Positions 1 to 64,000 of a DNA stretch of 64,000 nt are shown here, in pieces. The translations under genes and the position numbers were made by a program. Source of the DNA: Malus domestica (taxonomy: Eukaryota > Streptophyta > Magnoliopsida > Rosales > Rosaceae); contig NC_091661.1 in the NCBI RefSeq assembly GCF_042453785.1, positions 25,535,501 to 25,599,500 of the forward strand. The letters run 5' to 3'. The notes under the pieces are model-generated. The model ran no database searches. It worked only from the letters and a program-made list of their open reading frames with translations, and was not told the DNA's origin. Numbering within the stretch: the first letter of the stretch is position 1; every line of letters starts with the position of its first letter.

Positions 1-307
1 AGGTTTACTCTCTCTGTTCTTAGAAAATATAAAAAATAAAAGTTTGTGGGCATGTCTTTAAATGATGTTAGGCCAGTGGTCCAAATCCTATCTACTAATA
101 ATTATGTTTTTAAATAAATCACTTTAGGCGTAGTTTGGTTTAAAGGATTGGATAGGATTGGATTAAATTACCTATGATGTTTAAGGTATATTGAAATATG
201 AAATTACAAAACTGTGTACAACTTGTAAGTGGTCGATGAATTATTTTATTAAAAAAACTTATCTACTGCAACGCTCGATGTGGGATGAATTTAAACGATA
301 ATTTTTT

Positions 308-452
308 GGGAACTTTAATGCAAAGCTCTCGATAATGTTCACTTTAACAAAAAAATTATATTTTTACTCTAAAAAGTCAATCCTGGTACTATTCACTTAC
401 AACTTTTTTTTTCCGTTAAAATTTAAAGTTTTCAAGTTATTTTCATTAGTTT
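308..452. mobile_element. MITE family A, copy 1 (degenerate)
   Basis: This is the most divergent of six copies in the window (others near 19.6, 21.3, 35.8, 53.2 and 59.7 kb). It starts with GGGAACTTTAA, carries the core words AAAGTCAATCCTGGTACTA and TTCACTTA, and ends in TTTTCATTAGTTTT. The orientation matches the 53.1 and 59.7 kb copies. No coding capacity. Confidence 0.6.
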
Positions 453-749
453 TTTTTTTTGCGTCTAATCATTTTGAGCATCTTAAGAAAACCATCGGCA
501 TCTACATTCGTTATACCTTAAATTTTAGCCGACTATTGATTCTGATTCAGACATGCATCCGCATCTCAGATTCAACTATTAAATTGCTAATGAAATGACC
601 TATGGTTTTGTTTATGCGTCTAATGAATTATTAAACATGTAATTAAGCTCAATTAACAAGAAGTCACCACATCATCGTTGGCTTGGTGGCTACTTGCTAC
701 CTAACCTCAACAACTCTTTTCCTTCTCTCTCCAATAATTTCTTTACGAC

Positions 750-1160
750 TTAATTAGATTAATAGTTCTGTGGTTATAAGATAGTTGAAAGATAGCATTT
801 GTGGTAAAAAAAAAAAACATTATGATTTAAACCATGTGATACAATATGTTAGAATTGATGCTCAAAATTGAAAATTTCGTCAACTTTTTATTAATTGTTA
901 GTACATAAGCCGACCCCACGTGTTAACAATTAACGGAAATGTTCATTTTAGCCTAATATGTGTATAGAGATTAAAGAGTTCCGTTTTAGTCTAATATGTG
1001 CAGCTTATATACTAATAATCAACAACAAAATTGACGAAATTTTCAATTTTGAATATAAATCATAACAGACTTTACCACAAAAGATTAGATCCTAATTTTT
1101 TAACCACAAGAAATATTTTTCAACTATTTTATAACCACAAAAACTATTAATTCAATTAGG
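750..1160. mobile_element. Long inverted-repeat MITE
   Basis: The arms at about 750-910 and 1010-1160 are imperfect reverse complements. They share TTAATAG, TGTGGTTATAA, ATAGTTGAAA, TTGTGGTAA and AAATTGAAAATTTCGTCAA in mirrored order. The centre holds a GTTAACAATTAAC palindrome. No ORF of note, and no clear target-site duplication could be read, so the superfamily is left open. A foldback transposon derivative is the best reading. Confidence 0.6.
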
Positions 1161-1872
1161 CCTTTATTTAATTTCCAAGTAAATGGCGACCCGGAATAAA
1201 GGTGGGTGTAATTTCCGAAATTGAAAAATAGAAATATTTACTAATTTACCCATGAACTTGTATGAAGCTGTAATTTTTTTTCTGAATTTTAATTAGTCAA
1301 TTTTCCTTGAACTTTAGTCTTAAGCCATTTACCTGCTAGAACTTTGATAAATAGACAATTTTTCCCTTGGTGTTAGTTCATTCAAGAAATAAACGGTTAA
1401 AATTAAAATTCAGAGAAAATTTGATTATGTATAAAAGTTCAAAAAAGTAATCGGTTAAAATTAAAATTATAAAAATAATTGATTAATTATAAAAATTCAG
1501 AAGTTAATCAACTAAAATTAAAATTCAGAAAGCCAACGACAAATGTGCCTTAGAAAAATACACAAATTCACAGCCACTTGATGCAAATAAAATGAACACT
1601 CACCATCAGATGATTCAGATGGATGGGATTGGTGGGGCCTCTCCATAAAAAAGAAAGGATCAGAGGGCCCTTTGAGTCTTGAAAGTTGAAACGCATCCAC
1701 AACACACATGTTTTTGCTTGCTCATATCACGATTAATTAACAGCTTAATAACTTAATTACGTACAAAATACCCTTAAAACGAAAGCATTACATATGAGAA
1801 AATAACAAAAACTCGATTGAAGATTGGCTTGAATGATGATCGTACAACGATTTGAGACGTAATTAACGGTAA
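1161..1872. other. Intergenic, 3' flank of the aquaporin gene
   Basis: AT-rich DNA with short reiterated words around GGTTAAAATTAAAATT (about 1390-1530). No gene is supported. The part next to 1872 probably contains the 3' UTR of the minus-strand aquaporin gene. Confidence 0.5.
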
Positions 1873-3149
1873 TCACTTGGACTTGAAAGGGATGGCCCTG
1901 ATCACAACCACGTGGTACAAAGCTGCAAGTGCTGCCCCAATGAACGGTCCAACCCAGAATATCCACTGCCACAATGAAAAATAAAATAAACTAAAAGTTA
2001 GAACAAAAGTTCAGAAGCCATTGAATGCGTTTTTGAAATTGGAATACAACAATGGCTTTTGGAGAGTGCTCCCCACAAAAGCACTTTCATTCAAGAACAG
2101 TAGTGCTTCTTGTAAAAGCAGTTTTGGATCAATTAGGAAGGCTTACGTGGTCATCCCAGGCATGCTTCTTGTTGTAGATGATGGCAGCGCCAAGACTTCT
2201 TGCTGGGTTGATGCCAGTTCCGGTGACGGGGATGGTGGCCAAGTGCACCAAGAACACGGCGAACCCAATTGGCAACGGAGCCAAAATCTGTTCAAAACCC
2301 ATTCAAAATTCACAGCCAGTTAATCACCAAACCAAATAAAACGCCAACAAAATAATAAAATCAGGAAGTTCAAGCTCAGCTAGGCAAATGATCGGAGACT
2401 AGACATGCGTACCGGAACGTGGGAGTCTCTGGCGCTACGCTTAGCGTCAGTGGCGGAGAAAACGGTGTAGACGAGGACAAAGGTGCCGATGATCTCAGCA
2501 CCAAGTCCTTGACCCTTGGTGTAACCATGGGCAACAGAGTTGGCACCACCGCCCAGCATCTCGAAGGTGGAGCTCTTCTCGAAGCCCTTCACGACGGCGG
2601 CACCGGCGATAGCTCCGAGGGTCTGCATAACTATGTAGAACACCGCCCTGGTCAGCGACAGCTTCCTGGCCAAAAACAGCCCGAAAGTCACCGCCGGGTT
2701 TATGTGACCACCTGAGATATAAACAATAAGATCAACCCCGTTAATCAAGATTTATTTATAATTAAGAATGGATAAATGACACGGCTGCGTTTTATGGGGG
2801 GAAATTAATTACCGGAGATGCCGGCGGTGCTGTAGACGAGGGCGAAGATGGTCCCGCCAAAAGCCCAAGCGATTCCTTGAATCCCGACCGTCGTGCACTT
2901 CGACTTCGACTTGACAACGCCCATCACCGTCAAGATTGTGATGTAGAGGAACAGGAAAGTGGCGATGAACTCGGCGATCCCGGCCCTGTAGAACGACCAT
3001 GACGTCAGCTCGCCGGGCTCGAACAGTGGAGCAGGCGGTGGTTCCTTGTAGTCCTTCCCGTCGTCCTGGCTCTGAGCCGACGTCCCGATCGGCTGCCTCT
3101 CTGAGTACTTGTTCGCTCCCAGCCTAACATCCTCTTCCTTGCCCTCCAT
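1873..3149 (-). CDS. PIP1: Plasma-membrane aquaporin, PIP1 subfamily
   Basis: Water-channel protein of the plasma membrane. Four exons read on the minus strand: 3149-2813, 2711-2413, 2287-2147 and 1965-1873, all with GT-AG borders. They join to 289 residues, the usual PIP1 length (about 286-289). Visible features are an acidic N-terminus starting [15 protein letters not shown], the first pore motif [11 protein letters not shown], the second [11 protein letters not shown], the RDSHVP loop, and a C-terminus ending IRAIPFKSK. The long N-terminus and this C-terminus fit PIP1 rather than PIP2. PIP1 proteins usually need a PIP2 partner to reach the plasma membrane (family knowledge). A TATA-like box lies about 130 bp upstream. 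The last intron (1966-2146) contains a transposon-like segment rich in AAAGCACTTT/AGTGCTTCTT words. Confidence 0.96.
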
Positions 3150-3274
3150 TATCGCTTTACGTACAAGATCAGACCAAGCAGATATCGAGCTCTCGGTGAC
3201 TGATGACCGTTGGATCTTTTTGATCTGAGAGTGTGAGGAATGGCTGTGTTATGAGTGGATTTACAGGGAGGGAC

Positions 3275-3282
3275 TTATATAG
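3275..3282 (-). promoter_or_regulatory. TATA box of the PIP1 gene
   Basis: CTATATAA on the minus strand, about 126 bp before the ATG. The downstream leader has no ATG that clearly competes. Position and sequence suit a core promoter; the transcription start is not shown. Confidence 0.6.
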
Positions 3283-5792
3283 CACAGCGAGCGCCTGAGT
3301 TTTGGAAGCTGGTGAAGTGAGGGAGGGTGGTGGCGGGACCCAACGGCTTTATTAATTTTGATTTTATTTAACTTATTTATTTTTATTACCATGTGAGCGA
3401 CCAATGATTTTTAACAAGCTGTGGTAATTTTTTGCACAGAGTCGTTAATTTGACATAAACGACATAATAATAGTAGGTAGTTGTTTAATTCGTCATCTAG
3501 TCGGATTATTATCAAGTTACATGTTAATAATTTGTTAACAAATCATGTTGTTATCGAATTAACGGTTAAGAACATGATAAGATAATATGTATAACATGAA
3601 AATGATCCATTTGCTAGGTCTAGACATTAGCATGATAATTTTATCATGACACGTTAAACCAATACGAAACGACATGGCTTGTTAAGTAATCGGATTGTTA
3701 TTGTGTCGGCAGTTAACAACTGTTAAAATAATAAATTTGATACGATATAATTTGTTAAGATAACTAGAAAATGCCTAGAAAATAATACAAAACATGACAA
3801 ATATGATTCGTTTGTTAGGTCTAATTTTCTAGGCATTTCACGAAAAGTGACGTGTAAATAGGCTAAAGAAAATTAGTAAGTTACTTTCCACGTGGCGCGA
3901 TTGTGTTCGCAAATTGTATGAGGTACTGCACCGTCCAATCACATCATCTACAGTTAAATAGTGCTTCAGACTGCGTATTTCAATTGATGAGATGAGACAG
4001 AACAACGGGTCTATCATTTGAATTTTGGTTTGTTTGACAAATTGTTGTGCCTAACTCTTATTAATGCGTGGGCACGGTTCGGAATGAATCCGTTTGTTTC
4101 TCAACGTAAGCAAATTAATTGGCAGTGAAGTTATGCAATGCAATTTGTTTTAGTTATAACTAAATTAAGAAGAGATAATAATCAAATCACGATTGAGTCA
4201 TTTAATCGATTCGATTTATATATAGGTCGCGTTGCATCAAAGCAAACTACTTATAATTTGGTTCGGTTCGTTTGAAAATACTTTCTTAGTGCTAAAATTG
4301 AATCAAACGCGTGAAATCGGTTTGATTCAACTAGTTTTGTACCTACTCTTTAAGTTAGTTATCCGTGATCGAGCGAGTAACTCTTAATTGTTTATTGGGT
4401 TATTATCTGAAGCAAAATTCAACATCTACTATCGTCTATAGTTAAGTTTATACGATAATGCTTGGCTCGTGCTTTTAATTAATCAATTTTTATGCTAACT
4501 GCTAGGTGGCAGCAGGTAAAGAAGCCTTCAATCATTTATCATCTGATGTGTTTGATTCTCTCCATCCATTTAATTATGTTATTTTTATTATATATAAATA
4601 ATATGATACCAACCCATGATTAATTTTTTCTTCGTTCTGCAAAGGCTGCAAACACTCAAAGGATATGAACTGCTGTGTACAAAGACAACTCCTTTCGCTT
4701 AAACAACAAATTATCAAGGCTGTAATGGGATCATGGAATTAAATATGCTATAAAAATTATGGTACCGCTCCACTATCACAATATGTGGCCTCGCAGTTTT
4801 GCGATGATTTATACGGTCGTTGTGTTGATCTGTTGTGTCTATTATGTTTTTGTTATAAATTCGTACTTGTAATATTTTGTATGGTAGGATAGTGTTTGTG
4901 GTAGCCGTATAGGGTTTACTGTTGTTTGTTTCATTACACAAATTTACTTCAGATTAATTTCTTGGTCACTAGAACTGATGTCCTCGATTGGCAACCTTTG
5001 TAATTATTTGTGAAGTTCAATGAAATACCATTCTATCGCTTCTTGTAAAAAAGAAATTCTAAAAAAATAAATAAAAAGGCTTGCCAATGCATTAGTAATG
5101 GAGTCTCATAGTTTAGTTTTGTAGTAATCGCAATGACGTTTTTGGATAATGAAAAATAATGTTGCATGTCGTTATATTTAATCATCTCCCATTCTTTATG
5201 GGATAATGTTTCCCCCATTTTTTTGTGCCATAATTCATAGGTTATATATATATAGAATTTGGAGGCATCACATGGGGTGGAGCTTTGATGACCTAGCCCG
5301 ACGGCCCGTCATTTGAACGTTTCAAACTCAAATACATTTAGAAATTGAAACGCGTATGATTGATGTCGTTTGGACCACATGCGCACCATGGTAGTGGCTG
5401 GCTAGTCAGCTTCACAAGTGGGCTCTCAAATTAGTACTGGAAAATTTTCTTATTTTTGCCAAAAGAAAAGAAAGACATACTTTTTCTTAAAGCGTATGGC
5501 TGAAAAAAGTTATCTTAATTAACATACTATGTATTTTTGTTGTTGCCGATGGGATGCTCTATATCATATAGCTTGAATTGCATCGCGGAAGGTGTCGCGT
5601 GGGAGATAAAGCTATGCAATGTCGCGTTATTTAGTGATTTTGTGTAAATTATTTGAGACTTCCATGGCGTAAAATAGTAATAAACACACACACACACTAG
5701 ACTTTACTCATTAGAATCATCACTATGCAAAAATCCTTACCGTCTTTATCACGTCTTTCATTTTCCTTCTTCAATTTGTTGCAAAGTATCAT
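3283..5792. other. Intergenic, aquaporin upstream region and decayed repeats
   Basis: No gene supported. About 3430-3840 is repeat-like, with two diverged versions of a GTTAGGTCTA-containing word (near 3615 and 3815) and TAGAAAATGCCTAGAAAAT facing ATTTTCTAGGCATT. The short ORFs here have no recognisable domain and biased AT composition. Confidence 0.45.
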
Positions 5793-5801
5793 TAGTAGTA
5801 T

Positions 5802-6023
5802 GAACCTGGCTTCTCTGCCCTCCCACTTTCCATACACTTCCATCTATTTCTATTTGTACGGTCACGGTTAAGGCACGTCAATATTTTATATTACTATTGT
5901 TTTTTATCTTATTATCTGTATAAAAAAAAATCAATATAAAATATTGACGTAGCTTAACCGTGACCGCACAAAATAGGGGGGATGGGAGTGTATGGGAAGT
6001 GGGAGGGCAGAGAAGCCGGGTCC
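5802..6023. mobile_element. Mutator-like MITE family D, copy 1
   Basis: A 222-bp foldback element. Its arms of about 100 bp pair almost to the centre (left GGCTTCTCTGCCCTCCCAC, right the reverse complement; inner arms carry GGTCACGGTTAAG and CAATATTTTATATT). It is flanked by a perfect 9-bp direct repeat TAGTAGTAT at 5793-5801 and 6024-6032. A 9-bp duplication with long arms points to a Mutator-type transposase. A second family member lies near 11.4 kb. Confidence 0.85.
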
Positions 6024-6032
6024 TAGTAGTAT

Positions 6033-8303
6033 AGTCATTTTCAGTGAATGGAAGAATGTAGTGATCGATGTCAGCTAAAGGAACATCAAACAAATTTCGT
6101 GTGGGGTATTCCAATATCGCGTAAAAATTGACCTTTTTTAAACTATCGTGGTATTTTGCGTTAAATCGTAAAATCTCTTCCGTGACGCGATATTTCGCGC
6201 TAGATTGCAATATCGAGTGTTTTTTTTTAAACTATGCTCTAAACTACTTCATTTCACGAGAATTGATTAATTAATCTAATTCATATTTGATGTGAAATTA
6301 CTAAATTGTCATGCTTAACCTCGCTACGTAGTTGTAAAAAAATTGATATATTTATCTTCAAATGAAGACTATGTAGGATGGATAACAATGACACAAGAGA
6401 CAATTATTCTTTAATCAGAAACATAAATAATATAATCAAATGGCTCAAAATCTTTTAACACATGTTGACAAATCGCTGATTACATATTTTGATTCTTAAA
6501 TCATGATTAGGTAGCTGCAGCCGCCCGTTGGATTAGGGCCACTACTTTGCTTCTTGCTGATTTGGCAGCACATGGTGTTTTCTGGAGTAAGCTTGACCAG
6601 CTACTCTATGCAAACAAATGAATACAAACGACATTAGAGAAAGAAGAACCGAACACAGAACTTAAGGTCAGTGGCGAAGACAGAAAATCAAATTACAACG
6701 ATCTTTAGGCTATAGAAAGAAATTAGTTTTTGAAGTATAATTTTTTTTTTGTACTCGTATGGAAAATTTTGATCAAACAAGAATGGTGGAGCTTTAAATT
6801 TTGTATGAAAAATTTAGTACTGAAATGATTAGATCGTAAGAGACAAATTTAGTATTGAAATGATTAGATCGTAAGAACAAAACTTGTTTATAGATGTTGA
6901 TAAAATAAAAAAAAAACACATTCGAACAAAAGTTTAAGATGATGACTTTAAAATTTGATATTGCTCTAGACTGTATATGCCTTTGTTTTATATTGACGGG
7001 CCAAAAATAAGGCAAATTATAAGGGGTTTTTTTTCCTTTCAATTTAAAAAAAAAAAAAAATCTAGAAAGTGTTGGAAAGTGTTGGAAGACTAGAGAGTCC
7101 CGAGGCTAGATGGAGTTGCAAAACCCCACTAACCAATAAACCACATTTTTGTAAAAGCATGTTGAGAGTACATACAAAAGGTTAAAATTTCAAGAGAGGT
7201 CTGGATTAATAGCATTGGTCTCCATGTGGTTCTGTCACTGCTTAAGATGTTGATGTATTGATTAACGTCCATAGCTAATTGAGTGATGTTGAAAATTTTC
7301 ATATAATGAGAATTCATCTACGATAATATCTCAAATCACTAATAAATATCGTGTAAAAAATTTAAACACGTAATAATATACCATTGATTATGACCATAAC
7401 ATCTGCTTTAGATAAAAATATAATAATTATAAAACTGCTGCAACCAAAAAGGTCAGATGTTCTATCATATTCACTTCATGACACAAAAGATGGAAACAAG
7501 TGATTGGGTAATTAGCATGCGACTCAAAAAGATATATAAAAAAGAAAAGATTACTTATTATGACAGATCTTGAAACTTAATTAGACTTTGGTTGCAAGCA
7601 ACAGACTAATGAATATCCTTTGTGGCAGACATTATAATCAAAGCATGCAATCATAATTAATCTCAGGTAAACTACAAATAATGAGACTTAGTTGGTCATG
7701 TTGGGATATTTTCGATACAAACTTTAGTCTGCCCTCACTCCTACAAAATTTACATTTTTATACTATTGTTTGGACCTGATATTATGTCTTCGGCCTGTGT
7801 AATCAAGGTCATTGGATAAATAGAGTTCTAGACCGTTGAATGTGAGAGATGCTAGTTATTGTTGGGGATATTTGATCATAATAATTGTCTCTTAATAACG
7901 TATTGAATTATCTTTGCACTTTCTTGTTGTTTGGGATTGAAATAACGGTAAAAAATGAGTTAACCCAATTTGAAAAGCCATGAAACTCGGCCCAATAATA
8001 ATTCCTCTAGCCAATGGGCTTTCAGCCCAAAAGAGGATTGATTTGACAGAGTTCTTATGGAAGTAGGATTGTGAAAGGATTAAGTTTAGACGTGGCTCGG
8101 TCGAGGTGAACTGAATTTGCCAAGGATGAGAAAGAGCTCTATTTAGATGTGAATAATTCTAAAGATCAAAATTCATTCTTCGTCCGCCCAATCTCAGTTA
8201 TCAGTTAGTACGCCCGCATTTACAAAAAGAATGTAGTTAGCTCATAGTTACTCAGCCTGCGCCACGTAAACTTTGTAATTCTTAAAGTCAAAAAACTATA
8301 GGG
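6033..8303. other. Intergenic, no gene seen
   Basis: AT-rich. A small tandem duplication around TGAAATGATTAGATCGTAAG occurs at about 6822-6880, and GTGTTGGAA is repeated at about 7068-7085. Short ORFs lack recognisable motifs. No RNA gene was recognised. Confidence 0.45.
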
Positions 8304-8421
8304 CAATGTTATTGATAGTTCAAAAATCTCATTCTATACTCCTCAAAAGTGTATTTTTATTTCCAAATATAGAAAGTAAGGAGTGTAGAATGTGAATTTT
8401 GGAGTGCTAATAACAATTTCC
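8304..8421. mobile_element. Short palindromic MITE family C, copy 1
   Basis: About 118 bp whose ends mirror each other: ATTGATAGTTCAAAAATCTC at the left and TTTTGGAGTGCTAATAACAAT at the right. The middle holds AAAGTGTATTTTTATTTCC and ATAGAAAGTAAGGAGTGTAGA. A close relative is at 41196-41314. No coding capacity. Confidence 0.7.
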
Positions 8422-9339
8422 AAACTATATATTAAGTAATTAGCTAGGCATTCGGATCTTGGATTCCCTCTAACAAGCAAGAAATAATATAACTACATAA
8501 GCGCGAGCCAGAAACACAAAAATAAACCAATCACATATACTTAACCAACACAATAATTTACTAGTTTACTTAATATGAGCTATCTATCTCCCTGAGTTGC
8601 TATCATATGCATATTTTCACGGAGTTAAATTACAATTTAGAAGTGTTCAAGTATCTTCCTCACATGTAAGTAGTCTTTACTACAATGGTGGAAAGATGTT
8701 AAACTCTTGCATGATGGCTTGAGTTTGAACCCTATCAGTGACTAACCTTACATCTAACGTAAAAAAATCGATCATTTGACGGGAAAAAAAATAAATAAAA
8801 AAATCTTCCTCACTCACTCGTAATCGCTCGTAAATAGGGTTCACAGATCATGAATCATATGACTAGTAGAAAACCAAAACACTGCAACTTTCATGCAGTC
8901 CTCGCTCCAGTCACTCAACGGGAGCTTTCAATCTTTCCATAAGATCCGACCGCTCACCTACACTACACCGACCCGTTATTCCTCAACATATAACTAAACA
9001 TGCATCAACTAAATCATTCATTGATTTCTTATACAACTCTAAAAATGTATAGGCAATCTAACATATATTATCATGTGTCTATCTCTCTTTTTCTGCACTG
9101 TATAAAGTCGCTCTCCTAGCTAGGTTCTTAAAATGGACGTGCACCGTCAAGTTTACTATTTTATGGGCCTCCTTTGGCATTTCCTGTCTAATCATATCGA
9201 ACTATTAGGGTTTATTTACGATGTCCTGTATCGACCTATCGGTCTGGATCTGGTTGATGTACATTGCATTTAATTTGTAAATTTAATTTTTTCTTTCTTT
9301 TTTCAAGTGGGTTATTCTTATCATTTATTTATGTCACTT

Positions 9340-9937
9340 CTCTAAGGCTTTTTATATTAGCATCCCACAAAATGTTGAATGCACCCCACATTAAAACATA
9401 ATATTAATGACTTATTTACTCTATTATGTAATGACAATTTTGACCTTATTAGGTTTAAAAAATAATAATAATATTAACTTTTAACGTATTATTTATCTCA
9501 TTCAACTATCAAAACTCCTCACACCCTCCATTGTTGAATAAAACTCTAAGCAATGAAACTACAAACATGTTGATTAAGAAAAATTATTTTTGACGAATGG
9601 AACACGAAATTGATGTTTTGAAAACTTTGAAATCATTATTATTGTTATTGATAAACATTCAAATGAACCTAAACATTTTTTCAAATCATTCAATTTCAAA
9701 TCATTCGACAAACTAAAGTTTAGATGGTTTGAAATCATTCGGCAAAATTAAAAATGATTGTTATAAGATTTGAGAAATGTGGGGTGTATAAAAAATGTGA
9801 GGTGTGTATAGAAAATGTAAGGTGTATATTAAGAATGTGGGGTGTGAGGGTATTATGGGAAAGGAGGTGGGGTGTATTAAGTATGTGGGGTTTATTCAAC
9901 AATTTATGAGATGCTAATATAATAAGCCTTTCTCTAA
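9340..9937. mobile_element. Terminal-inverted-repeat element with GGGGTGT-type internal repeats
   Basis: The ends match as inverted repeats of about 50 bp: left CTCTAAGGCTTTTTATATTA, TAGCATC, TTGAAT and ACCCCAC; right the reverse complement with AAGCCTTTCTCTAA. The right half (9780-9895) holds irregular repeats of GTGGGGTGTATA/GTGAGGTGTGTATA. Length is about 598 bp with no ORF for a transposase, so it is a non-autonomous DNA transposon. No clear target duplication. Confidence 0.65.
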
Positions 9938-11070
9938 TAGTGATAGAGTCTACCAACGCATGTGGATCTAATCTTTATTATAAAAAAATAAAAAAAAAGA
10001 TAGTAAAAATACAATTTTTTTTTTCCTTCTCATGACGAAACCACCAATTCAAGAGAAATGTTGTCCAATATTTGGGAAGCAATAATGCTATTTAAGTAAG
10101 GACCGACTTTCACCGCCCATTGCATCATTCTTCCTCCCTTGTCTTTGACTCGTTGTAATGCGCATGGAATTCATGTTTTTCAATTCAATTATTGACCACT
10201 GACCGACTCCACTCTGGCCACTAGCGCGTACCCATTCACGTTCAGTCCATCGACATGTCGCATGACGCAAGATATTTGAATAAAATGTCTGTACGAAGCT
10301 GAGGAATGAATGAGTAGGAAGTTTAAAGTAATTGATCGAGTAACGTGGTTTGCGGACTTCATCTTTACCAACTAAAATATACCGACACTAAATGTTTCGT
10401 TTTTCCAACAAGAAGTGGTAACGGTATTTCATTGATCGTCGCTCATAAATACAAGGGTGCCAATTGTGTGCCCTGCTCCCTAAACCATTGAATATGTTAG
10501 TGATGCTGAACAATGTGGCGTGTGAATTTCAACTTTTCGGACGGAATTAACAATTACAGGCAGCGTTTTGGGCTAAAGAAGCCGGTAGGCCCAGTTAACT
10601 GTGTGGACCAAGGTCTGAGATTGAAATCGGTCTGTCACTATTTGGACTATGATCCATGACTTTGAGTCCTTCATTGGATGAGGCCTTCGTAATATTTTTG
10701 TTTTATGACCGATATGATAATTTACATTAGATTTATCTTGTTATGAGGAGAGAAATTTCAACACGAGATCTTAGATATAAGGACAAATGCTCTTAACCAA
10801 TAAATCGTACTACTAATTGGTTATACATGTATAATTTTACGAAATACCAAACATGTGACGAAGTGAATACTCTTTCTTTATGTCTCTCCTAGGATACGAT
10901 CCTCTTCGGATCCCATCCTTCTAGATCCTGGACCTTACCCGCCCAGCTGAATTCCTCCTAATTTGAGGTAATTTATTCACCACTTGTCTCATTGACGGTT
11001 TCACTTCATTGCCCAATGCATATTTCAGTTAATCTATGAGTTTTTACCTTGTCGAAATGCGCAATTTCAG

Positions 11071-11193
11071 TATGACGAGCTAAAGTACATCGTCAACGAC
11101 TACTACAATATTGCCAACTTCGACGATACCAATGCTTTTACTGGTAACCAGCTCCGGAAAAGGCACGACGCCAACTCGGACTTTGAAGAATAA
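11071..11193 (+). pseudogene. Orphan terminal-exon-like fragment
   Basis: Directly after a splice-acceptor-like GCAATTTCAG, a 40-codon open frame ends in TAA. It reads YDELKYIVNDYYNIANFDD in the first half and NAFTGNQLRKRHD then FEE at the end. Composition is charged and balanced, unlike the AT-rich surroundings, and looks like a real last exon. No partner exons were found upstream, so it may be a displaced gene fragment. I do not recognise the family. Confidence 0.35.
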
Positions 11194-11339
11194 GGATATG
11201 AAGGATTCAGATGAATGAAATCTAAAGAGAATCCCAACACAAAAATATCTTGTCTCTCTCATCGAATAGTAGTATATGTTTGGTTAAGGCTTTGTTCTTT
11301 CTTTTTTAATTCCCCTCCTGACAGGACCTTATAATTCAA

Positions 11340-11541
11340 GAGGTAGATTGTCTGCCCTCATGTTTGGGTGCTCTTTCCATCCCCTTCTATTTTATGCTGT
11401 CACGGTTAAGTTACGTTAACATTTTATATTAATTTTTTTTATAGAGATAATAAGACAAAAGACAATAAGAATATAAAATGTTAACATAGCTTAACTGTAA
11501 CGTACAAATAAAAGAAGATGAGAATGGTATCCAACAATAGT
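11340..11541. mobile_element. Mutator-like MITE family D, copy 2
   Basis: Same architecture and core words as the element at 5802-6023: left arm CCATCCCCTTCTATTTTATG then GTCACGGTTAAG and ACATTTTATATT, right arm the mirrored AATATAAAATGTTAACAT and GCTTAACTGTAACGTAC. More diverged than copy 1, with blurred outer ends and no readable target duplication. Confidence 0.7.
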
Positions 11542-11677
11542 GGAAATTCTTGGAATTGACATTTGCGATGCTCATTCTTGTGCAATCTGAAAATCCAGTA
11601 GCGTCATCTGGGTTTTTTCAACATTTAGACTAATATGCACACAAACATTGACTTTCCAATCGGAAAAGTTAAGCGTA

Positions 11678-11809
11678 AATATTTAAGTTAATTATGACAT
11701 TTGATCTCATCTTAAAATCGTTAAATTTCTGATCTAAAATATAAATATTTAAGTTAATTATGACATTTGATCTCATCTTAAAATCGTTAAATTTCCGATC
11801 TAAAATATT
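11678..11809. repeat. 66-bp tandem duplication
   Basis: Two adjacent copies of a 66-bp AT-rich unit starting AAATATTTAAGTTAATTATG, differing at one visible position (TTTCTGATC versus TTTCCGATC). A recent local duplication without coding content. Confidence 0.9.
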
Positions 11810-12753
11810 GACATGTAACTTGTGTTTGGAGTTATTTTTGACATTTTATTTTATTTTTATTTAATTGTTTGCGATGGGCAATAACGTAGGAACAACAATA
11901 TAAGTTTAATATTTATTATTATTTTAGAGGACAACTATATTTCAAGAACATGTGAAGATAAACTGGATCAGAATTATGTCATGTCGCTACACTAAGTTTG
12001 ATTTTTTGTTTAAGAATAAAAAATATTATCTAATTGCCTAATCATTATCATTTTTTAGTTTGTAGAAACCCTAGATTTTTTTGCTTTGTGCAAGACAAAT
12101 TTTTAGAAAGCGATTGGAGAGTTGAAATGTCCCAAATATCTCTAAATAGTCAATACTAGTTATGTGTAAGGCACACAACTTTTTCTTTTTAAAGAAAAAT
12201 CTAACAAAATTAGAAACATATGATAAAATAATTTCAAAAATTTGACACCATAAATCGCTTGAAGTTTTAGTTGATATATGATATTGTTACAGAAGACATG
12301 TAGAACATGTGATATTGACACGAAACGACGTCGTCAGGCGCATTGAAAAACTGGCAAAGGGAAGCGTCCGTTTTGACTACCGGGCAAAATAAAAAAAAAT
12401 CCTTTTCTCTCTTTCAAACATGGCGTGCTATTTTTCCATTACCAACGATAAATTTGACAAAAATCCGCTACGTCAACGTCATCGACGTCGTACACGTTCG
12501 CTCACACCAATCTTTCCGTCCACCCGTTCACACCCTAACCAAACCTCCTCCCCCCAGTCACAGGAGATCCCAAGCGACAACTTAACTCCTCATCAGCCAC
12601 CTCCGATCTGAGAACTAAACGTGAGTGCGGCCGTTGCTTACAGCGTCGACGATAATATCAAAGGCTCCAGCTGACCCGTCACAATACCCAATCTCATCTC
12701 AGCCATCCATTACTTCTCGTCTTATTATTACACCAGCGCCACACCGTATCAAT

Positions 12754-12754
12754 T

Positions 12755-12786
<32 letters not shown>

Positions 12787-12787
12787 T
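12754..12787 (+). repeat. CT microsatellite in the GT64 leader
   Basis: A TC/CT dinucleotide run interrupted by one TA, about 150 bp before the ATG of the glycosyltransferase gene. CT tracts are common in plant 5' leaders. Likely polymorphic in length. Confidence 0.9.
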
Positions 12788-12935
12788 GTGCCGGCGAGGA
12801 CGAATGCGAAGTGGGGGAAGACCTCGCGACGGCTGAGTTTCTGACTTGTAACTCGTTCGGACTCGGACGCATCGGCGCGGGCCTTGGCGCGCGAGGTTTG
12901 TTGCGACGGCAAAGGTGGCAAAAACCACGGCGGCC

Positions 12936-15323
12936 ATGAGAGGGAACGTGTGGAACCGTCGGACGGTACAGAGGCTGCGGCAGTTGCTGATCTCGACCGT
13001 TGGATCGATGAAGGTGAAGCTTCTGCTGTGCTGTTGCATCGGATTCACGCTCATCGTGCTCGCCAGTCGAGCTTCGGATTTCATGGGATGGACGAGTCAC
13101 ACTGCGGCTCTGGAACGGTTCTCGGATTCCCGGTTCGTACGGTTGCTTAGATTTTTTTCCAAAAACTCTACATATCCGTATTATTCGCTAATTATTTAAT
13201 TAGGCAAACTTCCACTTGCACATAACTGTTAATCATTATATTTTTAGTAAATAATTAAGATCGTTGTTTATACTTTGATGTTCTACTTTCTGCTAATATC
13301 TATATTTAGAAGGACTGATTCCAAAGATTGATTAGAGGGAAGAAAACGGCTTGGTAGTCTGCAACAATTTCGTTTTTTCGAATATGAGTGTTTGATGCTC
13401 TGTTTATACCGGTATTGTTCGGGTCTGTTATGAGTTGTGGTGCATATTATGAATTATGGATGTTGTAGCAGGCATGATTCCGATGGAAACGGAACATTAG
13501 CTATTCGAAGATTTGGTCACTTTTCTGCTGGTTTTTTAGCCAGAATGGTCGCTGAGATTGACATAACTCCTCACTTTGGTATTTGATATTGAAAATCGAT
13601 AGAAGTGGTCTTGAGTATGATTGACGGTGGACAAACCCAGGACAACTTGTATCGATTTTCAATGTTAGGGACCAAAGTGAGGAGTTATGTCAATCTTTTT
13701 GGCTAAAAAACCCTGCTTCAACTCATTTTCCGAATTGGATAAGATTGGGAAGATTAAGCTAGCTTTGTGTTGTTCTCATTTGCTTCTTTAAAGAGCACAC
13801 TCCTAGAAAATTTTCAATTGGCTTATTGTTGATTGTATCATAGTAGAGAGATACTGTTCATTAAGCATCCATGCTGAAATTTGCAATTTGTATGCAGGAA
13901 AGGATACTCTATTGTAATGAACACATGGAAGAGATATGATCTTCTGAAGCAGTCTATTTCTCACTATTCTAGATGTCCTCGGCTTGATTCAATACATATT
14001 GTGTGGAGTGAGCCAAGTCCTCCGTCAGATTCTCTCAGAAAATTTCTGGACCACATTGTACATCTGAACACTAGAGATGGGCGACAAGTTGAATTGAAAT
14101 ACGATATCAATAAGGAAGACAGTTTGAACAACAGATTTAAAGAAATTAAGGATTTGAGAACAGATGCCCTTTTTTCAATCGATGATGATGTTATATTCCC
14201 TTGTTCTTCAGTGGAATTTGCTTTCGATGTTTGGCAAAGTGCATCGGATACAATGGTTGGCTTTGTGCCTCGTATGCACTGGATTGATCCGGTATGCCTC
14301 AATATATACATTTTCTTGTTATTTAGAGAGAGTATTATCCAACATTCTTGCTGTCTTCTCTATATCTTAAGCTTCTATGCTGGAAAATTCGTATAAATTT
14401 CTGTTTGAGGTAGAAAGTTGGTTTTGATCTATTTGAGCTCGAAACTAGGTATTGTTCTTTACTTTTTAGGCTAGCCAACGTTTACTGAAGAAACACCGTT
14501 TCTTATTAACAATTTTGCAAACTCTGTATGGCACACTTGGTCAGCTGTCTTACCAAATATATGCTCACTGTGCAGAAAGGTGATAAGAATCACTACATAT
14601 ACGGTGGATGGTGGTCGGTTTGGTGGACAGGTACATACAGTATGGTACTGTCTAAGGCAGCCTTCTTCCACAAAAAGTACCTAAGTTTGTACACAAATGA
14701 AATGCCAGCATCAATCAAAGAGTTTATAACCAAAAACAGGTTTGCACTTTTGCTTTGTTCATCTGTTTCTTTCTTTTCGAATGCTTTCATCTTATGAGCT
14801 CTCTTTGCGGGTGTGCCGGTGTGCAGTGCGTGTGTTTAGCAAAAGTTTTTTCTTAAATATGGGGTTTGATTTCACCAGGAACTGTGAAGACATTGCAATG
14901 TCCTTTCTTGTAGCAAATGCAACTGGTGCTCCCCCTATATGGGTGAAAGGTAATCATATATCCTCTGCAATGAAATTGTGTTCGTTTTGGCTTTTGAAAA
15001 CTTGGACAGGATGTTTCTGCATATTGTATTTTCACTTGTTGCATATCAGAAAGCGCTTTTGCAGTACCTTTGTCCGTTCACCGTTCATTTTTCATTTCTA
15101 TTGTGGTATTTTCTTTCCTGATTGCTTATGTCTCGCTACGCATTACTGTACTTTTCATTCAGGTAAAATATTCGAGATTGGTTCAACTGGCATCAGTACC
15201 TTAGGAGGTCATACTGAAAAAAGAACCAACTGCGTCGATAGGTTTGTTGCCGGGTTTGGACGGATGCCATTGGTACCCACTTCCGTGAAGGCCGTTGACA
15301 GCCGCAACATCTGGTTTTGGTGA
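12936..15323 (+). CDS. EPC1: GT64 glycosyltransferase, EPC1/GMT1-like
   Basis: Probable Golgi enzyme. The Arabidopsis relative EPC1/GMT1 adds mannose to glycosyl inositol phosphoceramides (family knowledge). Five exons: 12936-13132, 13898-14291, 14576-14739, 14879-14949, 15163-15323; all junctions are GT-AG and in phase, giving 328 residues. Residues about 27-44 (VKLLLCCCIGFTLIVLAS) form a signal-anchor segment as in type II membrane proteins. The GT64 domain follows from KGYSIVMNTWKRYDLL, with the metal-binding triplet DDD at 161-163 (FSIDDDVIFP), then the GGWWSVWWTGTYSM and NCEDIAMSF blocks. The ATG at 12936 is the first in frame. Intron 1 carries a palindromic repeat. The gene converges on the TPR gene, with about 660 bp between the stops. 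Confidence 0.93.
13532..13710. mobile_element. Foldback repeat family B, copy 1 (intronic)
   Basis: Lies in intron 1 of the GT64 gene. Left TTTTTTAGCCAGAATGG and GAGATTGACATAACTCCTCA mirror right TGAGGAGTTATGTCAATC and TTTGGCTAAAAAA. Inner words ATCGATAGAAGTGG and GATTGACGGTGGACAAAC recur in the copies near 18.5, 41.0 and 52.9 kb. Non-coding. Confidence 0.75.
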
Positions 15324-15984
15324 TTCCACAGCACGCTTACATATTCCTCGATCAAATCCTCGAACAACAAGAATTTCCACACTTTCAACCGGTTCTTCTT
15401 TGTCCCTCAGATGTATAATATTGAATTCTACGAAATGTATGCGTTTTTGTAACAGCAGCCAGTTTAGTGCGCTCATGTAGATTGATAATTCTTGTATTCT
15501 TACCGTGTAACACAAGGCAGGCAGTCGCTATATGGGTAATGAGATAGGTCTTTCCGTGGAAATCTTCTTACCATTTCGGCCGAACGGTTGCGAAATCGTA
15601 TCTTCTTATACAAAAACTTCATCCAAACTCAGCGTCAGATCATTCTTATTGCGATCAAACTGGATAACAAAACTGAGAGATTTCCATCAACTGATGGGTT
15701 GCATGTATTTATAATAATTTTGAGATTACATCAGGGGTTTATCAACCCTATTTAGACGGCAACATTTGAATTTGAACGATACAACATCTGTGAAATCAAA
15801 CTTTCAAACATTGAAAAATATGCTAGACCTATCAGAATTATCCTTGGATAAGGACTGCATTCCTGAATAACAGACTTCAGAGTTTAAACATGAGCTGGAT
15901 TCTTGATAACTCTGACTTGGTCTAACATACCCGTCATAATTTGTCAATTAGTTTTATGGTGAAACCTCAATTTCATCAGTTACC

Positions 15985-17933
15985 CTAGGATGTACTGAGA
16001 GGGAAGCAAGTATCTTCGGCGCCAGTGCTCCAGAGGAAATTGGCATATCTGGAGGCGTAATAGGGATTGTCTGGCTCCTCTGCCACTGCTTGCTGGTATC
16101 TCTCTTCTGCACCCCACAGGTCTTTCCTTACTATCCACAAGAAGTCCGCGTACCGGATCAAAGCCTCAGCGTCTGGTTTCTCCCCTTGCACGGCACGCCT
16201 GAAGCACTCCTCGGCCCTGCAAACGCAAACATAGATCACACAACACAGGTCAAACAAAATTACACGACAATTTGAGTCCTATCGTATGAAAAGCAAAGAA
16301 ACAATTTGATCCTAACCGAAAATCCAACTCCGGTAGAGGTCTCGATGCTACAAAATCATCACAATTACATCATGCTTAGCTGCTCAAATTCGAAACCAAA
16401 TCATTTACATAGAAATGTCGCTTGAAGCATCGAAAAACCTAACCAAATCTAGTCGTTTCCCAATGATTTTCGGTCAAGTTAGATTATGCAAAATAGTAAG
16501 CATATTGAAGCAGATAGTTTGATAAATGATGCTCACCTATCGTGATCGCGAGCCACGACATGGAGGAATTGTGCATAGTTTGAGAGCAGAAGTGCATTCT
16601 GAGGATCCTGAGCTAAACCCATCTGGTACAAAAGGTCAGTCCTAAAGTAGTGCTCATGATAATCCGGTTCGATATTCACAGTTATCGGTGACACGAATTG
16701 CTGCACCGTTGCGTGATCAAGAGCCTCATCCCTCATTTCTGACTGCCTTCTCGAAGCTTCCTCCATCACAGAGTTCCACAACTTCACATCCTCCTCTGCA
16801 GTGAACTCCTTATCATTGAACAAGGAGACACCATACATCTTCTCAAGATCAACAATGGCATGCCTGATTGAACTTTCCGAGGTCACATTGTCAAGAAAAT
16901 CGGCCTTACTGCCCTCATTCGAGGTCTTTTTCACAACCCTAGTAGAATCGTTATCGGAAATATAATCGGGTTTCGAGTAGGGTTGTTCCTCTGTCTCAGT
17001 CTCGGTCAAAGTCTCGGCCATAACAGGCAGAGGTGCTGCAGCAACAACATTGCAATTCATCGAATACACACTGAAATTCGCCAGCAAGATCATCACGTAA
17101 ACCATCAAAGTCGGCGACCCCGAAAACACCTGCTGGAACAACCATACAAATGACATGCTCATCTCTCTCTTCTGCACCGTCGCTATCACCTCCTGCAAAT
17201 CTTCAGAGTACAAACTTTCCCTTATACTCAAAGCGTGGCTATGGAGCTCATGGATTATAAACACCATGGAAGAGAATGCCTTGTTCAGGGAGCAAGAAGT
17301 AATCTCCCCTGCTCCTCCTTTAGGACCCTCTTCCCTTTGCTGCCGCTGCTTCTTCTTGATTAGCCGGAGCGAAACCGGAAACTCGAGGCTGTTGGCCTTT
17401 CTTTCCATGGCGGTTCTGACGATTTCGCTTCTCTCCGGCCAGTCCGGCGGCTCCGGATGAATCCCGAGCAGAGAGGGTTCCAACGCACTGAACTTGAAGC
17501 TTGAAAACCGCGTCGAAAAGCCGCCGCCTTTGCTGTTTTCGCCTTCTGGGTAAGTCAAAATCGGAGAGATATTCGAGGTCTTCGACGCCACAAAAGCCGG
17601 TTCCTCGACGTTCTCGTCACCGTCCTCGGAAAGATTGAACCTTTGCGCCAATCCCTCAATCTGGTTCGACAATTCTTCGTACGAGAAATCATCAAACTTT
17701 GATCTGCAAGACTGGTTCGAAGTACGTCGACGTTTCAAATCACCCGACCCGGAAGAGTTTAACCAACGAACGAACCCGCAACCCAGAGCTCCACTGCTTC
17801 TTCCACATGGTTTTGTCACAGAAGGGAAAGAAACCGAAACCCACGACGCTTTCGACGAAGAAGAAGAAACTGGTGCTGAAATCTGCATCGTGCTCTGCCA
17901 GCTCTTAGAACAGGGTACGATTCTGGAACCCAT
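15985..17933 (-). CDS. TPR-like protein, probably plastid-targeted
   Basis: Two exons: 17933-16537 and 16216-15985 (GT-AG, in phase), 542 residues. The N-terminus is rich in Ser, Arg and Lys with few acids, like a chloroplast transit peptide. Around residues 250-285 there is a hydrophobic stretch (SPTLMVYVMILLANFSVY). The C-terminal 110 residues hold TPR-like helices: DPQNALLLSNYAQFL, then AEECFRRAVQGEKPDAEALI and AEERYQQAVAEEPDNPYYA, the repeat in which each unit ends with -YA.FLW. It resembles an uncharacterised plant group of TPR-like proteins of similar length (such as At2g29670, from memory). Function unknown; a scaffold role in the chloroplast is only inference. Upstream it faces the UGT gene divergently. 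Confidence 0.87.
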
Positions 17934-18369
17934 ATCTCGAAATCAACGATCAGAATTTGGAGAAGACGATTGAGAAATATGAAATACGGACAGGCCCAAA
18001 GCCGAAAATTGCAAGGAAGAAGACGAGTGGGAAAATGGAGAAAAAGCAGTTCAGTTCACACTGATAAAGTGACATGGGAACTCCCGTGTGCAACAAAAAG
18101 TGTAGCTGCTGGAGATATTTTTAAGATAATTTTTTTTTTTTTTGGATTTTTTTGGATCCTCCAAGAAGTGTCTAACTGGGTTCTAGAAGCCTCTTGATGA
18201 ATAAGTTGCTTTTGCTTAGTATCCAACCTGACAAAAACGCATAAACACATTCTAAATTTCTAATCATGTTAAAAAAATTCAAAACCTTTGAAATCCAAAA
18301 TCGATAAGGATTTGGATATTAGCATATAACTCTTCACTGTTCAGTGATATTTAAAATATGATACATTTG

Positions 18370-18569
18370 GTCTCTGAATCTGTTCAACGTCGATTATTTT
18401 GGTCATTCCGTGAAAATCTCTGTTAAATAAGGAGAAAATGGCAAAAAAATTTCACGAAAAAACCAAAATGATTGATGGTCGACGAATTCTGATACCACTT
18501 CTATCGATTTCAAATTTTAGGAACAAGGTGAGTAATTATGCCAGTCTCATGAACTATTTTGGCTAAAAT
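18370..18569. mobile_element. Foldback repeat family B, copy 2
   Basis: Carries TTTTGGTCATTCCGTGAAAA, CCAAAATGATTGATGGTCGA, CTATCGATTTCAAATTTTAG and ends in ACTATTTTGGCTAAAAT, the same ordered words as the copies at 41.0 and 52.9 kb. The left arm is shortened. Confidence 0.65.
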
Positions 18570-19168
18570 TCCAAATATAAATTACCGAACAAAAACAAAA
18601 GATGTGCAGAAAAAAAGGATGCAGTTGCAAAAAAATTTGTTGTATGATAGAGAAATAATTTTCGCACTCAGATTTCGACATTATGCACTTGTCTTGCTCT
18701 TTCTACTTAAATATATCAAACGGAAATCAACGGAAATGAATGTGAATATCACACAATCCACGACCTCAAATTATTGAAAAAGAAAATCCGAAGAAAAATT
18801 TGGAAAACAAGGAATGAAAAAAACAATGTGTGAGATGAAGAGAACATTACATGATGGGAGACGATTATTTGGAGATCATTTCATGATTTCTCTAAACCAT
18901 TGGAGCCATCGAGGAGCAGACAACCTCACCTTCAAATTTGTACTTGTATTTTCCTTCTTTTCTTTTCTTTCTGTTGGAATTGACAGAGAGACCCAAAAAT
19001 TTTGTTGAGAAAAAATGGGCAAAAGATGGGAAGAACCAGAATAGGTTACAACTTTTTCAGGTTCTTTGTTTGTTGGCCGTAGAAAGGTATCACACTTACG
19101 TGGACAATTCCTATTGGTTCATTTCGATGATCAATTACTTTAAGATTTTTTTCCCTTACCACCGTATT

Positions 19169-19253
19169 TATCATGTTTGATGAGTTTAAATTTCGAGATT
19201 TATACAGTTGATAAATACAAATTTTAAAATTTAAACTCATATATTAGTGATAA
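19169..19253. mobile_element. Short palindrome family J, copy 1
   Basis: About 85 bp; GATGAGTTTAAATTT faces AAATTTAAACTCAT, with TTATCA at the left end and TGATAAA at the right. Related to the sequence at 28196-28277. Probably a tiny MITE. Confidence 0.5.
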
Positions 19254-19536
19254 ATAAAGGGGTGTGAATTACAACTACTTAAAGATGATCAGCAAAAATA
19301 TGCTCACTACTTTATATAAATAAGTTCGTAAATAATTTTTTCGAAAAAATAAGTTCTTAAAGTTTTTAGTGAGTGTAACCTGAGACTTGTGGTTTCAATA
19401 CAAATATTATTCGTCATCGTCATTCGAGCTGAACTTGAATTCTTTCTGTCACATTGAGATAAATTTAGTGAATTTAATAACTTTGTGTATTGAAAAATAG
19501 TTTAGGAATTAAATTTTAAGTTAATTAAATAAAAAG

Positions 19537-19691
19537 AAAACTAATAAAAAGAACTTGAAAATTTTGAATTTTAACGAAAAGAACAAAATAAATAGTAAAG
19601 TGAATAGTATCAGGATTAACTTTTTATTTTTTAGTGTAAAAATATGATTTTTCGTTAAAGTAAACAGTACTGAAAGTTTTTCGTTAAAATC
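19537..19691. mobile_element. MITE family A, copy 2
   Basis: Opposite orientation to copy 1: AAAACTAATAAAAAGAACTT at the left, AAATAGTAAAGTGAATAGTA in the middle, CAGTACTGAAAGTTTTTCGT near the right end. Diverged but complete. Confidence 0.7.
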
Positions 19692-20523
19692 ATCTTAAAT
19701 GAATTAGTTTATAAAAATAAATAAAAATCCAAAATTTACAAGTTTGCCAGAAAACAAAGGGATTATCTTTTCCGTGTATAATGATTGCAGTCGGTAAGTT
19801 TCTTTTGATAGAAAAAGGTTACAAATTTGTGGAGTATGTCGTCACAGTACCGAGTCACATGCTAGGAGTCAGGACCATGTTTTTCTCCAGATGCAGCTGC
19901 AGTTGTCGATGCTACCGACTCAACTACACACGTCTCACCACGATACGTGGACATCTGTTGCTGTGCGGTTGGCTCCAACAAATTGTTTGCACCGCAGAAG
20001 TAAAAAGAAAACCAAATTCAAAACCTAAAAGAAGAAAATCATGAAACTCTTGGATTGGAAATTGCAACCCAAATGTACAAAGGAATGGCAATATCTTGAT
20101 AGGTTGCCTTGTAAAAAAAATGGTCAATAGACCTAAACTGATAAGAAAAACACATTGGAAAAATCTTAACAATCAATGAGAAAAACACCTTGGATTAATC
20201 TAATTTTTGTGCGTGTGTGTTCAAATTGTTCCCAGTAAAAAAATAAGCCCAAAACCCACTCGGTAAATATAGACAATGATGTTCCTTATCTTTGTAAGCA
20301 ATAACATAAAAGAGGTAACGACAAAAGGAGCAGGCGGTCGACGTGTGGGATCCCAGCCTGGAATTTCCAGGGTTGCGTCATGCGTGAGCAAAATTCCCAT
20401 ATTTTATATTTTCCCAAGCTCAAGCTCAGCCGCCCCATTGACCAAAAACAAAAAAGGCTCAGCCGCCTCAGCATTATTCACCAATAAGTTCACAGGTCAC
20501 AAGCTACGATTGTGGATCCAAAA

Positions 20524-22569
20524 ATGGAGCAAAGCAAAGGCAGGAGAGTCATCCTCTTCCCACTGCCCTTCCAAGGGCACATAAACCCTACGCTAGAACT
20601 GGCCAACATTCTGCATTCCAAAGGCTTCTCCATAGCCATCATCTACACCAACTTCAACTCCCTCAATCCTTCAACCCTAAATCCACACTTCACCTACCAT
20701 TCAATCCCTGTTGACTTGACAGAAAACGAAAACTCCATCAAGGATCCCACCCTTCATCTTTCTATTCTAAATGCTAAATGTGTTGAGCCTTTCAGAGAAT
20801 GCTTGGCCGGGTTGTTATCCGACGATGTTAATTCGGAGGACCCCATTGCATGCTTGATCACGGATCCTATCTTCGACTTCACTCGATCGGTTGCAGAGAG
20901 CTTTAAGCTGCCGAGGATCGTGTTAAGGACCGGGGGTGCCGCTTCCTTCGCTGTTTATGCTGCATTTCCACTTCTCAAGGAAAAGGGTTACCTACCAATA
21001 CCAGGTACAATCTCAAGCCAACAAAACCCTATTATCAAATGTTTTTTTCTCATCGTTGTTACTAATAAATGCAATATGAGTAGATTGAAAACACCACACC
21101 GAGACTAATGACTCGTTTCAAATTATTTTTATACGTAGCACTTTTATTCTTTGTTCATAAGAGATTATGCAATATGTACTTTTATTATAAACATGTCATT
21201 ATTAAAAAAGAAAAACTAATGAAAATGGATTGAAAACTTTGAGTTTTAATGATAAGGATAAAATAAAGGGTAAAGTAAATAGTACCAGGTTTGATTTTTT
21301 AGTGTAAAAATATGGTTTTCATTAAAGTGAACTGTTGGCTTTTTGTTAAAACTCCCTATTAAAAACTCAGGTGATTCTTTGGAAAAAAAAACTTCAAAGT
21401 GATTATTATTCTAGTTCGTCTTCTTCTTCTTCATAAATCACTCTATAGATCCAAAAATGTTTTTGTTACCAGAAAACACTTTTAACACTTCTAGAAGTGA
21501 TACTATTTTGGCACTTAGACAACTTATCCATATTTGAGTTAGGCTAATTAGTCAGTTTAGCATTTTTATTCTTTGCTCTACCTCCTCATAAATTAGCATT
21601 TTAGGATATGCATTAAAAGGCAAAATATATATACTTGCTAGGAACCTTATATTTGGCTTTTTATTTTGACAATTAGATTCTCGACTAGAAGAGCCAGTGA
21701 CGGAACTTTTACCTATCAAAGTTAAAGATCTACCAATGATGGCTGATTGTGACCCTGAAGATTTCTATCAACTGATAACCAACATGGCAAATGAACCCAA
21801 GGCTTCTCATGGACTCATCTTCAATACTTTTGAAGATCTTGAAGGACAAGAACTTGCCACACTTCGCCAAGAATATTACCCCAATATTCCAATTTTCTCA
21901 CTAGGGCCATTTCACAAGTGTGGCCCTACAACCTCTTCTTCTTCAACTAGTTTGTTAGCACAAGACCAAAGTTGCATTTCATGGCTAAACACTCAAGCGC
22001 CAAAATCTGTTGCTTATGTTAGCTTTGGGAGCATTGCCGAGATAGATCAAGTTCAATTTTTGGAGGTTGCTTGGGGGTTGGCCAACAGTGGCCAACCTTT
22101 TTTGTGGGTGGTTCGACCTGGATTAGTTCAAGAGTCGGATTGGCTTGAAGCGTTGCCTGACGGGTTTCTAGAAGCGTTGAACGAGAGGGCCCATGTCGTG
22201 AAATGGGCTCCACAAAAAGAAGTGTTGGCCCACCCAGCAGTCGGAGTCTTTTGGACACACTGTGGTTGGAATTCTACATTGGAAAGCATTTGTGAAGGCG
22301 TACCTATGATTTGTACGCCATGTTTCAGTGATCAAATGGTGGATGCAAGATTTGTGAGCGATGTTTGGAAGGTAGGGTTGCAATTGGAGCATGGGATTGA
22401 GAGAGGTGAGGTTGAAAGAACAATTAGAAGACTGATGGTCGAGAAAGAAGGGGAAGAGATCAAAGAGAGAGCCTTAAAGTTGATGGAAAAGGCAAATCTT
22501 TCCCTCAAAGAAGGTGGCTCTTCATACCAATCTTTAGATGGCTTGGTTAATCATATTTTATCCTTATAA
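20524..22569 (+). CDS. UDP-glucosyltransferase, UGT76-like
   Basis: Family 1 plant glycosyltransferase that moves a sugar, most likely glucose, from UDP-sugar to a small hydrophobic acceptor in the cytosol. Exons 20524-21004 and 21677-22569 join in phase to 457 residues. Catalytic His19 sits in PLPFQGHINP and its likely Asp partner is D114 (LITDPIFDF). The 44-residue PSPG donor-binding box spans about 337-380, from WAPQKEVLAHP through HCGWNSTLESICEGVP to FSDQ; the final Gln favours UDP-glucose in this family. The single intron position and sequence style suit group H (UGT76), whose members act on hormones, terpenoids or other specialised metabolites. The acceptor cannot be told from sequence. 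The intron carries a family A MITE. An in-frame GTG 12 bp upstream was not used; the first ATG is 20524. Confidence 0.94.
21210..21356. mobile_element. MITE family A, copy 3 (in the UGT intron)
   Basis: Begins GAAAAACTAATGAAAATGG, has GATAAGGATAAAATAAAGGG and TTTTTTAGTGTAAAAATATG, ends GTTAAAACTCCC. Same orientation as copies 2 and 4. It accounts for over a fifth of the 672-bp intron. Confidence 0.8.
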
Positions 22570-22989
22570 ATCGTTTGTTTTTGAAGATGGTAATCCATCA
22601 TCTTTATCATATCCTTTGGAATTTTTCCATTTTTTTCTCTTGCCCGCTTACAAATGGTTAATTATCTTTTTCTTTATACAAGCACTATTGATGAAATAAT
22701 TATCAACCCATTATAAATAGTCAACCTAGTAGTGGATCTAATTATTAAAGGTTAGACTAGAGAGTAAGTTGATCATCGAGAGGAATGAGGTTCAAGCCAA
22801 CATAACTAATGAATCAGCCGAGCGGAAAACTAACTTAGTTGATTAGAGATCCCATGGTCTAAGTTCAATAGGCAAATTGGTTGGACATGATTCAAAGAAG
22901 TTAACACATTATATACCTCATTCCTATTATGGAAGAAGTGTGTTGTCTGCAGACGTTTTAGGTTGTATATTTATACTTAATGACAGTGA

Positions 22990-23905
22990 TATCTTATAAA
23001 TAAGAGGAATAGAGCAAACTATTTTTAATCAGTGATCACCTATGTGAGAGTAGAAATGAGTTGCTTCTATGAGTATGAGATGGCTAAATTCTCTAAAGCT
23101 CTCATGAATCCGGGATTTGTTCAGGACCAAAATGAACACAATCGTATGAACCGGAATATATTAGGATTAGTGATGTGTATTGCTTATTGTCTCGGTTTAC
23201 TGTTGTGGTGAAGTGTTCAAGATTCCATATCTATTGCATCACCAAGTAAATCCATTAAGTATTCACCAGGGTAGGTTCAAGTCCAAAAGACACATTTCCC
23301 GATGCATCTCTTGTCATCATGTACTCTCAAATTCTTCCTAATTTTTCAGTCATGTGGGGGATTGTGGGAAATTATATATTATAATTAATATTATAATATT
23401 TAATTTTTGTATGAATGAAAAATAAAAGTCATGTGTCATAGTTGAATTCAAACTCATGAGTTGTATATGTTCGTTGGAACTTTAGACAACAGTCATACTG
23501 TTTCAAAAAGGGTGGCTTGAGTTCTATATAAACTCAAGCATCCCACGTGTCTAATAGAATTAAGAGAAGAGTTTTCTCCAATGTCTTTGTAAAAATCTGA
23601 GTCGTATCTTAAGGGTAAATAATATATGAAGTTCGCCAGAGTCCGAAGATTGAAGTGTTTTGACTTCGGATTATAGATCGTTGAATCCTGTGTGACGAAC
23701 GCCTACCGAACTACAAGCAAAGAGTAGGGACGAAACTATGTCTTTAGGACATTACATTTATGCAAGCCTCAATCTCCAAGTTTGTCAGTTTTTCTAACTT
23801 TCTCTCTCGTTGTTTATATTAATTTTGTACACATGTGATGTTGTGAATCTTTTTATAATAATTATTATTGTAATTGTTGTTATTTTCATATTTTCTAATA
23901 TTGAA
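22990..23905 (+). mobile_element. Probable 3' end of a copia-type LTR element
   Basis: A polypurine-like GTGGGGGATTG at about 23354-23364 is followed by TGGGAAATTATATATT, the way plant copia 3' LTRs begin. Within the putative LTR (from 23364) are a TATA box (TCTATATAAACTC near 23524) and a downstream transcribed-looking leader. No second LTR or primer-binding site was found, and no pol frame is left. The right border is uncertain. Confidence 0.35.
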
Positions 23906-24310
23906 TACCCATAGATTTATTAAAAAAATTAAAATCCCTTAAAATTCCAATTGAATACACCTCAAAGGAAATATTTCAAGATGTTCATAGATTTGAGTAT
24001 AATAAGTGTACACGTACGAGGATCAATTCGATCACAATACTCTCGGTCAAAACATCACGAAGAACATCCGGTGTTTCCTCAAACCAACACAACAGTAATC
24101 TATATGAAGAGAAAAACCATGTTCAGTGAGCCGTTGCAGCAGCACCTTCGGATCTGGAGGGACTTCAGTATGTTACTTCATAGCTTCACATTTTCTATTT
24201 TGGACCCAAGAGCAATTCGGGCCCATCTCCCTAAGTAATTTGGTAGAAGCCCTAAGTAATTTGGTAGAAGCCCAAGTCTTCAGTCCACTGTCTTTCACTT
24301 GCAAAACTGA

Positions 24311-25038
24311 GTTGCGCCCTAGTTTTTGTTAGCGTGAGTCAAACATATTTTGTATTTATTTTGAATATTATAATTCTCTTCTTATTAGGAATTTCTTGTA
24401 TACTTATTGGATTCTATATCACCCCTCCTAGAGAGCAAAATACATTAACCCAAATTATTTGACTAGTTTTTATCTGTTTTTCGTTCTACATTTCAGTTAT
24501 GGATGAATCTCCAACGTGGAAATCATTAACAAATGCGTTGTCTTAGTTCACTTGGACAATGCGTTGTCTTAGTTAAGTGAGACGATGCGATTCGCTCCTA
24601 AAATAGAGTTAGAGTACGAGCTACATGAATCGCCATCAAATTTCAACTAAGTCTAAATGAGCTGATATACCTACCCCGTTGCAAATTTTCATAACTTACG
24701 TTGTAGACAACCGATATTGATATATCATCAAAATTTTCATAAATTTGCATATCAATATTTAAAACATTAGTTGTGCCCTAGTTTTTGTTCACGAGAGTCC
24801 ATATTTAATATTATAATTCCCTTTTTATTATTTAGGTAGTTTTCATTCTACGTTTGATTTATGGAAGAAACTCGAACGTAAAAACCACAAACAAAAGTAT
24901 GGTTTTAGTTGAGTAAAAATCACAAACAAAAAGTATGGCTTTAGTTGATTGGGACAATGCGTTGTCTTAGTTAAGTAAAACGATGCGATTCGCTCCCTGA
25001 ATAGAGGCAGACTACAAGCTACAAGAATCACCATCAAA
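24311..25038. repeat. Two-copy direct duplication
   Basis: Copy 1 is about 24311-24640 and copy 2 about 24770-25038. Shared ordered words: GCCCTAGTTTTTGTT, AATATTATAATTC, GACAATGCGTTGTCTTAGTT, ACGATGCGATTCGCTCC and ATCACCATCAAA/ATCGCCATCAAA. Copy 2 has internal repetition of AATCACAAACAAAAGTATGG-like words. Non-coding. Confidence 0.7.
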
Positions 25039-25293
25039 CAAGCATGCATTGTTCTCCCGGGCTCATAGCATTGGCTTTGATAAATAACAAATGAAATATT
25101 TTATAAGAATTGGTAATATTTTACAAGATCTGATGATCCAAAAACAAAACTAGAAATAACAAAAATCCCAGGACGGGGAAAAGCAGTAAAAAGAATATTC
25201 GCATTCAGGAGTTTACAAGTGTCGGTCCAACACAACACGAGTTGGCAGACCGAGTCAATCTCCAACCCCCAAATCAGTCAAGGCTTCTGTCTC

Positions 25294-26745
25294 TCACTGT
25301 TTCCGCCTGTCTCCGCCGTGTAACCCGTGATTCAAACTATCCCCCAAAAACGTCTTCGCCGCGTCCAAGCTCGGAAAATAAGTCGGCTCCAGAAATATCC
25401 GACTCAGCGAGTCACACGCCTCCGGACTCACCACGACTTGGTTCCCCTTCGCCTCCAAGCTCCCCATCAACACCACCAGCACCTGCTTGTACGCGTAGTA
25501 GAATCGCTTCAAAGCCGACTCAATCGCCTGAAGCGCCTGCAGCAAGTGGATCTTCTCCGAGACGGATTCCGAGTCTGACTCGGCTTTCTTCTCCGAGTAC
25601 AGCCTCATCGCCGCCTCCTGAATCCTGGGCCCTCCCTTGGGGTCCACCTCAACACCCAGTATGTACGGCACCTTATGCCTCAGCTCCTTGCAGAGCTTCG
25701 TCACCTCCACGAGCGCCTTCGATCTGAAGCAAAACGACTCCGTATCGTCCACTGTCTTGATCCGCAGCTGGTTCTTCAGCCTCAGAAAATCGGCCGGGTC
25801 CATCAGAAGGTGAAGATCCTCCATCTCCGCGAGGAGCTTCCATATCCGTTCGATCACGTAACAGTCGCTCGCGGCCTTTTCCAAGTCTCGAGATTCGATG
25901 CGGCTTACCACGCGCATGAGAAGCTCCCGGCAAACGTGGACCCACGACTCGAGGACCTGGTGCGTGGCGTACACCGTCTGGTTCTCGTAGTTGTCGACAT
26001 GGGCGTCGTACGGGCTCTTCCTCAGGGAATGCAGCTCGCTCGGCTTGCATACGGCGTCGTAATCCAGGTTCGGCTTCCCGGCGAGGTTCGGCTCCCCCAG
26101 GCCCAACGAGTACGGACAGTTACTCATCTCGCACTCGATCGAGTACAGTATCTTCTGCGCCATCCCTTCCGATTTCTGCCACGTGGCGAGCCGAGGTAGC
26201 AAGCTGACCTCGCTGGTGCGGCTGACCACCGTGTGCTCCCCCGAACTCCACACCTCCGCCATGCTCCCGTCGCGGGCCAGCTCCCCGTTCGACGTGCTGA
26301 GATCGACGATCGGCGCCAATCCGCGCGTCTCGCTGTCTTCCTCGTCGTCCTCGATCAACATCGCGATGAGCTGTATCTGGCTGGTAGAGAGCGACTCAAG
26401 CCGGCGCTTCCACTCGCGCCGGTTTGAGTACGGTCTAGGGTCGGACAAAACGGTCGAGACGAACCGGAACGAGATTTCGAGAGCTTGGAGAGCCGGCTTG
26501 AGAATCGACTCGTTTTTCCACGATGGAAAGTCGTGGGAGCTCCAGAACTCTCGGAGCTCCGGGAGGCGGAGGTAGTGCTCGTAGGTGGAGCAGGACATTT
26601 CGGAGGCGGCGGAAATATCGGTCTGAACTTGGGCGGCGGAGCGAAACGAACCGGGAACCGAGACGTGGAGCTTGGTGGAGAGTTTGGAGGATTTGCTGGG
26701 TATGTTGGAGGAGACCATCTTTGCTTTCCAATCTAAATCTACCAT
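25294..26745 (-). CDS. HSPRO: HSPRO-type nematode-resistance-like protein
   Basis: Single exon, 483 residues, the family's usual size. It matches the Hs1pro-1 N-terminal and C-terminal domains: MVDLDWKAKMVSS at the start, YEHYLRLPELREFW, ILKPALQALEISFRFV, LGLGEPNLAGKPNL, LLMDPADFLRLKNQL, VEVDPKGGPRIQEAAM, and EPTYFPSLDAAKTFLG near the end. Arabidopsis HSPRO1/2 are stress- and pathogen-induced proteins reported to bind SnRK1; beet Hs1pro-1 was linked to nematode resistance (family knowledge). The biochemical role is unknown. A TATA box about 120 bp upstream and a MITE about 330 bp upstream mark the promoter. GC content is much higher than the flanks, a typical intronless plant gene. The opposite-strand open frames are shadows. 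Confidence 0.95.
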   Translation of the reverse strand: MVDLDWKAKMVSSNIPSKSSKLSTKLHVSVPGSFRSAAQVQTDISAASEMSCSTYEHYLRLPELREFWSSHDFPSWKNESILKPALQALEISFRFVSTVLSDPRPYSNRREWKRRLESLSTSQIQLIAMLIEDDEEDSETRGLAPIVDLSTSNGELARDGSMAEVWSSGEHTVVSRTSEVSLLPRLATWQKSEGMAQKILYSIECEMSNCPYSLGLGEPNLAGKPNLDYDAVCKPSELHSLRKSPYDAHVDNYENQTVYATHQVLESWVHVCRELLMRVVSRIESRDLEKAASDCYVIERIWKLLAEMEDLHLLMDPADFLRLKNQLRIKTVDDTESFCFRSKALVEVTKLCKELRHKVPYILGVEVDPKGGPRIQEAAMRLYSEKKAESDSESVSEKIHLLQALQAIESALKRFYYAYKQVLVVLMGSLEAKGNQVVVSPEACDSLSRIFLEPTYFPSLDAAKTFLGDSLNHGLHGGDRRKQ

Positions 26746-26863
26746 TTGAGACTTGTGAGAAGAGAAATGAATTTTGAAAACGTTTTTTTTTTTTTCGTTT
26801 TTTGAGAACTTTTGGATTTAGGATTTGAGTTGTGTTTGAAACGAAGGAGAGAAGAGAGGGGGG

Positions 26864-26871
26864 TATTTATA
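26864..26871 (-). promoter_or_regulatory. TATA box of the HSPRO gene
   Basis: TATAAATA on the minus strand, 119 bp upstream of the ATG, followed by a purine/pyrimidine-biased leader. Confidence 0.7.
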
Positions 26872-27075
26872 GGGCAGCGGGAATTGGGGAGAAGAAAAGG
26901 CGTGTGGAATTTCGGGGTGGTGGGTGGGCATGAAGAACGACGAATTTGAAAGTCGTTTTTGGAAATTAAATTTAAATAAATTTAAATATATATATATATT
27001 TTGGACACTTGAAGCTTATCCATATCACCGTCTGCTTGTCCAATTTATTCATTCATTTTCTTAGTGTATTATATC

Positions 27076-27253
27076 GGAATAGATTCTTTTCACCAAATTC
27101 ATTAAATTAAAGGATTCAGATTTTTGAAATTTAATCCAACGGTTAAAGTTATTATAACTTTTTAAGAAATGACTTGTTTTTAACAGTTCGATCAAATTTT
27201 AAGGACTCGGATCCTCTAATTTGGTGAAAAGAATCCGAAGAAGATCCATTTCT
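27076..27253. mobile_element. Foldback MITE with 9-bp target duplication in the HSPRO promoter region
   Basis: A 178-bp palindrome: GATTCTTTTCACCAAATT on the left and AATTTGGTGAAAAGAATC on the right, with inner arms CAACGGTTAAAGTTATTATA and ACTTTTTAAG. Flanked by perfect TATTATATC at 27067-27075 and 27254-27262. The 9-bp duplication suggests a Mutator-type origin. Confidence 0.8.
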
Positions 27254-27302
27254 TATTATATCCATGTACATAAACAAATAATTGTATTCTAAAGCCATCA
27301 TG

Positions 27303-27543
27303 TTAGGAATTGTTTGGAGAGTGCTTTTAAATAATTGAAAGTATTTTTAAACAAAATATTTTTGAAATCAAGTTTTAGTAAAAATACAAGTTAATTTTGA
27401 AAAAAAAACACTTGAAGTACTTCATTCAATGAGCACCATAACTGTGCTTCTTGCAAGAACACTTCAAACGCTTTCAGAACCCAAAAATAATTTCTCTAAA
27501 AAACGCTTTCAGTCATCAAAATACACTTCCCAAACAAGCCGTC
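27303..27543. mobile_element. Degenerate foldback repeat with TTGTTTGG/CCAAACAA ends
   Basis: The ends TTGTTTGGAGAGTGCTTTT and AATACACTTCCCAAACAAG are inverted relative to each other. The middle has several GCTTTC and CACTTC words. Partial relatives are seen near 2.0 kb and 51.7 kb. Non-coding. Confidence 0.4.
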
Positions 27544-28195
27544 ATTGTTTTATTTAAAGACATTTTTTTTTAATATATTCTTCAAATGAGACATATTAAT
27601 TTGGTGATATGTGTATTATTATACGCATAATAGTAACATAATATGACTGTGTTTATGATGTACGAAAAATTTCTCAAAAAATGGAGAAAATAAATAAAAA
27701 TTAGAAATAATGAAGAATAAGAAGAGGAGGAAGGAAACTGCGTATATATGTTTGAAATGGAATTGTCGAACGTTTGACTTTGGTCAACGTTAAGCGACGT
27801 CCATGATCCATCTACAATGCTAAACTGTTTTTTAATTCTTCTTTCGAAATAACACGTTTTCTTTCTGTCTCCAACTATACACCCGACTTCCTAATTTTAA
27901 TGACAGCTTTTTAAATTGCCTTATTAGGTAATAATAATTACGCATTGATTTACGGCTATATGTAATTTTCTTTGTTATTTTTTTATTTAAAAAAATGGAG
28001 AACTGGTGGCAAATCATGATTATCTATTATTTTCGAGAGCTGGGAAGACTCACATAGATATTTTAGTTTCCTCTAACCACAAGTCTAACTTCCACACCAG
28101 CAGCGGGTTTCGAACTCGAGACCTCCAATTTTTAGTTTGAATGGGGAACAATTTAGCTGACTGATTTCAAGTGGTAATGATGCTCATTATCTTAT

Positions 28196-28277
28196 TTACC
28201 ACTGTTAGATAAGTTTAAATTTGAAATTTGTATAGTAAATGAACATAAATTTTAAATTTAAACTCATCTATGGTAAT
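28196..28277. mobile_element. Short palindrome family J, copy 2
   Basis: AAGTTTAAATTTGAAATTTG opposite AATTTTAAATTTAAACTCAT, with TTACCA at the left and TGGTAA at the right. It lies immediately beside the target-site duplication of the large LTR element, so that element landed next to it. Confidence 0.55.
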
Positions 28278-28283
28278 TAATAG

Positions 28284-28684
28284 TGTTGATGCACAAAACC
28301 GGAGGGGTTTTGGAACAATATAAATCCAACCGTGAATCTGCAAGAAAGTAAATAACACAAGATGTATCATGGTTCACCCCAATGTTTGGACTACGTCCAC
28401 ACTTATGTTGATATTGTTTCACTTTGAATGGTGAATATACAAGAAGGCTAGAGGCAGTGTACTCTCTAGCCTATTTTCTGTGTTTGCTCTCTCTGAGGTG
28501 TTTTCTCTCTTCCCATGGCCTAAACCTTCACCTTTTCCAATGAGGAGAGTGAGGAGTCCTTTTATAGAATAAAGGCTCATCACTTATTACATATTTGCCC
28601 ATTCATTTATTACATAATTACATTTGAGGCATCCGAGTATTTATACGAGGTCTAAATACAGAGGCTCTAAATATGGTACAAACA
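28284..28684 (-). repeat. 3' LTR of the gene-carrying element
   Basis: 401 bp starting TGTTGATGCACAAAACC and ending GGTACAAACA on the plus strand. Compared with the other LTR I count about 28 differences including one 1-bp gap. The middle has the segment (CTTTTATAGAATAAAGGCTC) that is amplified in the interior. Confidence 0.9.
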
Positions 28685-28903
28685 GTAGTCCCCCAAGTCT
28701 TCAGTCAAGAGAGTCTTTTGGCTGGAGATTTGAAACTTAGTCCATGTGTGGGCTGAAGTAACTAGATGTCGTCTATAACTGATACTCGATATGAGGCGGT
28801 GCTCAATGTGAAATGATGCTCAACTAGAAGTAGCACATGTTGCGAGGCTGCTCGGCTTGTGGCTTATGTTGCCTTGGTTGGCTTGGCTTGTGGTGTTGAA
28901 GGT

Positions 28904-30000
28904 GATGGAGTCCCTTTTATAGAATAAGGGTTCGCTCCTCAATACATAAATGATGGGCTAGAGTTGATACTCGGGCCAGGCAGTTGCTCAGCAGGCAGCA
29001 ATGCTCTCTAATGATGGTGAGGGATTCCCTTTTATAGAATAAGGGCTCACTCCTCAATACATAAGTGATGGCTAAGAGTCTCTCTTTAATGAAGGTGAGG
29101 GAGTCCCTTTTATAGAACAAGGGTTCGCTCCTCAATATATAAATGATAGGTTATGAGTGATGCTCACGGCGAGGCGGTTGCTCAGCTGGCGGCGATGCTC
29201 TATAATAAAGGTGATGGAGTCTCTTTTATAGAATAAGGGCTCGCTCCTTAATACATAAATAATGGCTGCTCTTTAATGAAAGTGAGGGAGTCCCTTTTAT
29301 AGAATAAGTGTTCGCTCCTCAATACATGAATAATGGGTGCTCTCTAATGAAAGTGAGGGAGTCTCTTTTATAGAATAAAGGTTCGCTCCTCAGTACATAA
29401 ATAATGGGCTAAGTCCCCCAAGTATTTTTCATGAGGCCCAGTTGCGGATGCCCTAAATATATGGTACATAGTGTAGTCCCCCAAGTCTTCAGTCAATAGA
29501 GTCTGTTGGCTCGGCTTGTGGCTTATGTTACCTTGGTTGGCTCGACTTGTGGCGTTGAAGGTGAGGGAATCCCTTTTATAGAATAAGGGCTCGTTCCTCA
29601 ATACATAAATGATGGGCTAGAGTTGATGCTCGCGGCGAGGCGGTTGCTCAGCAGGTGGCGATGCTCTCTAATGATGGTGAGGGAGTCCCTTTTGTAGAAT
29701 AAGGGCTCGTTCCTCAATACATAAGTGATGGGCTAAAAGTCTCTCCAATGAAGGTGAGGGAGTCCCTTTTATAGAATAAGGGTTCGCTCCTCAATACATA
29801 AATGATGGGTTAAGAGTGATGCTCGCGGCAAGGCAGTTACTCAACTGGCGGCGATGCTCTCTAATGAAGGTGAGGGAGTTCCTTTTATAGAATAAAGGTT
29901 CGCTCATCAATACATTAATAATGGGTGCTCTCTAATGAAAGTGATGGAGTCCATTTTATAGAATAAGGGTTCACTCCTCAGTACATAAATAATGAGCTAA
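28904..30000. repeat. Interior tandem array of an LTR-like segment
   Basis: Eleven copies of a unit containing GTGAGGGAGTCCCTTTTATA and AATAAGGGCTCGCTCCTCAA, at about 28905, 29020, 29093, 29207, 29278, 29349, 29556, 29677, 29749, 29867 and 29937. Spacers are alternately short (about 70 bp) and longer (about 115 bp or more, with GGCGATGCTC words). The unit resembles the TTTTATAGAATAAAGGCTCAT part of the LTR. Segments like the LTR end plus polypurine tract (CCCCAAGTCTTCAGTCAATA) recur at about 29412-29510 and 30001-30110. Confidence 0.85.
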
Positions 30001-30169
30001 GTCCCCCAAGTATTATTCATGAGGCACAGTTGCGGATGCCCTAAATATATGGTACATAGTGTAGTCCTCCAAGTCTTCAGTTAATAGAGTATGTTGGCTG
30101 GAGACTTCAAATTCAATCCATGTATGGGCCGAAGTGGCGGTTGTTCAAAGGTGGTCTTTGTATACCATG

Positions 30170-30495
30170 CACTGAAGCTTTGTAAGTGAAGCTTTCAAAG
30201 TTGGAGATTTTGTAAATGAAGCTTTCGAAGATGGAGCTCTGTAAATGAAACTTTCGAAGCTGGAGCTCTATAAATGAAGCTTTCGAAGCTATAACTATGT
30301 AAATGAAGCTTTCGAAGTTGGAGCTCTGTAAATGAAACTTTCGAAGCTGGAGCTCTATAAATGAAGCTTTCGAAGCTAGAGCTATGTAAATGAAGCTTTC
30401 GAAGCTGGAGCTCTATAAATGAAGCTTTTGAAGCTGGAGCTCTGTAAATGAAGCTTTCGAAGTTATAGCTCTGTAAATGAAGCTTTCGAAGCTGA
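30170..30495. repeat. Minisatellite of about 29-bp units
   Basis: About eleven copies of GTAAATGAAGCTTTCGAAGC plus TGGAGCTCT, with single-base variants. The minus strand gives a 110-codon open frame with a repeated peptide (SFESFIYRAPA-like); I read it as a by-product of the array, not a gene. Confidence 0.9.
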
Positions 30496-30640
30496 TTGAC
30501 ATGAGTGAAGTTCATGGATGTTGACATGAGTGATGCTCATGAATGTTGACATGAGTGATGCTCATGAATGTTTATGTATGATTGATATGAGTGATGCTCA
30601 TGTATGATGGTGATTGTCATAAGTGATGCTCATGTATGAT
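30496..30640. repeat. Minisatellite with TGACATGAGTGATGCTCATG units
   Basis: Five to six units of about 25-35 bp, each built around GAGTGATGCTCATG. Different sequence from the neighbouring 29-bp array. Non-coding. Confidence 0.85.
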
Positions 30641-30654
30641 TTTTTGGCGGACGG

Positions 30655-30790
30655 GTTGTACTTTTAATTACCTGGTTGGTGATAATAACGGCATGCTGCT
30701 GAATAATTTTGAAGTACTGGACGTACTTTTGATCACCTGGTTGGTGATAATAGCGGTAGGCTGCTAAATAATTTTGGAGTACTTGACGTA
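30655..30790. repeat. Tandem duplication of about 66 bp
   Basis: Two consecutive copies containing CCTGGTTGGTGATAATA, GGCATGCTGCT/GGTAGGCTGCT and AATAATTTTG, followed by a third partial GACGTACTTT. Part of the LTR-element interior. Confidence 0.8.
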
Positions 30791-31356
30791 CTTTATAATT
30801 AGTTATCCTAACACAAATAAAATAATAAGATATTAAATAAACAATGATATTGAGAAAACATAATGATGGGTTTCTTTCAAGCATGGCCGATAGTAATTAT
30901 ATAATTAATAATAGAATGATAACAGATGGCAGACGGAATAAAAACTTATCTTTCTTTTGAATTTGGTGGTCTGTAGCTTTTGATAAAGCTTCATGCACGT
31001 TCTAGGCTGGGAAGGTTGCTTTTAGTAGCTAGCAGATGTTGGAGAATGGACTCACTGCAGGACCGGACCACTTCTTTCCACTTTCCTCCTCAGCTTTTCT
31101 CCATCTCCAGACATTTTTTTTCTTTCTATATTCTTTTCTTCCCTTTTTCTTTTTTCTGCTACATTGCAGGTTTACAACATGGGTGAGCAGCGTAAGAGGA
31201 TAAGCTTTGTCAGAAGCTAAAACGCAGCGTCTCGAAGCTCAGAGACTCACTGGGTTGAGATTCCAAACTCGAAGGATCTGAGTTGGGAGCTGGAATCATG
31301 AGATGAAGAAAGAGATGATCATTAATGAAGCAAGAAGCATCAGGTCCACCGTGTCC

Positions 31357-31789
31357 GTTGAGATACTAAAGACAATGTCTCCAGTTCTAGTGTCGATGTC
31401 GAAGAAGCCGACGTCCTGTTTCAACACGACCTCCAGATACTTCTTCTTCAGCGTGTTCACCTGTCTCTCACCGGTGTACATCCAGTATGCAATCTCTGCG
31501 TAGGATGTTACGCATACTATGAGATCGAGATACACAAAGTACAGAGCATACTTTGCTACTTCTGTGGTCATTTTCTACAAATTCATTTGGTTTTCGCCGA
31601 ACCCGCTAACCATTTCCTCGAACATGAGGAAGAACACCGGCATGGAGGAGCCGTGCACGACGGCGCCCAAGCTTTCAAAGATCATGAGGAGCCAATCGTA
31701 CTTGTCTGCAAAGGAGAACAACTGGAAAAAAAGGGTAGGCTCTGCTCATTCATCTTCTCCGCCTCCGAGAATGTCTTTGCCTCCGCCAT
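31357..31789 (-). pseudogene. ABCB19-like transporter N-terminal fragment (captured)
   Basis: From the ATG at 31789 the minus strand encodes the start of an auxin-transporting ABCB (P-glycoprotein) protein: MAEAKTFSEAEKMNEQSLP, then SFADKYDWLLMIFESLGAVV, HGSSMPVFFLMFEEM, YALYFVYLDLIV, MYTGERQVNTLKKKYLE and QDVGFFDIDTRTGDIVFSIS. This corresponds to TM1-TM2 of the first membrane domain; similarity stops after STDT. Two lesions: one extra T in a T-run after LPFF (near 31720) shifts the frame, and a TAG stands between NQMNL and KMTTEV. The rest of the transporter (nucleotide-binding domains) is absent. It lies wholly inside the LTR element and has the same orientation. Confidence 0.88.
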
Positions 31790-31832
31790 TGCAGCAGCTC
31801 AGCTACTAATGGGTGGCCGGAGCAAACAATTA

Positions 31833-32280
31833 GTAATAAAGTGAACCTTGCCACCAGTTTCCTCTCGAAGCACTATTTGCATCGTCCTCACTGCCATCTT
31901 TCTTAGAAGTATGATGCTGATGGGATTCAGTGGTCCCAGTTCTTGGACTATAATTTTCTTGGCCGCCATAATAGATAGATGAACTCAGGTTGCATGGATC
32001 CGTAGCTTCGTTTTGATACATATTGGAAGCTTTGCTGGTTTTGTTTTCACCCTTATTATCAGAAAAACTTGGACTCCCGTACATACTAGCTTGATCTCCA
32101 AAATCCTGCCTTCTCTCTTTCCCAACTCCCGTTGAGGGGACGGGTGGGAAAATGGAGCCAAAGAATCCGGAAAGGGGATAATGAAGAAGATGACGACGAG
32201 TCTTTGAGACTAAATAAATGATCCAGACTCCTTGATGATGACGAAGAAGAAGAAGAGCCATGGCTTGCACCACTTCCCAC
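31833..32280 (-). pseudogene. Captured small plant gene ending -GNWWQGSLYY
   Basis: The minus strand starts MGSGASHGSSSSS and SRSLDHLFSLKD in one frame, then continues in another as GFFGSIFPPVPSTG, GKERRQDFGD, SSSIYYGGQENYSP, EDDANSASRGNWWQGSLYY and a stop. One frameshift in the Ser-rich stretch (about 32150-32200) separates the halves. Together they span about 148 codons from start to stop. It resembles an uncharacterised plant protein family with a Ser-rich start and that C-terminal signature; function unknown. The upstream 450 bp (to 32760) look like ordinary 5' flank or leader, so more than the coding part may have been captured. Confidence 0.72.
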
Positions 32281-32760
32281 TTTCTTCTTGTTCTCTATCG
32301 TAGTTAATTAGTGAACTGAAGCTAAAGCTGGTATGTTACAAAAGCTGCTTTCAGCTTTGTCAACCAACGAACATATTCTAACTACTGCTTTTTGATAGTT
32401 GTTGATAGTTATCTCTTAATGGTCAAAGACTCAGAAGCAGAGATTGGATAAGGTTTGCAGAATAAGGATTCAGAAACCAACAACTTAAAGAGATAAAATT
32501 GGAGGGAGGGCAGATAGGAAGCAGGAAAGAGCACGTGAAGTTTTGCAGATGTCTGAAAATTGGCCGAGGAAATCGCATCGTTGAAATCCTTATGCATCTG
32601 CAGATTCTAGTCTTTTTTAAATCCCTGGTTGCAGATCGAGTAGGATCTCGAGTTGTGTAGATTCATGGTGGACAATTATGAAGTTTTCACGGTGGTGAGA
32701 TGAAAAAATGAAAGAGAACCGACATAACTTTTCGTGTCGTTTCCCACAGAAGGCGCCAAA

Positions 32761-33162
32761 TGTTGATGCACAAAACCGGAAGGGTCTTGGAACAACATAA
32801 ATCCGACCGTGAATCTGCAAGAAAGTAAAGAACACAAGATGTATCGTGGTTCACCCCAATGTTTGGGCTACGTCCACACTGATGTTGATATTGTTTCACT
32901 TTGAATGGTGAATATACAAGAAGGCTAGAGGCAATGTGCTCTCTAGCCTATTTTCTGTGTTTGCCCTCTCTGAGGTGTTTTCTCTCTTCCCATGGCCTAA
33001 ACCTTCACCTTTTTCTAATGAGGAGAGTGAGAAGTCATTTTATAGAATAAGGGCTCCTCACTTATTACATATTTGCCCCTTTATTTATTACATAATTACA
33101 TTTGAGTTCCTCGAGTATTTATACAAGGTCTAAATACGGAGACCCTAAATATGGTACAAACA
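32761..33162 (-). repeat. 5' LTR of the gene-carrying element
   Basis: 402 bp. On the minus strand it reads TGTTTGTACC...CATCAACA and is followed by TTTGGCGCCTTCTGTGGGAA, the primer-binding site. CATCAACATTTGGCGCC is a junction often seen in plant Gypsy-type elements (family knowledge). Confidence 0.88.
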
Positions 33163-33465
33163 AATAGGATGATGAACGCTACCACTATTTAAGTATAAAC
33201 TTTTATTTGATAAGGTTAAGCTAAAGTTAGAAAGGTAGTTTAATATTTCTTTTTCTGGATATGTCTTACAATCTAATTGTTATTACAAATTACACTTTAT
33301 CGATAGGTCGTCTATTGATTAGATAATTGTTTAATATTTCTATACTTTTAGCTCTTGAGAAAGTTTTTAATTTGTCAAAAATATGACTTGGTATATTATG
33401 TCATCATACATAAAGAGAGATACTTGAAAGTACAATTGTCTTTCTTTAGATAATAACATGTGGTG

Positions 33466-35025
33466 TGTTGAATATCAGAATACGCAACAAACGAGACTAA
33501 CAAAATAATAGGAATATTATTAAACTAACTGATAATGCCGGAACGGCTACAAAGCCCTAAGAGACTACATTGTGAATAACTTGATTTCTAATGAATAACA
33601 AAGCACTCTATTTATAATAAACTAACCCTAAACCCTAATGCTAACGGGCTAAGCCCAGAAAACCAAATATTAAAGTAAACCTAAATACTAATATTTTCCA
33701 ACACCCCCCGTCAAACTCATGGCGGTATACGACATGGGTTTGCAAACAAGCAGATGCGGACTGGCTCCGTTAAGCGGACAGACAGACAGGCAGGCGTTGC
33801 CGCAACGCGGACAGACAGACAGGCAGGCTCTGCAACGCGGACAGACAGACTCCGCAACGCGGACAGACAGACAGGCAGGTACGCAAACTTGACTTGACTT
33901 GATTCTTGACTTGATTCTTGATTGCAAACTGGCAAATTGGTTCTTGATTCTTGACTGGCTAGTGTTGAGAGTATGAAAAGAACCCGTCACTAAACGGACG
34001 AGATTTTCATATTTCAATTCTAGCAACGAACAAACAAACACAAATACTATCACTCGAATGGTCACAATTCCAAGTACTCAAATGACGATCATAAAACAAT
34101 TCCAAACAGGCCAACCAACAATTCATGGAGGCCTAAAACAAACTTAACCATACTTTCCCTGCCCGTGTGGGCCCATAAACAAACAGCCAATTTTTTTTTC
34201 TTTCTCCTGGGACTTTTCGAATGCTTTCCTCCAACAAACAACATAACTTTTTCTTGCATTGGACAATAGTTTTTCTTTTTCTTTCTTTTCCTTTTTAATA
34301 GAAAATTAACACAACAAAAGCAAGAATGGGTACTGGTGAATGGTTCAGACGAACGGCTGGGACTGGGTTAGGTTGCAGCGATGCGGGTGTGAGTCGGGTT
34401 GATCTGATATGGTGCATGTATGGTTCTGTCGGTGCTGGTGCTAGGCATATGCGAGCAAGTGTAGCGAGGATGGAGAGATTTAGGACTGAGTTGCAGGTGA
34501 TGGGTCGGCGCCGGAGATTCAAGTGGGTCTGGCAACGGGTGGTGGTGTGGCTGGTGTTGGATACGAACGGCAGATGTGCTGGGTTTCTAGTTGCAGACCT
34601 GGTACGAAGGCTGATGGCTGGGTGACGATGCAGCGGAAGTGGGGCAGATTCTGGTGAGTCGTCCGAGCAAACATAATCAAATTTTTTTCTTTTCAAAACG
34701 AACACTGAAAACTATTATCAAACAAACGACATGGATACCTATCAAGAACAGATTAAATCCCGAAAGATCAAACCTGCTCTGATACCATGTTGAATATCAG
34801 AATACGCAACAAACGAGACTAACAAAATAATAGGAATATTATTAAACTAAATGATAATGCCGGAACGGCTACAAAGCCCTAAGAGACTACATTGTGAATA
34901 GCTTGATTTCTAATGAATAACAAAACACTCTATTTATAATAAACTAACCCTAAACCCTAATGCTAACGGGCTAAGCCCATAAAACCAAATATTAAAGTAA
35001 ACCTAAATACTAATATTTTCCAACA
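33466..35025 (-). mobile_element. TRIM-like mini LTR retrotransposon
   Basis: 1560 bp. LTRs 33466-33703 and 34788-35025 are 238 bp each with four differences (98.3% identity). Target-site duplication TGGTG is perfect at 33461-33465 and 35026-35030. On the minus strand the 5' LTR (right) is followed by TGGTATCAGAGCAG at 34787-34774, the initiator-tRNA-Met primer site used by many plant elements, and the 3' LTR (left) is preceded by GACGGGGGG. The interior (33704-34787) has no gag or pol; it holds a CGGACAGACAGACAGGCAGG repeat (33772-33880) and TTGATTCTTGACTTG repeats. Too small to encode its machinery; slightly above the usual TRIM size. Confidence 0.93.
33772..33880. repeat. Short tandem repeat in the TRIM interior
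   Basis: Four copies of GCGGACAGACAGACAGGCAG with spacers such as GCAACGC; the third copy is shortened. It makes the minus-strand frame read Cys/Leu/Ser/Val-rich peptides without meaning. Confidence 0.85.
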
Positions 35026-35709
35026 TGGTGTACCGTTTATTTTGAAGACATTGATAGTCTCTCCTAAGTTTCACCATGATAGGAGGATTAACATAAGGTT
35101 CTCAACCGAGGAAACAAGTTTGCATAGTTTTAGATAAGTCGAATCAAATACAATGTTTTTTTGTTTTTTATTTATTTTTGTTTTTGTGGTCAGTAGTTGT
35201 AGCCGACTTTTAAAGAAGACCATTAATTTATTCAAGTTCCTTCTTTGGATTATTCGTGAGTTGTCCCTTCACAAAAATCGGTTGTCATCAACATTTTATA
35301 ATACAAGAAATTGTTTGTTGACGTTTCCAATTAATAAAAAAATCTGAAGAAGGTGACATGAGTTTATGTGGCCAGAATTCCGAATCTGGCAGGGCGGATG
35401 AACAAGGGAACCAAAGGGTTTCAGGATTACTCAGAATGTAAAAAATATACATGTAAAGGTCTTTGAGGAATTTTCGAATGTTTGATAAGGATTATTTTTG
35501 TGTTTATTAAGTATTTGATATAATAACTGATAGACATATCTCGATAGATTGCATCGACAACACTCAACAAATACTCAATATCACTCATCAGAACGCTTCA
35601 ACATATATTGATATTTGTTGACATGTGCGCAACATGGTTTAACTAAAGACAACAAGGCAACTAAGTGATCGAAGAAATGACTCAATGAATATATTATTAT
35701 TTTTTAAAA

Positions 35710-35871
35710 GGAAAACTAATGAAAATGGTTTGAAAACTTTGAGTTTTAATGATAAGGACAAAATAAAGGGTAAAGTGAATAGTACCATGATTGATTTTTT
35801 AGTGTAAAAATGTGGTTTTTCATTAAATTGAACAGTACCGGGAGCTTTTCGTTAAAATTCCATTTTTTAAA
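35710..35871. mobile_element. MITE family A, copy 4
   Basis: GGAAAACTAATGAAAATGG at the left, GTTAAAATTCC at the right, with the full core GATTTTTTAGTGTAAAAATG. The flanks share ATTTTTTAAA on both sides, fitting a duplication of 9-10 bp. Confidence 0.85.
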
Positions 35872-36259
35872 TGCTTCGCACTCTATTTTTTATCTTGAAA
35901 ACTTAAACATTTAATATCGAAACTCCAAATGTTCAAATTCTGAATTCCCCTTTGATTGTCAGTTAAGTTTGGATAGGATTAAGATGAGGGACACAAAGTC
36001 TGTCCAGACATTTAGGAAGGGAGAAGGAATACGACTGCAGCCGACTCCGGCTAATTTTATACCACGGCCTGTTTGGTCCGCCTACTCACATTGAATTAAA
36101 GAAAGCAAGTAAACGCCAACTGTGTTCGGAAGAGCACTTTGGATAGGATTGTATAGTTTGGAAGTGTTTTGCCTTCGTTAGATATTGGAGCCAATATTTA
36201 GTCCCATTGGCCATCGATATTGCCATATTAAGGTGATTAAATAAGGCAACTTGATTAGG

Positions 36260-36900
36260 GGTTTGGTTTCTTTTGTAATTACTCGATGCTAATGTCCAAA
36301 AAAAGTTATAATTATTTGTTACTCGATGCTAATGTCCAAAAAAAGTTATGAGGGCAACACGAATATCCGAATTTTTTAGAGGATTATTTGTTAAGTTATA
36401 ATTAAGTTTATTGAGAAACAAAATAGAGAAGTTTGTTGTTACTCTGATCAAAGTTTGTAGCATATCACGATTGATATTCTTTATGGAATACATAAAAAAA
36501 ATAAGAGACGATATGAGATATTTCCTGCAATTGTAGTTTGTTGTTTTGTGTAGAATTTTAGAATTATTTTTTCATTATACACAAAATGCGACCACATAAT
36601 GCACAAAATATGATCTCATACAAACATGAGCTGAAGTTTTAAAAGAAAAACAACAACGAGAGTAAAAAATTAAGAAAAATGTGTTAGATTAGAAACAAAA
36701 ATATAGAGGTTTGTTGCTACTATGATCAAAAGTATGTAGCATATCACGATTGATATTTACGGAATACATATGAAATGAGACATTTCATGCAGTCGGAGTT
36801 TGTTGTTTGGTGTAGAATTTGAAAACTATTTTTTTTTTTTTTTGTCATACAACGAAATGTGGACACATAAACACCTAACTCAAATATGATCTCATGCAAC
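36260..36900. repeat. Local direct duplications
   Basis: First, TTACTCGATGCTAATGTCCA plus AAAAAAGTTAT occurs twice in tandem (about 36279-36350). Second, a unit of about 210 bp at 36409-36625 recurs diverged at about 36700-36900, sharing GTAGCATATCACGATTGATA, GGAATACAT, GAATTT, CACATAA and ATATGATCTCATGCAA-like words. Non-coding. Confidence 0.7.
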
Positions 36901-37044
36901 CTTATTTATGACAATCCGAACTCTCTTTGAGCTAATATCTGCAACAGTTTCTCTAGAATTTATTAGCTCTTAATTTATCTATTTTAATATTGAATGAAAT
37001 TTCATGTTCGAACCTTTTTCTCTATTTTCAGAAAGGAAAAACAA

Positions 37045-37246
37045 ACCCTAAAGGATTACGTTGTACGATTGGATTGAATAAGCCATTTTGAAATAAATAT
37101 CCAGCCACTTGGGAATCCTCAGCTACTGTCTTATTCAATATTTGTTCAATTACTCTTTTACGTGCAAATACAATATAAGCATTGGGTTCCCCAATAATGA
37201 TATCTCCCAACATACAAAAATTAGCCATCACCCCGCCTCTGGTAGG
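37045..37246 (-). pseudogene. accD: Plastid accD fragment in nuclear DNA (NUPT)
   Basis: The minus strand encodes a piece of the acetyl-CoA carboxylase beta subunit near its C-terminus: [60 protein letters not shown]. The normal gene is in the plastid genome and acts in fatty-acid synthesis. Only about 67 codons are present, with no start and no downstream end; after RNPL the similarity breaks off. Several residues deviate from the strongly conserved plastid sequence (for example C for G before MLGD), indicating decay. The two ORF ends are accidental. Confidence 0.87.
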
Positions 37247-38387
37247 GAATGTAATCTAGGATTTGAACGAGGGATTTGGGCGTTTGCATGTTTTGCATTA
37301 CACTCAAAGGATTCCAACGTTTACCCTAAAAAAATGTGTTTCTTTTGCATTGTTCTCATATTATTTATCAGAAAATTAAAACAAAACATATTAAAATACA
37401 ACATTTGAAACATTCGTCATTTCCAACATTGCACGTTTCGCATTTGGTAAGTGAGAAAGAATTAGAAAAGGAAAAAGTAAAGATATAATAAAAGAAGCCA
37501 AATTGGCGGACTTTACATTGCATTTACACATTCATATCCAATCCAGACGACTCACACAAATATTGGATAGTATTATTTAATCCCAAATAAACCAAGTGGC
37601 ATTGCATTCTTCAATTCAAATTATGGGCATGCATTGCCTGCATCTGCACTGCACCTCCATCCTCCCGTTGGGGACTGTTTGGATAACTCATAACTCTCTC
37701 TTTCTATTTTAACTTGGACTCTTTGTCTCGTTCCCACTCCTTTCCCGAATCCAATCCAATCCCCCAAACACTTGGACTTTGGATTCGGTTTGACTAAATC
37801 ATCCCGCGTTTACCGCCTTCAACTCAGCCACGTGTCCGCCATCCAGTTGCCCCACCAGCGCGAGACTTTCCAACTCGGCGACGCTTTTCTGGTCGCCAAC
37901 TATATCTGGGGCGGGCGGGGTTAACCTCAAGTTCTTAACCATGTGAGACATGCACCCACCTACCGACAGTGGCGTGACGGTCACGTGAGCTACCCTCTTC
38001 ACATGTGCGTGGGACACTTGAGATCATCACTGCTGTGCGGCGGTGCCTAACGGGCCGCTGGTGGTTGCAGCCATGTTGCGCGTACAGGAGTAGTAGTGGT
38101 GCTGTATGGTCACAGGTGACACTGTGACAGTTGGGATGGTATTGGTTGGTTGGCTTAGCCGTGAGTTCTCGTGCATGTATGTAAAATTGGGTTCTTGTAT
38201 TTGCATTCAACATACGAAAATGTATTCGCAGACGCAAGCGTTGCCACATTATTTAGGATTAATTTGCTATGGACTTGAGTTCGAATATATCTCTCCAGTA
38301 GAATATGTCTTTGACGTAAAGCCTTGGTTAGGTACTGAGGTGATTCTGAAAAAAAAATTGGTATAAAAAATAGCTGGGAGTCTTTTT

Positions 38388-38524
38388 GTGTTTGGTAAAC
38401 ATTTAGCTTCAGTTTTTTTTCACAGTTTTGGGTGAAAAAGCCAAAAACAAGAAGCTGCAAAACCCAACTTTGAAAAATCAGTTTTTTTTCACATCTGTTT
38501 TACATAAAAGTTTACCAAACACTA
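38388..38524. mobile_element. Foldback repeat with GTGTTTGGTAAAC ends
   Basis: GTGTTTGGTAAAC at the left faces GTTTACCAAACAC at the right, with AGAAGCTGCAAAACC and two TCAGTTTTTTTTCACA stretches inside. A further TTTATCAAACACTCTGC near 38563 suggests a partial second copy. Non-coding. Confidence 0.5.
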
Positions 38525-40868
38525 TAATACTGTTTTTTTTTTCAAAAGCATTTTTACAAAAAAATTTATCAAACACTCTGCTACTTTATTTCACAGCTGC
38601 TTATTTTCACAGTACATCAGAAGCAGTTTTTTTTTTCAAAGCACGTCAATAACAAACTAGCATGAAGTATAAGCAGACGGATTGAACTGATGGGGTCAAA
38701 TTTAAGAAAGTCGGCCGATATTTTATATGGATAAATTTCCAACGGTGTATGATGGGATAAACAAGAGCTCACGAATTGAGTAGATGGTTGTAATCGTGAG
38801 TGCATGTAGCCATATTTTATTGGGAGCTAATGATATAAGGACCAAATTGTAATTTACTTATTTTTTAACACTTTTAGTAATTTTTTTTGTTGTTGCTGCT
38901 ATATTAGACCTTGGGAGGAAAGTCGATTGTGGGCTGGGAGTGGTTTCCCAGCAAGGAAGCATGTTTTGAGGCAGAAAATGGGGGCTTTATTGGCATATCA
39001 GGCACCGGATGCTAAGGATTGGCCCCAACTTTATCCACTTCTTCAATATGATTGAATCGGAATCTTTTTAAGAAGGTCTTGAAAATGTTACTGTCAGTTG
39101 TTCTCATTTCGTTGTATTAAAATCAAAAGACACACATTAGTCATTGAACTTAAAATACATCTAATTTCTAATGAAATTATCAAAAATATGTGTGAACAAC
39201 TGAACGTAACATTTCAGAATCTTTGCGAGGTCTCGAGCATTTAATATTCTTAGGTTCTCTCTTAGTGAAACTAAGAAAAATAGGAGATGTATTTAACTGG
39301 ACAGATGGCACCTGTACGTGTTGTGATCTTAAACGGCGGATTAGATTACCAACGTTAAAGATGGGGATTAGGTGGGAGAATTTTCAAGCCATCACTTTGC
39401 CCAAGTCCACGTCCACGTTGTGCGACTTAGAATTATACCCACAAAATAGCACGGTTACAAATCAACTCAAAAGGAAAAAAAATTGACCTCCATTCAACTA
39501 TATGTCATTGTAGCCGATTTTCTATCTCTTTCGGCATCATTGTAAGTTTTCCAACTGGATAATCACATTGTTATATGGTGTTATTAATTCAAATATTATG
39601 ACTTATATTATGAGTGAATAACAAAAGAAAAATTCTTCAAAATCAATCGATAATAATAGTTAAGGTGTCATCGATATATCGTATTGGTAATTATGAAACT
39701 CATATGATATAACGTGAATAAACTGATAATATTACATAACGGTTACAATGAAAAACGTCAAATTATTAAGATGAGATCCACGAAATCTCTTCCATCATGA
39801 CATCAACACTATTATCTGAAGGGTGATGCTAGAGACTATATTTGTAGACCACATGATGTAGCGATTGTTGGTTAAAATTTTTCTTTAAATCATGAAAAAT
39901 GACAATCATAAACCGCCACATTATTTGGTTTGCAACCTATTTTGCACAACTCAAACTCATACATGATCGGCACATTAAACACCAACATACTTAATCCACC
40001 ATTTACAAATCCTAGATTAAGAACCTCGTATTAATTAAGATCAAGATTCTTTTTGCGTCCATACTTCGGTGGTTGTTCATGCGTCATTTAATCAACCTAC
40101 CCCGCCTCAGTTAATCTGAAAAGTATATTAATTAATAATGTATTGAGACTAAGAGGGTTTAAATTCAATTATTTAAAGATTAGTTTAAGAAAATAAAGAC
40201 CAGCGTGCTTGCCCTGTTCGGAGTTTATGTGGATAGACATTACGTGAGGGGATGGCCATCGTTTGCCTATCTTTTGCAAGTCAAAGGGTCATAAAAAATG
40301 CAGGAAATGTTGTTTAGTTTGGGACTGAAGGGACCAGGGGGGCCTAATATTGACAAAGATTTGAGGCATGAAAGCAGCAGCTAACCCTACTTCGCATTAG
40401 CTTATCAGATTATGTTCTTGGTGAGCTCTGCATCTCTTCAGCATGGAATTCTAAATTCTAATGATATTCGAGCAGTGTAAATATCGGTTCAGCCTGTTGA
40501 TTAGGACAATATACTACTCGATATCGATATCAGAAACTCAAGTAAGGGCTTCGTTAACTTTGCAAACAATTTAAGAACGAACGTGTACGAGAGTATGGTC
40601 ATATGAGGATAGAAGGACTTCAAAGAATGGGTTATATTTGTTTCAGTTTCTCAAATCGCACTCTCTGGGTCTAAAGCTGTATCACTTTTATTAAATTGAT
40701 GTGTCATATGTGACCTATTCTACGCTGACAATTTAGATGAAATTGTGCAACACAAAGCATCGGTTTAGGAAACCAAATCTCCATGCAGACCTTGGTGTTA
40801 GCCCATAAAAGAGTCCCGCACTAATCGTATCACCCATGCATATACTGCTAAAAGACCCCTATTAACCA

Positions 40869-41126
40869 TTGGTCATTTTGGTTATTTCGTGAAAAAAAAT
40901 CTTCATTAAATCAGAATAAAAGAATAAAAATATCCTCAACTTTTTGTCGAATCATTTTAGATTATTGTTATTAAATTAAGGATATTTTTGTCGTTTTCAT
41001 CCTTACTTAACAATTTTTTTTTTTGGAATGACCAAAATGATTGAGGGTAGACAAACTCAATACCATTTCCATCGATTTCAAGAACCAAAATAAAAAATTA
41101 TGCCGATCTGATTCTGGCTAAAATGG
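40869..41126. mobile_element. Foldback repeat family B, copy 3
   Basis: GGTCATTTTGGTTATTTCGT at the left, GGATATTTTTGTCGTTTTCA in the centre, GACCAAAATGATTGAGGGTA and CCATCGATTTCAAGAACC at the right, then TCTGGCTAAAATGG. Arms are partly complementary. Confidence 0.7.
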
Positions 41127-41195
41127 CTAATATCATTTTTGGCTAAAATGGCTTTAAATATGGACTTGGGGCATTATTCTTGCCAATTTACCAAG

Positions 41196-41314
41196 GGAAT
41201 TGTTATTAGCACTCAAAAAATCTCATTCTACACTTCTCACAAGTGTATTTTTCTTTCTAATTATAGAAAGTTTAGAGTGTGAAATGAGATTTTTGGAGTG
41301 CTAATAACAATTCC
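41196..41314. mobile_element. Short palindromic MITE family C, copy 2
   Basis: GGAATTGTTATTAGCACTC at the left and GAGTGCTAATAACAATTCC at the right are perfect inverted repeats; inner AAAATCTCATTCTACACTTC mirrors GTGTGAAATGAGATTTTT. About 119 bp. Confidence 0.85.
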
Positions 41315-41399
41315 TTTTACCAAAAGCAATATAGATGCAAAAAGAATCTGCTATACAAAGTAAATAACCGGCACTAAATCGCTTTTTTTATTTGGAAAA

Positions 41400-42130
41400 A
41401 GTTTGACACAAACTCCCTCAACTTTTATTAACACAAGCCCAAAATTACAAGCAAACCACAAGCCTTACTTACAACTATACACAACCAGAAAAGGGCCAAA
41501 ACCAAAAGAAAAACAGAAAGAGGGCCCATCAACAGTAAAGCCCAAAAAACACACAACTGCCTAGAAACTTCTAGTGAAATCTCCTCCACCGACAGAGATC
41601 CAGACCAGCCAGCTGAAGCGTCATCCACCATCTAGTATCGCTGCCACAGACACCACCACCAACCCCGAGCATCAACCAGATCACATCCATTACCAAGATA
41701 CATTCGGCACCAAAGAGGGATTAGCCAACTACCAAGATGAAGCTCAGGAAAATCCACAAACAACACTGTTGAAAACGACAAACAGCAAGAAGATCGAGGT
41801 GGTGTTGGAAACACCCGAGTCAAGAACAAAATCCCGACTCTATGCGCGAACTCGAGGGGAAAAATGGCTAATCCCAACTCTATGCGCGAGCTCGAGGGGA
41901 AAAATGGCTGAAGATCGAACTGAGGGAGTGATGGGAACTCCAGCCAAAGCTAGAGTTAGCACCAAAAATTGTATGGTATTTATCTTAAGACATGAATCCA
42001 CGTTCCTCATGATCAAGCCCATTGCCAATGTGTATAATATCAACAATTTTACAAAACTAAGGCCCAACAAAATTGACACACAGCCAGCCCTGTGCGGCTG
42101 CAGCCCAAAGGAGTATATTAAGAGGTAAAT
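41400..42130. other. Unassigned open-frame region with 40-bp tandem duplication
   Basis: Both strands are open over several hundred bases, but nothing recognisable is encoded. Two 40-bp copies (41831-41870 and 41871-41910) contain CTATGCGCGA, CTCGAGGGGAAAAATGGCT. The minus strand ends in a long G/T-rich tail with AATAAAAG, reminiscent of the 3' end of a LINE. No reverse transcriptase motif is present, so this is left unassigned. Confidence 0.3.
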
Positions 42131-42369
42131 CCAAAAGAGCTTCTAGCAACATTGGCATATGCAAGACGCATTACCAAATGATTTTCCGAAAAGCACCAAA
42201 CAAGATTAACATAAACTAAAACAAAAATTATCTTAAACAAAATATCCAACACATTAATGCCATGAAATTATATCCGATCAAAAAAAACAAAGCAAGATAG
42301 TGCCCGCAATACCTAAACAATGCACGTAAATTTCAATATCCTCTAGTTCAACTCTGAACCATAGCCTAC

Positions 42370-44405
42370 TTAATCATCAAACAAACTGAAACCCATTTCC
42401 TCGTCGGATTCCTCTTCCGGCTCAGGCTTCTTCTCTTCCTCCTTGGCAGCTGCTGGAGCACCTCCGGAAGCAGCAGCAGCAACAGGGGCTGCAGCAACGG
42501 CAAACTTGCTCGGGTCCTGCATTGTTAACCCACGATTAAATCACTTGCCAATAAGAATTAACTGAAAAGAGCAATGACGAAAAACAGACGGACACAAACA
42601 GTTGAAAAATAGCACAGTACCTTGAGGAACTCCTTGACTTTCTCTGCTTGTGGGAAGGAATATTCGGTGGCAATAGAAACTGCCAAAACATTCTTGTAGG
42701 CATTGAGGAACATGTGTGGTGCAGCTGCAAGGGTGGGGTATGAGACAGCCAACGCCAATGAAGTGACCATTGAAACACCAGAAGCAAACTTCACCATGAG
42801 ATCATCCTCAGTCAGATCAAGCACCTCAGGGCTGAAGACGGAACCATTGTCATACACCATCTCAACAACAAGACCGTATGAGAATGGCCTGATTCCAAGC
42901 TTTGCAAGGAGGGCAGCCTCAGAAGAGCCAACCTTGTCTCCCTTCTTGATAAGTTCAACAGGGGTAATGATTTCGACAGTTCCCTTGTTAATCTTGGTGG
43001 GGATGTTGAGAACCTGAAATGTGAAACATGCAAGTCAGAACTACAAAATCCCCAAAAGAGTGATCAGGGTATATCGGGAACGAATGTTATAACAAACCTG
43101 GAAGAAAGAGGTCTGAGATGGGTCAAGACCAGTGTTGCCAGGAGGAACCACCACATCAATTGGAGCAACTAAACCAACACGAGCAGGGGCTCCAACCTAT
43201 TCAATTAAAAACAACAAACAGCTAGATATTAGATATATGTAATGAAACATATAGACATAATGGGTTGATTGAAAAACTAAACAAAAATTTATGACGAGGC
43301 GAACTTAGCTCAAGCACAAGCAATTTCATATTTTCAAGGCAATTCTCAACATAACCATGTAAAATATTAAAACTCTACATAATCAACTTCTGTTAAATAC
43401 ATACTCAGAGAAACATAACTTTTTGAAAAAAAAAAACACAAATGTAGGTCTCATGGCCATGCCCAAATAGTAAAGGCAGTGACACTGCTCCACAATGCGA
43501 TGGGATATGACAACACCGTCAACGGAGGTGCTCCCAACCAAAGCTGAGAGGACCATCAACGCCAACAGCAATCTATATGTGACGTTAACTTCCGGAATTT
43601 ACAGGCATAAGTAACCTGCTCCGTTAACTTTTAAGTTAGGGACGGATCAATGTCCCCCGTCACAAATCCACAACAAAATCATCAAAGTTTGTAAGAACAA
43701 CAAAAAAACCTAAACATATGTTAACAAAATCGACACAGAATTTGTTGATAAAGCATAGAACCGGAAAACGCATAAGCGGAGTCTAAAGCCTAAAAAACCC
43801 TGGATAGCATTAAAATACAGTAACTAGCACTTCCTGTTGCATACTTCATAAATAATGCAATACAAACCAGTACTTAATCACATATGCAAAACAGTAAATC
43901 CAGTACAAATTTATCAGCATTTTAAATCCTTAAAACAATTGAAATGCAAAAAAACTGATAACACAAAGTCGAAACAACCTGAAATCGAATAATGCTTACC
44001 TTGTACTTGGCAACCTCTTCGCTCACTTCCTTCAGGTCACCCTTGGTGAAAATCAGACCGACGTTGCCCTAACATTCGAAAACAACACAAATCAGAAAAC
44101 GAACGTACAAAGAACAGATCAGTATGCAGAAATGGGGCGAAACGTACCACAAGGAGGGGGACGAGGTTGAGGTAGGCACTGTTGCCGGTCTTCTCCGCAT
44201 GGATCCTGACGGAGCGCTTCATCATTGTGTTCTTCCCCATCAGAACGACGGAGTCGCCACGCAGCCCCTTGCGGATGTTCTGGAGCTGCTTGGAGCCGAC
44301 GTTGTCGGCGGCGACGATGAGGACCTGGCCATACTCGTCGAGGAGGGAGCAGAGCTTGGAATCGTAGGCGATCTTCTTGTCAGCCTTCGAGGGTTTGGGG
44401 GCCAT
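42370..44405 (-). CDS. RPP0: 60S acidic ribosomal protein P0
   Basis: Base of the ribosomal P-stalk (with P1/P2), needed for elongation-factor binding in the cytosol. Five exons on the minus strand: 44405-44148, 44068-44000, 43196-43098, 43013-42621, 42516-42370, all GT-AG, joining to 321 residues as expected for P0. It begins [19 protein letters not shown], carries [18 protein letters not shown] of the L10 domain and [13 protein letters not shown], and ends with the conserved acidic tail [15 protein letters not shown] after an Ala-rich hinge. All parts intact. Upstream (44629-44760) are a TATA box and TGGGCC/AAACCTAG words like those common in ribosomal protein promoters (family knowledge). 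Divergent with SYP31. Confidence 0.97.
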
Positions 44406-44628
44406 TGCGATTAGTGTTTGAAAGACTAGTGGAAATTGGGGGTTTGGGAGATGAGAGAGTAAGACCAAAACCGAGGGCCAAGACGAAGCGGCGGCTCTGT
44501 CAAGGCGGACAGCAACGGTGCCGTCCCTTTAACCTCTCTTTTTACTGAGAGCCAAGGGTTTTGGAGGTACTGGGAAAACCTAGAAAGCTTGGAGGCGGGT
44601 GGAAGTGGAAAATGGTTGGCAGTGAAGC

Positions 44629-44636
44629 TTATATAG
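44629..44636 (-). promoter_or_regulatory. TATA box of the P0 gene
   Basis: CTATATAA on the minus strand, 224 bp before the ATG. A TGGGCC-type site II word is seen at about 44742 and two AAACCTAG telo-box-like words near 44575 and 44686. Confidence 0.55.
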
Positions 44637-44814
44637 TGGGGTGGAGGGAAGGAGAGGAGAGGTGGAAAGGGTTTGGCGGTTACGTAAACCTAGATCGGAC
44701 GGTTGTTATTTAGTTTTGTTTTTTGGATCCGAGGATCCCGGATGGGCCGGTTTTGGTTTAAGTAAGAAATTGGCTGATGTCAGGTAGCCGTTGACATTCA
44801 AATGGGCTGAACTA

Positions 44815-44935
44815 GAGGGTTGGTAAAATGTTAAATTTGACATTATGGAGCTGAAGGGTTGGAAAAATGTCAAGCTTAACATTATGGCGCTGGAAGGCTG
44901 ACAAAATGACAAGCTTGACATTCTGGCGTTGAAAT
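44815..44935. repeat. Tandem repeat in the P0/SYP31 intergenic region
   Basis: Three diverged units of about 45 bp around GGTTGGAAAAATGTCAAGCT and TTAACATTATGGCGCTG. The minus-strand open frame over it is a repeat product. Confidence 0.75.
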
Positions 44936-45349
44936 GATGGGTTGAAGAGCGGGTTGGCTGGCTAGAAATGGCCAGCCCGCTGGCCTAATTTGAGGGTTTG
45001 GACCCGGTATAGCCCACAAGCCATTTGGCCTAATACTCGGTTGAAGATGATTTACGTGTCATTCTAAATTATTTTTAACTATATTGCCCTTTCACCGAGT
45101 CGGTTGGAGATGGCCTTCTCGTTAATAAATTTCTTCAATTAAATATTTGAGTGAAATATAGGAATGAGTGATGACATGGCTGAAGTTCATTGGCCATGGA
45201 ACGTCAAGGGACCCAACTCCAAGCTCTACCCTTGTAGGAAGCCATCTCTGCTGAGCTCCGGTTCGCAGGTGATCCAACCACCCCAAACCGACCAATACGT
45301 ATATCTCCCTCTCTCACAACCAATTTTCATCCGAGGCTTGTCGTTCCCA

Positions 45350-48025
45350 ATGGCCTCCACGTACCGTGATCGGACCTCCGAGTTCCGATCACTCTCCCAG
45401 ACCCTCCAGAAAATCGGAGGAATCGCAGCCGTTCATCAAGCGCAGAATTCCTCATCTCCCTCCAAATCTCCCGGACCCGCCTCTTCTGGATCTGAGTTCA
45501 ACAAGAAGGCCTCCCGGATCGGGTTGGGGATCCAGGAAACTTCTCAGAAGATCGCACGGCTCGCCCAGTGTATTTACCGTTTCCACCTCTCCTTTTAATT
45601 TCCGCTATTAAATACTTGTGATTTCATTCCTAGCTGTTTGGTTGCCGAGAAAATGTAGGAAAGTTGCAAAATTTAACTATTTAAGTTGGAATTTGATGCA
45701 TTAGTTTACTTTTAACTGTGAAGAATTCAGCTAAGCATTGTTCAAGAACTTCAAACCGACTAGCTGTAGGAAAGTTTAGATCTTGGTATGAGCTAAGGTT
45801 TTAGAGCTTTGAAATACTTTCAGGGATTGATTGCTGATTAAGTGTCAGATATGAATCATATGATCAGATTTTTAATTGAGTTTTCAAACTGATTGTATTG
45901 CGTTTGAAGAATAATCTTGCCGAAAATTTTGCTTAGAAAACTCAGGGCCTGGGATTTCTTCTGGAAGGGGTTAGAAGTGCTTCTTGGTCATAGAAGCTCT
46001 TTCTGGAGAAGCCCCTGAACGATGCTTATTCAGGAAGCACTTCCCTTGAATATTTAATAAAAATTTCAACAAGTTTCTAATGGAAGCGCTTCTAGCAGAA
46101 GCGCTTATGAGTACAAGCATTTCCTCTAGAAGCAATCCCAAATGAGACCTCAGTACTGTAATTGGTGAAATTTCTTTTGCTATTGGGTTTGGAATCACTT
46201 CGGAACATTATTGGCTGGGGGAGGTTATCTCGACCTAACAATTGTGCTTGCTGTGTGTTAATCTGCAGTGGCGAAGAGGTCATCTATGTTCGATGACCCG
46301 ACTATGGAAATCCAGGAATTAACTGCTTTGGTGAAGAATGACATTACAACACTAAATGTGGCTCTCACAGATTTGCAAACCATTCAAAACATGGAAATAG
46401 CTGATGGAAGTTATTCCCAGGATAAGGTTGTGCATTCAACAGCCGTTTGTGATGACTTGAAAAGCAAACTTATGGGGGCAACCAAACAGCTTCAAGATGT
46501 GTTAACCATTAGAACAGAGGTTAGTGCGTCTTTTTTGTTCTACACAGTCCATATGTCTTATTGTTTCCTTACGGTTCTATGATTTTTGTACCCTCAGAAC
46601 ATCAAGGCTCACGAGAACAGGAGGCAGATATTTTCCACAAATGCATCAAGAGAAAACCCTTTTCGGAATCCTGCAAAAACTGTGACCGCACCTGCTCCCT
46701 GGTCAACTCCCTCCAGGGCACCCAGCAATTTGCAAGCATCACCGTGAGTATTTCTTAATAAAAATCAACTAATATTGAAGTCTGCATATGTTCCGATGGT
46801 AGGCCTTCCACTGTTCTGGTGCCGGTAATTTATTCATTGTTTCTCATTTCTCTCTCTCTCTCTCTCTCTCTCCAGATTGCCATCGAAGGATGTTCAAGCT
46901 GGCAACCAACTAAGGTATGTTGGCTCCAGAAAAAAAAAATGAAATTTCTTATTCATCTCTTCTGGTCATTTCCTTACAAATACCTCTGGAACACTGCTAC
47001 ATACATCATGCTTGCATATGAACTTCATATACTTCCAACCATAAATATGATAAACTCACTTCCTCGCAGTATTCTTTTTTTCATCATTTCTTCATGCCTG
47101 AAGTACTTGTAGGAGCCATAGATCTAGCCTCTCCCTTTTTTCTCTGGTCCTCCATAATTACAGGGTAGATGTACGTATGGCTGCCAAATCTGCTACTAAA
47201 GACTATCACCTATAGTTTCAGCTATCTTCTTTCTTTTTAGAAGTGCAACGTTTTCTCCTTTACTTCCGGATAGCATCTAAAGAAGGCAGCATCTGGCCTT
47301 TGTCTACTTGGATGATTGCTCAATTAACAAAAATCCATAAATTACGTGTAGAGCAGCCACTAGGATAGGACTCGTAGTAGTTGTGTCGTGCAAGTAAATT
47401 TTCTCTGTTCTGAATTTCTGATATTGAAGATTTTGTTAAGTTCCGAAAGTACGGTGATAAATTGATTTGGTTTATGAAGATCTATTTATAGATACATGTT
47501 GATGGAAATTAACTGCTTATTTTAAACGTTGCCAAGTCAGACGAAGGTTAGCTGCAGATAATCCTCCATCACAGCAGATGGAAATGTCCATGTTACAGCA
47601 GGTAGTTCCACAGCAACAAGATTATACACAAGGCCGGGCTGTTGCCCTTCACAATGTAGAATCTACGATTACCGAACTGAGTGGGATCTTTACACATTTG
47701 GCTACCATGGTTGCACATCAAGGGGAACTCGCTATCAGGTTTTCTCTTTTTGCTTGCGGAACCATCAAATAGTGTTGTGTTTGAAGCTGTCACTAATGCT
47801 AGATGCACTTTTCATAGGCTTGTTCATGGCATGTTGTCCTGAATCTGTCTTGTTGGTGTGAGCAGGATTGACGACAACATGGAAGAATCATTGTCAAATG
47901 TTGATGGTGCACACAGCGCTTTACTAAGGAATCTCACCCGAATATCATCAAACAGGTGGCTTATGATCAAGATCTTTGCCATTTTGATATTTTTCCTGAT
48001 GGTCTTCATCTTCTTTGTGGCCTAA
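45350..48025 (+). CDS. SYP31: Syntaxin SYP31, Golgi Qa-SNARE (Sed5-like)
   Basis: Membrane-fusion protein of the early secretory pathway. Six exons: 45350-45569, 46269-46519, 46598-46743, 46876-46914, 47541-47738, 47866-48025, all GT-AG and in phase, 337 residues. The N-terminal peptide YRDRTSEF is the syntaxin-5 type Sly1-binding motif; SEFNKKASRIGLGIQETSQK follows, then LAKRSSMFDDPTMEIQELT. The SNARE helix includes VESTITELSGIF and zero-layer Gln279 (AHQGE), and ends in a tail anchor (about 317-337, WLMIKIFAILIFFLM). The SYP31 pattern (GIQETSQ, CDDLKSKLMGATKQLQDVL) separates it from SYP32. The frame is open upstream to an in-frame ATG at 45164, but SYP31 proteins begin at the M of MASTYRDRT, so 45350 is preferred. 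Intron 1 contains a foldback element. Confidence 0.94.
45953..46147. mobile_element. Foldback repeat in SYP31 intron 1
   Basis: GGGATTTCTTCTGGAAG at the left mirrors CCTCTAGAAGCAATCCC at the right; AGAAGTGCTTC and AGAAGCGCTT words recur inside. A similar word set is seen near 48.75-48.86 kb. Non-coding. Confidence 0.55.
46849..46873 (+). repeat. CT microsatellite at an intron end in SYP31
   Basis: About twelve TC repeats directly before the acceptor CCAG of exon 4, replacing the usual polypyrimidine tract. Confidence 0.9.
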
Positions 48026-50524
48026 GTACCGAAAACTGAAAACTCGGCAATAGAATCCTTCATGATGGGTGATTAGGGTTATTCAACTCCGCGTGTGGTT
48101 ATTTTTTTACGAAGTTGGAGTATTGAAAGTGATATAGGGTTCTTTGTTCTGTATACTTGGTGGGCATCCGGTATGCCCATTTTTCGATTCTCGAGTGTTG
48201 CTTGTACAAGAATACCATTCGTTGTAGCATATACGGTTAGATCATTGAGCAATATGTTATGTATCTCTGTATCAACTGAAACAGCTTGCCATGCTTGTTT
48301 GAAAATGAGAAATAAAAAATTTCTCTAATTACTTTTCGTTTTTGTTGCCCTTTCAAATGAAATCGATAATCTATCTTGTAACTGTTTGTATGTCTCTCGC
48401 ACCCGGTCGAAAATAGTTGACAATCTCTTTGAAGGCCCACCAACCTAACTCCGCATGTGACTATAAACCTTCAAATTTACGTATCTGAGTTAAAGCGATA
48501 AGATTGATTGTACCAATCATTTATACCAAAACATTGGAAATTTGGAGTTGGAAGTGGAACTTTAACTCCTCCCCCACCTACCTTTTATACTTCAATCAAA
48601 TGGGTTCATACTGCTACTCGGTAGTCGGTACACTGCTAAGTTAGGGCAGGACCTTCAATAATGTTCCAAGCTTTAGTCCAAGTCATGTCCCACATATTGC
48701 AAAAATGACAATAAAGCACTTCTAATTATGTTTGTTAGAAAAATCTAAAGTGTTTCTAACTTATAGAAGCGTTTTTGGAGCAATACCTCCCATACTGGAA
48801 AAACACTTGAGTAGCGCTTATGGGCATAAGTGCTTCTTGCACGAGCCCTAGGTTCAGTTTACGACCTACTTGATTGTTAAAATTGGGAGTTTTGGGCTTG
48901 TAACCTTGTGCCCCGCACACATGTTCTGCTACGTTGTGATTGTGTGGTCCTACGCGGCAGGCTCTAATCAATATTTTTAGTTACAAATATCTTAACTACG
49001 GTTAATGCATAAGGCAACACACACAGAGTAAGATAACGGTGTGCCATCCATCTCTTTGAGAGTGTCGGGCTGTGAGTGTGATGCCATATGCAACGCAGAT
49101 GCCAGACAACTGTCCCCAAAACTTTGATTGCGGTTTTGCTGAAGTGGGAAGAGTAACGGAAGTTAGAGCAAGCAAATGAGAGTTCAGAAATCGGGAAAGG
49201 GACACAAATAAGTGAGTTCACTTTGCAGCACAGTTTCTGTGAGCGTTAATGGATGCAAAAACGTTGGGAGCCATTTGTGGCAGACAAAAATCCAAAATTC
49301 AAGTCTCCAAGTCCATGATATATTTCATATAAGATTGGGCAGGTGGTGGAAGGTGCCCTTTGAAAAGACTTGTGCAAACTAACACATGGTCCGTGGAATT
49401 TGACACTGCTAGAGCAGTAGGCTGATGGTTCTCCAATATCAAATATTCTCATATAGTCATATATATCTTCGGTTATACAGCAGAATCTTCACTCCGATAC
49501 GGTCAACAGTAATTAGATATTACCTCCTTGTCAGCGGACACAGAGATAAACTCCGTCATATATGCATGATGTTGTAGTGTAAAGTGTGGAGCAAGAAAGA
49601 AATTGCAAAGTTGAAAAGGATGGATTTGGTTGTTGTGGACAATGGGACATGTAGGAGATGATGGTCTTATTGAGAGGCTTCTCTCCTAAGGTCCTTTTTT
49701 GTATGAGTCGGCAGATTAATCTTGTAGTAAATTAAGCTATCAATTTAAATAATTCTTGTTACACGGAAATAAAATACTAATAGATAAAACAAAACAAAAA
49801 ACAAAAAAAAAATAAGTAGAGAGAAGAAGGTTTCACGTCATATCGAATATATTCTATCTGCAAAACCTAGTCTCCTCATCGAATATCTAAGCCCAGCAAA
49901 TCCAATTGCATTTGCCTAGTAACTTTACACATCCAATTTCATCCTTTTTTTTATATATCAATAATATTCAAACCCACCTAGTTACCAAGCATCAAAAAAA
50001 TTGAGATTGTGTGGTTGGGAAAGGAAAGGGATATGGAGAAGAGAGACGGTAGGGGAAGAAGACATAAGGTTTTACACGAGTTTTTTTTTTTAATAAATTT
50101 AATCACTTTGCATGATTATTATGATTTGGTGTAATATGAATTATTTAAGTTGATAGCTTAATCTACTATAAAATTAATTTGAGGGCTCATATAAAAAATA
50201 ACTTCACATGTATGAGGACCTTAAAAAAGCAGTTATGTGGTCTTATTTAGTATGATTTTGAGTTGAACCATTTTGATGTTTTTGCCTACTTTGATTTCCA
50301 CTCTATACCTAATTTGATGTAATCTTTGATCTTTCCATGATTTTGTTGCATAACTAAGAGATAAAAGGTTTGGTTTGGTTTCGAATACAACTCCTTAATT
50401 CTGTTTACTTTGCATGTTTTGTTCTTATAAACAGAGAGATAGAATTTCGAACTTGAAATTTCTTACTTAGAGAAAATAGTAGTAATGATATTCCAATTTT
50501 AATTTAATTAGAGCAATAGTTAAA

Positions 50525-50650
50525 GTTGATTCGAACTTGAGGGACCATTGCTACAATTTGATTAAAGTTGAGGGAGCATTGCACAAATTTGACTAAAGTC
50601 GAGGGGCCATTACTCCAATGGGTTAAAATCGAGAGACGATTATTACAATT
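50525..50650. repeat. Tandem repeat of about 37 bp
   Basis: Three to four diverged units of the kind GAGGGACCATTGCTACAATT plus TGATTAAAGTT. A further ACCATTACGCTACAATTTCC near 50806 is the same word displaced. Non-coding. Confidence 0.65.
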
Positions 50651-51159
50651 TTCGCATTTGGTTTTTCATATTTGCCCATTTGATTCAGCCTCAAGTACGT
50701 GGCACATGATTCGTTTTAACAGAAATTCTAAGGAAGTTGACGAAAATGACCATACATACACGTTTTAATGAATTAAATGATCAATAGTCACAAATTTTTA
50801 ATTGAGGAACCATTACGCTACAATTTCCTCTTACTCACGTAAATATGATCCAAAATTTACGCAGAGCATAAGATTAACGTACGTAAGTGCATGAAACTTA
50901 CAAGGGACTCGTTAATACAATTACTAATGCTACTTATCACTAATTAATGCTTATATTTGGCCTAATAATAATTATCAGTCATGCAAATAAAGTTGAAAAA
51001 ATTAGTGGACCAAACGCCCAAATCATATTACATCCAAACCAGTCATTACTAAATTTTCATGCTGATTCAGAGTCAATGATTAGCCATAAGCCGCATAAAC
51101 TTGAAGAAGATGCTTGTATAATTAATTAAACATTCAGCAGCATTAAACACAACAGAATG

Positions 51160-51300
51160 ACCCAATGGTTGATAACAAATTTCGTGTCCGTATTTTATAT
51201 GGCATGTTTTGGGTTCGATTCATTGTGTTATGTGAATCACATGATAGTCGTCAGGAAGAGATTAAAATATCTTTGTAAGTCTTCCAAATCTCTAAAAAAA
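51160..51300 (+). mobile_element. tRNA-derived SINE-like element, copy 1
   Basis: CCAATGGTTGATAAC resembles an A box, and about 50 bp later TTGGGTTCGATTCATTG resembles a B box. Downstream it shares TGAATCACA, TCAGGAAGAGATTAAAATAT and TTTGTAAGTCTTCC-type sequence with the element near 53.8 kb. No poly-A tail or target duplication was established. Confidence 0.45.
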
Positions 51301-52705
51301 TATAAACTATTATAACTATGCCGTCAACTAGTCCTTTTTTTTTAAAAGAAAAAAGAAAGAAAAACATTCAACAGCATTATTCCATCAAATTAATGATTGA
51401 TAATATATTAAAATGTTGTGTTTTGCACTCTCGATTGAGCCGATGGATTATGGTGTGGCCCGGTGAGGCACTTTGGAATGGGATTAGAAATGATGAATGT
51501 TCTAGTCAGCATTCATAGATTTTGGTCCTACATTAATAATTAATTTCCATCATTGATGAAATTTTATTTCCAACAAGAGGTTAGCGATTTTTCTCATTCG
51601 AGCGGTATTATAATTTAAAACTAGAAAAATAATTTTTACACTATTTTTTGAACTCATTTGAAATTATTTTTAAAGTGGCTGAAATTATTTTTGATGAAAA
51701 TGTTTTTAAACTAATCTTTAGTAAAAATGCAAGTGAATTCTAACTAAACTTCCAAACAAGCTATTTAGCTACATGACATTTGTATCGAATAAAGCAAAAC
51801 ATAAAATGTGTGCATTAAATATTTTTTTCTAACTAAACTACAAGGTGAGAAATTGAACTTGTGTACGTACTTTCTGAATATAAATATACATGCAATAGAT
51901 CTTTTATTTATTTTTTTATCTCAAAAAAATTTAAATCATTTTATTTTATAAACTTTTAAATCCTTTCTTTTATGGGTGCAAAAATCTGTCCCAGGATGCT
52001 TGACCAAGACAGATTCTGGGAGGAGAACAAAAATTGACCAAAAAAAATACTTGTAAGAAAATACTATAGATATCAAATTTTATAAATTACGTGATGTGAC
52101 AGATAATGATTAAATTATTTTTTTAATGATTTAAAAGAAAAAGAATAATAATCAAACGACACATCCTGTAATTTACAATAGATGAAAAAAAACCAAGTAA
52201 ATCCTAACGTAGCCTTGTGCAGATGGAAAAAAGTCAAATAAATCAAATAAATCCAATATTTTCCTTTTCAGTCTTATTGCAAGAAAGTATTCTTTTATTT
52301 TGTGGGGTACCCTACGAATTCCTTGTGATAATTATGGCATTTTTGGACCTTTGCCTTGCATATGAGTTTTGAAAAATAATCTCACTTCATCACCACCCAA
52401 ATTTGTCATGCTGATATGATTAGAGATGTTAGTGGTAGGTGCAATTTGCAAATATTGGAGAATTGTAGTGATGGGAGGAGAGGAGTTCATGGATTTCTCT
52501 ACGATACGGTCGTAGGAATTCGATGTATGTACAATTTTATCTTTCTCTATTAGGGTATAGTAACTCGAATAACTCAATCTGACTATATTCTCGTTAAGTA
52601 CTCAAATAATTTTCTTTTACTGTATATAAGATTAAAGAGAGAGCATTGTGGCTTAAGTAGAACCTTAGTTATATATCATGGTTTCTAGAAGATTTTTTAA
52701 CTAAA

Positions 52706-53062
52706 AAGGTTTTTGAGATTGACATAATTCTTCATTTTGATCCTTGTGTTTTAAAATCAATAGAATTCGTCCCTGAGATTGTTCACCGTCAATCATTTTG
52801 GTCATTCCGTGAAAAATTTCCGTTGAATAAGACCAAAATGACAAAAATACCCTCAAAATTTGTTAAATCATTTAGGCCCATTATTTATTAAATTTAAGAT
52901 ATTTTTGTCATTTTGATTCTTTTTTAATAAAGATCTTTCACAGAATGACCAAAATGATTGGTGGTGTACAAACTTATAGATCATTTCTATCGATTTCAAA
53001 TCTCAATGATGAAAGTGAAGAATTATACTAATTTCAGGGATCATTTTGGCTAAAATGTCTTT
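52706..53062. mobile_element. Foldback repeat family B, copy 4 (most complete)
   Basis: GAGATTGACATAATTCTTCA and TTTTGGTCATTCCGTGAAAA at the left mirror the right arm GACCAAAATGATTGGTGG ... GAAGAATTATACTAATTTC. The arms of about 150 bp surround GGCCCATTATTTATT. About 357 bp. Confidence 0.8.
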
Positions 53063-53104
53063 CTAGAATCCATAATCTTCTTGCTATATACAATGTATAT
53101 ATTA

Positions 53105-53258
53105 TGGGAACTTTAACGAAAAACTCTTGGTACTGTTGACTTTAACGAAAAACCACATTTTTATACTAAAAAGTCAATCATGGTACTATTTACTTTACCC
53201 TTTATTTTGTCATTATCTTTAAAACTCAAAGTTTTCAAACCATTTTCATTAATTTTCC
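53105..53258. mobile_element. MITE family A, copy 5
   Basis: 154 bp: TGGGAACTTTAACGAAAAACT at the left and TCATTAATTTTCC at the right, with perfect 9-bp duplication TATATATTA at 53096-53104 and 53259-53267. The ends match as short inverted repeats (GGRAAnTT). This copy supports a Mutator-type origin of the family. Confidence 0.88.
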
Positions 53259-53796
53259 TATATATTAATGCAACATTATACATATTCTCCGCATCGATGT
53301 TACTTAACTAAAAAATTGAATGAAATACTTGTTAAGTGTACACATTATTTGAACACTGTTTGGCTCCTTATCCATAACGATTCAAATACTTTCTATAATT
53401 ATGCGTTTGTACGTTTACTACCGGTCTAGCTTTACTGTTTAATGTTTTTTAATCGTTATCTTAATTCTCTCACTAATCCCAAAATTAATGTTGTTTAGGG
53501 TTGGGCGCCGGCATGCGTGATGCATAATATATACTTTTAGTATTCACAAAAGGTTAACGGGGTAGGGTTACTTTGATAACTCAACAAGAACTAGCTAGAT
53601 TACCTCTACCTAATGATTCTCTTAATCTCATGGGTTACTTTAAAACGGCTGATAGAGATGCAAATTTGTCCATACAAATCGATTCGATAGGCACTATTAG
53701 GTTAGGATGATGTCCCTAAAAATTAAACTAAATGAATAATTAAGGCGGTGAGCCATGCAAATTTTAATTAATGAATTAATTAGCATAAAACTATCA

Positions 53797-53935
53797 TGGG
53801 ATGGTTTAGTGGTTGACGACGAATTTTAAGTTGTATTCTATACTGCAAGTTCTATGTTCAATTCCTAGTTCTAATGAATCACACGTTTGTGACCAGGAGA
53901 ATGTTGAAATGCCTATGTAAATATTTCCGGCCCTT
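53797..53935 (+). mobile_element. tRNA-derived SINE-like element, copy 2
   Basis: ATGGTTTAGTGGTTGACGAC fits an A box and TGTTCAATTCCTAGTTC a B box, about 50 bp apart. Downstream GAATCACACGTTTGTGACCA and GGAGAATGTTGAAATGCC follow as in copy 1. A third, reversed tRNA-like piece may lie at 57.95-58.1 kb in an intron. Confidence 0.5.
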
Positions 53936-55361
53936 TTAAAGAATGGACTGACGTGACGAAGCCAATAGTTAATCTTCATTTTTGAATAAAAAAGGAAAAA
54001 AAAATAGTTAGCATGAATTATGAGTCAGAGTGAGATAATTGAGAAAAGAGAGACAGAGAGCATATTATGGAAAAGCTAAGTAAAAAGATGAAGAACCAAG
54101 TGAGAAGGAGGCCCCTCCACCCACTATAAGCATGTTTATTATCTAATCTCTAATGATAAAAAGGAAATTAGTAGACGTTACTTAATGGTGATTTTGATAG
54201 AGATTAAAGTCTCCATTTAAAGATTTGATTTTGCTTACTTTTGACTGCATGTTAAAAGAGTTGTTCACCAAATTCCTTAAAGAACGAGACTTTCTCTACA
54301 AAATTTCAATCATCAGATCTCTTCAAACTCATGTTATAAATAAATAAATCTGTTCTTTTTGTGAATATGTTACCAACTCATTCACGTTATGGGGCTGTAT
54401 AAGTCCATAACAAATCATTTTTTAACATACTTCTTTCGAAAGTGCATAATAACAGCCCAAGAAATTTATTGTACTAAGACCTAAAGGATCATCGAAAGAT
54501 TGAAAGATTCGAAACTAGTCAAGAAGACTTAACTTAAGCAATCAAATGACTCGGTCGGTAATAGGTTTGGGAGTCATCAACTTGTTATCCGCGATGTACG
54601 TTTAATTCGTGAAACGAGAGCTATATACTATTAACCACTCGAATCATAATATTATTATAATACGTGAGTTAGTAACAATATATTCAAGAAATATAACAAA
54701 TGCCTAGGGTAGGTACTAACTAACTACTAGCTCTTAAGTGTAATGTATTGGAAATAAGTAATTTTGTATTCTTCAGTCTTCATGATGAAAACTTAGAGTT
54801 TTCTTAAGAGTATAAGATAAGATGAATGATTATAATCACCTTGGGTTTGAAGTTAATTAGAGGAGATGTGCTAGCATACTTGGATTTCCATTATATGTAG
54901 AAATACTTCGCTTGCACGACGTGGATACAACGTGTAACGTTACAATTTGACATATGTACGTAAATATCAATTTCAAATTACAAGTCACATTAATAATGAC
55001 AAGGGGTTTAAATACATGGACCTGTCATTCTAATTGGCATTCTAAACAAACCCAACAGTAAAACAAATTATAATATATTTATAGTGTAATTACCATAATG
55101 AAGAATACTCGTTTTTTCTTTACCAATTTTTTTTGTCTAACATTTGTAACTAACGAATAAACTAAAGAAAAATCAAGCAATAAAAACAAAATTAGAGATG
55201 CAGAAAGAAAAAGAAAATGGGAGTGTAGTGGAATAAAATCTGCCATAATATTGTGCAACCTGAGACACAAAGAGGAGTAATTTGACACAAAAGACTGAAG
55301 CAGGCTTTTGTAGAGACAATCATCCAAGTTTTATCTATCCACCAACCTCCATTTCGGCCAT

Positions 55362-55368
55362 TATAAAA
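55362..55368 (+). promoter_or_regulatory. TATA box candidate of the AUX1-like gene
   Basis: TATAAAA, about 30 bp before the GA-rich leader. The distance to the ATG (about 940 bp) implies a long 5' UTR, perhaps with a leader intron. Confidence 0.4.
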
Positions 55369-55394
55369 CCACTTCAATATTTCTCACGCACACA

Positions 55395-55437
55395 GAGGAG
55401 AGAGAGAGAGAGGGAGGGAGGGAGAGAGAGAGAGAGG
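55395..55437 (+). repeat. GA microsatellite in the AUX1-like leader
   Basis: GAGAGA-type run with an embedded GGGAGGGAGG stretch, right after the presumed transcription start. GA repeats at this place are a known type of plant promoter element; length variation is expected. Confidence 0.9.
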
Positions 55438-56306
55438 TTCACTGAGTTCTCTGCAACAGTTGACAGAAACACAGTACACAGAGACAGAGAAACTGAGAAG
55501 AAAAAGGGTTCATGCTCTGGTAATTACATTGTTCATTTGCTCTACTGTCTTCTCAATTTCTTCTGAAATATATTATAAAATTGTGTTATATTTTCTTATA
55601 TGTAAAAGTAGTGGTCTTTCTGCAACTCTTTTCCTTCTCAGGTGCCAGATCTCTCTCTATTCTCTCAAAACCCAGGAATAAAAATCCCCAGAAAACAACA
55701 CTCACCACCTCTAAACAAACTTCCCTTTTCTTCCCCTTCTTTTCTTTTGTTTCGTTTCTCACAGAATCATCTTTGACTGCTGCCACAGAATTCGGCTGCG
55801 TCTGACACGAGTATTAAAAGTCTGCATCTTTATTTTTAAAGTTCCAACCTTTGGAAGTTTTCAGAATTAAAAACTCTCTGCAACGGCCAACCCAAGTGCT
55901 ACTGCAAGTGCATGCTCCTCTCTCTCTGCTTTCTTTTCATTCATTCAAAGACCAAAACGAGATAAATCACTATCTCTCTCCATCTCCCCTCTCTGTCTAT
56001 CTCTACTTTCTCTCTCTAGAGTGTGAGGAGTTAAAGAAGGTAACCGATTCTGCAGAGAGTCTCGCATTTTATTAAATCCCCATAAAAGCTTCCATTATAA
56101 ATCCCCAACAAACTCTCTTCCTCTTCACACATTTCCATCTCCCAAAAGAAAATCAGATTTTTTTTTTTGTTTGAGTTGAGTTGAGTATCTTTTTATCTCA
56201 CTTTCCTCTTGTTTGCCTTCTGGGTTTTGGTAATTGGAGTGATTAATTGTTAATCTCCTGGTTTAATCTGTCTGATAATTGTTTCAGATCATTTAATCCG
56301 TCAGCA

Positions 56307-59300
56307 ATGGCAGCACAGAAGCAATCAGAGGAAGCCATAACCTTCAACCAGACTGTTGACAGGGAGGAAGAAGAAGAACACGCAGCAGATCATAACTCTG
56401 GTTTTAACGTCAGAAACTTCCTCTGGCATGGCGGATCCGTCTACGACGCCTGGTTCAGCTGTGCATCGAACCAGGTCAAGCATTTACCAAAAAAACCACC
56501 TCAAAATTCACATTTTCAGACACAAATTCTGATAATCTAACGTTGTCATCGTCCTGTTGTGTTCTGTTGTGCTCTGTGTCGGTCCAAACAAGAACAGGTT
56601 GCTCAGGTTCTGCTGACTTTGCCCTACTCTTTCTCCCAACTGGGAATGCTCTCGGGAATCATATTCCAGGTCTTCTACGGAATCATGGGGAGCTGGACCG
56701 CTTATCTGATCAGCATTCTCTACGTCGAATATCGAAGCCGAAAAGAAAAGGAAAATGTCAGCTTCAAGAACCATGTCATCCAGGTGATTATTCTCACAAT
56801 GCAAAAACCTTTTTTTTTTTAATTTTTTTTATACATAATTTTCAGTTCAGAAGAGAAAGTTCTTGATCTGATTATGTTATGTGGAATTTTTTTGAGCAGT
56901 GGTTCGAAGTGTTGGATGGTTTGCTGGGTCCTTACTGGAAAGCCGTTGGATTGGCCTTCAACTGCACTTTCCTCCTCTTTGGATCTGTCATCCAGCTTAT
57001 TGGTTGTGCAAGGTATGTCATTTTTAATTGTGCAAATAAAACCGGTTACAAGTTTCTAATCAAAAATTGAATTTGAAGAACACTAAACGTGGGTCATACA
57101 CGGTTTATTGTCTGTTTAGTGTCCTTATTTCTTAACGGGTTGTATTTGAGTGATTTTCCGTTTTAAAACGAGTTTTTTTTCAATTTATCATTATATAAAA
57201 TAAAGTTGAAACATGGTTTTTTTTTTTTTTGGGAGATAGTGTATGGACTAAAAGTACAGTTTAAAGGGGTTATTATCTGTTTAGTGTCATCGAGTTCTAG
57301 TTTTGACTAAAAATTTGTAATAAGTTTTATCTGTGCGCGTTTCCATCTTGTTTTGCTTGATTAATACTTAATTAAATAGTTGTGTTGTTGATTAATGCTT
57401 GATTATGCAGCAACATATACTACATAAATGACCATCTGGACAAGAGGACATGGACCTACATATTTGGGGCATGTTGTGCCACCACAGTCTTCATCCCTTC
57501 CTTCCACAACTACAGAATATGGTCCTTTTTAGGGCTTGGGATGACCACCTACACTGCCTGGTACATGACCATTGCAGCCATTGTTCATGGCCAGGTGATA
57601 AATAATAATTTATTTACTCGATCAACGGCCCTGATTGCTCTTCGGTTATCTCTCTGTTCTTTTATCCGCCGTTGATTTTGACCTTGTTTTACAGGTTGAA
57701 GGTGTGAAACACTCAGGACCAGATAAACTGGTTTTGTATTTCACCGGCGCCACCAACATTCTCTACACTTTCGGCGGACACGCCGTCACTGTGTGAGTCT
57801 TTATTTAAAGTGTTATTAAAGTTTTAATTTTTGAAGCGATTTAATCATGATGTTTCTTTTATTTTTATTTTCTTACTCTGTTTTCAAAAGGGCTTTGGAA
57901 TTCAATATTATGCGGCTTTTTCTTGCCATTAATGGGGGTTGGTGAGAGAAGTGAATATCATGAAAGGGAAATGATAACGTTGTATGAGTAAGAATATTTG
58001 TTTTTTAATTAACAATTATCCACCCGAGATTCGAACTCAGGATGTTTTCCAATAAAGTGGAACTGAGTGACCATGAATGGTCAAGCTCATATAAGTGAGA
58101 GAATATAAGTCGAATAATCCGAACTAGGATTCATACAATAGACCTTATTTAGTAGGATAAGGTTTGGTGGTGGTTTTTTTACGGTGTCACTAACTACTCA
58201 TACATTCTTAATCATAAAAAAAAAATTCTATTTTTGCTTAGTAAACTTTATGTATAATTGATGTTATTGTTTGCAGGGAAATCATGCATGCAATGTGGAA
58301 GCCTCAGAAGTTTAAGTATGTCTATCTGTTTGCTACCCTTTATGTGTTCACTCTAACCCTTCCGTCTGCAACTGCTGTGTACTGGGCGTTTGGCGACCAG
58401 CTCCTCACACACTCGAATGCCTTCTCGCTCCTTCCCCGGACTAAGTGGCGCGATGCGGGTGTCACATTGATGCTCATTCACCAGGTGATGATCCTGATGA
58501 CTCTAATTACTTGTACATGTTGATTTTTCCTAGCTGTTTCGGCACTCTACTAATATAACTTTTCGAAAGTTGGTACTGCCTGAGCTACCATTGTTGCTTT
58601 CGGTTTGAACTTTCGGAGCCATGATTTCGAATTTGAAACATTTCGATTGTGGTGATGTAATTTTTCCATGTGGTTGGCATATGCAGTTCATCACATTCGG
58701 GTTTGCTTGTACGCCATTGTATTTCGTGTGGGAGAAAGTAATTGGAATGCATGACACCAAGAGCATATGTTTGAGGGCAATTGCCAGGTTGCCTGTGGTG
58801 ATACCTATTTGGTTCTTGGCCATCATATTTCCTTTCTTCGGTCCCATTAATTCAGCCGTTGGCGCTCTTTTGGTCAGCTTCACCGTCTACATCATACCCG
58901 CCTTAGCTCATATGCTCACCTTCAAATCCGCCTCTGCTCGCCAGGTAAAGCCTCGACCCTAAACTCCCCATTAGATCGCTATATATGTATGTGTATGTAT
59001 GTGCGCGTGCACGAGGCCTCGTAGACAAAGTAACCTAACATATTATGTCTACAACTCATTTCATCGGACAACACTGGAGATTGCGTTACTAATCAAAGTG
59101 CAATTATGTGATTTTCGTGTGGGCAGAATGCGGCAGAGAAGCTTCCGTTCTTCCTCCCGAGCTGGACAGGCATGTACGTGGTGAACGCATTCATCGTGGT
59201 GTGGGTTCTCGTAGTCGGGTTCGGGTTCGGAGGGTGGGCTAGCGTGACCAACTTCATCAGGCAAGTTGACACTTTTGGGCTGTTTGCAAAGTGCTACCAG

Positions 59301-59345
59301 TGCCCTCCCAAAGTCCCAGCCTCCCTACCACCACCACATCACTAA
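56307..59345 (+). CDS. AUX1/LAX auxin influx carrier
   Basis: Plasma-membrane proton symporter that takes up auxin, of the amino acid/auxin permease family. Eight coding exons: 56307-56474, 56598-56783, 56900-57012, 57411-57594, 57695-57792, 58277-58484, 58687-58944, 59127-59345; every junction is GT-AG and in phase, 477 residues (family about 470-490). After an acidic N-terminus (EEEEEHAADH) come FLWHGGSVYDAWFSCASNQ, VAQVLLTLPYSFSQLGML, WFEVLDGLLGPYWKAVG, NIYYINDHLDKRTWTYIFGA, NILYTFGGHAVTVEIMHAMW and FITFGFACTPLYFVWEKV; it ends near WASVTNFIRQVDTFGLFAKC then YQCPPK. The tail and MHDTKSICLRA place it in the AUX1/LAX1 clade rather than LAX2/LAX3. Intact. Intron 5 (57793-58276) holds a reversed tRNA-like segment. 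Confidence 0.97.
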
Positions 59346-59679
59346 GCTTCTCTTTGACATTGTATCATACACATGGTGTCCTGCATTTTGCCTTTCTTTT
59401 GTGTAGCCTCTATAAATATTATGTGAATGGTGAATTGGTGGTGTTTCCTTTTGAATCAAAGCAATATTTTGTTACTCTTAACATGTGAATTCACATGAAA
59501 CCCAAAACGTATTATAATGAACAATTTGAAATTTAACTCCTTTAACTGACACAAAATTCTCAGTTTTAAGTTTTTGCAATTTTCTTAGACATATTCACAT
59601 AAATCAAACATCACGCATGTCGTTTTGCCGCATATTTCTGTACTTCAGACTCTGAGCATCTCCAACAATTCTTGTAAAA

Positions 59680-59831
59680 GAGTTTTAACGAAAAACCCGT
59701 AGTACTGTTCACTTTATTGAAAAACCACATTTTTACACTAAAAAGTCAAACCTGGTACTATTCACTTTACCATTTATTTTGTCCTTATCGTTAAAACTCA
59801 AAGTTTTCAAGTCATTTTTATTAGTTTTATT
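59680..59831. mobile_element. MITE family A, copy 6
   Basis: AGAGTTTTAACGAAAAACCC at the left, CACTAAAAAGTCAAACCTGG in the centre, TCATTTTTATTAGTTTTATT at the right. About 0.33 kb past the AUX1-like stop codon, probably just beyond its 3' UTR. No clear target duplication. Confidence 0.8.
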
Positions 59832-60050
59832 TTCTTCTAAATGTGAATACAAATTTGTCTCGGTAATTTAAAAACTAAAATTTGTAGATTTACAATTTTG
59901 CACATACATACAACAAATCTTTAGCATTTTTTTCTTACTTTTCATAAGGTGACCTTTTTTATTATTTTATTTCTTGGAAAAAGTTGATAAAGACACATTA
60001 TTATAATAAGAATAATATTTGAAGAGTCTAAAATCTTAATAAACATAAAA

Positions 60051-60547
60051 GAGTAAACTGTCAATTTACCCCCTGAACTATCACCCAACTTTTGATTTGC
60101 CCCCTGAACTTTTTAATTGGAAAATTAAGGACTTAAACTAATTTTTTTGGCCAATTTGCCCCCTGCTATTAATTTTTCATTCATTCCATCCAAATTTCTG
60201 TTAAATGGAAGCATATGCACAACATGTGTGGGTAGTTCGGTCACTTCATTCTTTAAAATAATTGAAAACCTTAGAATTATAAAATATAAACCTATGCAAA
60301 TATGTGTGATTCTATAGTTTTTCTATCTGAATGTCTAGTGAAATGACGCTTTTATCCACAAATGAGAGTTACGTAGTTTGCACATGATAAAAGTTAACGT
60401 TAATTTGGATGAAATTTATGAAAAACTATCGGTAGGGGGGAAATCGGCCAAAAAAATTAGTTTAAGTCCTTAATTTTCTAATTAAAAAGTTCAGGGGGCA
60501 AATCGAAAGTTGGGTGATAGTTCAGGGGGCAAATCGGTAGTTTACTC
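60051..60547. mobile_element. Mutator-like foldback element with 11-bp duplication
   Basis: 497 bp with long terminal inverted repeats (over 100 bp): GAGTAAACTGTCAATTTACC at the left and the reverse complement of GGCAAATCGGTAGTTTACTC at the right, each rich in CCCCCTGAAC. Perfect direct repeats TAAACATAAAA flank it at 60040-60050 and 60548-60558. Non-coding. Confidence 0.9.
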
Positions 60548-60562
60548 TAAACATAAAATTAT

Positions 60563-60710
60563 GGGGTGTGCTATCCACACACCCCAAATTACTTCCCACA
60601 CACCCCTTGTTAATTTCTGTCCGTTGATCTTCTTTAATTCATCCGATCCGACGGCCGAAAATTAGAAGGGTGTGTGAGAAGTAAAATGGGGTGTGTGGAT
60701 ATCACACCCC
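60563..60710. mobile_element. hAT-like MITE with 8-bp duplication
   Basis: 148 bp; GGGGTGTGCTATCCACACAC at the left and GTGTGTGGATATCACACCCC at the right. Perfect AAAATTAT duplication at 60555-60562 and 60711-60718. The left duplication overlaps the right duplication of the neighbouring Mutator-like element. Confidence 0.9.
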
Positions 60711-60799
60711 AAAATTATAAGTGGCACTTCAAATTTTATTTTGTGAACTCTTTTAGAGATGCTTATGCATTTGAAAACTTAACTAAACTATACTAATTA

Positions 60800-61155
60800 A
60801 ATATTGGATCCTAATCATGCTCTGAGCTGGTAAGTTTGCTTGACTGTTGTCATGGGTAGGGTGAAATTCTTCATAACCTCTCTGCACCTGGAATGAGTGG
60901 ATAACCGCGGTTTACCGCTAATTGTCCCACTTTTCTGAAGAAAAAAAAAGGGATTGGTTTCTAATCTTGAGATGAAGCTGATCCTAACCATGCTCCGAGC
61001 TGGTGAGTTTGCTTGACTGTAGTCATAGGCAAGGTGAAATTCCTCATAACCTCTCCACGTTCGGAAAGAATGGATAACCGAGGCTTGTCACTAGTTATCC
61101 CCCTTTTCTAAAAAAAAAAAAAAAAAACGATTGGATTCTAATCTTGAGATGAAGC
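60800..61155. repeat. Duplicated A-rich-tailed repeat
   Basis: Two copies of about 170 bp in tandem, each with CATGCTC/TGAGCTGGT, TTTGCTTGACTG, AGGGTGAAATTC/AGGTGAAATTC, CATAACCTCT, GTGGATAACCG/ATGGATAACCG and ending in a run of A after CTTTTCT. The second copy is bounded on both sides by TTCTAATCTTGAGATGAAGC plus TGATC. Possibly a retroposed non-LTR element; the family was not identified. Confidence 0.65.
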
Positions 61156-61964
61156 TGATCTCCAATCTGATGATTGATCTTCGTGATTAGGTGCAAAGAC
61201 CAAGACTTGATAAGGTTGTCTTGATATGATCTTCTGATTGGAACAAATCCCTACCTTCCTTTCTCTAAGTTCATCCTTCATGCATCTTTTCCTTCTTTCT
61301 AAATCTATATTTGTCTTTAATGCAATCAACTATTTGATAAAGCTCCACCTTCATGTTATTATCTCCATAAAGCAAGTAAGCCCCTTGACTTGATCCATAA
61401 AATCATCATTGCATTTTGTTGTTGGCAATTGGCACATCATAGTTGTAATCAAGGATCTTCAATATACTCCTGTGTATGACATGAACTGAACGAATAACGT
61501 ATGAAATTCAATAGTCATAAATATTGGTGTGTAGTATACGTCGATTCATACTAAAAATTTTAATCGACAATATGTCAAGTCTATCATCAAGTGACATTGC
61601 AAACCATGTTTTTGGACAATTAAAGACTGGCAATATATGGACCAATAGTTGCTAAGGCGCAATCTAAGATTAAAACTATTTCTACCATTTGAACTGATTA
61701 TCTAGTCGTGTTTCTAGTAGAGGTGATACACTCATAATGTAACATATTGTGAACGAGAGAGTGCTAGGGATCGTAAAATTAAAGAAGGAACCACTTGAAG
61801 TATTTGCTCATAGAAAAAATTCTTTAGTCCGGACACAAATTTAGAGCATCAAACACAAATGGTTGGTTAAATAAAAAATAATTATTGACGTTTTATATGG
61901 GCAATCGAATTGTTGTAACAGAATAATTTATCTGTTGTTTAGAGCGGTCATTTTTTTTTGTTGA

Positions 61965-62493
61965 GAAATGAGAAACCGGTTCCTCATTAATCTTAAAGGA
62001 GTAAGAAACGGAAGAAATACATACCATAATCAAGCGAATCCATTCCTCAAAAAATCCCAAACTAGCAACATTGCTTCCAAGAAATTCCACTCAAGGCAAT
62101 CATAAGCTTTACTTATGTCGAGCTTCAAAGCCATGAAACCATTCCACCCAGATTTTCTTTTATGCATGTAATGTGTGAGCTCAGCTGCCACTAAACTATT
62201 GTCGGAGATAAGACACCCAGGAACAAACGCACTCTATTGGTGAGTACCTTAGCCACAATCTTGTACAGTACATTACATAAACTAATAGGATGGAAATGGC
62301 ACATTTCCGTTGGGTCTTTGATTTTTGGAATTAATGTTACATGTGTGTAGTTAACCTTTCTTAGCATGCATCCTGATTGTATTAAAGACCGGACACCATT
62401 GAACACATCATTTCCAACAATCCCCCAATGTTTCTGGTAGAACCCCTGTGTCATTCCATCCCAACTCGGAGCCTTCGTGTCATTCCTTTCCAA
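61965..62493 (-). mobile_element. LINE reverse transcriptase fragment
   Basis: On the minus strand the N-terminal part of a plant L1-type reverse transcriptase can be read: APSWDGMTQGFYQKHWGIVG, THVTLIPKIKDP, HPISLCNVLYKIVAKVLTNR, then in other frames GWNGFMALKLDISKAYD and SYSFKINEEP. At least one frameshift and missing residues show it is dead. The catalytic FADD part, endonuclease and tail are absent. Confidence 0.8.
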
Positions 62494-62717
62494 CAGTAAG
62501 TCATGACTTAAAAAAAATATTGGGGAATTATTTTCTCTGTATTTTGATTGATGTGAGAATAGTACAGGGGCTTATATTTACAACTAAGAGCAAAAAGAAC
62601 TCCTATAATTAAGCTATTCTAGATTCAAATCAAATATATAACAGGTACATCAATTTCTTCCTTGATTCTTAGATATCAAATAATCCACTTTGGTAGTAAA
62701 TCATTGACTATCGTAAC

Positions 62718-64000
62718 TCTCCCCCTCAAGTTGGTGAGCAAATGTCATGAGCCGCCAATTTGCTTAATAAGGATCGAAAGTTTTCTTCCGCCAAGGCCTT
62801 AGTGAATATGTCGGGTAACTGCCTTGATGATGGAAAACAAATTAAGTGATTATTGCTCTTCCTTGAATTTTATCACACATAAAATGGTTATTTTGATATA
62901 TCGTGTGTTCTTAATTTCATGGAACCCTTGGTTCGCTGCGGTATGTAGGGCTTCTTAATTATCACAATATAACACTAATGGACCCATTTCACCCACATGT
63001 AGATCTCGAAAAAGTTTTTGCAACCCAGCTATTTCACATCAAGTTGCTGACATGGAACGGGAATCGGCTTCTGCGGATGACAAAGAAACAGTTTTTACTT
63101 TTTACTCTCCAAGATATCAATGAATTTTCAAGAAAAACACGGTACCCGTAGTAGATCTTTGAGTTATTGGGCATCATGCCCAATTAGTATCACAATGAAC
63201 ATTCACTTACAAAGAATTTTTTAAAGAGAACATTCACTTGTGAAGAGAGAGTAATCAGATTTGGATTGAGAGTATCCAGCAACTCGAATAGCCTCATAAA
63301 ACTTGAAGAACCATTGTCCAGATGCTTGCTTTAGGCCGTATAGAGACTTGCTTAGGCAACACACCATGTGCTTCCTTAATCGCCAGAGACCAAGAGGTGG
63401 CACCATATAAATTTCTTGATGAAGGTCCCGTGAAGAAAGGCATTATTAACATCCACTGATGGAGAGAGCAATTCTTGGAGGCAGCAAGGTCTAAAAGGCA
63501 GGGAAAAGTGACCAACTTCGCAGTGCGAGAAAAAGTATCCTGATAATCGATCCCTTTAAGCTTAGTGTAACCTGTGTCCACATAACGAGCTTTGTAACAC
63601 TCAATAGTGCCATCGAAATGGTGCTTAATTTTGTAAACTCACTTGCAACCAATGGACTCTTTGCCAAGAGGCAGAGAAGTGAGGGTCTAAGTGTGGTTGG
63701 CTTCCAATGCCTGCAATTTTGAGGTCATAGCTTTCTGCCATTTTGGGCCTGTTGACAGCTTCTGTATATGAGTTAGGTTCAACAAAATCGAGTAATATTG
63801 GCAATTAAAAAGTGATAAGAGTAAAAAAGATGGTGGTAGTAAGAAATATAATTACATAAAGGGTTCTGAGTTCTTGTAAAGGACAACACTGAAGCTTTTG
63901 GAGGTGGTAACGCAGCAGCCAAGCAAACATAATCCTGGAGATGGGTTGGTTTCTATTTGGGTGGACTTTCGCAAATGAGGCTGCAACACAAGTGGATGGA
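62718..64000 (-). mobile_element. Decayed Ty1-copia polyprotein fragment (runs off window)
   Basis: Minus strand, reading from the window edge leftwards: a pre-reverse-transcriptase linker, KLKGIDYQDTFSRTAKLVTF and CLLDLAASKNCSLHQ of the reverse transcriptase, LSKSLYGLKQASGQWFFKFY, then pieces of RNase H (STTGYRVFL, SSAEAE/RSMSATT-like, ending in LLSKLAAHDICSPT) and a TGAGGGGGAG polypurine tract at about 62727-62718. Frameshifts and stops are numerous. About 0.2 kb left of it (62500-62717) may be LTR remnant. The 5' part lies beyond 64000. Confidence 0.82.

Follow-up and report, generated by a model that had tools for sequence, protein, structure and literature searches.

An apple LTR retrotransposon whose interior carries a chain of host-gene pieces

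The window, a 64,000-nucleotide (nt) stretch of the apple (Malus domestica) genome, contains a 4,879-bp element (positions 28284 to 33162, minus strand) with the complete layout of an LTR retrotransposon, that is, paired LTRs and a target-site duplication (TSD). It is a defective, nonautonomous element without recognisable genes of its own in the open reading frames (ORFs) scanned, and its interior carries, joined in a chain, pieces of at least four host genes that lie on different chromosomes (gene A on C1, ABCB19 on C9, a PP2C-like gene on C14/C12, and the 5' untranslated region [UTR] of a gene on C7). We consider it probable (roughly 85%) that the gag-pol slot of this element was filled with copies of spliced host RNAs.

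The LTRs have TG...CA ends and are flanked by a short target duplication, as is characteristic of LTR retrotransposons. They are identical at 376 of 400 aligned positions (94.0%; 17 transitions and 7 transversions; K2P of 0.063), giving this copy an age of about 2.4 million years at a rate of 1.3e-8 (the rate quoted in the available text of PMC5664825). An earlier note, made from the DNA letters, had described paired LTRs (with about 93% identity), an AATAG duplication, primer-site and polypurine signals, and an absence of retroelement genes, and each of these was recovered here, the primer site as a candidate and the absence of genes for the ORFs scanned; its reservation that the LTRs might stem from separate insertions is answered by the 5-bp TSD that flanks both. 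TTTGGCGCC and CTTGGGGGACTAC lie at the expected primer-site and polypurine positions, TTTGGCGCC as a candidate primer site and CTTGGGGGACTAC as a polypurine-like tract. The 3' region contains tandem arrays with units of 29, 65, 71, and 193 bp, among others, and the TATA motif of the LTRs, TCTATAAAA, occurs 10 times internally on the sense strand in addition to once per LTR.

Features of the element and its flanks (positions in the window)
Feature	Position	Strand	Basis
TSD AATAG, left copy	28279..28283	none	Sequence
3' LTR, 401 nt	28284..28684	-	Reads TGTTTGTACC...ATCAACA on the minus strand
Polypurine-tract-like CTTGGGGGACTAC, adjoining the left (3') LTR	28685..28697	-	Sequence
Family 3' region with tandem arrays	28686..30794	-	Region common to other copies
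Purine-rich stretch	30795..31163	-	Parts recur in other family members
60-nt piece	31164..31223	-	Common to family elements on C5 and C10 (86.7 and 88.3%)
Piece resembling the 5' UTR of a C7 gene	31213..31294	-	DNA match, 86.6%
PP2C-like piece (DGHGGPDAS...INDHLFLHLM)	31296..31358	-	C14, 96.8%; C12, 95.2%
ABCB19 piece, 15 nt of 5' UTR plus exons 1 to 3	31351..31804	-	Pfam, PDB, and parent DNA on C9
Gene A piece (small protein, ending SRGNWWQGSLYY), exons 1 to 4	31803..32551	-	Parent on C1
Stretch between leader and gene A	32552..32651	-	Outside the genome matches of the element
Primer-site-like TTTGGCGCC (adjoining the right [5'] LTR) and family leader	32652..32760	-	Sequence and genome matches
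5' LTR, 402 nt	32761..33162	-	LTR pair alignment
TSD AATAG, right copy	33163..33167	none	Sequence

No retroelement family, gag-pol included, reached the cut-off in the selected stop-free interior ORFs; a HERV-K_REC row had an E value of 0.31, far short of the cut-off, and a KIX_2 row above the cut-off, on an ORF made of tandem repeats, was taken as a repeat artefact. An Rfam search and a tRNA scan of the stretch returned nothing informative. The element is too large for a miniature TRIM, with LTRs of 401 and 402 bp in 4,879 bp, and it differs from Pack-MULEs and Helitrons, which keep introns and have terminal inverted repeats or Helitron ends, in that its introns are gone and its ends are LTRs.

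The ABCB19 match greatly exceeds chance expectation. The piece scored an E value of 1.3e-14 against Pfam ABC_membrane and 1.4e-37 against PDB chains named ABCB19 (chain residues 79 to 154), and its three exons (31804-31551, 31550-31496, and 31495-31351, with the ATG at 31789) are 93.7%, 98.2%, and 93.1% identical to the parent DNA on C9; the two parental introns between these exons, with splice sites read, are both missing from the element. A further ABCB19 gene of the host lies on C17. It differs from the parent by a TAG stop and a 2-nt, frameshifting insertion. The earlier note had recognised an ABCB19-type fragment in the element's own orientation, with which Pfam, PDB, and parent DNA agree; an antisense orientation was ruled out, as element and piece are both on the minus strand. 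The location it gave is right, but its extent (31357-31789) was slightly short of the actual 31804-31351. Genome searches of the kind it proposed found the parent on C9 and copies of the gene A/ABCB19 joint on C8 and C15; the latter also rule out a private nested insertion of the ABCB piece, absent from other copies. Gene capture by an LTR element without gag-pol thus stood; an "ABCB19-carrying element" as a kind did not, being too narrow for an element with at least four donors and a family whose other copies carry other genes.

Gene A is a host gene for an uncharacterised small protein, for which a Pfam search was uninformative and no literature match to the SRGNWWQGSLYY peptide was found. 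Its piece lacks the three GT-AG introns of the C1 parent, starts 33 nt below the parental TATA box (TATAAATAG), and stops at what is inferred to be a 5' splice site (|GTAACA), the parental 3' end being missing; the start codon is lost and a frameshift is present. The ABCB19 piece begins 15 nt upstream of its ATG and 293 nt downstream of the nearest TATATAA, so some pieces do not start at a transcript start. The next piece, presumably from a PP2C gene to judge by its motif, ends at another inferred 5' splice site (|GTGAGT). The C7 match, which CTTCTCTCTGACTCAGG precedes in the C7 gene, has an identity low enough that this gene is perhaps only a paralogue of the true donor. All traced pieces of the element are in sense orientation, and because five parental introns are missing (three from gene A and two from ABCB19, splice sites read), we infer that the pieces entered as spliced RNA. 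The captured sequence has two marks of mRNA capture, missing parental introns and a position between the LTRs of a single insertion. The examined pieces are 5' or internal transcript parts whose ends lie within exons or on inferred 5' splice sites, and they lack the 3' poly(A) tail by which retrogenes are recognised in the available text of PMC5664825.

The slot holds different cargo in other members of the family. A search of the 651-Mb host genome gave 948 matches to a 36-base leader pattern. Twenty further leader-bearing copies were read: ten remained from 29 LTR loci besides the window's after 13 3' ends and 6 loci with an LTR only were dropped, and the other ten were the best new ones from the leader list (L009, L010, L017, L060-L070, L087, and L090, selected for common cargo, are outside the 20). 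The layout recurred in other copies (leader, differing genes, then the 3' region), and the fillings of the 20 were all different, with two common cargo blocks; among these 20 slots and that of the window element, 8 of 210 pairs shared at least 60 nt beyond the leader. Nine of the 20 have a confirmed host gene (8 by a Pfam domain above the cut-off and 1 by DNA). Cargo in the remaining 11 had no Pfam match above the cut-off, DNA tracing having covered other copies, and host genes are thus established for part of the sample and may be absent from some copies. No retroelement family was found in 39 ORFs from the 20 copies, chosen by eye for length and a protein-like look; about 1.4 to 1.5 kb was read per slot (partly nested LTR in L042 and L080), so gag-pol may lie deeper in the slots. 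No autonomous partner appeared among the loci read, which were drawn from the best 40 matches per genome search, where a rare partner would not show. Six of the seven donor-traced copies lack at least one parental intron (the window element, L076, L071, L023, L079, and L030; the window element, L076, and L023 had their donors' splice sites read, and the introns of the other three rest on coordinates), and the seventh, L042, has one uninterrupted donor match that is uninformative on introns. In L023, a 58-nt gap of the CCT4 piece that resembled an intron proved to be a coding deletion.

Adjoining pieces meet closely. Gene A and ABCB19 overlap by 2 nt, ABCB19 and PP2C have 8 nt in common, as do the CCT4 and C12 pieces of L023, and a single base belonging to neither piece separates PP2C from C7. 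A 22-mer across the gene A/ABCB19 joint (≤2 mismatches) has exactly three matches in the genome (reversed control, 0), namely, the window element on C1 and one insertion each on C8 and C15, so the chimera has moved; the C8 and C15 copies share their interior and no flanks, which rules out a pair predating a duplication. Three of eight piece ends examined (gene A, the PP2C-like piece, and the C5 protease piece of L076) fall exactly on a parental 5' splice site as inferred from sequence alone, without annotation or RNA, and five lie away from splice sites. Both of the next pieces whose source is known start at, or one base from, an AG in that source. Omitted from this count were the L042 ABC-transporter piece (cut by a nested LTR), the L023 C12 piece (blurred end), and piece 1 of L076, whose next exon may fall outside the genome stretch compared, so that what looks like an end at a 5' splice site might simply be a junction between exons; the 3' end of the syntaxin piece lay outside those examined.

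Copying of genomic pieces at the DNA level, as by Pack-MULEs or Helitrons or by gap repair within the element, could bring together many donors from different chromosomes, and Helitrons can hold pieces from many donors. Such pieces would keep their introns, however, whereas introns are missing exactly at GT-AG sites in the gene A, ABCB19, L076, and L023 pieces and the traced window pieces are uniformly in sense; this explanation is already contradicted for the traced pieces and is barely credible overall. Successive insertion of LINE-type processed pseudogenes into an ordinary LTR element would also leave pieces without introns, and LINE-like retroposition is present in dicots according to the accessible part of PMC4838847. 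It is nevertheless very improbable here, since pieces that abut or overlap (by 2, 8, and 8 nt, with one spare base at PP2C/C7) leave no space in which tails or target duplications could fit, gene A begins at TATA+33 and lacks its 3' end, and the slot between leader and 3' region is occupied by differing genes in different copies. A function of the ABCB piece, as an siRNA regulator of ABCB19 or as a coding gene, seems very unlikely too: its exon identity of 93 to 98% to the parent might in principle suffice for siRNA cross-talk, and the available text of PMC13317346 reports siRNAs associated with captured genes in maize, but the ABCB piece has a stop and a frameshift, gene A has lost its start and is frameshifted, and other copies of the family carry different genes.

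For the filling of the slot with spliced host RNA, repeated template switching is the most likely mechanism, perhaps partly on spliced gene-element RNAs. With enzymes supplied in trans by an unseen relative, reverse transcriptase, moving 3' to 5' on RNA during minus-strand synthesis, would leave the element RNA, copy a host transcript towards its 5' end, and then return to a leader; cargo-bearing copies would afterwards transpose and recombine. Switching between unrelated packaged mRNAs might make all the joints, the splice-site coincidences being chance. The 8-nt microhomologies at ABCB19/PP2C and CCT4/C12 favour this, as do the abnormal template switches described for plant LTR elements in the parts of PMC1950507 and PMC13317346 available, and its chance falls just short of even; against it, three of eight ends coincide with inferred 5' splice sites when roughly 1% each would be expected by chance (an uncalculated estimate from exon lengths). 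Because of these three ends, and of next pieces that start near an AG, we tentatively suggest that some captures began as spliced gene-element RNAs, from an element lying in sense within an intron. A broader proposal, which we hold with similar reserve, is that a single family of about a thousand or more leader-bearing copies may sample RNA across the whole genome. On this view, linked 5' portions of spliced host transcripts would enter the former gag-pol slot again and again, some joints being made by the spliceosome on gene-element RNAs and others by template switches guided by microhomology, and the mosaics would then multiply and be shuffled into new sets of exons.

That LTR elements can capture host mRNA is already known. 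The available parts of the plant literature on it offer, in our reading, single events or gene lists and leave the formation of joints unsettled; no description of a family-wide mosaic cargo slot was found in the literature searched, nor one of this LTR family in that on apple. A fairly young family represented by many distinct mosaics within a single genome assembly would make joints countable, each for a beginning at a transcript start, an end at a splice site, and microhomology. The family may further give rise to exon-shuffled sequence, false gene models, and small RNAs against host genes.

In retroviral transduction, a read-through or spliced chimeric RNA and a second template switch place intron-free host sequence in the element; the process proposed here would be its mirror image, with host 5' exons joined to the 3' part of the element. 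Tandem arrays before the 3' LTR recall the Gypsy lineage Retand, in which they lie after pol, between pol and the 3' LTR in about half of the active elements (PMC11963269, available text); the likeness concerns the arrays, no pol having been found in the apple element. Intronless exons inside an LTR element are also known from TRIMs, 30 of which, in 7 of 289 subfamilies, carry gene fragments in soybean and Medicago (PMC4717578, in part), but TRIMs are small, and the present element measures 4.9 kb and has an extended tandem-repeat region. Genes inside LTR elements number 672 in rice, 1,343 in sorghum, and 424 in maize in a set built on annotated genes; the accessible text describes no chained pieces, and its main text does not contain the word intron (PMC3726574). 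In pepper, tomato, potato, and rice, LTR retroduplication of genes, NLRs among them, likewise placed spliced mRNA inside elements; about 72% of the pepper NLRs duplicated in this way lie in elements that lack gag or pol, and two or three genes per element were also found (PMC5664825, in part); those NLRs are under purifying selection, whereas here short, decayed pieces of unrelated genes are chained within one LTR family. Bs1 of maize, an LTR element with pieces of three host genes (PMC13317346) captured as exons only (PMC4717578), is also comparable to the apple element; in the available parts of these sources it has one three-gene set, whereas here the sets vary among copies of a single family.

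The element at window 28284-33162 stands as the earlier note had described it: alignment of its paired LTRs over 400 positions gives 376 identities (K2P 0.063), AATAG flanks the element on either side, and, in the minus-strand reading, the primer-site-like TTTGGCGCC comes right after the right LTR and CTTGGGGGACTAC just before the left LTR, so that the element reads right to left. At 1.3e-8 substitutions per site and year, a rate quoted in PMC5664825, it would have inserted about 2.4 million years ago. The LTR TATA motif TCTATAAAA occurs in 10 sense-strand copies in the 3' tandem arrays; 12 of its 13 copies on both strands of the window lie inside the element, including 2 in the LTRs, and the motif count gave none on the antisense strand of the element. 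These LTR promoter segments could start transcripts heading to the 3' LTR. Beside the element lies a GACAGACAGG-type repeat, similar to one adjoining the LTR of another family locus (L022), which is probably another interspersed repeat.

The significance given to the element, that of a carrier of an ABCB19-like auxin-transporter fragment, proved too narrow; the ABCB19 content is incidental, and the interest lies in the family. The interior was compared with its own assembly (651 Mb, 19 contigs), and the listed matches fell on contigs C1 to C17, often in chromosome pairs (such as C9/C17, C8/C15, C5/C10, and C1/C7) that we take to be apple homoeologues. The piece from gene A, an uncharacterised small-protein gene, lacks three parental introns, all with GT-AG ends, and its exons are 96.4, 94.6, 98.4, and 92.9% identical to the parent. 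It begins 33 nt below TATAAATAG of that parent, at whose locus a TATA-type motif lies ∼18 to 41 nt upstream of 1.9% of positions (121/6441). The ABCB19 piece lacks two parental introns (exon identities of 93.7, 98.2, and 93.1%), and the C17 copy of ABCB19 is more distant from it than the C9 parent. Judged from sequence, both reading frames are dead: the gene A piece is frameshifted and without its ATG, and a TAG stop and a 2-nt insertion interrupt the ABCB19 piece.

Features of the window element and host material in other copies (el p, position p from the element 5' end, equal to window 33163 minus p; C, assembly contigs; L, other loci of the family; missing introns in L071, L079, and L030 are from coordinates alone)
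Feature or copy	Position	Donor or match	Description or domain above Pfam cut-off
LTR pair	window 28284-28684 / 32761-33162
3' tandem arrays	window 28686-30794
Stretch between leader and gene A piece	window 32552-32651		100 nt, outside assigned donor pieces
Gene A piece	el 612-1360	C1	four parental exons in that part; protein ends SRGNWWQGSLYY
ABCB19 piece	el 1359-1812	C9	15 nt 5'UTR + three exons
PP2C-like piece	el 1805-1867	C14 96.8%, C12 95.2%	presumed name, from its motif
C7 piece	el 1869-1950	C7 86.6%	matched sequence resembles a 5'UTR
60-nt block	el 1940-1999	elements on C5 and C10
GACAGACAGG-type repeat	window 33717-34077
L023		CCT4-like gene (C6); C12 gene, one intron missing; LRR gene on C5	LRR N-terminal
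L030		aquaporin gene on C6, one gap removed	aquaporin
L035			U-box and RRM
L042		single uninterrupted stretch of C7 gene, ended by nested antisense LTR
L071		syntaxin gene on C1, two gaps removed; C5 cysteine-protease gene; further matches	syntaxin
L072			DUF7815
L076		C10 gene, two introns missing; C5 cysteine-protease gene, one missing; C4 piece	papain-type protease
L078			R13L1/DRL21 LRR
L079		C1 gene, presumably kinesin-like (name from motif), one gap removed; at least four further loci taken as donors	SHMT

Other copies were sampled by likeness to the query, with no random draw. With the LTR as the query, the best 40 of 3465 loose first-look candidates were scored, all at ≥94% identity, and 29 other LTR loci were cut out (10 5' ends including the leader, 13 3' ends including the tandem region, and 6 loci with LTR only). 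A 36-base leader pattern had 948 genome matches at ≤3 mismatches (control, 0). A list of leader matches supplied 10 further 5' ends, which completed a 20-copy set. Pfam found no retroelement families in 39 selected ORFs of these copies and host domains above the cut-off in 8 of the 20. DNA comparison added L042, with a stretch 92 to 93% identical to its parent and an ORF just under the ABC-2 transporter family cut-off; in the other 11, Pfam on the selected ORFs proved no host gene. The slots, i.e., the interiors between the leader and the tandem-repeat region, were compared over their first 1.4 to 1.6 kb among the 20 copies and the window element, and none of the 210 pairs showed whole-slot likeness. 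Matches of ≥60 nt beyond the leader were found in 8 pairs, in 5 of which they were short and near the far end of the compared stretch. The block common to L030 and L075 is 259 nt long, and that common to L030 and L072 is 112 nt; thus, cargo blocks pass between copies. In the pair L042 (near 2874) and L080, the common sequence is a nested antisense LTR of their own family that interrupts the cargo.

Donors were traced against the genome in seven copies (window element, L076, L071, L023, L079, L030, and L042). Where joints were read (window element, L076, and L023), no piece showed a retained intron. Among the further matches of L071, L079, and L030, some may represent other elements and not genes; three of the further L079 loci have a second match on another chromosome. 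One C5 cysteine-protease gene was captured twice, in different parts (662-785 in L071 and 796-1164 in L076), and CCT4-like chaperonin cargo recurs in three elements (L023, L087, and L090), at two places on C13 and probably on C8.

The gene A/ABCB chimera has moved in the genome. A search for the ABCB19 parent and other copies, as the earlier note had proposed, yielded the C9 parent and elements on C8 and C15 that have the gene A/ABCB joint of the window element. A 22-base joint pattern (≤2 mismatches) occurs at exactly these three places, and its reversed control at none in the genome. The C8 and C15 elements have ∼1.9 kb of interior in common at 91 to 93% and no common flanks within the 9.9 kb read. 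In gene A exon 2, the C1 parent is matched more closely by the C8 copy (213/219) than by the window copy (210/222). Two exon-2 bases common to the three elements differ from C1 and are not counted as derived, because the C7 homologue has them too; one exon-3 base common to all three differs from C1, the only sequence compared there. A C10 element has the PP2C/5'UTR joint of the window element with different material ahead of it, and L069 (C10) and L070 (C5) have the 60-nt block together with slot pieces that we take, by motif, to be U-box-like and calmodulin-like. Cargo blocks have thus been passed on and recombined.

We propose that spliced RNA would be reverse-transcribed and that templates would be switched during minus-strand synthesis, a process running toward the 5' end of its template. 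This model fits the absence of introns, the sense orientation, and the weighting of pieces to gene 5' parts (gene A, ABCB19, and C7 5'UTR; elsewhere, aquaporin, syntaxin, and LRR starts), a bias that is not absolute, since the SHMT piece is internal (profile positions 103-143). Two joints have 8 shared nt, ACGGACAC and TTGTTTTC. Among eight piece ends whose parental continuation was read, three (gene A, PP2C, and the C5 protease of L076) fall exactly on the inferred parental 5' splice site, and five (ABCB19, C7 5'UTR, the C4 piece of L076, the C5 piece of L071, and CCT4 of L023) lie off splice sites. The piece after gene A starts directly behind ...ATCAACAAG in ABCB19, and for that after PP2C the start lies no more than one base from ...GACTCAG in the C7 sequence. 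Together with the three splice-site ends, these starts suggest, from a small number of joints, that splicing of gene-element RNA produced some of the junctions. Such RNA would run from host exons through a cryptic acceptor in older cargo to the element 3' end, which reverse transcriptase would need to continue; where that template ends in its cap, a presumed last switch onto the leader of a second element RNA would close the element.

LTR capture of spliced host mRNA is established as a kind: Bs1 contains spliced mRNA of three genes (PMC13317346), template switching is described for Veju and BARE (PMC13317346, PMC1950507), and hundreds to thousands of genes are reported within LTR elements of several plants (PMC3726574, PMC5664825). 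Few TRIMs have captured host genes (PMC4717578), and in the Retand lineage the 3' LTR is often preceded by tandem arrays (PMC11963269). A Rosaceae element survey (PMC11197308) has neither "captur" nor "gene fragment" in its main text, and open-access titles and abstracts, a scope that leaves aside most subscription journals, yielded no description of the family or of a family-wide mosaic slot. Set against this literature, the window element belongs to a known kind, and the family-wide multi-donor mosaic looks new relative to known LTR gene capture.
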